Program-made: the position numbers and the translations under genes
The notes under the pieces: generated by a model
Databases searched by the model: none
Told to the model about the DNA's origin: nothing
Seen by the model: only the letters and a program-made list of their open reading frames with translations
Shown: one piece after another, positions 1-39,758 of the stretch
Position numbering within the stretch: position 1 is the stretch's first letter
Layout of the letters: each line of letters opens with the position of its first letter
DNA from: Bdellovibrionales bacterium
GTDB taxonomy: Bacteria; Bdellovibrionota_C; UBA2361; RFPC01
Assembly: GCA_020434495.1 (NCBI GenBank)
Contig: JAGRAT010000003.1
Location: 1-39,758, forward strand
Length of the DNA stretch: 39,758 bases
Direction of reading: 5' to 3'

Positions 1-14
1 AGGCCTTGCAATTT

Positions 15-64
15 GGAGCCATAGTTCAGTTGGTTAGAACGCTCGCCTGTCACGCGAGAGGTCG
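15..64 (+). pseudogene. Truncated 5' copy of tRNA-Asp
   Basis: These 50 bases are identical to the first 50 bases of the intact tRNA-Asp at 224-300. They cover the acceptor 5' strand, D arm, GTC anticodon arm and start of the variable loop. The match stops abruptly after GAGGTCG, and the T arm and acceptor 3' strand are missing, so this copy cannot fold into a tRNA. The sequence then passes straight into a run of hairpins (63-216). It looks like a relic of a tandem duplication or a rearrangement within the tRNA. Confidence 0.85.
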
Positions 65-216
65 TTTCGCAGAGAACCGAAGGTTCTTAGAGTGCGAAAC
101 GAAACAGTGGCAAACGCGAGCAGCGTTTGATTCCTTGATGGTCGCAGACCCGCGACCGTCATCGAAGTCAGGACGTGACATTTCTAGCCAAGTGAATTAT
201 GCCTCTAAGGCATAAT
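63..216. repeat. Four consecutive hairpins between tRNA copies
   Basis: Four inverted repeats sit one after another. Stem 1 is 63-71 with 93-101 (9 bp), with an inner stem 73-78 with 82-87 (AGAACC/GGTTCT). Stem 2 is 111-117 with 123-129 (CAAACGC/GCGTTTG). Stem 3 is 140-145 with 152-157 (GGTCGC/GCGACC), extended by GAT/ATC after a bulge. Stem 4 is 196-204 with 208-216 (9 bp, loop CTA), followed by a T-rich stretch. No credible protein is encoded here. The arrangement resembles a mosaic of small palindromic elements. Stem 4 might act as a weak terminator just before the tRNA, but its stem is AT-rich. Confidence 0.7.
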
Positions 217-223
217 TTCTCTT

Positions 224-300
224 GGAGCCATAGTTCAGTTGGTTAGAACGCTCGCCTGTCACGCGAGAGGTCGCGGGTTCGAGTCCCGTTGGCTCCGCCA
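224..300 (+). tRNA. tRNA-Asp (anticodon GTC)
   Basis: A complete cloverleaf is visible. The acceptor stem is GGAGCCA with TGGCTCC, the D arm is GTTC with GAAC, the anticodon arm is CTCGC with GCGAG around loop CTGTCAC (anticodon GTC), and the T arm is GCGGG-TTCGAGT-CCCGT. The discriminator is G and the CCA end is encoded at 298-300. It decodes GAC/GAU. A 50-base partial copy lies upstream (15-64) and an inverted 21-base piece of its 3' end lies downstream (430-450). Confidence 0.97.
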
Positions 301-429
301 TTATTCGGTTTTGTATTTTTTCAAAATCGAGTGTTACAAACCCCATCGGCTAAGTCCTTAGCCATATTTCTGCTCGGCGCAATGCCCAGGAACCGAGGTT
401 CCTCTCGGCCTGATCGGCCTTCACCTCCT

Positions 430-450
430 GAGCCAACGGGGCTCGAACCC
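430..450 (-). pseudogene. Inverted 3' fragment of tRNA-Asp
   Basis: Read on the minus strand, these 21 bases match the T arm and acceptor 3' strand of the intact tRNA-Asp at 20 of 21 positions; the one difference is in the T loop. It is the part missing from the truncated copy at 15-64, but in opposite orientation. The surrounding 301-550 region has no convincing gene. It contains small perfect hairpins, GGCTAAG/CTTAGCC at about 347-362 and AGGAACC/GGTTCCT at about 388-403. The latter resembles the GAACC-GAA-GGTTC hairpin at 73-87. Confidence 0.7.
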
Positions 451-550
451 TTAAGAAGATATTGCGAGACTGCTGAGTGCGAAGTGTCCATATTCTTAGC
501 GATTATCTCTATCCTGTTCGCATCCGCTATTCTGCGTTAGGGTGCAGTTT

Positions 551-2077
551 ATGCCTGAATCAATTCATAAAGTCCTAGTAGAGCCGATTACCCTTGAAGA
601 TTACGCAGATGTGCGCGAAAGCATGCTCTCCGCATATGAGGATTCTGGCCTCTCAGTCTGGGGTGAGGAGACGATTAAGAAACTGATCAAGCTATTTCCT
701 GAGGGGCAGCTTGGGGTTCGCGTGGACGGCAAGATTGTAGCTTGTGCTCTTACTCTGATCGTCGACTCGGTGAATTTAAAAGACAAACATTCCTATTTGG
801 AAGTTACAGATAACTACACCTTCAGTACTCATACGAGGGAAGGGGATATCCTCTATGGAATAGAGATGTTCGTTCACCCAAAGTATCGAGGCCAGCGATT
901 CGGTCGACGACTCTATGATGCGAGGAAGCAGCTCTGTGAAGACCTGAATCTTAAAGCGATCCTTTTTGGAGGAAGAATTCCACACTATTCCCAGCACTCG
1001 TCCGAAATGAAGCCTCGAACCTATATCGAAGCAGTGAGAAGGCGAGAGATTAACGACCCGGTGTTGAATTTTCAGCTTTCAAATGACTTCCGGCCCGTTC
1101 GGGTGCTCCAAGGATATCTTCCGGGGGATGCCCACTCCATGGAATATGCGGTGCTGTTACGATGGGACAATGTCATGTACCAAGGGAAGCCAACTCACGA
1201 GCGGAAGCAGCAGGTCATACGGCTCGGGCTTATCCAGTGGCAGATGCGTACGGTAAGTGGGATTGAACAGCTATTTGAGCAGATGGAGTTCTTTGTTGAT
1301 ACCCTAGGGAGCTACGTTTCGGATTTCGCCGTGTTCCCGGAGTTTTTTAATGCGCCACTGATGGCCCCCTTTAAAGAGCTCTCTGAGCCGAACGCGATCC
1401 GGAAGCTTGCTGAATTTGCGGATCCTATCAGACAGAAAGGGTGCGAGCTCGCAGTGAAGTACAATGTGAATGTTATCTTGGGTGCTATGCCGCAACTTGA
1501 TGGAGACACCCTTCGAAATGTCGGCTATCTCTGCCGAAGAGATGGTACGTATGAGCCGTATGGGAAGGTTCATGTAACCCCGTCCGAGCGTGATGCTTGG
1601 GGAATGGTAGGGGTAGATACCATTAAGACCTATGATACAGACTGCGGGAAGATCGGAATTCTCATCTGCTACGATGTTGAGTTTCCGGAATTGGGGAGAC
1701 TCTTAGCCGATCAGGGGATGAGACTTCTTTTTGTACCCTTTCAAACTGATACGCAAAATGGGTATGTCCGAGTGCAAGCGTGTGCCAAAGCAAGAGCTAT
1801 CGAGAATGAATGTTATGTTGCGATCGTTGGGTCGGTTGGAAACCTTCCTCGTGTAAAGAATATGGATATTCAGTTTAGTCAGTCAGCGGTGTATACCCCC
1901 GCGGATTTCTCCTTCCCAACAAATGGTGTGAAGGCCGAAGCAACGCCGAATTCTGAAATGGTGCTGATTGCTGATGTTGATGTGTCACTATTACGTGAGT
2001 TGCACTTCTATGGTTCAGTCAGAAATTTGAAGGATAGAAGAAAAGATCTTTATGATCTTCGCCTGTTAGAGGGGTAG
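551..2077 (+). CDS. Fused GNAT N-acetyltransferase / carbon-nitrogen hydrolase
   Basis: This two-domain enzyme has about 508 residues. Residues 1 to about 215 form a GNAT acetyltransferase with the acetyl-CoA-binding motif A visible as YRGQRFGRRLY. Residues from about 225 to the end form a nitrilase-superfamily hydrolase. Its Glu-Lys-Cys triad is visible: Glu in FAVFPEFF, Lys in PYGKVHVTP and Cys in ILICYDVEFPE. The same fusion is known in many bacteria, and full length is about 510 residues. The substrate is not predictable; the nitrilase part should hydrolyse a C-N bond in a small amide, probably in the cytoplasm since no signal peptide is seen. I chose ATG 551 because an AGGG lies about 8 bases upstream; an in-frame GTG at 542 would add three residues. 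It ends convergent with the gene at 2251-3261. Confidence 0.93.
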   Translation: MPESIHKVLVEPITLEDYADVRESMLSAYEDSGLSVWGEETIKKLIKLFPEGQLGVRVDGKIVACALTLIVDSVNLKDKHSYLEVTDNYTFSTHTREGDILYGIEMFVHPKYRGQRFGRRLYDARKQLCEDLNLKAILFGGRIPHYSQHSSEMKPRTYIEAVRRREINDPVLNFQLSNDFRPVRVLQGYLPGDAHSMEYAVLLRWDNVMYQGKPTHERKQQVIRLGLIQWQMRTVSGIEQLFEQMEFFVDTLGSYVSDFAVFPEFFNAPLMAPFKELSEPNAIRKLAEFADPIRQKGCELAVKYNVNVILGAMPQLDGDTLRNVGYLCRRDGTYEPYGKVHVTPSERDAWGMVGVDTIKTYDTDCGKIGILICYDVEFPELGRLLADQGMRLLFVPFQTDTQNGYVRVQACAKARAIENECYVAIVGSVGNLPRVKNMDIQFSQSAVYTPADFSFPTNGVKAEATPNSEMVLIADVDVSLLRELHFYGSVRNLKDRRKDLYDLRLLEG

Positions 2078-2091
2078 TAAAAAGGTACAGC

Positions 2092-2161
2092 CGGCGAGAG
2101 CTTGGTTTTATAACCATCAGAGAGAAACCTCTCATTTGGGAACATTACGTTACCCTCGCCG
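2092..2161. other. Cloverleaf-like folded intergenic segment
   Basis: A 7-bp closing stem (2092-2098 with 2155-2161, CGGCGAG/CTCGCCG) encloses three small hairpins. These are 2103-2107 with 2112-2116 (TGGTT/AACCA), 2120-2124 with 2129-2133 (GAGAG/CTCTC), and an imperfect GGGAAC/GTTACC hairpin. It lies between two convergent genes. The size and shape recall a tRNA, but the hairpin loops are too short and there is no T-loop consensus, so I do not call it a tRNA. It may be a two-sided transcription stop or RNA-stability element; there is no strong T run. Confidence 0.4.
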
Positions 2162-2250
2162 ACAGTACTGATTGTTTTCGCTCTGAGTTGTTTCTTCTTC
2201 AGGAGACTACAGCGTGCGAAGCTCAGTCAGTCTCCAGTAGAAAGTTGAAA

Positions 2251-3261
2251 TCAGAAGCGGAAAACGCCCTGCACGCCGACGACCCAGGAGTTTTCACCGG
2301 AGCCGAAGACGTTTGCTTCGACATCGGGGGTGGACCACGTCGCGTCGCCGAGCCAGAAGAGCGAGCCTCCGAAGAGGGTCACTCCGAAATCCTCCTCCTG
2401 GTAGCTCACGCGAAGGAGAGCCTCGGCCACGGGAACGGTTCGGAAACCGCTATCGTGATCCGTGTACGAGAAGGCCTCGTACTGGAGGATGTTCTGACCC
2501 TGACGAAGCACGGAGCCGTGAACATCGAGATCCCCGTAGGGGAACGCGAAGCCGGCACCGCCCTGCAACCCGATCGTCCACCAGCTGCCGTTGTCGACCG
2601 CCGACCTCCATTCGATGCGCGGCCCGAGGGTCACACGAGGAATGATGAGATCGAGCTCGGAGGACGCCGAACCGAAGTGTTCGATGTAGTCGTTGATGAC
2701 CCCGTTCTGCCAGTCCGTCTCCGAACTGTAGAAGGTGTCGTGGTCGCCCGAGGCCGTCTGCGCGAAGCTCACCGCGAGGGTGAGAACCGGGCCGACACGC
2801 CAAGAACTCGACTCAGTCGAAAGTCCGCCGTCGATGTCGAACATGTAGGCGAGGTCCGCGCGAAGTCCGAAGGCGTTGGTGCTATCGGAATCGTTGTACG
2901 GACCGAACGGCGGACAGTCGGGATGGTACTGCCCCTGGAAGAAGGTGGCGATGCCAGATCCCGGGGGCTCCTGGTAGGTGGTGTCACCGAAGACCGAGAA
3001 CCGATCGAGGTAGCTCTGTCGTGACGTCGCGGAACGGAAGCGAACCGGGATGTCCAGAATCGCCTCGAACCCGATGTCGAGCTGCCAGCTCAGATCCTCG
3101 ATCGCCAGCTCGAGGGGATCCGGACGCTCCTGTTCGGAACGAGCGAACTCCTCGGCCAACCTCTCGAGGGTGGACCCGTCGTTGTTGGTGGTGTTCTGGG
3201 CGAAGACGCTGCTCGTGAGAGCGAGCGCGATCGCACCGATGAAGATGATCATGTGTCGCAT
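2251..3261 (-). CDS. Putative outer-membrane beta-barrel protein (GC-rich gene)
   Basis: Specific family not recognised. From ATG 3261 the product has 336 residues and begins with a clear Sec signal peptide (MRHMIIFIGAIALALTSSVF, cleavage near AQ). The mature part starts with a short acidic segment (STLERLAEEFARSEQE) and then alternates hydrophobic, glycine-rich and aromatic stretches typical of beta strands. It ends in VFRF with a terminal Phe, the usual C-terminal signature of outer-membrane barrels. The reading frame extends 39 codons further upstream, but that part looks like leader. The gene is strikingly GC-rich and C/G-ending in codon use, unlike both neighbours, which suggests recent transfer. 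Long open frames on the opposite strand here are by-products of that GC bias. It may be a porin-like or assembly protein, but function is unknown. Confidence 0.75.
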   Translation of the reverse strand: MRHMIIFIGAIALALTSSVFAQNTTNNDGSTLERLAEEFARSEQERPDPLELAIEDLSWQLDIGFEAILDIPVRFRSATSRQSYLDRFSVFGDTTYQEPPGSGIATFFQGQYHPDCPPFGPYNDSDSTNAFGLRADLAYMFDIDGGLSTESSSWRVGPVLTLAVSFAQTASGDHDTFYSSETDWQNGVINDYIEHFGSASSELDLIIPRVTLGPRIEWRSAVDNGSWWTIGLQGGAGFAFPYGDLDVHGSVLRQGQNILQYEAFSYTDHDSGFRTVPVAEALLRVSYQEEDFGVTLFGGSLFWLGDATWSTPDVEANVFGSGENSWVVGVQGVFRF

Positions 3262-3647
3262 GATGTGGAAGGAACTCCGTGTAGGAAGGAAACCTGCGCA
3301 GAATGATTGCCGAACCGTTCGACAATAACTCCCAGAACCTAGTTTCAGCTCTCGCACGCTGCGCTGATGGATTGCCATCAGCGCAGCGCCCGAAAATCAC
3401 TTCTACCCGACCAATAATGTTTTTTGGGGTGCGTCTTCCGTTAAGACCCACAAAAGAAAATGAGAAACTGCCCCCGCAGAGTTGATGGTAAGAAGTCTCA
3501 AAATCTTAAGGTAATTTATGTGGCTCGCGGATGAATTTTATAGCTAACCCATTGAAATTACGTAGGGATGACCTCTTTGGTTGAGGAAAACTTGAAGCAA
3601 AGGGGGTGGTTAGCGAGATTATTGCTGTAAGCGAATGGAAGTAAACG
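3262..3647. other. Intergenic region with perfect 13-bp hairpin
   Basis: This 386-base divergent region lies between the GC-rich barrel gene (minus) and the gene at 3648 (plus). A perfect inverted repeat, GCTGCGCTGATGG (3358-3370) with CCATCAGCGCAGC (3375-3387) and loop ATTG, has no T run on either side, so it does not look like a terminator. It could be an operator or a small palindromic repeat. The composition changes from GC-rich to AT-rich close to this hairpin. I see no gene in the remainder. Confidence 0.6.
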
Positions 3648-4193
3648 ATGGGTTTTTTTAGTCGCCGTCTGAAAGTAGAGGCGGGCAGTCACAATCAATT
3701 TTCCGAAGAAGAGATTCGGCAAGCAAAGGTAAGTGTTGGTGCCAAGATTGCTGCCGATCTCGAGCTCTATGCACGTTACACAAAATATCGTGAAGCTGAA
3801 TCCGCCGTCGCAGCTGCGGAAGTTGTAGACCATTCCCAGCTTGCAGGAGTTGCAGTTGAGCTAAAGCAGTATGCTCTCAAGTCTTTGCAGCAAAAAGGGT
3901 TTAGTGCAAACGAGGCGACCTTGCTTTGTGAGGATCTCAGTGGAGATATCGACTCGAGACTTCTCAGCAATTATCAGAAACGTTCCACTGAGAGTAAGAG
4001 TGCTCTGAAGAAGGCTCAGAAATTCTATGTTGATGAACGTGAAAGATTTATCGCCGGTCTTTCTGCGGTCGAAAAAACCGCACTCTCGAAGTTATTACCG
4101 AGAGGTTCCGTGTCAAAGCCAATTGCTGCCATAGATAGTGCGCTTTCCCGCAAGTATCAAGAGAATGTCGAGCAAGAGAGAAAAGCCTCTTAA
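3648..4193 (+). CDS. Hypothetical helical protein
   Basis: Not recognised. It has 181 residues, is rich in Ala, Glu, Lys and Ser, and is predicted by eye to be almost wholly alpha-helical. Long charged helices run over about residues 20-80 and 95-145 (for example SESKSALKKAQ-type spacing). There is no signal peptide, membrane segment or cysteine cluster, so it is probably cytoplasmic. The start at 3648 has a modest GGAAG ribosome-binding site about 8 bases upstream. The gene converges on the DUF481 gene ending at 4204. Codon use matches the window average. No function can be proposed. Confidence 0.75.
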   Translation: MGFFSRRLKVEAGSHNQFSEEEIRQAKVSVGAKIAADLELYARYTKYREAESAVAAAEVVDHSQLAGVAVELKQYALKSLQQKGFSANEATLLCEDLSGDIDSRLLSNYQKRSTESKSALKKAQKFYVDERERFIAGLSAVEKTALSKLLPRGSVSKPIAAIDSALSRKYQENVEQERKAS

Positions 4194-4203
4194 GTTCTCA
4201 AGT

Positions 4204-5220
4204 TCACCACTGATAGCCCAACTTGACCGCCCAGGTTCTATCGCTTGTCTTCGCTCCCGCTGCGGGTTGGCTATTGTAATCATGGTTAAATTCTATGCCA
4301 CCCACGATACCGTAGAATAACGGTGCTCGTAAGCCTGTCCAGGAGGAGAGCAGGAGATCGTCAGTTTCTTCAGCATTCCAGGTCCCCTGCTCGCGGTGAT
4401 AGAACTGAAGCTGGTCGGTAATGAGGAAGTGCTCATACTTTATCTTCCATCCAGTGCCCCAATACTGATCCTCCTCTTCGGTTTGATACTTTCTGTCGAC
4501 AAAAAGTGGACCGACTTCGAAGCTCAAGTTTTTCTTGTCATCATCATAGACCTGATAACCAACTCCGGTTCCGTAAATGTTCCTGCGGCTTAATGAAGCA
4601 AAGTCATCTTGTTCGTAGCTGGTGAACCCGGTGAGGAAGGTCTTCGGTGTGATAAACCTGTCGTACTCAAAGATGAATTGTGAGTTGTTTGCGGTATCAA
4701 CACCATTTGCTCTGTCTTTTTCGAGTTCGCCATTTATGGTGTAGCGATTTCTCAAGTTTCGAAGTTCGAGGAAGATGTCGGAGTTTGATTGATCTTGGTC
4801 GGTGTTTCCTCTGTCGCGATCATAAGAAAAGTTAACACGGCCAGCAAAGTGCAATCCTTCTCCAATGCGCCAACTTTCAGGCTTTAACGTATACTTTCTC
4901 GCCTTTGGTTTTCCGGCGAAGAGCGGAGAGCTTTCATTTACCTCACTCGTCTCGGAAATGGAGAGATCTTCTTCGAAGATTACCTTTACCGGTTCATCAA
5001 GGGAGAGGGATGCCACCTGATGCCAATCGATCTCAATCTTTTTACTGTAAGGAGTCTTTATTTGAAGGGTATCTCCCTTTTTGGTGATCAGCTCTCCCGT
5101 AATGCGGTCGCCATTTTTTAGGAGAACGGTATCGGCTTGGGCGCTTAGGGGTAAGATGCTGAAAATAATGAGCATGGTCGCTAGGTAGACGATGAAAGCA
5201 GAGCGATCTTTCTCTTGCAT
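4204..5220 (-). CDS. DUF481 family outer-membrane protein
   Basis: The product has 338 residues with a signal peptide (hydrophobic VYLATMLIIFSILPLSAQAD). After this, TVLLKNGDRITGELITKKGD is the typical N-terminal segment of DUF481/YdiY-like proteins, a small beta domain followed by Trp in the EIDWHQVASLSL segment. The remaining roughly 230 residues are beta-rich with aromatic-alternating strands and end in AVKLGYQW, consistent with a barrel at the outer membrane. Members of the family are described as salt-induced or of unknown function. I chose ATG 5220 for its GGAAAG ribosome-binding site and signal peptide; the frame extends 20 codons upstream. It is divergent from the CYTH gene at 5303, so the two may share a promoter region of about 80 bases. 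Confidence 0.85.
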   Translation of the reverse strand: MQEKDRSAFIVYLATMLIIFSILPLSAQADTVLLKNGDRITGELITKKGDTLQIKTPYSKKIEIDWHQVASLSLDEPVKVIFEEDLSISETSEVNESSPLFAGKPKARKYTLKPESWRIGEGLHFAGRVNFSYDRDRGNTDQDQSNSDIFLELRNLRNRYTINGELEKDRANGVDTANNSQFIFEYDRFITPKTFLTGFTSYEQDDFASLSRRNIYGTGVGYQVYDDDKKNLSFEVGPLFVDRKYQTEEEDQYWGTGWKIKYEHFLITDQLQFYHREQGTWNAEETDDLLLSSWTGLRAPLFYGIVGGIEFNHDYNSQPAAGAKTSDRTWAVKLGYQW

Positions 5221-5302
5221 GTGATTCTTTCCGTTAATATTTCGACGGAAAACCAAATCAGTTTTTGGGAATTTTTTCAAATCACGCTACAATTTTGCTC
5301 CT

Positions 5303-5791
5303 ATGGAAATTGAGCGAAAGTTTCTCGTTGATCCAACTGCCCTTCCCTTTGCCCCCGACAACTTTGTTTGCGAACAGATTACTCAAGCCTACTTGGTGGT
5401 GGATGAAGCTGGGAAAGAGGTTCGTATACGACGCAAGGGAGCTGTATACACTCTTACCGTTAAGTCTGGTTCTGGGCTTGCTCGACAGGAAACGGAAGTA
5501 GCAATTGATGCTGCCCAGTTTCATGCGCTACTCCATGCCGCAGAGGGGCTGGTGTTGGAAAAGAAGCGATATCTTGTTCCGTTGAAAGACGGACTTGTAG
5601 CGGAATTGGATCTTTACGGAGGCGCCCTTAGGGGGCTTGCCGTTGTCGAAGTAGAGTTTCTTGATGAAAAGGCGGCGGCTTCATTTTCTCCTCCCGACTG
5701 GTTTGGAGAGGAGAAGACAGAAGACCGAAGATTTAAGAATGCCGTGCTTGTTAAAAGCGGCACCTCTCCAGAGATGCTCCTTGCTTCTTAG
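5303..5791 (+). CDS. CYTH domain phosphatase/cyclase-like enzyme
   Basis: This is a CYTH (CyaB/thiamine triphosphatase) family protein of 162 residues, the normal length for single-domain bacterial members. The family's opening ExExK signature is present at the N-terminus (MEIERKFLV), followed by charged residues on alternating strands (EVRIRRKG, YTLTVKSG, KKRYLV, AELDLYGG, VVEVEFLDE) that line the triphosphate tunnel. Bacterial CYTH enzymes mostly hydrolyse inorganic tripolyphosphate or related triphosphates using divalent metal; a few are class IV adenylate cyclases. The sequence alone does not separate these. It is cytoplasmic. No good ribosome-binding site is seen before ATG 5303, but the motif fixes the start. 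Confidence 0.9.
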   Translation: MEIERKFLVDPTALPFAPDNFVCEQITQAYLVVDEAGKEVRIRRKGAVYTLTVKSGSGLARQETEVAIDAAQFHALLHAAEGLVLEKKRYLVPLKDGLVAELDLYGGALRGLAVVEVEFLDEKAAASFSPPDWFGEEKTEDRRFKNAVLVKSGTSPEMLLAS

Positions 5792-5857
5792 GCCTTCTCT
5801 GCTAATTTGGCGGATTGATTTTTGTGCATCTGTTGTCTGTCAGATGTAAACCCAAAG

Positions 5858-5898
5858 GGCGTAGTTCAAAAGGGAAAGGTCAGGTTCAAGCCTACGCC
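5858..5898 (+). pseudogene. Mini tRNA-like hairpin next to recombinase
   Basis: A perfect 7-bp stem (GGCGTAG at 5858-5864, CTACGCC at 5892-5898) encloses 27 bases containing GGTTCAAG, like a T loop. The 5' part, GGGCGTAGTTCAA, resembles the start of a tRNA-Gly, but the anticodon arm is missing. It looks like an internally deleted tRNA remnant. It sits 43 bases from the 3' end of the tyrosine recombinase gene, so it could be an attachment-site relic; that link is inference. Confidence 0.4.
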
Positions 5899-5940
5899 AA
5901 AGGGGGGGGCGGGATCACTCAACGCAAGTAAGAGGGGTGA

Positions 5941-6969
5941 CTAGTCCTTGCTGCTTCCGAGGTTCTTTCGTTCTAAAGCGTTAGCGATGTCTCTGTCTGC
6001 ACGTTCGGTGTAGCGCATGGTAATTCGGACATCGCTGTGTCCAAGTGCCTGAGCAACGAGCCGAACATCTTGAGAAGAGTTTAGGAGATCCGTTGCGAAA
6101 GAGTGTCGCAAAAGGTGCGGATGAAGTTTCGTTTCGCCAGAAAGCTGATTGATGGCTCGCCAAATAGATTTCGATCCCATTAGGAAGGAATCCGGATTGT
6201 CAGGAACCACACGATAGGTGCTGATAAAAAGCGGAAGTTTTTTGTCCTGTCCGATCGTTAAATCAGGGAAAAAGCGCGAAAGTTCGCGGCGGCGTTCGTC
6301 CAGGTATTCTCTTAATCGTGGTCTCAGGGCTGAAGAAATGTAGACGTTTCGAAACTTCTTCCCCTTGGTCCGCACATTTTGAATCCACTCCAATCCTTCA
6401 TCGAGCTGACCATGCCGGAGGAGTCGGACTTCATCTGCGCGGAGGCCAGTTTCAATAAGAAAGACAAAAAGCATCTCGTTTCGGCGCCGTTGAAAGGAGT
6501 TTCGCTCGGACTTCCGGTCAGCGGCGTGTTGAAGGGCATCGTGGACCTGTTCAACTGTTAGCGATTTTGGACGGAGTGCTTGGAGCTTCGGGGGTTTTAC
6601 TTCCTTGGCCGGGTTAGTAAATGTTGGCACCCTTTCAGCAAGGGTCCTCCCCATATGTTTTAATGTGGCAAGCCGACGTGAAACTGTAGATGGCGCTTCT
6701 CCCTGCGATAAGCAGTGTTCTATGAAGTTTTGAACACTTGAGTGGTCCCAGTGAGTAACTCGCAAAGACTCGACATCTGGAATGGCGTGATAGGAAGTGA
6801 GGAACTTCAAGAAGTGTTCAATGTCAGTGCGTTTCGCCTTAGCGGTATGGATTGACCCAGAGGCGTAGTACTCGAGGTAGCTGCTGACTACCTTAAAGAG
6901 AGCGATCGAAGTAAAGGACTTTCCTTTCGAAAGAACCTCAAGTGATTCAACTTCTGTTTTGCTGCTCAT
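5941..6969 (-). CDS. Tyrosine site-specific recombinase (Xer-like)
   Basis: It performs DNA strand exchange through a 3'-phosphotyrosyl intermediate. The product has 342 residues. An N-terminal SAM-like core-binding domain spans about residues 15-130 (IHTAKAKRTDIEHFLKFL onward) and a catalytic domain runs from about 145 to the end. All catalytic residues are visible: Arg in ETGLRADEVRLL, the beta-hairpin Lys in RTKGKKFRNVYIS, HLLRH, LGHSDVRIT, and the nucleophile Tyr in TMRYTERAD. The size is close to XerC/XerD but somewhat longer. It could be an accessory Xer paralogue or the integrase of a small element; no other mobile genes are nearby. ATG 6969 was preferred over an upstream TTG at 7005. 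It lies downstream of the GroES-like gene on the same strand. Confidence 0.9.
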   Translation of the reverse strand: MSSKTEVESLEVLSKGKSFTSIALFKVVSSYLEYYASGSIHTAKAKRTDIEHFLKFLTSYHAIPDVESLRVTHWDHSSVQNFIEHCLSQGEAPSTVSRRLATLKHMGRTLAERVPTFTNPAKEVKPPKLQALRPKSLTVEQVHDALQHAADRKSERNSFQRRRNEMLFVFLIETGLRADEVRLLRHGQLDEGLEWIQNVRTKGKKFRNVYISSALRPRLREYLDERRRELSRFFPDLTIGQDKKLPLFISTYRVVPDNPDSFLMGSKSIWRAINQLSGETKLHPHLLRHSFATDLLNSSQDVRLVAQALGHSDVRITMRYTERADRDIANALERKNLGSSKD

Positions 6970-7032
6970 GGTATAGAGGATTTCTTGAGCCGGGCAGGAT
7001 GTCAAAGGATTTTGTTGTTCGCGAAGAGCGTT

Positions 7033-7353
7033 CTAGATGATCTCCATCTCATCTACAATACCAAGGACATCCTTCGTTTCGACAACACGCAGGAATTCGT
7101 CCCACGGAACTTTGACTCCAGCGTTCTTGCCGATAAGGACAGTAGCGCCAAGTGGAATGCCGCTGATGTTTACCTCTTGGAGGTCTCCCGCATCATTATC
7201 TACCGCGGAGGCTACCTCTACGACTTCGGCAAGTAGGCTCTCTTCTCCACGCTCCTTGGCGTTGTCTGGAAGGTAAAGCCCGCCATCTGACTTTCCGTCT
7301 CCCTTTTTAATCTGAACCAGGACTCGCATCCCGAGAGGGTGAATTCGTCTCAC
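7033..7353 (-). CDS. GroES-like co-chaperonin
   Basis: The GroES fold is recognisable: RRIHPLGMRVLVQIKK at the N-terminus, a mobile-loop region GKSDGGLYLPDNAKER, SLLAEVVEVA, PLGATVLIGKNAGVKV, and the C-terminal strand DVLGIVDE. GroES caps GroEL in protein folding. From GTG 7353 the product has 106 residues, slightly longer than the usual 95-100. The frame stays open to an ATG at 7509 (158 residues), but the extra 52 residues do not look like GroES and that ATG has no ribosome-binding site. A GGA lies 6 bases before GTG 7353. No groEL is adjacent, so this may be a second, specialised GroES. It is divergent from gltA, with the recombinase downstream. Confidence 0.82.
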   Translation of the reverse strand: MRRIHPLGMRVLVQIKKGDGKSDGGLYLPDNAKERGEESLLAEVVEVASAVDNDAGDLQEVNISGIPLGATVLIGKNAGVKVPWDEFLRVVETKDVLGIVDEMEII

Positions 7354-7556
7354 AATACATCCGTTTAACTGGGTCCCAGAGCATAGCCGAAAAGGAGGGT
7401 CAGGGCGAGATATCGTTCTGGCAAAGAAAGTTGGCCTCAGAGCTGTTAGTTTTTGGTTCTCGCGTATATCTAATTGTGCTATTCCTGCATCTATTGAATA
7501 ACTACTCATACTAATGAGTTAGCCCGGATATACTCGTCAGAGAAAGGTCAAACAGA

Positions 7557-8846
7557 ATGTCAGAACAGAAAGCAACCATTACTTTTCCAGAAGGGAATTC
7601 AATCGAACTGCCAGTATCGGAGGGGAGCGAGAAGGAGAAGGCTATAGATATCTCTAACCTTCGAGCCCAATCAGGATACATCACACTAGACCCCGGTTAC
7701 GGAAACACTGGGAGCTGTGACAGCGCCATTACGTTTATTGATGGTGAGCAGGGGATTCTCCGTTATCGTGGATACAAAATAGAGGATCTTGCAGAGCACA
7801 GCTCTTTCCTTGAAACCTCTTATCTCTTAATCAACGGTAAGCTTCCTACAGCGAAGGAGTTGCAAACATTTGATGACAAGATTCGCATGCACACCCTTCT
7901 GCACGAAGATGTGAAAAGTTTCTATGATGGTTTTCCGCGTGATGCGCATCCTATGGCTATCCTTGCCTCAGTTGTCGTGTCGCTTTCCTCCTTTTATCAG
8001 GATGAAGCGGGAAGTCCAGAGGAGGTATCGTACCTCAACAGTATCCGATTGATGGCAAAGCTGCCGACTATCGCTGCGTGGGCATATAAAAAGTCGATTG
8101 GGCATCCGTTTACCTATCCGGATAATAAGCGCAGCTACTCGGAGAACTTCCTCTATATGATGTTTGGGCTCCCGGTAGAAAAATACGAGGTAGATCCGCT
8201 AATCGTTGAAGTGCTTGATACCTTGCTAATTTTGCACGCTGACCACGAACAGAACTGTTCCACCTCAACAGTTCGAATCGTAAGAAGTTCTGGTGTGAAC
8301 CTCTTCGCTTCGATAGCTGCTGGAATCTGTGCTCTATGGGGGTGGCGTCATGGTGGAGCGAACCAGCAGGTAATCGAGATGCTCAATCACATCCGTGAGG
8401 ACGGCGGAGATGTGAAGAAGTACATCGCGATGGCTAAGGATAAGGACAGTGGTTTCCGACTGATGGGATTCGGTCACCGTGTGTACAAGAATTACGATCC
8501 ACGGGCGAGCGTGATTCGCAAAAAATGTGAACAGGTACTTCAGAAGTTGAATAATAATGATCCAACTCTTGAAATTGCTCGAAAGCTAGAAGAAGCAGCC
8601 TTGAATGACGACTACTTTAAGGAGCGTAATCTCTATCCGAACGTCGATTTCTATAGTGGTATCCTCTATAAAGCGATGAGGATTCCAGTAAACGCCTTTA
8701 CCGTAATGTTTGCGCTTGGGCGGCTTCCTGGTTGGATCGCTCACGCGAAGGAGTACACTGAAGATCCAAAGAACAGAATTGGACGACCTCGCCAGGTGTA
8801 CACTGGAGAAACCGAACGCGAGTACGTGCCGATCGACAAGCGCTAA
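7557..8846 (+). CDS. gltA: Citrate synthase
   Basis: It condenses oxaloacetate and acetyl-CoA to citrate, the entry step of the TCA cycle. The 429-residue length is that of type II (hexameric, Gram-negative) enzymes. The N-terminal beta domain is present (ATITFPEGNSIELPV, LDPGYGNTGSCDSAITFIDG). Catalytic residues are visible: His about 265 in WRHGGANQ, His about 306 in GFGHRVYKNYDPR, and Asp about 363 in NVDFYSG. The signature HADHEQNCSTSTVR is intact. An AAAGG about 10 bases before ATG 7557 supports the start. It converges with the pdhA-pdhB-carbonic anhydrase operon, placing pyruvate oxidation and citrate formation side by side. Confidence 0.97.
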   Translation: MSEQKATITFPEGNSIELPVSEGSEKEKAIDISNLRAQSGYITLDPGYGNTGSCDSAITFIDGEQGILRYRGYKIEDLAEHSSFLETSYLLINGKLPTAKELQTFDDKIRMHTLLHEDVKSFYDGFPRDAHPMAILASVVVSLSSFYQDEAGSPEEVSYLNSIRLMAKLPTIAAWAYKKSIGHPFTYPDNKRSYSENFLYMMFGLPVEKYEVDPLIVEVLDTLLILHADHEQNCSTSTVRIVRSSGVNLFASIAAGICALWGWRHGGANQQVIEMLNHIREDGGDVKKYIAMAKDKDSGFRLMGFGHRVYKNYDPRASVIRKKCEQVLQKLNNNDPTLEIARKLEEAALNDDYFKERNLYPNVDFYSGILYKAMRIPVNAFTVMFALGRLPGWIAHAKEYTEDPKNRIGRPRQVYTGETEREYVPIDKR

Positions 8847-8847
8847 G

Positions 8848-8871
8848 ACTTGAGTTGCTACTTGAGTTGCT
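8848..8871. repeat. 12-bp tandem duplication at gene junction
   Basis: ACTTGAGTTGCT occurs twice head to tail (8848-8859 and 8860-8871). It spans the stop codon and last residues of the carbonic-anhydrase gene and most of the 11-base gap to gltA. It looks like a slippage duplication that left both stops intact. Confidence 0.85.
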
Positions 8872-9376
8872 GAGAGTAGTACTGAGCCGTTTCAATATAG
8901 TGGGTGACCCCACTTACGGTGAATTTGCGCTCTAGCTCAGATACTTCCCGAAGGACTTTGGCTGGCACTCCCGCCGCCATCATATTCTTTGGGATGATGA
9001 ATTTCATACGAACGAGGGACTGCGCTGCCACCATGGCGTCTTCTTCAACGACTGACTCATCAAGAACAGTAGCTTGCATACCGATTAGTGCCCTGTCTTT
9101 TACGTGGCAACCATGAAGGACGGCGCCATGACCAACAGTAACTTCATCTTCGCATACGCATGGCCCAAGTCCTCGGGACGTATGCATGACAACATTCTCT
9201 TGGATATTCGTTCGCTTCCCGATGACGATAGGGTTGATATCACCCCTTAGTACGGCTCCAAAAAACACAGAGCTCTCTTCGCCAATGGTGACGTCACCAA
9301 TGACGTATGCATTGGGAGCAATGAATACTCCTTCAGCTATCTGCGGTGTCTTTCCACGATAAGGAATAACCGGCAT
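8858..9376 (-). CDS. Gamma-class carbonic anhydrase family protein
   Basis: This is a left-handed beta-helix protein of 172 residues built from hexapeptide repeats (IAEGVFIAPNAYVIGDVTIG, SSVFFGAVLRGD, and so on). The three metal-binding histidines of the gamma carbonic anhydrase family are visible: His in NVVMHTS and two in VGHGAVLHGC. Related YrdA/PaaY-type proteins bind zinc or iron, and some hydrate CO2. It is the third gene of an operon with pdhA and pdhB, 11 bases after pdhB. This makes a link to CO2 released by pyruvate dehydrogenase plausible but unproven. The C-terminal helix (HYIETAQYYSQQLK) is typical. Confidence 0.93.
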   Translation of the reverse strand: MPVIPYRGKTPQIAEGVFIAPNAYVIGDVTIGEESSVFFGAVLRGDINPIVIGKRTNIQENVVMHTSRGLGPCVCEDEVTVGHGAVLHGCHVKDRALIGMQATVLDESVVEEDAMVAAQSLVRMKFIIPKNMMAAGVPAKVLREVSELERKFTVSGVTHYIETAQYYSQQLK

Positions 9377-9387
9377 GGGTGAGGCCT

Positions 9388-10419
9388 CTACCGAAGGACC
9401 TGATGGACGGCTTGTATGCAGCGATCCTTAGAAGGCAGGATGACGGACTCAAGAGATTTTGAGTACGGCATCGGGATCTCCAAGGAGGATACGAGTCCAA
9501 CTGGTGCATCAAGCTCGTCAAATATCTTGGTGCTGATAAGATGGCTAATATAGGCTCCGAAGCTAGACATCTCATGCTGCTCCTGAATGATGACAGCGCG
9601 ATGAGTTTTCGCGACCGAAGTAAATATAGCTTCCTCATCAAGTGGGCGAAGGGTTCGCAAATCTACCACTTCGGCTGATATCCCTTCAGCTTCCAGTGCG
9701 CTTGCTACCTCCAGTGTCAGGAAGACGTTTTTTGACCAGGTGATAAGGGTTACATCAGAACCCTCTTTTTTGATGTCAGCTACCCCAAGTGGGATGGTGT
9801 ACTCCTCTTCTGGAACCGGTCCTTTGAGGCTGTAGGTAAGCTCTGACTCAAAGAAGCAGACTGGATTGTCATCTCGGATGCTGCTTTTTAGCAGTCCCTT
9901 CATGTCGTACGGAGTGGAGGGGCATACAACCTTGAGTCCTGGGGTGTAGGCATACCAGTGTTCAAATGAGTTCGCGTGTTGCGCACCCAACTGATAGGCG
10001 GCACCACCGGCGCCACGGAATGTTATCGGCATCTTCAACTGTCCAGCAGACATGAGCCGTCCCTTGGCCGCCGTGTTGATGATCTGATCAATTGCGACTA
10101 ACGAAAAGTTGAAGGTCATAAATTCAACAATCGGACGAAGTCCGCACATCGCAGCCCCAATACCAATTCCGGAAAATCCGTTTTCGGCTATAGGGGTATC
10201 GATTACACGTTTGGCTCCGAACTCGTCGAGCATCCCTTTGGAGCATTTGTAGGCCCCATTGTATGCACCAACTTCTTCTCCCATAAGAACTATGGAGCCA
10301 TCGTGGCGCATCTCTTCACTCATCGCTTCTTTTAGCGCATCTCGAATGGCAATTTGTCGCATTTCTACCTGTTCGCTCACTGGACTACTTGTGCCTCCAC
10401 TAGGGACTGGTGATTCCAA
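9388..10419 (-). CDS. pdhB: Pyruvate dehydrogenase E1 component, beta subunit
   Basis: It is the beta subunit of the alpha2-beta2 thiamine-diphosphate-dependent E1, which decarboxylates pyruvate and passes the acetyl group to lipoyl-E2. The 343-residue product has the transketolase pyrimidine-binding domain (GEEVGAYNGAYKCSKGML, DTPIAENGFSGIGIG, AQHANSFEHWY) at about residues 20-200. The C-terminal transketolase domain (VTLITWSKNVFLTLEVASAL, EVVDLRTLRPLDEEAI) follows. The start is TTG 10419: AGGAG lies 6 bases upstream, overlapping the pdhA stop region. The internal ATG at 10362 has a weaker site. The 9-base gap to pdhA indicates translational coupling. A branched-chain E1 is the main alternative. 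No E2 or E3 gene is in the window. Confidence 0.92.
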   Translation of the reverse strand: MESPVPSGGTSSPVSEQVEMRQIAIRDALKEAMSEEMRHDGSIVLMGEEVGAYNGAYKCSKGMLDEFGAKRVIDTPIAENGFSGIGIGAAMCGLRPIVEFMTFNFSLVAIDQIINTAAKGRLMSAGQLKMPITFRGAGGAAYQLGAQHANSFEHWYAYTPGLKVVCPSTPYDMKGLLKSSIRDDNPVCFFESELTYSLKGPVPEEEYTIPLGVADIKKEGSDVTLITWSKNVFLTLEVASALEAEGISAEVVDLRTLRPLDEEAIFTSVAKTHRAVIIQEQHEMSSFGAYISHLISTKIFDELDAPVGLVSSLEIPMPYSKSLESVILPSKDRCIQAVHQVLR

Positions 10420-10428
10420 AGTTCACTC

Positions 10429-11376
10429 CTATACGTAGACATAGTTAGCCGCTGTGGATTCATCTGGATATGGCGATTCCTCAGCAAACTTCACCGCTTC
10501 TTGAATCTCGGCTTCGACAGCGTTTTCAATGTTCGCTCTTTTCGTTCCCATGCCGAGGGAATCGAGCTTTTGGCCCATAAGTTCGATGGCGTCTCGATCT
10601 TTATGGATCTGCACCATCTCTTTGGTTCGATACTGTTGAGGATCTGCCATGGAGTGGCCGCGGTAGCGATAGGTCTTCACCTCGATAAGAGTCGGCTGAT
10701 TCTGCTCGCGGGCACGTTGCACTGCTGTGTGCACTTTTGAGCGAACTTCAAAAATATCGTGCCCATCAATTGTGTCTCTCGCCATCGGGTAGCCGAGCGC
10801 TCTGATGGAAAGGTCTTCGGTTGGGAATGTTTTCTCAATTGGAGTTCCCATTGCGTATTCGTTGTTCTCGATAAGATATACAACCGGTAGGCCCCATAGC
10901 GCTGCAAGCGACAACCCTTCGTGGAATGGACCGATATTGATTGCACCGTCTCCTAGAAAGCACAGAGTAACGCCGCGTTCTTCTTTGTACTTTTGTGCGA
11001 AGGCTAAGCCAGCAGCTATTGGCACCTGTCCACCGACAATTCCCCAGCCGCCGTAGAAATTATTCTCGATATCAAAGAAGTGCATAGACCCACCACGTCC
11101 TTCGACGCAACCGGTGGCTCGGCCGAGAAGTTCGGCCATTCCAGCTTTGGCGGATCCGCCTCTAGCTAGGTAGTGCCCGTGACAACGATATCCAGTGATG
11201 ATCTTATCTTGTCGTTCTAAAACGGAGAGTGCGCCTACGGCCACGGCCTCCTGCCCAATATAGAGGTGAAGAAATCCTCCAATCTTTCTCTCGGTGTAGA
11301 GCCTCGCCGCTTCTTCCTCGAAGCGTCTAATTCGAAGCATCTTCTCGTACAGCTCACAAAGAAGCTCGTTATCCAT
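10429..11376 (-). CDS. pdhA: Pyruvate dehydrogenase E1 component, alpha subunit
   Basis: It is the thiamine-diphosphate-binding alpha subunit of E1, about 315 residues. The TPP motif is complete: it begins GDGAINIGPFHEG and ends YLIENN about 27 residues later. Other landmarks are HLYIGQEAVAVG, the RCHGHYLARGG segment and the phosphorylation-loop-like TYRYRGHSMADPQQYR, which favours pyruvate dehydrogenase over branched-chain enzymes. I chose ATG 11376, which has GGAA about 10 bases upstream. The frame continues to 11439, but that extension is a hydrophobic stretch without homology. It is the first gene of pdhA-pdhB-gamma carbonic anhydrase and diverges from the RuvC-like gene at 11487. Confidence 0.92.
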   Translation of the reverse strand: MDNELLCELYEKMLRIRRFEEEAARLYTERKIGGFLHLYIGQEAVAVGALSVLERQDKIITGYRCHGHYLARGGSAKAGMAELLGRATGCVEGRGGSMHFFDIENNFYGGWGIVGGQVPIAAGLAFAQKYKEERGVTLCFLGDGAINIGPFHEGLSLAALWGLPVVYLIENNEYAMGTPIEKTFPTEDLSIRALGYPMARDTIDGHDIFEVRSKVHTAVQRAREQNQPTLIEVKTYRYRGHSMADPQQYRTKEMVQIHKDRDAIELMGQKLDSLGMGTKRANIENAVEAEIQEAVKFAEESPYPDESTAANYVYV

Positions 11377-11486
11377 AAAACAGATTCCAAAAAAAGAGTC
11401 GGTAAAAAGTAGTAGTATGGGAAGAAGAAGGCAACTCACTTCATTGTTTGGAGGGCGTAAAGTTCGTAACCTAGCTGTCAGAGCTT

Positions 11487-12116
11487 ATGCGAAGACTGTT
11501 TGCCGTTGACCCTAGCCTTACCTGTTCTGGATGGGCCCTTTTCTGTGGAGGGGGCGGGGAGCTATTGGCCGTTGGGAAGATTCGAGCCAAGGGGCCGTCC
11601 ATTCCTATGGCGAATAGGTTGAAGGATCTACAGGAGAAGGTAAGAGGGGTGTTTGATACGATCGGCCTGGATGGGAACGATGTTTTAGTTTGTGAGGCTC
11701 CAACCACAATGCGGGACCCGCGAGCAGCTCTCGTGGTGGAGCAGGTGCGGGGAATCTTCGAATCGGTAGCCCGAGAGCTCGGGACTCGGGTACCTGGCAG
11801 AATAAATCCACGTTCAGTGCAGTATGAGTTGATGGGGCTCAAGGGGAAGCAGTTGAAGCGAGAGATTGTAAAACAGGTAGCACACGATGTGGCTGAGCGA
11901 TTATTCGGTGAAAAACTTACCCGTCTCGGACTGCCGCTCGGTGCATCTAAAGGTAAGCATCAAGATATTGTTGACGCAGTGCTTCTTGGTGCGTATGGCT
12001 TCTCAAAGATTACTCATGCAGAGAAGGTAGGAGAACCGTGGGAAAACTTTTTTTCACAGAACGAACCGCGAAAGCGGTCCGCAGCGCGACTCGGCGTTTT
12101 GGGATCCTCTTCGTAG
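11487..12116 (+). CDS. RuvC-like Holliday junction resolvase/nuclease
   Basis: This RNase H-fold nuclease resembles RuvC. It opens with FAVDPSLTCSGWALF (Asp8), then a second acidic residue in VLVCEAPTTM (Glu70), ALVVEQVRGIFES, and a terminal HQDIVDAVLLGAYG with His158, Asp160 and Asp163. These correspond to the four-residue metal site of RuvC. At 209 residues it is a little longer than RuvC (about 170), with a basic, poorly ordered tail. No ruvA or ruvB is nearby, so it may be the housekeeping resolvase or a separate RuvC-family enzyme. Its last 79 bases overlap the start of the next gene in another frame, and the overlap encodes that tail. Confidence 0.75.
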   Translation: MRRLFAVDPSLTCSGWALFCGGGGELLAVGKIRAKGPSIPMANRLKDLQEKVRGVFDTIGLDGNDVLVCEAPTTMRDPRAALVVEQVRGIFESVARELGTRVPGRINPRSVQYELMGLKGKQLKREIVKQVAHDVAERLFGEKLTRLGLPLGASKGKHQDIVDAVLLGAYGFSKITHAEKVGEPWENFFSQNEPRKRSAARLGVLGSSS

Positions 12117-13204
12117 TCTCCCTGTTTGCGCTAGTCCCCTTGCTCGTGCTTGGAGGGGCTTCTGCGCAGGTTCGTACGAATCTCAGCAATCACATTCACG
12201 ATCCGCGCGGTGAGCCGGACCTCACGATCTGTTCCCAGAACTTGAAGAACTTGGGCTCCCTCTCGGACATGAATCGCCGCGGTGAGACCATGGAAGAAGC
12301 GGATCGAAGCGAGAAAATTACTGCGCTAACAAAAAGGTTTCAGGCCGTAGACTGTGATGTCATCGCAGTACAAGAGCTTCTTGGATCGGATGAAGATAAG
12401 TCCAAAGCCGTTCTTAATGAAATCGGCAAGGCGTTAAAGTATCGCACCAACCTCGAGTATGATTCCTACGTAGGACCATCGAACGACAAGGCCGCACGAC
12501 TCGGGTTTCTTGTGAAGAAGAGTCGCATCGAATACGACGGCCTCACTTCATTTGTAAATGTTGAGCTTCCGAAGATCTCTGAGGAGCTCGATGCCAGAAA
12601 GTTTGCAAGGGGTCCTCTCGAGCTTCGATTACGGGTGACGGGAAAGGGAGATGCCGTTGCTCGAAAATTTATTATCGTGAATTTTCATTTCAAGTCTCGG
12701 GCATTCAATAGCGCTGACGGATCCGATCTCTCTTGGGAAACCTATCGGATGGAGATGGCTGAAGCCCTTAGGCGGATAGTGACTCGTAGGCATCCAGAAA
12801 CGCTGAAGGGGGATGGAAGTGTATTGGTGCTGCTTGGGGATCGAAACAGTCATTTTGATTCTGCGAGTGCAAAATTGCTGACGGGCGAACTTGTACTTCC
12901 GCGCTTCCAGGGTGAAGCCGCTTGCCGTTTAAATAAACGCGGTATTCCGCTTTGTCAGCCTGGTGCCGCTATACCACCAGCGTTTGTTAGTGTGCTAACG
13001 ACAGATCCACAAACTTTCCGAACCCCTGGAACCTATCGTTATGAAGATACCTTCAGTTGGATAGATGACATTCTTGTCCCGGTAGCAAACCTTCCTTTTC
13101 TTTATGCTGAAGCCGGCGTGGAGGGGGACTACGATTCTGGAACCTTAAATCTCTACGAAGAGGCGTCTGACCACGCGCTCGTCTATGCAAGGTTTAATTG
13201 GTAG
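12038..13204 (+). CDS. Secreted endonuclease/exonuclease/phosphatase-family protein
   Basis: The product has 388 residues. A basic N-terminus and hydrophobic segment (FGILFVVSLFALVPLLVLGG, then ASAQ) form a signal peptide. The rest is an EEP-fold hydrolase (DNase I-like). Visible catalytic motifs are SQNLKNLG, DVIAVQELLG (metal-binding Glu), NFHFKSR, LLGDRNSH (GDxN-type) and the terminal SDHALVYARF. Likely activities are an extracytoplasmic nuclease or phosphodiesterase; the substrate is unknown. The GTG start at 12038 is supported by AGGAG 5 bases upstream. It lies inside the RuvC-like gene, so translation of the two is probably coupled. The 3' end overlaps the convergent glycosyltransferase gene by 11 bases. 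Confidence 0.85.
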   Translation: MGKLFFTERTAKAVRSATRRFGILFVVSLFALVPLLVLGGASAQVRTNLSNHIHDPRGEPDLTICSQNLKNLGSLSDMNRRGETMEEADRSEKITALTKRFQAVDCDVIAVQELLGSDEDKSKAVLNEIGKALKYRTNLEYDSYVGPSNDKAARLGFLVKKSRIEYDGLTSFVNVELPKISEELDARKFARGPLELRLRVTGKGDAVARKFIIVNFHFKSRAFNSADGSDLSWETYRMEMAEALRRIVTRRHPETLKGDGSVLVLLGDRNSHFDSASAKLLTGELVLPRFQGEAACRLNKRGIPLCQPGAAIPPAFVSVLTTDPQTFRTPGTYRYEDTFSWIDDILVPVANLPFLYAEAGVEGDYDSGTLNLYEEASDHALVYARFNW

Positions 13205-14249
13205 GGTGCTGCTCGCGAGCGGTGGTGTCCTTTCCCGCCTCTTTTACGGGGACGAGATTCTTTAGGAACTGTTCTGCAACCTTTTCCTTTGAAAACTTAG
13301 TCGCGTAACGAGCACACTCGTAACGATCGCCGTGTCGCAAAGCTTCCTCAATAGCTACCCGCAGGTCGTCGTGCATAGCGCCAAGCTGCGGTGAAGCGAG
13401 GATATCTTTCGGACCTGTTACAGGAAATGCCGCTACCGGAACACCGCTTGCAAGTGCTTCAACTACTACACGGCCGAACGTATCAGTAAGACTTGGAAAA
13501 ACAAAAACATCCCCCTCGCAGTAGGCTTGTGCCAGTTCTTCTCCGCTTTTCTCCCCCAAAAACTCCACTTCTGGGTACTTTGCCTTGAGGGTTTGCAGAT
13601 AGGGGCCATCTCCAACGATCCGTTTCGTTCCGTCGCCAAGATCGAGATTGAGGAATGCTTCGAGGTTTTTCTCGACGGATACTCGTCCTATATAAAGATA
13701 GATCGGACGCTTGCTTGTATTGTCTTTGCGTTCTCTTTGGTAGAAGCAGTTCGGATCGTAGCTCCCGGTCCACTCGGCAACCTTCTGAAAACCTTTCTGT
13801 CTCAGAATTTCCATCATCGACTTCGATCGGGTCATGGTGAGTTCCGCAGCAGAGTGAAACCACCAGAGCGAATTCCAGGTGAGACTGCTTGGAACGAGCA
13901 TGAGCTTGCTCAAGTATTCTGGCCACAGTGTGTGAAACGAAGTGGTAAATTTCAAATTTCTATCGACGCAGTGGCTGCGGGTGAGAATTCCAATTGGTCC
14001 TTCGGTCGCTATGTGAATGTGATCGGGTTTAAACTCTTCGAAGAGAGTCACTACCTTTTTGGGAGAAGGAATTGGCATTGGGATTTGTGGATAAATAGGG
14101 TTTGGCATCGTCTTATCGGGACCGATAAGTGCCACTTCATGACCGAGTCCTTCGAGCACTTCCCGAGTTTCTTGGAGTGACTTTGAAACTCCATTCACCT
14201 GAGGGTAATAGGTGTCGGTTGCGAGTATTATTCTTTTTGGGGAAGTCAT
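13194..14249 (-). CDS. GT4-family glycosyltransferase
   Basis: This is a retaining GT-B glycosyltransferase of about 351 residues. The N-terminal domain has TDTYYPQVNGVSKSLQETRE (glycine-rich acceptor loop), HIHIATEGPIGILTR and TSFHTLWPEYL. The C-terminal domain has LYIGRVSVEKNLEAFL, KRIVGDGPYL and the nucleotide-sugar site SLTDTFGRVVVEALASGVPV. This variant (TDTFG instead of E-x-FG) is typical of the PimB/MgdA-like branch that glycosylates membrane lipids. A role in glycolipid or envelope polysaccharide synthesis is likely; donor and acceptor are unknown. ATG 14249 was chosen over 14303 because family N-termini begin just before RIILATDTYYP. Confidence 0.9.
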   Translation of the reverse strand: MTSPKRIILATDTYYPQVNGVSKSLQETREVLEGLGHEVALIGPDKTMPNPIYPQIPMPIPSPKKVVTLFEEFKPDHIHIATEGPIGILTRSHCVDRNLKFTTSFHTLWPEYLSKLMLVPSSLTWNSLWWFHSAAELTMTRSKSMMEILRQKGFQKVAEWTGSYDPNCFYQRERKDNTSKRPIYLYIGRVSVEKNLEAFLNLDLGDGTKRIVGDGPYLQTLKAKYPEVEFLGEKSGEELAQAYCEGDVFVFPSLTDTFGRVVVEALASGVPVAAFPVTGPKDILASPQLGAMHDDLRVAIEEALRHGDRYECARYATKFSKEKVAEQFLKNLVPVKEAGKDTTAREQHPTN

Positions 14250-14350
14250 AGACGGTTTTATCGGATACTTCGTTTCTTGATGCAACGACCTCTCTATCCC
14301 CAAAGACCCGCTAACGCATCTTTATCTCTATATCAGAGCTACTCGCTCCA

Positions 14351-14980
14351 TTACTCCCAGCTAATCTTCTCTACCCAAATAATTTCACAGGCTCCGGCTC
14401 CTTTGTCATCGCGAGTTTGAGAGCTGATGAACGTTCTGCCGCTATCATTCTGAGCTTTTATGAGATAGCCATCTACTGAGATGACGTCATCCAGGCGAAC
14501 ACGTAAGAGCTGATCTCTCACCGCGTCATTGCTCGGGATCATATGCATGTTTGCGCTGTGGAGAGAGATGGTATCAGCAGGTAAGGGGAGCCTTCGGGTG
14601 CTCCATCCGTAAAATCTTCCCACCTGAGAAATGGAGAGTTGATTAAGCACTTGCGAGTCAGACATCGGTCCCCAGCCCATCGCAAAATCCACTGGTGACA
14701 GCGATGCCATGCGATCAAAATAGTATCGGGTAGTACTCAGTACTCTTCCTCTCATCTGAAATGAGCAGAGAGGCACTATGGTGTAACCGTAAGCCCTCCA
14801 AGATTGATCCGAGGAGAGCGCCTGTTGTGCTGGTGATTCTGGAGCAACCTCACCCGGAGGAAGTTTATACTTTGGTCCCGAGGAGAAGCCGAAGCAGAGT
14901 ACGAGTACGACCATACTTCCCATAAAAACATATGGGAGATACTTCATCACTGCTTGCCGATTCAAGTTTGCCGTACTCAC
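14351..14980 (-). CDS. Conserved membrane-anchored protein of unknown function
   Basis: The product has 209 residues. One N-terminal transmembrane helix (YVFMGSMVVLVLCFGF) is followed by a periplasmic domain with the recognisable block RVLSTTRYYFDRMASLSP, then VDFAMGWGPMSDSQVLNQL, ISQVGRFYGWSTR and SLHSANMHMIPSND. To my knowledge similar blocks recur in uncharacterised proteins of many proteobacteria; I know of no established function. The final part, VRLDDVISVDGYLIKA, suggests a small beta domain. GTG 14980 is used; ATG 14947 (12th codon) is an alternative. It is in the same orientation as the GT4 gene, 101 bases upstream of its start. Confidence 0.8.
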   Translation of the reverse strand: MSTANLNRQAVMKYLPYVFMGSMVVLVLCFGFSSGPKYKLPPGEVAPESPAQQALSSDQSWRAYGYTIVPLCSFQMRGRVLSTTRYYFDRMASLSPVDFAMGWGPMSDSQVLNQLSISQVGRFYGWSTRRLPLPADTISLHSANMHMIPSNDAVRDQLLRVRLDDVISVDGYLIKAQNDSGRTFISSQTRDDKGAGACEIIWVEKISWE

Positions 14981-15173
14981 GGACGAGACATCCCCTCTTC
15001 GTAGTATATCTTAGTGGCGTACACATTCTATGGGGACATGCAGATCCAGTAAAGCAATCTCATCGGCCTCAATCGCGTGGTCCTCCGCGATAGATCTAAA
15101 CCGGATCCTCCGCTCATGCGAAGCACGGTTCTGCCATTCACTTAACTTCTCAGTCTCGATTCCAGATAGCTCG

Positions 15174-15674
15174 CTACTTGTACGTCATGCATCCGAGTCC
15201 AGATGAGGTTCTAAAATCCTGACAACCACGTCGTCTCTGTTGATCGGTGCACCGTCCTGGCCACGCTCCAGTTGGGCAATGATCTGGCTTGTTGTAATGG
15301 TGGTCATGCGACTGAGGGCGAGGTCTTGAGTAAGAGCCAGGGTACGAGCCGTAGTGATGATCGTGATCCCACCAATTTCCATAATTCCCGGGACGATTAT
15401 ACCCGTATTGGGAATGCCCACGAATCTCAAATCTGGCACGGCAACCATCTGCTACCCATATTCCCCCCTGACGAACACCCCAGGTGCGACCTTCATTGCA
15501 CGATGCCTTGCTAATTTTCTCTATAAATATGACGTCAGAGCGATACCGAATCGGGGCTGAGCAGAAGTGGTATCCGCCTCGCGATTCACAGGTCAGAACA
15601 TCGCTAGCGAATGCACTCAGGGGTTGAAGAAAAACAAAAACAAGGGTTGTTATCAAAAAGGTAGCTGACTTCAT
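15174..15674 (-). CDS. Secreted DUF3011 domain protein
   Basis: The product has 166 residues. A signal peptide (SATFLITTLVFVFLQPLSAF, then ASD) is followed by a DUF3011-type domain at about residues 25-90. This has the cysteine pattern LTCESRGGYHFCS, SKASCNEGRTWGVRQ and GIWVADGCRARFEI. The second half is low-complexity, rich in His, Tyr, Gly and Pro (WDHDHHYG, SHDHHYNKPDHC) and could bind metal. Four further cysteines lie near the C-terminus. ATG 15674 is preferred, with AGGA 9 bases upstream. Function is unknown; DUF3011 proteins are periplasmic or secreted. Confidence 0.85.
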   Translation of the reverse strand: MKSATFLITTLVFVFLQPLSAFASDVLTCESRGGYHFCSAPIRYRSDVIFIEKISKASCNEGRTWGVRQGGIWVADGCRARFEIRGHSQYGYNRPGNYGNWWDHDHHYGSYPGSYSRPRPQSHDHHYNKPDHCPTGAWPGRCTDQQRRRGCQDFRTSSGLGCMTYK

Positions 15675-15855
15675 TTCTATCAATCCTGTTTAAACTCAAG
15701 CAATTGGTTGCTCGTGAGAACTCATCAATTATCCAGATTGACGGGAACAGGAATAAATAAGTGTCATCTTTTTTATAGCAGCAAAATCCTGAGGTTGAGT
15801 CCGTTTCAATGCCAAACCCATCATCTCACGCTAGATTCGGTCTCGGAGGCTAATA

Positions 15856-17124
15856 TTACCCCGGAGTCCCACCGACGTAACGGACCTGCAGTCGGCTAAA
15901 TGCATCGACTTTGCTCCATGGAAAGAACGCGAATCCTCCGGTGTTAAAGAGCTCTACCTCTATAGTACTTCCGCTTTCAAAGTACCACGTAATATCAGCA
16001 ATGTTGTTCGCAAGATTGTTCTCCGAAAGTTCTACTGATTGAATTGTAGTTGCCCCATTCTTGAGTACTCGCGCATAGCTGAGAGTTTTTACCTGCACAC
16101 TTGCCCAAAGGTGAACACGATAGAATCCTGGCTGGATAATGGTGATCTTTCCGTCTGAGCTAACCGTTGCATATTCTTGAAGTGTGTTAAAATCTTCTCC
16201 ATTTAAACAGTAGCGATTCCAATCAGCCTTCGTTCCAGGTGTTGTGCATCCTCCAGAGAACATATAGACAGAGCTGTTGCCACCGCCGCCACCATCACAA
16301 CCGCCGGTACATTCTCCCGGAGGACCTTGTGGCCCAGGAATTCCCTGTTCACCTTGATCTCCCTTCGGACCTTGCGGCCCCATCGGTCCCTCGGGGCCTC
16401 TTTCCCCATCTGCTCCGGGAACTCCTGGAATTCCCTGTGGTCCCATGGCGCCAGTGAGTCCAATTGGACCCTGTGCGCCGGTGTCACCCTTTGGCCCTTG
16501 AACTCCAGGAATTCCTTGCGGACCTTGCGCACCCTGAAGACCAGGTTTTCCTTGTGGGCCAGTTGGCCCCATCGGTCCTAGGGCACCTTGCGGTCCAGCC
16601 GGTCCCATCGGTCCGGGCGCTCCCTGAGGACCTTCGGGACCTTCAATAGCGAATTCTTGAAGTAAAGAAGGGAGGTCTGAAACTGCCTTTGCTAAGGATA
16701 AAGAGCCATCTCGAAAATCAGAACTCTTTGAGGTTGCTACTTGTATCCAAACTTTACCGCTGTAGAGGAGATTCACGGGGAGATCTACTAGTAACGTTCC
16801 GTCATTTCCAAATCTACCAGATCGGACGAGATCGGTACCCGGCAGGGCCGAGATCGAATTTCTCGACTGTGAAAATACTTCTGGGGTCGAAGATACTCCA
16901 ATGAGATAGTAGTCGCGGTTTCCCCCGCCGATTTTTACGATAAACGAACTACTGGCGCTTGAGTCAACAAGGTGGTCGGTAAGCTCTAAAGATACAGAAT
17001 CTCCAGCGGTATCTACTCGCCCGCCACCACGTTGAGCTTCAACGTTCGTATTTAGGAAAAGAGTTAGGATGAGTAAAAGACCACATCCATTCGCGAGCAG
17101 ATTGGACAAAAATCGCTCGCTCAT
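15856..17124 (-). CDS. Secreted collagen-like protein with C1q/TNF-like tail
   Basis: The product has 422 residues. It has a signal peptide ([16 protein letters not shown]), an N-terminal beta-rich domain at about residues 30-165, and then 37 uninterrupted Gly-X-Y triplets at about 170-282 (for example [20 protein letters not shown]). A cysteine/glycine hinge ([14 protein letters not shown]) comes next. The C-terminal domain of about 130 residues ([45 protein letters not shown]) resembles the C1q/TNF-like trimerisation heads of bacterial collagen-like surface proteins. It should form a trimeric triple helix outside the cell, possibly for adhesion or matrix. AGGGG 6 bases before ATG 17124 supports the start. 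Confidence 0.92.
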
Positions 17125-17369
17125 ATATTACCCCTAAAGGTTTACCCCAAAAGCATTACCTCATCAGGAGCTACCCGTACTGATAGGGGACGGCATCTGA
17201 ATTCCTCCTCTTTAGGGCGGAGAGCACGAAAATCATAATGTCGGAAATTGTTAGAATCGCTTGAGAATTCGTGTGAGTCGGTCTTGGTAGCAATACCTAT
17301 TCCTTCTTACCAGTTTCACCTAATGACCTTGCAAACCCTGTGACACAATGAAAAAGGGCGTACAAATGA

Positions 17370-17398
17370 TTGACTCCCCACTGTCTCTCACGTACTTT
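17370..17398 (+). promoter_or_regulatory. Candidate sigma70 promoter of the SAM-riboswitch leader
   Basis: TTGACT at 17370-17375 (5 of 6 to the -35 consensus), a 17-base spacer and TACTTT at 17393-17398 (weak -10). The predicted start, near 17405, coincides with the 5' edge of the riboswitch core. Confidence 0.45.
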
Positions 17399-17404
17399 TG
17401 AGTT

Positions 17405-17590
17405 ATTGATACTCTTATCAAGAGAGGTGAAGGGAACGGCCCTATGACGCCTCGGCAACCTGTAGAAAGTTGAGTTCTGAGGAGAACTCTCACTTTGAAA
17501 GGGTTTTGCTCATGCCTATGTGAGTAAAGCAGTTTCAAAGGACAGCATTCGCAAGGTGCCAATTCCGACAGGAATGACGGAATCTTAACA
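17405..17590 (+). ncRNA. SAM-I-like (S-box) riboswitch
   Basis: The conserved S-box core is present in order: CTCTTATCAAGAGAGGTG (17412-17429), AAGGGAACGGCCC with the kink-turn ATGAC, CTCGGCAACC (17451-17460), and after a long P3 region CAAGGTGCCAATTCC. The P3 arm is unusually large (about 90 bases). It contains the hairpin GAGTTCT-GAGG-AGAACTC and an outer CTTTGAAA/TTTCAAAG stem. P4 is ATTCCG with CGGAAT (17570-17583). SAM-I riboswitches bind S-adenosylmethionine and usually turn off methionine or sulfur genes. One problem is that the expected 3' strand of P1 (GATAAGAG) is not found after P4, where the sequence is TCTTAACAGG. The aptamer may be a variant or decayed. The only plus-strand genes downstream are the flavoprotein and the CMD protein. 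Confidence 0.75.
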
Positions 17591-17906
17591 GGAAGTTTGC
17601 TCTGGTGGGTGAATTTCGCTTTGTTGAGACGCCTGAATTTCTGAGAGATGAGAGTGAAGCATTTCTATTTCAGAACGCTTCCTCGAGTACAATAAATAGC
17701 GGATCTTCCAGCAGCTTCGAAGCGAATTGCTCTCATTGAAGCGGTCTTGGAGATTTGTGATTGCAGTTGATTTGGTCGCGGCTTGGTCCGCGATGAGAAT
17801 TACCTCTGTCTCTCGACGATGCATGGAACGTCGTCTCGGAACTGTATCTTGAAAGGGCATCAATCAAACTTGTCTTTCCTCTTTTCGGAAAGCCTGGAGA
17901 ACAGAG
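17591..17906 (+). other. Long leader between riboswitch and flavoprotein gene
   Basis: About 316 bases without a convincing gene. A 15-codon open frame starts at 17648 (MRVKHFYFRTLPRVQ) but has no clear ribosome-binding site. Hairpins include TCGCGG/CCGCGA at about 17776-17793 and CTTTCC/GGAAAG at about 17874-17893. The latter ends just before the GGAG ribosome-binding site of the gene at 17907. No hairpin followed by a T run is seen, so if the riboswitch acts it may do so at translation or through rho. Confidence 0.5.
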
Positions 17907-19559
17907 ATGGATGCTGCAATTCAAGTTACGCCCATAGCCGAGCTGGGATCGTTTTCTGGGCGATTTCGGTCAGGGCTCGAGCCGTCCCAGCAAGACCTCG
18001 AACGACCACTTCGGGAAAAGCAAGCTAGTATCGCTATTGTCGGCGGAGGGTTTAGTGCGATCGCCACGCTGAACCAAATTGTCAAAAAGGTGGAAGAGCG
18101 CCGGGAACAGGGGGAGGAGCTTCCGTTAATCAAGATTGCCGTGTTTGCCAAAGACGGCATCGACCGAGGTATCGCTTACAGGCAGCCAGGGAAGTCCGAA
18201 GATGCTGGGGTGTTCATCCTCAACCAACCTGCTGACTTTATGTCGTGGGATCCTCAAGATAAACAAGTCTATACCAAGTGGCTTCACCGGAATAATAAAC
18301 GAGATGAGTTTGGCAAACAGCTTGATGGAGATAGCTTTACGAGTCGAGCTTTGTACGGGGAAGCCATCGAAGATCTCTATCGAAACAGCTTGCTTCGGGC
18401 AGAGGCTTTGGGAATAGAGGTGGTGACGGTGAAGGGAGCAGTCACGGACCTTATTGTAGAACCTAAGAACACTGGGGTGCGTCTCGAAATTGCTGAAGCT
18501 GAAGGTATGCAGCAATCGGCCTTTCGAGAACAGGCCGGATACACGGTACTTGCGCTCGGACACTCCCCGTACAATCCATTTCCCTACCTCAATGGGAGTG
18601 ACCGTTATATCTTAAGACCCTTCGAGCTTACGGAGTACCACCAGTTAAAGACTAAACATCCAGAGCTATTTCAAGCGGGAGAGAAAGATGCAAAGGTCGC
18701 TCTCGTTGGTGGAGCAAGCTCCTCTCTTGATGCAATTCGAGCTTTGGAACACCTTGGGTTTCAAGGACGGTATGTGATAGTAGCGCCATCACCGTCTATC
18801 GAGGTATCAGAGGGAGCTACGGAGGGTCAAACTGGTGACTATGGGCGCCCCTGGAGCTTTGATCCTGAAGTCTACTCACGAAAGTCATTCGCCGACTATC
18901 GACCTGATATCCTGACCGCCGAATCGTTCTCTCCAACGGCCTCCTTTCTAACCTTGGGGAAGAAGCTGGGTCAGGAATTAAAGGCAGCTCAAGAACGAGG
19001 GTTTGGGGAGGGGCACGTATACTTTGGACTTCCACTTGAAGAGATGAAGAGGAAAATCGAAGGACTCCCCGAGGCCGAAACGGAAGGGGCAAGGCAGTTC
19101 ATAAAGTACGTAACTCACATGCAGGGATGTGCTACAGCTCCCGAATCAGCATCCCTCTATCGTCAACTCGAGCTGCAGGGTCGTATTGATCGACTCGAGG
19201 GCAGAGTTACAACGAGTCCACAAAGTAGCCCTAACCTCGCGAAAGAGGATGGGCCTCTCCTGCTTGGTACGAGTATGGCGGATGGCCGTACCTTTGTTTT
19301 GGAAGTGGATGCTGCCGTCAATTGCTGCGCCTTCCCAAAAAGCCATCTCTCGCCAACGACAGCCCGTTTGGCTGATTCTGTGAGTACTGATCCCAATTCG
19401 CCGCTCGGTTTGCTTGGCCCACCTGCTAAGATTGGTAGAAGATTTGGAGCCGAGACCTTTGCCGTCGAAGCTGAAGAGCAAGCAGAACAAGCCCTTCGGC
19501 TTTCGTTTAAGAATGCTCGACTTGTGAAAGAGGGATCAGAATCCGTTAACGCAAATTGA
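17907..19559 (+). CDS. FAD/NAD(P)-binding protein (PF13454-like) downstream of SAM riboswitch
   Basis: The product has 550 residues. A dinucleotide-binding Rossmann motif, ASIAIVGGGFSAIATLNQI, lies at about residues 40-58. It is followed by family-typical DRGIAYRQPG, VFILNQPADFMSWDP and the second FAD-contact strand VLALGHSPYNPFPYL at about 213. A second Rossmann turn, VALVGGASSSLDAIRAL, is near 264. This pattern fits the FAD_NAD_binding (PF13454) group, whose members are flavoproteins with mostly unknown substrates; relatives include amine or ornithine N-monooxygenase-like enzymes. It has no signal peptide. GGAG lies 7 bases before ATG 17907. It is the first gene after the SAM-I-like riboswitch and is followed 18 bases later by an AhpD-type protein, so a redox role connected to sulfur or methyl metabolism is inferred. 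Confidence 0.85.
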   Translation: MDAAIQVTPIAELGSFSGRFRSGLEPSQQDLERPLREKQASIAIVGGGFSAIATLNQIVKKVEERREQGEELPLIKIAVFAKDGIDRGIAYRQPGKSEDAGVFILNQPADFMSWDPQDKQVYTKWLHRNNKRDEFGKQLDGDSFTSRALYGEAIEDLYRNSLLRAEALGIEVVTVKGAVTDLIVEPKNTGVRLEIAEAEGMQQSAFREQAGYTVLALGHSPYNPFPYLNGSDRYILRPFELTEYHQLKTKHPELFQAGEKDAKVALVGGASSSLDAIRALEHLGFQGRYVIVAPSPSIEVSEGATEGQTGDYGRPWSFDPEVYSRKSFADYRPDILTAESFSPTASFLTLGKKLGQELKAAQERGFGEGHVYFGLPLEEMKRKIEGLPEAETEGARQFIKYVTHMQGCATAPESASLYRQLELQGRIDRLEGRVTTSPQSSPNLAKEDGPLLLGTSMADGRTFVLEVDAAVNCCAFPKSHLSPTTARLADSVSTDPNSPLGLLGPPAKIGRRFGAETFAVEAEEQAEQALRLSFKNARLVKEGSESVNAN

Positions 19560-19577
19560 TTTTTTGAGGAGTAAGAA

Positions 19578-19922
19578 ATGGGAAAACGACTAGATGACTT
19601 TGATTCGTTTCGAACGGCGATGAATGAGAAAATTTTAGAAGCGGGAAATCTTCAGGTGAAGCGCTTTTTCAATTTAGACTCACAGGCCTATGCAGAAGGA
19701 GCGCTTCCGGTAAAAACGAAGGAGCTTCTTGGGCTCGTGGCATCCGCGGTGCTTCGCTGCGATGATTGCATTACCTATCATATCGTCCAGTGTCATGAGC
19801 ACGGTGTCACTAAGGAGGAGTTCTTCGAGGTATTCAATGTTGCTTTGATTGTGGGGGGATCAATAACCATTCCGCACATACGGAGAGCTACCGAGGTCTT
19901 GGAAGAGCTGTTCGACAAGTAG
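19578..19922 (+). CDS. Carboxymuconolactone decarboxylase (AhpD-type) family protein
   Basis: This all-helical protein has 114 residues. The AhpD-type redox signature is complete: Glu49, then Cys61-x-x-Cys64 and His68 in LRCDDCITYHI. In AhpD this proton-relay cysteine pair gives disulfide reductase or peroxidase activity; classical gamma-carboxymuconolactone decarboxylases lack it. The redox type is therefore favoured. A GAGGAG-like ribosome-binding site (TTTGAGGAGTAAG) precedes ATG 19578, and the 18-base gap makes it co-transcribed with the flavoprotein, perhaps as its electron partner. It converges with the M48 protease gene. Confidence 0.93.
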   Translation: MGKRLDDFDSFRTAMNEKILEAGNLQVKRFFNLDSQAYAEGALPVKTKELLGLVASAVLRCDDCITYHIVQCHEHGVTKEEFFEVFNVALIVGGSITIPHIRRATEVLEELFDK

Positions 19923-19973
19923 AGCATTTGAGTCTCTCTGTCTGCGAACGGTGCCTTGGTTGTGAACAGTACC

Positions 19974-20885
19974 TTAGCGGAGTTCGGCATCCTGCCTCTT
20001 CTTTTGAGACAGACGCTCCTTGCACCCGTCTACTCCGAGGGTTTTGAGTTCGAGAAAGCGGCTTACAAAGGTATTCGCTTCGACAGAGGGATGATTCTTT
20101 AAAAAACTTTCTGCTTTAGCTGTTCGCTTATCTGACAGTGGGTGGGTAGAGGATAGGGATGAAATTTCTCCTTCCTCTTTCCCAGACATCTTCTTAATAA
20201 AGGCCTTAAATTTCGTGAAGAGAGAAAGCCCTTCTTCGGGGTCGGTAAACAGCTTACTAATGACTCCCATGCCGAACTCGTCGGCTTCAAGCTCTTGGTT
20301 ACGACTAAACCCACGAGAGGTCCACGTATTCGCCGTTGAAAGAACCCATCCTCCATCGCTTCCGACAAATGGTTTTACAGCTACGCTGAATACGATCTGG
20401 AAGAACATTTCTCCTAAGAGCTCAAGGTTGTCACGATTAACGATATGACCGATCTCATGACCTAACACGAGGTAAAACTCTTCAGGCTTCTCCAATTCTT
20501 TGAGTAGGGCGGAAGTGAAGATGATCTGTAATCCCGGAAGTGCAAAGGCATTTGGAATTGGAGAACAAATAACGTTGGCTTGAATGCTCGGAATCTGAGG
20601 AGCGAAAGATTCTCGAATTCTGTTCGCCTCTTCCGTGAGTAACAGGCTTGCATTGTGTTCATTCGGTAGATAGCTTGCCGCCAACGAATTCCGAAAGAGC
20701 ATTCCAGGATAATATTCAAATGAGTAGGGTACAAAAGGAGCGGCGAAGGAGAATATGAGCTTTATCGCGGTAAGGAGCCCGGCCATCGACAGCCCCAAAA
20801 TAAGGACGTTTGAAAAGAACGTATATAGGGTTTCTGGTTTTCCCTTGTTTACCTCATGATTCGGTTCACGATAGCGAATCTTCAT
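19974..20885 (-). CDS. M48-family membrane metalloprotease
   Basis: The product has 303 residues. One N-terminal transmembrane helix (NVLILGLSMAGLLTAIKLIF) precedes the M48 catalytic domain. The zinc site is LVLGHEIGHIVNRD (HExxH near residue 145) with the downstream Glu ligand in NQELEADEFGM. FALPGLQIIFTSALL is the typical segment before it. Related HtpX, BepA and Oma1-type enzymes degrade misfolded membrane or envelope proteins. It is the last gene of the NfeD-flotillin-YbjQ-YbjQ operon, 10 bases after the second YbjQ gene, which supports a membrane quality-control role. There is no strong ribosome-binding site, suggesting coupling to upstream translation. Confidence 0.9.
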   Translation of the reverse strand: MKIRYREPNHEVNKGKPETLYTFFSNVLILGLSMAGLLTAIKLIFSFAAPFVPYSFEYYPGMLFRNSLAASYLPNEHNASLLLTEEANRIRESFAPQIPSIQANVICSPIPNAFALPGLQIIFTSALLKELEKPEEFYLVLGHEIGHIVNRDNLELLGEMFFQIVFSVAVKPFVGSDGGWVLSTANTWTSRGFSRNQELEADEFGMGVISKLFTDPEEGLSLFTKFKAFIKKMSGKEEGEISSLSSTHPLSDKRTAKAESFLKNHPSVEANTFVSRFLELKTLGVDGCKERLSQKKRQDAELR

Positions 20886-20895
20886 AAATGGTAAA

Positions 20896-21357
20896 CTACT
20901 TTAGGCCCCCGGCAATTTTCAGTGCTGTCCCGTATGCAACGATTTCCGAGCAGCCAGTGCCACTGCCTCCTTTGGACATGCCTATCTGAGATGTCTCGAT
21001 TCTCGTGTTGATGACCACGTTTGCACCAAGCTCCTTCGCTCGCTTTCGCATTCGCACCAGAGCTTCTCTTCGTGCTCTATCAAAGACCGCTTCATAGCTG
21101 CCAATTTCACCTCCAAATATCTGCCGAATTCCGCCAGCAAACTTTTTAAAGTAATCAATTGAGATTACCACTTCTCCCTGCACGAGGTGTACCTGCTCAA
21201 CATTCCATGAAGGCGATACGGTCTTTGAGTTTAGCACGGGCACATCTCGAACAACGTATTCATCTTCACGGAGTCTCGCGAAGTGGCGTTTCTCAATGAT
21301 CGAGCCGATTGTGTATGAGGCAACAATGACAACGAAAAAGTAAATGAGCTCGTACAT
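20896..21357 (-). CDS. Membrane-anchored YbjQ-family protein
   Basis: The product has 153 residues. An N-terminal transmembrane helix (LIYFFVVIVASYTIGSII) is followed by a YbjQ/UPF0145 domain at about residues 45-150. Landmarks are VEQVHLVQGEVVISIDYF, IRQIFGGEIGSYEAVFDRAR, LGANVVINTRIETSQ and the end EIVAYGTALKI. The family is described as putative heavy-metal-binding, and its biochemical role is poorly known. It sits between a soluble YbjQ paralogue and the M48 protease in the flotillin operon. The membrane anchor is an addition compared with the usual 100-110-residue soluble form. Confidence 0.88.
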   Translation of the reverse strand: MYELIYFFVVIVASYTIGSIIEKRHFARLREDEYVVRDVPVLNSKTVSPSWNVEQVHLVQGEVVISIDYFKKFAGGIRQIFGGEIGSYEAVFDRARREALVRMRKRAKELGANVVINTRIETSQIGMSKGGSGTGCSEIVAYGTALKIAGGLK

Positions 21358-21392
21358 TTTGGCTTGCTCCAGAAGAGACTACGAAGAGAGCG

Positions 21393-21707
21393 TTAGTTAA
21401 TCCTTACAGCTGTTCCATAAACGAGAAGTTCTGAAGCTCCAGCGGTGATCGCTGAAGTAGACATTCGAATATTCACCACGGCGTTCGCACCAAGCTCGCG
21501 AGCCTGCTCTTGCATACGAAGGAGAGCTTCATCTCGTGCTTCACTCAGCAACTCCGTGTACCCTTTGAGCTCTCCTCCGAAAAGGTTTTTCACACTAGCA
21601 GCGATATCTCTTCCTACATGTTTTGATTTTACGCAGCTGCCTTGAACAAGCCCAAAGTGTTCAACAATGCTTCTTCCTGGGACAATTTCGAGGTTAGTAA
21701 GGATCAT
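21393..21707 (-). CDS. YbjQ-family protein (soluble)
   Basis: The product has 104 residues, the standard length for UPF0145/YbjQ. It starts MILTNLEIVPGRSIVEHFGL and has VKNLFGGELKGYTELLSEAR, RELGANAVVNIRMSTS and the terminal ELLVYGTAVRI. Such proteins form ring-like oligomers in solved structures; metal binding has been proposed. GGAGAG 4 bases before ATG 21707 fixes the start, although the frame is open to 21746. It follows the flotillin gene by 80 bases and is paralogous to the next, membrane-anchored copy. Confidence 0.9.
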   Translation of the reverse strand: MILTNLEIVPGRSIVEHFGLVQGSCVKSKHVGRDIAASVKNLFGGELKGYTELLSEARDEALLRMQEQARELGANAVVNIRMSTSAITAGASELLVYGTAVRIN

Positions 21708-21787
21708 GAATCTCTCCGCTGATGGTGTCGACCAGCTACGTACCAAGAAATGCAGGGCACGTAGCTAGTCACTGAATGGCTCAATAA

Positions 21788-23185
21788 CTACTCTGCCTTT
21801 CCCGAATTCGGGGGTGTTTGCCCTCCGTCGTATCCGTTCGATCCTCCATGAGGATAATCTCCCTTGGATACCTTTTCGGAGACTTCTCCGAGATATTGAG
21901 GAAGTTCGATACCGGCCATTTTTGCAACTTCGTGAAGTGGCGGTAACGTTTTAATCATATTCCTCATGAAATGGGCGGTTGAGCTACTGTCGCCATTCCC
22001 ACCACTGCTATCCCAGACAGTGACTTTGTCGATCTGGATATTCTTTATAGCCTCGGTTTGAAGCTTCACGATCTCCTCGATCTTCTCGACCATCAGCATC
22101 GTTGCAGCGTCTTTTGGCTCAGCGCCGCACGCTTCAACCATCCCTCGATATCCTGTTGCTTTGGCACCAAGAACTTTCTGGATACCTTCAGCTTCGGCAG
22201 TTCGAACAGCGATGATAGCATCGGCTTCCCCAGAAGCCTCTTTACGGCGTTTTTGAGCCTCGGCTTCTGCGTCAATCTCTACTTTTCTCTTATCGATTTC
22301 TCGAGGAACAACTTCTGAAGCGGTAAGTCTCTTCTCTTCTGCCTCAGCTCGAGCAATCTCGATCTCAACAGCGGCTTTCTGATTGGCAACTTCACCGCGT
22401 TGTTTCGCTGCGGCGGCCTTTTCTGCTAAGTCCGCGTTGTACTGAGCAATCTGTGCCTGGGCACGGTTTTCCCCCTCGACCGCCGTGGCGTTATAGCCAG
22501 CAACCTGAACTCGGCGTTCTTGGTCGGCTTGAGCAGCTCCGATATCACCCTTCTTTTCCTCTTCTGCTACGTCAATCTTCGCTTGGTTGATAGCGGTAGC
22601 AGCGGCTTTTTTTCCTATACTTTCGATGTATCCCGATTCATCGGTGATATCCGTGATGTTTACGTTGATGAGGGTTAAGCCGATTTTTCGAAGCTCGGGG
22701 CCGATATTGTTTCGGATAGCTTCAAGAAATCGTTCGCGGTCTTGGTTGATCTCTTCAATAGTAAGAGAGGCAATGGTAAGCCTCAACTGCCCGAAAATGA
22801 TCTCTTTCGCCATGGATTCCAGTTCATCAAGCCCAAGATCCATCAAACGAACCGCAGCATTTGTCATGTTATCGGGACTTGTATCGATAGCGATCGTGAA
22901 AGTACTTGGTACATTCACCCGAATATTCTGCTGCGACAGTGCCCCTTTGAGTGGAATGTTGATGGTCATCGGGGTCAAGTCAAGAAACTGAGCATGCTGG
23001 ATAAGCGGTATCACAAAGTGGGCACCCCCGTGATAACACATCACCGAACGCCCTTGGCCAACCTTTCCCTGAACAGCAAGGACTTTGTTCGAAGGACATC
23101 GAACATAGATCCGAGCGAGGAGGAATGGTACGACGAATACCAGCAACAAGAAGGACAAGATAGTTATGGTTAATAATGCTCCCAT
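21788..23185 (-). CDS. Flotillin / SPFH-domain protein
   Basis: The product has 465 residues. An N-terminal membrane segment (LTITILSFLLLVFVVPFLLA) is followed by an SPFH domain (about 30-210: PSNKVLAVQGKVGQG, GGAHFVIPLIQ, EIIFGQLRLTIASLTIEEIN). A long Glu/Ala-rich coiled coil (about 215-345: ARAEAEEKRLTASE, EIDAEAEAQKRRKEASGEAD) precedes a Gly/Ser/Pro-rich tail. Flotillins oligomerise on membrane microdomains and influence fluidity and protein complexes. It lies 11 bases after the NfeD-like gene, the classical NfeD-flotillin pair (as in Bacillus yuaF-yuaG). Confidence 0.95.
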   Translation of the reverse strand: MGALLTITILSFLLLVFVVPFLLARIYVRCPSNKVLAVQGKVGQGRSVMCYHGGAHFVIPLIQHAQFLDLTPMTINIPLKGALSQQNIRVNVPSTFTIAIDTSPDNMTNAAVRLMDLGLDELESMAKEIIFGQLRLTIASLTIEEINQDRERFLEAIRNNIGPELRKIGLTLINVNITDITDESGYIESIGKKAAATAINQAKIDVAEEEKKGDIGAAQADQERRVQVAGYNATAVEGENRAQAQIAQYNADLAEKAAAAKQRGEVANQKAAVEIEIARAEAEEKRLTASEVVPREIDKRKVEIDAEAEAQKRRKEASGEADAIIAVRTAEAEGIQKVLGAKATGYRGMVEACGAEPKDAATMLMVEKIEEIVKLQTEAIKNIQIDKVTVWDSSGGNGDSSSTAHFMRNMIKTLPPLHEVAKMAGIELPQYLGEVSEKVSKGDYPHGGSNGYDGGQTPPNSGKAE

Positions 23186-23196
23186 TGAGTTGCTCC

Positions 23197-23832
23197 TTAA
23201 TTGTTATCTACTCTTTTTACAACAACAGTCTCGTTGTCTAGCGTTCCGGTAACCAGCACATTCGAAAAAGAAGGGACGGCTTCGCTAGTATCACATCGCG
23301 CTTGCAGTTCGCGGATAAAACCGTTGATGCTTATCTGAATTTTCCCCATTCCTTCAGCTGGTATCTCCTGATAGACCGAGCCTGACTTGCCAATGGTCTC
23401 CGCAATATGAAAATCCGCTCCAGGGCTAGCGAGTCGAAGTGCCCACATGTACAGCAGGGCGGTAACCACCATTGCTGTAATCCCCACAGTCAGTGCAATG
23501 AGAACGGAAGCCGGGATTCCGAGATTGAATTGTAGCTTTGCTGTTAGTCCTGCCCAACCAAACATCATGATAAATGCACTGATGGTGTTGAGGGAGACGA
23601 GCTTAAAAGCTGCTTCGGTATGGTGTGCATCTCCAGCGGTGTCATCGAAATTGGTATGACCATGGTGTGCGCCTAGGGTGTCGTGAGCTCCCACAGTGTC
23701 GAAGTCATCAGCGAATCCTCCGATGAGCACCATCGCTACGCGCAATAAAAAAAATAGTGAGCCACCGATCGCGCATGCTAAAAGAGTGAGCTCAAGTCCA
23801 GATGGGTTTTCAGGGATAAAAGGGAGTATCAT
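23197..23832 (-). CDS. NfeD-like membrane protein (flotillin partner)
   Basis: The product has 211 residues and several transmembrane helices (ELTLLACAIGGSLFFLLRVA, SAFIMMFGWAGL, ASVLIALTVGITAMVVTALL). A His/Asp-rich cytoplasmic or periplasmic loop (GAHHGHTNFDDTAGDAHH) separates the first from the rest. The C-terminal OB-fold-like domain (TIGKSGSVYQEIPAEGMGKI, VLVTGTLDNETVVV) is typical of YuaF/NfeD partners. It is the first gene of the flotillin operon, with an excellent AGGAGG ribosome-binding site 6 bases before ATG 23832. Confidence 0.9.
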   Translation of the reverse strand: MILPFIPENPSGLELTLLACAIGGSLFFLLRVAMVLIGGFADDFDTVGAHDTLGAHHGHTNFDDTAGDAHHTEAAFKLVSLNTISAFIMMFGWAGLTAKLQFNLGIPASVLIALTVGITAMVVTALLYMWALRLASPGADFHIAETIGKSGSVYQEIPAEGMGKIQISINGFIRELQARCDTSEAVPSFSNVLVTGTLDNETVVVKRVDNN

Positions 23833-23843
23833 TTCCGCCTCCT

Positions 23844-23917
23844 ACATACATATACACTTATTATACATAATGCTGTGTATGTGATGCAAATAATTTTTCT
23901 CTAGTGTGTATGCATAC
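23844..23917 (-). promoter_or_regulatory. Promoter and palindromic repeats of the nfeD-flotillin operon
   Basis: On the minus strand TTGCAT (-35, 23884-23889) and TATAAT (-10, 23860-23865) are separated by 18 bases, a strong sigma70-type promoter. Around it lie ACATACA (23844-23850) with TGTATGT (23876-23882), ATACAC with GTGTAT (23852-23857, 23875-23880), and the perfect 10-bp palindrome GTATGCATAC (23908-23917). These are good operator candidates. The rest of 23918-24159, up to the divergent gene at 24160, shows nothing I can identify. Confidence 0.65.
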
Positions 23918-24159
23918 TTACTATTGCACTGCTAAACCCGGTATGTTGGATGAGCTTCTGATACCCCTTGATGCAGTGAAGAGCAAAGAAATAGCGCATC
24001 TCCAGAACAGCTTTATCTTCTAGGTCTCGTGCTTCCAACCAATCGAAATTTCTGTCCTTTGGATTCGAGGGCGAACGGATAAACTCTCATGCCACCTGGA
24101 TAGGTAACTAGCCCATAACACTGTTAAAATTTATCGACTTTCGTCTTAAAGAACTCGTT

Positions 24160-24753
24160 ATGTCTGACACTACAAAAAGCCTCCCCCCTATTGATCCTGC
24201 GCAAAGTGCCCAGCTTGTCTCACGAAACATGGTTAAGGAAGTTGAAGATAGGGCTCGAAATATCACTGGTGCCTTTGCTTTAGGGGCTTATACCTTTTGG
24301 AAGACGCATTTTGGGGCAAAGAGAGATCGAGCCCACTTTGCCAATGGCATATTGAAAGACGTTAAGGTGATTCAAGGAGACGAGCAGAATTTTTCTGATA
24401 ATCAGCTCTGTGCATTCCTAGCGCAGAAGCTAGATGAACACTACGCCGCGATTGCCGCTGAACGGATGAGTTGGTTGGATCAACATCCGATACAAGCGCT
24501 TCTTGGAAGGGGGGAGCCGTTTCCCAATCCATTAGAAGAGGAACTGCAGGCTGGTAATTTAGAGAATGCAATCCTCCGAGCTCTGCCAGTGGAGGTTACT
24601 TTTGACACGAAGATGACGATTCCTGGTGGGAACCCACAACGATTAGCCGAACCGGTCGCAAGGCAGCTTGCCCATATCCAAAGTTACAATCCCGAGCTCG
24701 CCGAAGCAATCCTCAGTAAAGCCATCCTCGTTTCCAATCGATTTGGCGGATAG
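24160..24753 (+). CDS. Hypothetical protein
   Basis: Not recognised. The product has 197 residues, appears mainly helical, and has no signal peptide or transmembrane segment. A weakly hydrophobic stretch, ITGAFALGAYTFWKTHFGAK, lies at about residues 34-53. The middle part is acidic (EEELQAGNLENAIL) and the C-terminus is also helical (ARQLAHIQSYNPELAEAILS). It begins at ATG 24160 without a strong ribosome-binding site and ends four bases before the convergent lipoprotein gene. It is divergent from the flotillin operon, so it might share that regulatory region. Confidence 0.7.
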   Translation: MSDTTKSLPPIDPAQSAQLVSRNMVKEVEDRARNITGAFALGAYTFWKTHFGAKRDRAHFANGILKDVKVIQGDEQNFSDNQLCAFLAQKLDEHYAAIAAERMSWLDQHPIQALLGRGEPFPNPLEEELQAGNLENAILRALPVEVTFDTKMTIPGGNPQRLAEPVARQLAHIQSYNPELAEAILSKAILVSNRFGG

Positions 24754-24757
24754 CGGA

Positions 24758-25558
24758 CTAGAGCGGATTTAGACTTACCGAATTCGAGTCGTCAACTTTT
24801 ACACTGTGTTGCGTGGTGAGCAGCTCAACAATTTGCTGTGACCAGTCATCGATGACAGACCGAATATGAGCATACTGTTGATAGTCCTTTAGAGAAAAGA
24901 AGGAGGCCTTTTGACCCTCGCGATCCTTATACTCCTCAAAGGTGTCGACTTCGGGATCAACTTCGTGAACGAAGCCTTCCATGGCGACACTTCCTTCCCC
25001 TGCAATTTTCAGAAACCCGGCTCCGGGGAGAAGAAACCCAGCCGCAGTTCCGATTATGTTCACTCCTGGATTTGTCGGGGTCACCTCAATGAGCGCAAGC
25101 CGCAAAGTGAGAATACCGGGGCCGGGCTCGTTAACTACCTTTAGTGGTGAGAAGGAATGGGTATCGCCTGACTTCTCTTGGAGCATCAAAATGATCGATT
25201 CACGCCAGTATTTCGCGAGCTCTTCCGCTTCTTCGATCCGTTGTAACTTTCTCTCCTCTGAACCTCCAGAATGTAGGTAAGATTTCCTTACTACCTCAAT
25301 ATCAATTGGGGCGATGTATGCCTTCCCGTACTCTTTGCGTAAGACTTCGTATTCCACGGGATTAAATACCCAGTATCCATTGAATGGAGCTCTATCCCGT
25401 TGTTCCTTGACTAACTCGGGCTTTGGGAGGAACCCGGCATTATCAGCTGGTCGCGCCCGTAAGACAGAGCATCCTTGAAGTAGTGAGAGTAAAGAGATGA
25501 ATAAACATGCGTGCAAGCAACTATAAGTATGGCGGGGGCGATACGGAGCTCGCATCAT
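24758..25558 (-). CDS. DUF3313-like lipoprotein
   Basis: The product has 266 residues. The N-terminus is a lipoprotein signal with the lipobox LLQGC and acylated Cys about 30. The mature part has GFLPKPELVKEQRDRAPFNG, YIAPIDIEVVRKSYL and LTLRLALIEVTPTNPGVNII, which match the general pattern of DUF3313 lipoproteins; I am only moderately sure of the family. It should be tethered to the outer or inner membrane facing the periplasm. ATG 25558 overlaps the stop of the upstream peroxidase-like gene by four bases (ATGA), with GGAGGG just upstream, so the two are translationally coupled. Confidence 0.75.
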   Translation of the reverse strand: MMRAPYRPRHTYSCLHACLFISLLSLLQGCSVLRARPADNAGFLPKPELVKEQRDRAPFNGYWVFNPVEYEVLRKEYGKAYIAPIDIEVVRKSYLHSGGSEERKLQRIEEAEELAKYWRESIILMLQEKSGDTHSFSPLKVVNEPGPGILTLRLALIEVTPTNPGVNIIGTAAGFLLPGAGFLKIAGEGSVAMEGFVHEVDPEVDTFEEYKDREGQKASFFSLKDYQQYAHIRSVIDDWSQQIVELLTTQHSVKVDDSNSVSLNPL

Positions 25559-26166
25559 GATTCCCTCCCACCTTCCGCAAGCAGCTCCTTCGCTTTGGTT
25601 TTTAAAAGAGAGCTTTGGGCACCGGTAAATGGGCCGAATCGGTATCGAACCTTGCCGTGTTTGTCGACCAGGAATTTTTCGAAATTAAAACCTACTTCAC
25701 CCCTCATGGATTTATCTCCGTTCTCGGTCAAGAATGAAAAGACGGGCTGTTTATCGGGTCCTATAACTTTGCCGGGAGCGAAAAGAGGGAAGGTGATGCC
25801 ATGTTTCTTCAAGCAAGTTTCCTTCACTTCCTGTACTTCTCCCTTTGACTTGGCGAAGTCAAATGAAGGAAATCCGAGGACTTCAAAACCTTGCCCAGAG
25901 AGATCCTCATAGAGTTTTTGTAGATCTTTAAGTTGAGGAGTGGTGCCACAGTGAATACCGATGTTCGAGATGAGCAAAACTTTCCCCTTGAATGCTTCCA
26001 GACTGATCTCGTCGCCGTTGATTCGCTGGGCGTGGATCCCATAGAGAGCCGTCGGTTCATCTTTCTTTGAGCTGTCCTTCGCCAGGGCAGGGGAGTTTGT
26101 GAGGTCAGTCGCGAAAAGAACGGTGAGAAGAAAGAGCGCAGGGATTTTAGGAAACCTCATAAGCAT
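25555..26166 (-). CDS. Secreted glutathione-peroxidase-like protein, atypical active site
   Basis: The product is about 203 residues from ATG 26166, with a signal peptide (ALFLLTVLFATDL, then ALAKD). The thioredoxin-fold GPx domain includes KVLLISNIGIHCGTTPQLKDLQ with the peroxidatic Cys, and LGFPSFDF and VGFNFEKFLVDKHGKVRYRF. In normal family members the last two are FPxNQF and the WNFxKFLV motif. Here the catalytic Gln and Trp are replaced (Asp/Phe region and Phe), although the Asn of NFEKFL remains. It may be a thioredoxin-type peroxidase with changed chemistry or a non-peroxidase relative. GTG 26187 and ATG 26160 are alternative starts. It forms an operon with the downstream lipoprotein. 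Confidence 0.85.
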   Translation of the reverse strand: MLMRFPKIPALFLLTVLFATDLTNSPALAKDSSKKDEPTALYGIHAQRINGDEISLEAFKGKVLLISNIGIHCGTTPQLKDLQKLYEDLSGQGFEVLGFPSFDFAKSKGEVQEVKETCLKKHGITFPLFAPGKVIGPDKQPVFSFLTENGDKSMRGEVGFNFEKFLVDKHGKVRYRFGPFTGAQSSLLKTKAKELLAEGGRES

Positions 26167-26275
26167 CTGATCCAAGGGAAGTGGCACATCTCAATTAGGA
26201 TATTACAGTCGATATAAGCCGCAAGTTGTTACGAGAACAATTAAGAGAAAACCCCATCTTTTCATTTTTTCACGT

Positions 26276-27799
26276 CTATTCGCTTCCAACAGCAGGTGCT
26301 CGAAAAGAGCTTTGCGTCTCTTTCGAAGCGCTAATCATTTGATTGAGCATTCCGTCTACCGAGGGCGTCATACGGGCCTCGATGTAGATCTGATAGGAGA
26401 AGAAGCTTTTCCAAATTGATATGAGTATCTGGCTCAAGGACATCAGGGTTGAGGATAAGTTGCCCCTTCCAAGAACGAGAGGATACGGGGCGGGAATTCC
26501 TTCCACCTTCTCAATCTTGTATCCGCTCTCTTCGAGTAGGAGCTGAAGATTTCTAAAGTTGAAGAGCCGTTTGTGTCCAATGTCCAGAATACCTCGAGGA
26601 CCATAGTTAAATTGACCTATAAGGTGAGCAAAACGGAGAATAAAATACCCAACGTTCCCTGTCGTAACGATTACCCGTGGTGTTTGGTTGCCAAACTTGT
26701 CACGCAAGGTATCTAGAAAATCCTCTGGGTTGTTCAGGTGTTCAAGAATATCAAGGAGAAGAATAGTAGAGTACTTCCGATGGAGAAGCTCCTCTGAGGG
26801 CTGAAAATTGTTCAGATCTATCTGCTCAAAATGAGTAGCACCTTGCTGTACCTTTTCAATTTGCCGCTGATCAACGCATGTGACCTCGCAGTTTTTCTCG
26901 AGAAGTGCACTCGCAACTACCCCCTCGCCGCATCCAAGATCGAGAACCTCTTCTCCCTCGGATATCGCAGCTACCGCTTTGGAGTGGCTCGAAGGAAAAT
27001 CAAGTTTTGCTTCATAGGGTTGCTCTCGAAAGTTCACCCCTACGTCAAATTTTCGTTGATAAAAGAACCCCAAATTTTGAATTTTGCTGAGTAGCGTGGC
27101 TTTTACAACGTCCCAGGCGTACTTCAACCCATCAACATGACAGATTTCGTCTCCATAATAAGTCGGAATGGGGATCTCGTGAATGCGAAGAGATTTACGG
27201 AAGAACTGGATAATTATTTCAGTGTCAAAGTGAAAGTCATTCGTGTTGTTTTCAAATGGAATGCTCGCAAGCGCCCGAACGGAATATGCTCGGAAGCCAC
27301 TATGAAATTCGGATAGCTCTGCTCCAAGCCACCAGTTTTGAAAAGTTGAGAGTATGCGATTCCCAACATATTTATAGAGCGGCATTCCTCCCTTCAGTGC
27401 CTCTCCTTGTTTCATCATCCGAGAACCGAAAACGGCGTCAGCGTCACCTGCAAGTATTGGCGCGGTGATCTCTTCGATCATTTCAGGTGGATACTGTCCA
27501 TCGCCGTGCACCAGTACCACCGCATCGAATCCCTTTTCTATTGCGTAACGATATCCGAGCTTTTGATTTCCACCGTACCCTTGATTAATTGGGGTACGAA
27601 GCATCGTTAGCTGAATCCCTTCGGGAAGTTTTTCGTACTTTACCCCTACTTCGTAGGTTCTGTCCTTTGAAGAGTCGTCAATGATCAGGATGCCATTTTC
27701 AGGGGTCAGGAGCGGGCGAGGAATTCTGTCGAGCACCCAATCGAGGGTCTTCTCTGCGTTATAAGCGACTATGAAAATAAGTATTCTGCCTTGAGGCAT
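26276..27799 (-). CDS. Fusion of GT2 glycosyltransferase and SAM-dependent methyltransferase
   Basis: The product has 507 residues. Residues 1 to about 250 form a GT2 (dolichol-phosphate-mannose-synthase-like) domain with IFIVAYNAEKTLDWVL, ILIIDDSSKDRT, VLVHGDGQYPPEMI and SGFRAYSVRAL. Residues from about 270 to 440 form a class I methyltransferase with motif I EVLDLGCGEGVVASALLEKN, CVDQRQ and ILLLDILEHLNNPEDFL. There are no clear transmembrane helices except short hydrophobic stretches near the C-terminus. It probably modifies a lipid-linked sugar or polysaccharide, but substrates are unknown. GAGG 6 bases before ATG 27799 supports the start. It follows the giant protease gene by 85 bases on the same strand. 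Confidence 0.9.
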   Translation of the reverse strand: MPQGRILIFIVAYNAEKTLDWVLDRIPRPLLTPENGILIIDDSSKDRTYEVGVKYEKLPEGIQLTMLRTPINQGYGGNQKLGYRYAIEKGFDAVVLVHGDGQYPPEMIEEITAPILAGDADAVFGSRMMKQGEALKGGMPLYKYVGNRILSTFQNWWLGAELSEFHSGFRAYSVRALASIPFENNTNDFHFDTEIIIQFFRKSLRIHEIPIPTYYGDEICHVDGLKYAWDVVKATLLSKIQNLGFFYQRKFDVGVNFREQPYEAKLDFPSSHSKAVAAISEGEEVLDLGCGEGVVASALLEKNCEVTCVDQRQIEKVQQGATHFEQIDLNNFQPSEELLHRKYSTILLLDILEHLNNPEDFLDTLRDKFGNQTPRVIVTTGNVGYFILRFAHLIGQFNYGPRGILDIGHKRLFNFRNLQLLLEESGYKIEKVEGIPAPYPLVLGRGNLSSTLMSLSQILISIWKSFFSYQIYIEARMTPSVDGMLNQMISASKETQSSFRAPAVGSE

Positions 27800-27884
27800 A
27801 TCATTCCTCTCGAGGGGATTTTCAATGAACCTATTACGTTATGATTGCTCGGAGAGATGTGCAACGTTTGAGGACACGGGGCGG

Positions 27885-30800
27885 CTATTTTCTGCAGCGT
27901 CTGCCGCTACATTTGCTCTTATTTTTCATTTTGAACACAGAAGACTTGTTCCCGAAAACATCCAAAAGGACAAATTTCATCTTCCTTTTGAGGTCAGAGA
28001 GTAAGACCTGCCCAAGGGCGTCGGTGGTCACCTCAAAGAGGCAAGGGAGTTTTAATTGACCATTTCTCTTCACCTTGCAAACCTTCAGCTTTGCATCGGC
28101 GACCGGGTTCCCCTCATCGTCGCGATAGGTGGCGGTAATACTCCACTTTCGCCCCTCAATAACTGGCTGCTCGGGCTCGAAAGCTACCTGTTCTCCAGCT
28201 TTCACTTCTCCTGATGGAGGGGCTGATTGGAAATCCGAGAGCAAGGATTCCCAGAGCTCAAGAGAGGCTGAAGAGTCGTTCGGGTTATAAATGAATTCGC
28301 CGAGTTGGAGCTCCTCTTCTTCCTGATCTAAGTAGAGTCTTCTCACGGCGATTGTTGACTCCCTTCTCTTTGGCTGAATGAGGGCAATTCCATTCTCGCC
28401 AGCCAAATGATCCGTGAAATCTAGTTCTAAACGGGAGTTCGCTAAAAGTTGATAGTATTCGTCGGATAGAACGGCGCCTTCCACACTAAAGAGTGAAACT
28501 CTAACGTCTGTAGAAAGTGGTTGAGTATTGAGGAGTGTAATCTCAGCGCTTACCTCCTCATCTGTTCCAAGGAGGAATGATTCTCGGTCATGGCCTGAGC
28601 CCCGCACTCCATGAATCGCGTAGGAATAGTAAATCTTCGAATCACTGCTTCCAACGTGCTCGACATAGGTATGAAGCAGGGCGTTCTTTGAGGCAGGGGT
28701 AACCCGGAAGCTTCCGAGCTCTGTTGCCTCATCTAGGGAAGAGAGATCTACTGGAGTAGAGAGAGAATTTGGATAGACCGTCTCCTCTACTGTTGTAACA
28801 AGAGTTCCATCAGCGTTGAAAATCTCTATGGTAATATCCTCAGCGAGAGTTCCCGAGTTCAGGATTACCAGAGTAGCCGAACAGAGCTCTTGATCGCATA
28901 GAACCTCATCGCCTACTTGTCTTCCCTCACTGTACGGTGCAAAGACGGGGTAACCAGAGCCGTTTGCAAATGAAGTAAGAGAGAGTACCCGCCTTGCTGC
29001 GAGGCTCGAGTCTCCATTTACTTCTAGTGCGCCGCTTACTAAGCCATTAAAGGTGAGAACAGCATAACCACTGCGTTCATCAGCAAGTGATTCTGCCGCC
29101 AGAAGCTCGATCTTACGCACCTCTCCAGCTGCGAGTGTGAACTGTGAGGAAGCGAGGCTTTCGCCATTTGTATTAAAGAGGGTAACAGCTCCCGAGGAGA
29201 GCGAATCGTTCTTCAGATTTGTGACAATCGCTGATACTGCTGTATTCGAAAATTGAGTAAAGATAGTTTGTGCTGGGCTCGTGAGGGGTATGAGAACGTG
29301 ACCTGCATCGTACACGTTCGTTCCAGCGAGTCGTTCCTGAGCATCAGAAACTCCGTCTCTGTCCGAGTCGATAACCGGGAGTCCAGATTCCCTATCTTGA
29401 ACATCAGTTACTACTACAGTCCATCCAACAGTATCTTTCAAGTCACTGTCAGTGGTTTCAAACTGTACGCAGGTATCAACCGAAGTGCGAACCGTGACCT
29501 GAGTAGTTGCCGTGTGAGTGCTGCTCAGTTCTACAGATGGAGCCTCAGCTGGGAGTGGAGGGGACGGATGAACGAGTGCATCGAGATCATGAAAGTAGCT
29601 TCCGGGGAGCACCGCCAAAGGATAACCTCCATCTGAGTGGAGTGCGAGTATCACCTCATTCTCTTCTGGGGCATCGAAGACATAAACGGCTTGGTTCAAG
29701 ACACTAGAGTAAATGGCCTGTACACCGTCTCCAACCGGACACCTATCGGAACCGGCGCTGCAATTCGGATGATAGGTAAAACCGTACTCGTTATCGAGAT
29801 TGACGACGGTCTGTGCGCAAGCCTCAGCAGTAACTGAGTGCTGAAGAGCGTCACCATCTGGATCAAAGACCGTGATGGTTTGAACTAACGGGGCCTCAGG
29901 TAGGGAAATCCCTTGGGATGGGATGGTTGCTACCGGAGCCCTATTGGTATTTGTAAAGAAGAGGTGAGCGATAAAATTATCGTTTGGAACCCCATCTGAG
30001 AACACGATACTTACGAGAGAGAGCCTCGATCCATTGGTTTGTAAAGTTACCGTATGGTTTCCGCTTCCATTGTCTTGATGGATTGCTGTTGGAGTTCCGA
30101 CCGAAGGTTGCATACCTAGAAATTCGCTTCTTGCGTGGTCAATGTTGATACAACTTGAAGCTGGTAGGGTCGCGATGATATTGCCGATATCTGTCTTTAA
30201 GTGGCAGGCAGGAGACTCGCCACCTCCGCTTGGAACAAGATAGTACCACCGGTTCTCGGCCTCTGAGAAGAATGCGAACCCTGGCCCATTGTATCCAGAA
30301 TCTCTTTCTACTAGCCGCTTTGTTGATTTGATCTCGGTGACAAGAGCTGAGACGTTCTGCACCGACAAGATAGAGCCTTGAACCGTTTGTCCATCGATAT
30401 CATGAACTGTCAGTGGAACTGACAAGGTGTTCTGGGCACCGTTTAGCGAATGAGTCGATGTAAAGCTCACAGTGGGGGCGTGGTTACTGACCTGTACATC
30501 AAAGATGCGATCTACGTAGTAGTTCCCACGCTTCGATGACCGTAATCGGAGTCGATATGTCGTGTCAGTAACTGTTGACGGTGTTGTTACGACAACTGCG
30601 GAGGCCTGTAAGAACGCAATTCCCGGACCGGGAGGGGCGAGATTTGGATTGACGAGCGCCCATGGATCGTCAAAGAAGTATCCTGGAATAACTCCAATGA
30701 GAGAGAGGCTCGGGTACGAATACACCTGTGTGAAAGATTTGCCAGAGCTGTCGGTAAATCTCCTGAGTTGAAGATACCCAGATCCAAGTACATATTTATT

Positions 30801-33461
30801 GCCACTTCCCCCGAAGTCATCGCTCGGCTGGTCGTAATAGTAGAGGCCAAATTGATTTGCAATCTCGTTTGCTCTTTGGAGGGGGCTTTGTAGGAATGAC
30901 ACTATAGTAGTCGCCATACCTTCACCATTATTTAGCTGGTATGCTAAATTGAGCGTTTCGCCGGGAAATCCACTCTGGTCCGGAATGAATCCAAGGGTCG
31001 GTTGAGAGCTGGTAATGTTGCTCACAAAGCTTGCAGAGGCACTGCCGCCTCGCGACCAACAGGTCAACTCAGTATTGAAACTCCCGACAGTAGCTTCCGA
31101 CAAATCAAAGCTTACCTGTCCTCCTACAACACTTGCTACGATCGATGAAGCATCAAGCGGTTGTAATGGTGAGGTAAAGAGTGAAGGATTCGCGAAGAGA
31201 TTCGGGAACACTCCGAGTACTGAAACGCCGCCATTAAAATATCTTCGAACTGTGTTCGAGCTATCTACAGTCAAATATTCCCCGCTATTCCGGGTAAAGA
31301 AGAGCTTGACGGGGCTGTTGTTGGTATCTGCAAAGTGACAACCTTCGGTCACGCAGTACGGCTCGTATTGATTTACTGTATTGAGAAATGGAGGTTGTCC
31401 GGACAGGGAGGTGAGCGCTACCGAGCATTCAACATCGTCCCCATCTGGATCTACTGCAGTAAAGTCTGCTGTGACTGTTCCATCTGCTAGGTTATAGTTC
31501 TGTTCTGACGGTGGAGTGATAGTCGGCGGGTTTGAAGTGACAGTCACGTTGAATGAATCTGTAGCCGTCGCTTCTTCTGCATCAGCGATCGTCACTTCAA
31601 TAGCAAATTCCCCGTAGTAGTCATCCTCCCAGGTTACAACGATAGTCCCAGCATTTGAGTTCGGGTCGAGCGTACAGTCTGCAGTTGAGCCGTCGGGTGC
31701 CGGTGGTCCAGGCGGGCTGGTGAGAATTGTTGGGTCACTAAAAGCTCCAGGAAATGCTCCAATAGAGGTATTCTGCTCGCCATCAACTCGAGTGACCTCG
31801 TCATGTTCATTAACACTAAAAATTTGCCCATCAATCCCGTATAGGGTTTTGGTACCTTGACCATATACGTCTTGTTGACAGTTCTCGGATACACAGAACG
31901 GCTGAAATGTTTGGTTGAAGTTGTACGCAGAGCTACTAACAGCTCCGACCACTCGTGCGGTGCAGCTTGAAACCCGACCAATACTCTCTCCGTTTCCATC
32001 AGGATCGTATGCCCCGAACTGAATTGAGGCAGAACTTTGAACTGCTCCGTCATATGCTTGATCCGAAATCGGCGCTACAAATACGGGGAACTCATTGGGA
32101 TCGGCTGCGTTCAAGACACGCTCGGCATCTGCAATTCCCTTCACAAGGATGGATTGGTCAAAACTTGGAATCGGTTTAGTGTTTGCGAGAATGAGATCCT
32201 TCATCTGTCTCGGTGTTAGTGATGGATCCACAGAAGCAAGAAGGGCTGCAATACCAGAGACATGAGGAGTGGCCATTGAGGTTCCACTCCAGCTCGCGTA
32301 GCCACCATTTGGAAGAGTACTGTAGATTGCAGAGCCTGGTGCTGTGAGGTCTACAGTGGTTCTCCCCCAGCAAGAGAAGCTCGATCTGGCACCGCTGGAT
32401 GTATGGGAAGCAACCGCAATAAGTGAGTCTTGGGTAGGTTTGTAAGTCGACGGATAGTGAGGAGACGAATCGTTATCACTATTCGAGTTCCCTGCAGCGG
32501 CAATGAAGATTATTCCAGCAGCTTCAGCAGCGTTAATTGCTGTTAGCATTGCTGAACTGCTTCCACCACCACCCCAAGAGTTGCTTGATACCCGAATATT
32601 GACGCCTCGATTCTTCATCTCGGTCATGTACTTGACCAGGTCAATGGCGTCTTGGGTAGAGCCGCTTCCAGTCGAGCTCAAGAACTTCAGCGCCATAATT
32701 TTTACGTTAGGAGCAACTCCGACAACTCCTACCCCATTGTTGTCTATCCCCGCGATAGTTCCAGAGCAGTGAGTTCCGTGTCCGTGATCGTCCCAGGGAT
32801 TCCCCGCGTTCGGGTTCCCAGCGGAGTAGGGCGGATACGGCTGTACGTAAGTGATACCGTTCAATCCCCAGTAATCATCGATATAGCCGTTTCCATCATC
32901 ATCAATTCCGTTGTTTGGAATTTCTCCAGTGTTGTGCCACATGTTCGCTTGGAGATCGGGATGGTTGTAGTCAACGCCGGTATCAATCACCGCTACAACT
33001 ACTTCTTCGCTTCCCCGCGACACATCCCAAGCTTGGTATGCTTCTGTCCCATATGTGCCGTGGATGCCCCATAGCTGCCCCCAACCGGGATCGTTTGTAG
33101 CTGGCGCGGAGATCGAGTAGAGAAAGTTGGGCTCAGCAAAATTGAGAATGTTGGTGTCCAAGAGGTCGGCGAGAGCTTTAAAGTTCGGGTCTGAGCAATC
33201 GACTTTTGCTCCCTCTGAAATACCGAGCTCAGAAAGATACTCCAATCCCCCAATCTGTTGCAGAGCTAGGCGAATCTCTTCGCGACTGTAGTCCGGAAAG
33301 AGTACTTGAATTTGGTTGAGCGCAGCTTCGTTGAGCTGTAGTAAACATTCGTTTTCAACATACTCGACTGTTTGAGATGTGGGTGCGGTTTGGGAGTACG
33401 CCGAAGCGCTGATGCCGAGCACCCCAACAATGGCCAACATGAGAGGAAGAATAAACCGCAT
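27885..33461 (-). CDS. Giant secreted subtilisin-family (S8) protease with tandem beta repeats
   Basis: The product has 1858 residues. A signal peptide (RFILPLMLAIVGVLGISASA) and a propeptide-like segment (VEYVENECLLQLNEAALNQI) precede the S8 domain at about 120-450. The catalytic triad is intact: Asp in VVAVIDTGVDYNHPDL (about 162), His in DDHGHGTHCSGT (about 229) and Ser in SGTSMATPHVSGIAALL (about 395). From about 460 to 1350 come five units of about 180 residues. Each has a cadherin-like strand set ending in DPDGD or a similar segment, plus a module ending near IGAFPGAFSDP or a similar motif. A calcium loop, DSDRDGVSDAQERLAGTN, follows near 1367. A beta-rich C-terminal region and a strongly basic Lys/Arg/Cys tail (SKCSGRRCRK) complete the protein. 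It is probably exported and calcium-stabilised. Confidence 0.93.
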   Translation of the reverse strand: MRFILPLMLAIVGVLGISASAYSQTAPTSQTVEYVENECLLQLNEAALNQIQVLFPDYSREEIRLALQQIGGLEYLSELGISEGAKVDCSDPNFKALADLLDTNILNFAEPNFLYSISAPATNDPGWGQLWGIHGTYGTEAYQAWDVSRGSEEVVVAVIDTGVDYNHPDLQANMWHNTGEIPNNGIDDDGNGYIDDYWGLNGITYVQPYPPYSAGNPNAGNPWDDHGHGTHCSGTIAGIDNNGVGVVGVAPNVKIMALKFLSSTGSGSTQDAIDLVKYMTEMKNRGVNIRVSSNSWGGGGSSSAMLTAINAAEAAGIIFIAAAGNSNSDNDSSPHYPSTYKPTQDSLIAVASHTSSGARSSFSCWGRTTVDLTAPGSAIYSTLPNGGYASWSGTSMATPHVSGIAALLASVDPSLTPRQMKDLILANTKPIPSFDQSILVKGIADAERVLNAADPNEFPVFVAPISDQAYDGAVQSSASIQFGAYDPDGNGESIGRVSSCTARVVGAVSSSAYNFNQTFQPFCVSENCQQDVYGQGTKTLYGIDGQIFSVNEHDEVTRVDGEQNTSIGAFPGAFSDPTILTSPPGPPAPDGSTADCTLDPNSNAGTIVVTWEDDYYGEFAIEVTIADAEEATATDSFNVTVTSNPPTITPPSEQNYNLADGTVTADFTAVDPDGDDVECSVALTSLSGQPPFLNTVNQYEPYCVTEGCHFADTNNSPVKLFFTRNSGEYLTVDSSNTVRRYFNGGVSVLGVFPNLFANPSLFTSPLQPLDASSIVASVVGGQVSFDLSEATVGSFNTELTCWSRGGSASASFVSNITSSQPTLGFIPDQSGFPGETLNLAYQLNNGEGMATTIVSFLQSPLQRANEIANQFGLYYYDQPSDDFGGSGNKYVLGSGYLQLRRFTDSSGKSFTQVYSYPSLSLIGVIPGYFFDDPWALVNPNLAPPGPGIAFLQASAVVVTTPSTVTDTTYRLRLRSSKRGNYYVDRIFDVQVSNHAPTVSFTSTHSLNGAQNTLSVPLTVHDIDGQTVQGSILSVQNVSALVTEIKSTKRLVERDSGYNGPGFAFFSEAENRWYYLVPSGGGESPACHLKTDIGNIIATLPASSCINIDHARSEFLGMQPSVGTPTAIHQDNGSGNHTVTLQTNGSRLSLVSIVFSDGVPNDNFIAHLFFTNTNRAPVATIPSQGISLPEAPLVQTITVFDPDGDALQHSVTAEACAQTVVNLDNEYGFTYHPNCSAGSDRCPVGDGVQAIYSSVLNQAVYVFDAPEENEVILALHSDGGYPLAVLPGSYFHDLDALVHPSPPLPAEAPSVELSSTHTATTQVTVRTSVDTCVQFETTDSDLKDTVGWTVVVTDVQDRESGLPVIDSDRDGVSDAQERLAGTNVYDAGHVLIPLTSPAQTIFTQFSNTAVSAIVTNLKNDSLSSGAVTLFNTNGESLASSQFTLAAGEVRKIELLAAESLADERSGYAVLTFNGLVSGALEVNGDSSLAARRVLSLTSFANGSGYPVFAPYSEGRQVGDEVLCDQELCSATLVILNSGTLAEDITIEIFNADGTLVTTVEETVYPNSLSTPVDLSSLDEATELGSFRVTPASKNALLHTYVEHVGSSDSKIYYSYAIHGVRGSGHDRESFLLGTDEEVSAEITLLNTQPLSTDVRVSLFSVEGAVLSDEYYQLLANSRLELDFTDHLAGENGIALIQPKRRESTIAVRRLYLDQEEEELQLGEFIYNPNDSSASLELWESLLSDFQSAPPSGEVKAGEQVAFEPEQPVIEGRKWSITATYRDDEGNPVADAKLKVCKVKRNGQLKLPCLFEVTTDALGQVLLSDLKRKMKFVLLDVFGNKSSVFKMKNKSKCSGRRCRK

Positions 33462-33728
33462 CACTACTTTCTATAACCCTGGGCGCGGAACACACCTACC
33501 GCGTCGATCCCACACGGAAGTATCGAGCAAAGGAGGGATATCTTGATAACTCCCCGTCAAAAATAACTCTGAGGGGGAAAACGAGAACTTTTCTGAGGAA
33601 TACGTGTGTGATCCTTGTAGGAGCTTCTTGGAGGTTTTCCTCTCTTCGCAGAGAAATTGTGCCGGGTATTAAGAATATCTTGGAGAGTGCCGATATCGTA
33701 CAGATATCGAATTGATTGGTGGAACAGG

Positions 33729-34151
33729 ATGAACAGGAAAGGCAGATATGGACTCTTTGCTGTGGCGTTAATCGTCCTTTGCTTTCTCATTGTTGCGGTT
33801 CCAAGAATTCAGTTGGAGGGGGACTCCACGGTAGGAGAGGGTGCGAGTCAGCCATCAAGTGGTACCGATCGTCCTTCACGTTCCATTGATGGATTGCGCC
33901 CCGGGAAGTCGCATCAAGAGCCAGATTTCCCTTCACTCCGTGAGTCTCATGCTGTAAGGCTTAGTCCTGATCAGGAGGAGCAATTGAAGGTTTCAAACTA
34001 CAACGCATTTATTCGCTATAAGGCGCAACTTGAAGATCCCACGAGGTTGAAGCCGCTACCGAAGGAGCAAATTCTACAGGAGCGGGTACTTCCGAAGCTG
34101 CGGGAGCGATTGGAGAAGAATCGAGAGCAAAGCTCGGGAGCAACCCGATAG
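33729..34151 (+). CDS. Hypothetical single-pass membrane protein
   Basis: Not recognised. From ATG 33729 the product has 140 residues. A basic N-terminus and one transmembrane helix or uncleaved signal (YGLFAVALIVLCFLIVAVP) are followed by a polar Ser/Pro/Arg-rich linker. A highly charged helical C-terminus follows (LKPLPKEQILQERVLPKLRE). GGAAC and AGG just upstream suit this start; the frame is open to 33657 but that part is unlikely. It is divergent from the giant protease, and 33462-33728 holds the control region of both, including the inverted pair GATATC-GTACA-GATATC at about 33692-33708. Confidence 0.7.
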   Translation: MNRKGRYGLFAVALIVLCFLIVAVPRIQLEGDSTVGEGASQPSSGTDRPSRSIDGLRPGKSHQEPDFPSLRESHAVRLSPDQEEQLKVSNYNAFIRYKAQLEDPTRLKPLPKEQILQERVLPKLRERLEKNREQSSGATR

Positions 34152-34437
34152 GTAATGCTCCTAGACGAGTCTACGTTCTGCAATTGGAATTCTAGGTATT
34201 AAGAGTGGTTAAAAGTTTCAAGGAACTCATCATCGCCGGGGGAATGTTGGTGGAAAATTGCAGTCATTTACTGAGGAATTCCCTTAAGCGCTCATAAATA
34301 CTTTACCTGTCCCTCATGACAATTCTTACGAGTTGCGCTGAATCTTGCAAATTTTAAGAACTTTGACTCCCATCTCTTAACGGATGCTTCTCCCCTACCG
34401 AATCCCCTGGTGGCAGTTAATTTAGGGCATTGTACCT

Positions 34438-37400
34438 TTGCGTATTATTTCTCTTCCTCATACACGCGCTGTGTGTCGCACAGTCGAGAGCATAATGCTC
34501 TTCCTTTGCGTTCTTTGTGCATGTCCGGTATTGCTGCTAGCCCAAGATGACGGTTTTGAATACACGGTTTCCATAACAGAAACCGTTGGTTCCACTGAAG
34601 TTCCTGTTGAGGGGGTTCAGGTGAAAGGGAACAACGGAGTTTCAGAGTTAGCTGGCCTCTTTACAGGCATAGATGGGAACATTTCCTTTGATATCCGTGA
34701 TCTCCTCACCACCCTAGACACTGCCCTCGTCTTTCACCGGGAAGGATATTCCTTTGAGCCATCTGAAATCTCCCTAGAAGACTGCGTTGGTGGAGTTTGC
34801 TACGTTACGGCTTCTCGTACTAATCCGTCCGCTTTGGTTCGAGTTCTCGCCGTGGACCAAAATGGAGATCCTATTCAAGATGTCGATACTTTCATCAGTG
34901 GAACTCCAAATGGGTGTACGCGGAAGACTGATTCCAACGGAGTTGCGTATTTCTCCATTCCAGTTCGAGCAAATTTGGCGGCGTGTAATGATACCGATGC
35001 TATCTATGGAGAAAACGACTACAACACCGTCTTTGCGACTCCGAAGAATGATGGGCGGTGTAGCTTACAGGAGATTCCTGCCATCTCGAGAAATCTCTGT
35101 ATTCGTTCGCAACCGAGTGGGACGATTGATGTCGTGGTCACTGGAACCTGCGCAGCGAATCCGTCTCCGCCTGCTCCGTTGGCGGCCGGGCGTTATTCCA
35201 TTCCGGTAATTTTGGATTCGGGAGCGGTGTTGCTGAATAACCTGCAAATCTATCCCGTTGATCAGTCCGTGTACTCAAGCCAAAACGGAAACTCGTTTGA
35301 CATCACCCAATATGGACTCTCTGCCGACCAGACGATCACGGTTTTCCCAGTCGGGTCGCGATCGTTCTACCCAAAAAGTATGGTAGTAAATCGGACTACC
35401 TGTCCAGGTGGATACTGTCAGCCATTTCGAGCAAAACCAACTTCGACTTTGCTTGCTCAGCATATTCTTCCGGTAGATATCACGGATTCAAATGATGAAG
35501 GTGTTTCCGGGGTGCGAATTGTTGCCCAGGGGGAGGACTTTTGCTCGAGTGATGTTCCGAGATTTACCAACGGAGAAGGGAGAACCCATGTTGCAGCTGT
35601 TCTCCGACAAAGTTGCACCAAGGACAGTGATTACATCACCATTAAGCCATCCCTTCCCGGATATGCATTTAGCCATGATGATGATTTTCGATTTTGTCCA
35701 ACCTCAGTGGAGTCGGGTTTTGTTGCGACCGCTGTTGCCAGTGAGCCATCTGCCTTTCATACCGTCTCGGGACGGATAACGACCAGCCTCAATGAGAGCT
35801 TCTCGCGAGTTCAGATTGTTAAAAACGGTTCAACGGCGGCACTAACAAGGGATGATGGAACCTATTCCGTCACTGTTGAGCACGGGGTAACCACTGTGCT
35901 TCAGCCAGTATATGAGGGGTATGTCTTCAATAAGGAAGAAGTCCAAATTCTGGAACCATCCCATAATATTTCAGAGCTCAACTTTAAGATGATCGCAACG
36001 GTAGATGGCGATCCTTTTGGTCCAACTCCGCCAGCGTGCAATCCAACGAACGGGGTGTTCACTATCAGTGGATTTGTCATTAATAGTGTTGGACAACGTG
36101 TGTCGGGCGTCAAAATTCTAAATGAAGGTGAGATGGTAGCGATAACCGGAGTGGATGGTAGCTACTCCTTCCCGGCGAGTCCTGGGGATAACCTTTGGGT
36201 GACTGCTCAGTATGTGGACCCGATTTCGGGAGAGGAGGCGCTTTTTGATCCTTCTGCGATAGCCGAGCCTATCCTTGCTTGCGACAAAACCGATTTCAAC
36301 TTCATGGTAAGCGATGAAGAGGCGTACATCCTATCTGGAGTGGTCACGAATGAGGAGACTGGAGAGCCGCTAGAATCAGTGAAGATCTCGTTCAATCTTG
36401 ATGGTGAAATTCAGACAACCACTTCAAGTGCGGATGGATTCTTCCTCCTTACCACAACGGCTGACGATTGGACTGCAACTCCTGATAATGTGAACTATCA
36501 CTGTACTCCTTCAAGCTATAGTGGAGAAGGCGGGGCAAATCAGGCTCAGCTTGATTTTGTTTGTCGATTTGACGAGTGCCCTACCGATCCGTCGAAGGAT
36601 GAGGCTGGACAGTGCGGATGTGGTACTCCAGATGTTGATGCTGACAATGATGGGACGGCAGCCTGTCTTGACCAATGTGATAGCGATCCGCTGAAGATCG
36701 ATCCGGGAACATGCGGTTGCGGCATTTCTGAAGTCGATTCCGACAATGACGGCACACCCGATTGCGTAGATGAGTGTCCCGCAGATTCCTCGAAGTCGAC
36801 CGCGGGGGTTTGCGGATGTGGCACTTTGGATGACCCTTCAGATAGTGATGGGGATGGGACTGCGGATTGTGCTGATCTGTGTATTCATGATCCTGGGAAA
36901 ACCGAACCAGGAGTCTGCGGCTGCGGAACAGCTGACAGTGACTCAGATCTTGATGGAACAGCTGATTGTAATGACGCTTGCCCACTAGATGATCGTAAGA
37001 CGACTGTAGGAATCTGTGGCTGTGGAGTATCGGACTACGATTCAGATGGAGATGGAACACCGGATTGTAACGACCAGTGTGACCACGATGTAAAGAAGAC
37101 CGCTCCTGGAATCTGTGGCTGTGGTGTTGTTGATAAAGACACCGATAACGATGGGGCCTATGATTGTAACGAGACTTGTGACAACGACCCGTTAAAAACC
37201 GCTCCAGGAATCTGTGGATGCGGCACTCCTGACACCGATAGTGATGGGGACGGAGTAGCTGACTGTAACGATCAATGCCCAACTGATGCGAATAAGTCAG
37301 CACCTGGAATCTGTGGCTGTGGAAGCATCGATAGCGCAATCGATTCTGATGGGGACGGAGTTCCGAACTGTAACGACTCGTGTCCGAACGATGCTGGTAA

Positions 37401-39758
37401 AACACAGCCGGGGCAGTGTGGATGTGGAATCGCTGATGTCGATGTCGATGGTGATGGAACGGCCTCTTGTCATGACCAGTGTGATAGCGATGCCAATAAG
37501 CTTGAGCCAGGATTCTGTGGATGCGGAACTTTAGATACCGATACTGACGGCGATGGCACTCCGAACTGCAACGACGGCTGTCCCTCCGATGCAAACAAAG
37601 TGGCACCAGGGCAGTGTGGCTGTGGAGTGATAGATCGCGACCGTGATGGTGATGGCACATACGATTGCAATGATGAATGCCCAACTGACCCGAGCAAGAC
37701 TGCGGCTGGAAGTTGCGGCTGCTTCGTGGCGGAGACCGATTCAGATCTCGATGGAATCGCTGATTGTAACGACGAGTGTCCGATGGATCCTGAGAAAACC
37801 ACTCCGGGCCATTGTGGTTGTATGATTCCCGACGAAGATCTCAATAATGATGGAATCTATGACTGTCCGGTAAATTGTGAAAACCCAGTTGTGGTTGATT
37901 TTGATCTTAATGGTCTCCTTGCTGGAACGATGGTTTCAGACCAGTTCGCTGAATTGGGAGTGACAATTCGAGTGGAGAGCACTACAAATTCAGCTGTTCT
38001 TTTCAATAGTGCAGCTCCAACTGGAGGCGACCTTGATCTTGGCGCTGCAAACGAGCGGTTCGGTGGGCCTGGCATTGGATCAGGGATAAATGCTGGAGAC
38101 GGGAACGAGACGATCCTAAATAATATTCTCGTAATAGCGAAGAGCATTGATGATTCTAACCTTGATGGCTTGGTGGATAATCCTTCAAACGATCCAGCCG
38201 GTGGACGAATTATCTTTGATTTCGAGCGTCCGAGCTCGGTTGTAAGTATTGATATACTTGATCTCGACGAAACGAATGATGGAGCTTCCTTAGAAGCTAT
38301 CCAGGCTCCCGCGCAGATGACCTCTGCTATGGAAGAAGAAGCCCTCTCTAAGGGGAAGATAACCATCTGTCATTTCCCTCCGGGAAACCCCGCAAATATG
38401 CGGACGATAGAGATCGCACTCTCGGCCTGGGATGCTCATGAGGCCCATGGAGACCATGTAGGGGAGTGTATCCCACGTCAGGTAAGCCCGAGCACGGTTA
38501 AAGGATTCATGCTTGACGCAGAGGTATACTCGAAGAACCTCTCCGCTCGCGGTGATAATGCGAAAGAGACCCATTATCTCGAAACCCGATTTTATGTTCA
38601 GAGACTTGAAACTACCTTTGGTGAGTCTGCTGGACTAGCGCAGATTACATTCTGTCCAACTGACGATGAGTGCTTTTTTGATGATAACAAGACCGAACCT
38701 GGGCAGTGCGGATGTGGAGTAGCTGATACTGATACCGATGGGGATGGAACCGCAGACTGTAATGATCAGTGTTCGAATGATCCAACGAAAACGTCTCCTG
38801 GATCATGTGGCTGCGGAGTTTTAGATGTCGATGGTGATGGTGACGGGACGCCAGACTGTCAAGATTCATGTAAATCAGATCCAAACAAAATTGCACCTGG
38901 AGCGTGTGGCTGCGGCAAGCTCGATGTCGATACGGATAATGACGGCCAACTTGACTGCAAGGAAGAGTGCCCGAACGATCCGTTGAAAACTGCTGCCGGA
39001 CAGTGTGGTTGTGGCGTTCCGGAAACCGATAGCGATCTCGATGGCACACCAGATTGTGTTGATCTCTGTAGCGCTGTTGTGCAGAAAATTGCCCCTGGGC
39101 AATGTGGTTGCGGGGTAGTGGATATCGACACTGACGGTGATGGAGTTGCTGATTGTGTTGATCAGTGCGTGGCTGATCCAAATAAGTCATCTCCCGGAGC
39201 TTGTGGTTGCGGTACTGCGGATACCGATACTGATGGCGATGGTACACCGGATTGCCAGGATCAATGCAAGAACGATCGGAATAAGACAATTCCTGGAACG
39301 TGTGGCTGTGGGACTCCGGACAAAGACAGTGATCGCGATGGAGTGCTTGACTGTAATGATAGCTGCGCGGCAGATCCTTTGAAGAGCTCACCAGGGGTCT
39401 GTGGATGTGGTGTGGCAGATACCGACTCTGACGGGGATGGTTTTCTAGACTGTAACGATTCCTGTCCAACTGACCCATCGAAAACAACCCAAGGTGTGTG
39501 TGGTTGTGGAGTCGCAGAGATCGATAGTGATGGAGATGGCACCCCGAACTGCGCCGACGAGTGTTCAACGGATGCTGGGAAGATCTTTGCTGGAGCATGT
39601 GGCTGCGGTCATCCGGACACCGATAGTGATGATGACGGAGTTGCTGATTGTATTGACCTCTGTCCAGTTGATCCAGGGAAGTCGAACGCTGGAGTTTGTG
39701 GATGTGGTGTATCTGATAAAGATACAGATAAAGACGGTACCGCTGATTGCCAAGATAG
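34438..39758 (+). CDS. Giant secreted CGCG / calcium-loop repeat protein (partial, runs off the end)
   Basis: The frame is open for more than 1770 codons to the window edge. The start is uncertain. TTG 34438 gives a basic n-region before the hydrophobic signal MLFLCVLCACPVLLLAQ; ATG 34495 would lack it. Residues from about 40 to 710 hold several carboxypeptidase-regulatory/CNA-B-like beta units (for example HTVSGRITTSLNES, FTISGFVINSVGQRVSGVKI, YILSGVVTNEETGEPLESVK). Then come 13 repeats of about 33 residues (C-x-D-x-CP-x-DP-x-K-x-x-PG-x-CGCG-x-x-D-x-DSDGDG-x-x-DC). A unique stretch of about 260 residues includes VVDFDLNGLLAGTMVSDQF and KITICHFPPGNPANMRTIEI, and at least 11 more repeats follow. 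The repeats resemble thrombospondin type 3 calcium loops with paired cysteines. It is probably an extracellular stalk or adhesin. 34152-34437 upstream shows no gene. Confidence 0.9.
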   Translation, partial: MRIISLPHTRAVCRTVESIMLFLCVLCACPVLLLAQDDGFEYTVSITETVGSTEVPVEGVQVKGNNGVSELAGLFTGIDGNISFDIRDLLTTLDTALVFHREGYSFEPSEISLEDCVGGVCYVTASRTNPSALVRVLAVDQNGDPIQDVDTFISGTPNGCTRKTDSNGVAYFSIPVRANLAACNDTDAIYGENDYNTVFATPKNDGRCSLQEIPAISRNLCIRSQPSGTIDVVVTGTCAANPSPPAPLAAGRYSIPVILDSGAVLLNNLQIYPVDQSVYSSQNGNSFDITQYGLSADQTITVFPVGSRSFYPKSMVVNRTTCPGGYCQPFRAKPTSTLLAQHILPVDITDSNDEGVSGVRIVAQGEDFCSSDVPRFTNGEGRTHVAAVLRQSCTKDSDYITIKPSLPGYAFSHDDDFRFCPTSVESGFVATAVASEPSAFHTVSGRITTSLNESFSRVQIVKNGSTAALTRDDGTYSVTVEHGVTTVLQPVYEGYVFNKEEVQILEPSHNISELNFKMIATVDGDPFGPTPPACNPTNGVFTISGFVINSVGQRVSGVKILNEGEMVAITGVDGSYSFPASPGDNLWVTAQYVDPISGEEALFDPSAIAEPILACDKTDFNFMVSDEEAYILSGVVTNEETGEPLESVKISFNLDGEIQTTTSSADGFFLLTTTADDWTATPDNVNYHCTPSSYSGEGGANQAQLDFVCRFDECPTDPSKDEAGQCGCGTPDVDADNDGTAACLDQCDSDPLKIDPGTCGCGISEVDSDNDGTPDCVDECPADSSKSTAGVCGCGTLDDPSDSDGDGTADCADLCIHDPGKTEPGVCGCGTADSDSDLDGTADCNDACPLDDRKTTVGICGCGVSDYDSDGDGTPDCNDQCDHDVKKTAPGICGCGVVDKDTDNDGAYDCNETCDNDPLKTAPGICGCGTPDTDSDGDGVADCNDQCPTDANKSAPGICGCGSIDSAIDSDGDGVPNCNDSCPNDAGKTQPGQCGCGIADVDVDGDGTASCHDQCDSDANKLEPGFCGCGTLDTDTDGDGTPNCNDGCPSDANKVAPGQCGCGVIDRDRDGDGTYDCNDECPTDPSKTAAGSCGCFVAETDSDLDGIADCNDECPMDPEKTTPGHCGCMIPDEDLNNDGIYDCPVNCENPVVVDFDLNGLLAGTMVSDQFAELGVTIRVESTTNSAVLFNSAAPTGGDLDLGAANERFGGPGIGSGINAGDGNETILNNILVIAKSIDDSNLDGLVDNPSNDPAGGRIIFDFERPSSVVSIDILDLDETNDGASLEAIQAPAQMTSAMEEEALSKGKITICHFPPGNPANMRTIEIALSAWDAHEAHGDHVGECIPRQVSPSTVKGFMLDAEVYSKNLSARGDNAKETHYLETRFYVQRLETTFGESAGLAQITFCPTDDECFFDDNKTEPGQCGCGVADTDTDGDGTADCNDQCSNDPTKTSPGSCGCGVLDVDGDGDGTPDCQDSCKSDPNKIAPGACGCGKLDVDTDNDGQLDCKEECPNDPLKTAAGQCGCGVPETDSDLDGTPDCVDLCSAVVQKIAPGQCGCGVVDIDTDGDGVADCVDQCVADPNKSSPGACGCGTADTDTDGDGTPDCQDQCKNDRNKTIPGTCGCGTPDKDSDRDGVLDCNDSCAADPLKSSPGVCGCGVADTDSDGDGFLDCNDSCPTDPSKTTQGVCGCGVAEIDSDGDGTPNCADECSTDAGKIFAGACGCGHPDTDSDDDGVADCIDLCPVDPGKSNAGVCGCGVSDKDTDKDGTADCQD
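36571..37866 (+). repeat. Repeat block 1: 13 CGCG/calcium-loop units
   Basis: Thirteen in-frame copies of a roughly 100-bp unit encode PG-x-CGCG-x-x-D-x-DSDGDG-x-x-DC-x-D-x-C. Copies differ by many synonymous changes, so the block is old or under selection for protein rather than recently amplified. Units 12 and 13 degenerate the fourth residue of CGCG (CGCF, CGCM) at the block edge. Confidence 0.9.
38656..39758 (+). repeat. Repeat block 2: at least 11 CGCG/calcium-loop units
   Basis: The same roughly 100-bp unit resumes after the unique domain, starting with KTEPGQCGCG, and continues to the window end. At least 11 units are seen, the last cut by the edge. The first unit is preceded by a variant cysteine pair (CPTDDECFFDDNK). 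Confidence 0.9.

Follow-up and report, generated by a model that had tools for sequence, protein, structure and literature searches.

What might a SAM-I riboswitch control when the genes behind it have no recognised role in methionine, cysteine or SAM metabolism? The question is raised by a locus of a Bdellovibrionales bacterium (assembly GCA_020434495.1, contig JAGRAT010000003.1), analysed here within a stretch of 39,758 nucleotides that we refer to as the window and that sits in a draft genome of 745 contigs. With a probability of roughly 0.6, we favor the reading that the riboswitch controls a two-gene operon in which a flavoprotein acts on a sulfur substrate with an AhpD-like protein as its partner. 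The features that define the locus are as follows:

15856–17124, minus strand: divergent collagen-like gene (PF01391), the 5′ intergenic boundary
17412–17654, plus strand: SAM-I riboswitch aptamer at its full extent, 243 nt (R1 and RF00162 matches, stable fold)
17907–19559, plus strand: PF13454 FAD/NAD(P)-binding flavoprotein, 550 aa (PF13454, 68.4 bits against a cut-off of 21.8)
19578–19922, plus strand: AhpD-like carboxymuconolactone-decarboxylase-fold (CMD) protein, 114 aa, with C61-x2-C64-x3-H68 (PF02627, 62.2 bits; TIGR00778)

Both downstream genes had been named in a sequence-only reading of this DNA, and the profile matches agree with those assignments. The collagen-like protein also shows a weak match to the BclA C-terminus, below the cut-off.

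The same reading had called a SAM-I-like element from its S-box core strings, which are indeed found in the sequence, and had proposed a search with the Rfam model. RF00162 matches the plus strand at 17412–17580 with 49.0 bits (E 2.1e-8), above the gathering score of 44.4. In this alignment, P1 is mismatched and most of P4 is absent, giving the element the appearance of a degraded copy; the true 3′ end of the aptamer is at 17654, whereas the Rfam alignment stops early, at 17580. A covariance model derived from ten same-order aptamers with the window left out (R1, 133 positions in length) matches 17412–17654 over positions 1–133 of 133 with zero non-standard pairs (87.5 bits, E 5.1e-23), and this is its sole match in the window. 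When folded without constraints in RNAfold, the same 243 nt reach −95.5 kcal/mol as a canonical four-way junction with an 8-bp P1, a kinked P2, P3 and P4, and none of 200 shuffled sequences is as stable (z −5.43). The nucleotides most conserved in Rfam within P1, J1/2, P3 and J3/4 are present in both the RF00162 and the R1 alignments. A chance or degenerate look-alike would explain why the RF00162 score barely exceeds its cut-off, but we consider it very improbable, as it is contradicted both by the R1 score, from a model that had not seen the window, and by the stability of the fold. The low Rfam score and the clipped 3′ end are instead due to the long P3 and P4 arms, and the Rfam model can thus clip SAM-I aptamers with such arms and score them near the cut-off. 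Judged by its alignments and predicted fold, the element belongs to the known SAM-I class as an authentic member with unusual target genes, and the evidence for this identity is stronger than the sequence-only reading could provide. Its parts are:

17412–17419, plus strand: P1 5′ strand, CUCUUAUC, all 8 nt of which pair with 17647–17654
17424–17453, plus strand: P2 with kink turn (sequence and folding)
17454–17560, plus strand: P3, in which a long branched extension adds to the conserved CGGCAACC/GGUGCC core (RF00162, fold and R1)
17569–17643, plus strand: P4, a long hairpin closed by CAGGAAU/AUUUCUG (fold and R1)
17647–17654, plus strand: P1 3′ strand, GAUGAGAG (R1 match; absent from the Rfam alignment)

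The octamer GAUGAGAG also closes P1 in most same-order aptamers, where it comes after CUGGAA; in the window it is preceded by the end of P4. With the SAM-I (S-box) class, the element shares the conserved core, the four-way junction, the P2 kink turn and a location upstream of an operon, here a putative one. It differs in its long P3 and P4, in two kink-turn positions and in its target genes. The kink turn is formed by G3n, A2n and A1n at 17429–17431 and G1b, A2b and C3b at 17446–17448, such that the G•A pair 1b•1n is kept while 2b•2n is A•A in place of A•G; position 2n (17430) is A, and position 3b (17448) is C. In a SAM-I riboswitch that has been tested, the corresponding G2nA variant binds SAM with a Kd of 0.31 µM, near that of the natural RNA (PMC3651934). 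By inspection, the pseudoknot between the P2 loop and J3/4 could form GG/CC pairs; its third position is C rather than U, as is also the case in most same-order aptamers. Given the conserved core and the tolerance of the G2nA change, SAM binding by the window aptamer is likely.

The genome contains one other SAM-I element. Downstream of it lie a methyltransferase-like gene and a gene for a homocysteine S-methyltransferase, and SAM-I control of methionine genes therefore probably operates in this organism. The gene between this second element and the homocysteine S-methyltransferase gene (locus L014, 662–1816, plus strand) encodes a 384-aa protein with sub-threshold methyltransferase matches only. 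The two aptamers of the genome have in common the C at 3b and a GAGAGAU junction, which makes contamination less likely as the source of the window aptamer.

We next consider how unusual the arrangement is. Of 383 genomes, 59 have RF00162 matches, at roughly 87 SAM-I sites, and in the DNA around most of these sites, a PF13454 gene lies downstream of SAM-I in the window only, in keeping with the unusual target that the sequence-only reading had claimed; no CMD gene was detected by phmmer near the other sites covered. The flank at some of the sites was about 1.5 kb, such that more distant operon genes would be missed. A recurrent PF13454–CMD pair with a SAM riboswitch, for which the earlier reading had suggested a search, did not emerge: the 80 close CMD relatives examined all lack a PF13454 neighbor and, by pattern, a SAM-I core. 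With no PF13454 neighbor among these relatives, the proposed two-gene pathway is tied to a single genome. Rather than a known gene of methionine, cysteine or SAM synthesis or transport, the targets here are a PF13454 and a CMD protein. Searches of the available literature found nothing relevant that links SAM riboswitches with CMD proteins, or that connects cysteine dioxygenase either with riboswitches or with both FAD/NAD and Rrf2 proteins. For the M48 gene downstream, no close relative was found within the family.

A unique arrangement could also mean that the aptamer is intact but non-operonic, a leader left over from a gene exchange, with the promoter of gene 1 in the spacer. The spacer is long, with 252 nt from the end of the aptamer to the ATG at 17907, compared to up to 200 nt in the relatives measured, and it is without a recognizable switch output. 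A simple scan between 17655 and 17907 finds no terminator, and accessibility of the ribosome-binding site is the same whether or not P1 is forced. The full-leader minimum free energy (MFE) structure offers one candidate:

17804–17815, plus strand: candidate anti-P1 strand, CUCUGUCUCUC, which can pair with 17643–17655 in the full-leader MFE structure

In that structure, this pairing replaces P1, and forcing P1 in the full leader costs 4.8 kcal/mol, a cost that SAM binding could pay. We nevertheless set the pairing aside as a switch because 7% of shuffles do as well, which is not above chance. The unique arrangement, the long spacer, the lack of a recognizable output and the chance-level anti-P1 pairing speak for a leftover leader. 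Against it, the core and P1 are fully kept (87.5 bits), both of which decay would erode; a search of the spacer for a sigma-70-like promoter found none, nor did one upstream; and the open reading frame at 17907 is the first gene on the plus strand after the aptamer, with no other in between. On this evidence, we regard a leftover leader as rather improbable and retain the reading of a riboswitch-controlled operon.

To our knowledge, few members of the PF13454 family have been characterized. The window flavoprotein keeps the glycine-rich FAD motif (GGGFSA). At the NAD(P) motif, it has GGASSS in place of GxGxxA, and the second dinucleotide motif of class B flavin monooxygenases, GxGxxG/A for NADPH, is therefore not seen there. 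In an alignment of relatives from which 8cp2 was itself left out, QGCAT stands in the window protein where most relatives have HRHR. Identity to the aligned PF13454 relatives is 18–23%. A single-query search of 84,980 species genomes with the flavoprotein found no relative, and the search of the 383 genomes returned remote relatives only. One relative, at 23% identity, lies on a viral contig. A profile of the flavoprotein and its relatives matches FMO-type (flavin-containing) monooxygenases, the best match being the aspartate N-hydroxylase of Streptomyces sp. V2 (8cp2), for which the active-site arginines have been named as Arg266, Arg409, Arg412 and Arg416 (PMC10404684). The window protein has the FAD-binding GGGFS motif and the family profile in common with this group of PF13454 flavoproteins and the related hydroxylase. 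A single-sequence AlphaFold model of the flavoprotein was discarded (pLDDT 38).

The second gene begins 18 bp after the first and is preceded by a Shine–Dalgarno-like GAGGAG. Its product is 61% identical to a solved protein of Thermotoga maritima (1vke/1p8c), with which it shares the E-x11-C-x2-C-x3-H motif (E49, C61, C64 and H68 in the window protein), and it scores 35.1 bits with the AhpD domain model TIGR00778, above the cut-off of 27.8. Its close homologues elsewhere adjoin neither a PF13454 gene nor a SAM riboswitch; relatives of this protein are widespread in unrelated gene contexts without a sulfur setting. With an AhpD-type motif, a domain score above cut-off and relatives that lack a sulfur context, the riboswitch could be functional but serve a redox or protective target, with methionine or SAM shortage acting as a stress signal, the AhpD-like protein providing peroxide defense, and the flavoprotein being its reductase or a separate oxidase. 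We think this unlikely, as SAM-I regulons elsewhere consist of methionine and cysteine genes (PMC3766115), and the PF13454 relatives of the flavoprotein are FMO-like, with several found in sulfur settings.

In five same-order genomes (G007, G019, G021, G022 and G028), a PF13454 gene follows a cysteine dioxygenase gene, which was assigned by Pfam in three genomes and by tblastn extension in the other two. An Rrf2-type regulator gene lies near these pairs (loci L131, L132, L133, L153 and L154), assigned by Pfam in one genome and from sequence similarity in the other four. As in our reading of the window, these pairs place a PF13454 flavoprotein in a sulfur setting, but the partner is cysteine dioxygenase, and the regulator gene nearby takes the place of a riboswitch. 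The cysteine dioxygenase gene in the genome of the window is on another contig. Two plasmid relatives likewise occur in organosulfur settings: in Nostoc, PF13454 is fused to a metallo-beta-lactamase domain and is last in an ssu alkanesulfonate operon (locus L122, 3965–6250, plus strand), while the Rhizobium relative has genes for a luciferase-like monooxygenase and an acyl-CoA-dehydrogenase-like protein in its vicinity. Transfer of this context to the window is weak because identity is 18–23% and other PF13454 relatives adjoin ATP-grasp genes. The gene context therefore supports a sulfur role for the window flavoprotein without proving it. Of the sulfur-linked redox pathway suggested by the sequence-only reading, the part concerning the flavoprotein is backed by the context of its family, while the recurrence of the gene pair is not, and the specific reaction is a conjecture. 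A sulfur-linked redox step is a reasonable, partly supported assignment.

Under our preferred reading, the SAM-I riboswitch would lie in the 5′ leader of the two genes, which would be transcribed together. When SAM is plentiful, its binding would close P1 and expression would fall. When methionine or SAM runs short, the cell would make two proteins: an oxidase or monooxygenase of the flavin-dependent FMO type, and an AhpD-like thiol protein with a CxxC motif. The flavoprotein would most likely oxidize or open a sulfur-containing substrate such that its sulfur could be reused, and the AhpD-like protein may cooperate by handling peroxide or disulfide by-products or by supplying thiol reducing power. 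A more specific version is tentative, and we would not presume it: that SAM-I directly controls an uncharacterized flavoenzyme route, with a changed active site (QGCAT, GGASSS) and an AhpD-like thiol partner, that frees or recycles organic sulfur at methionine or SAM scarcity. Because a riboswitch names the metabolite to which its genes answer, the locus offers a testable way into the function of two proteins of unknown substrate. Confirmation would bring a flavin/thiol redox step into the SAM-I regulon and help to direct work on the PF13454 family.

Several observations concern other parts of the window. A tRNA-Asp gene occupies 224–300, and its first ~48 bases are repeated at 15–62, after which the sequences diverge; this truncated tRNA copy scores 33 bits with Rfam and is not called by ARAGORN. 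A phage-type integrase gene (5941–7005, minus strand) lies about 6 kb from the repeat, and together the two may mark an integrated element. Finally, the gene at 27885–33464 on the minus strand encodes an 1859-aa protein whose N-terminal subtilase domain is its one Pfam match.
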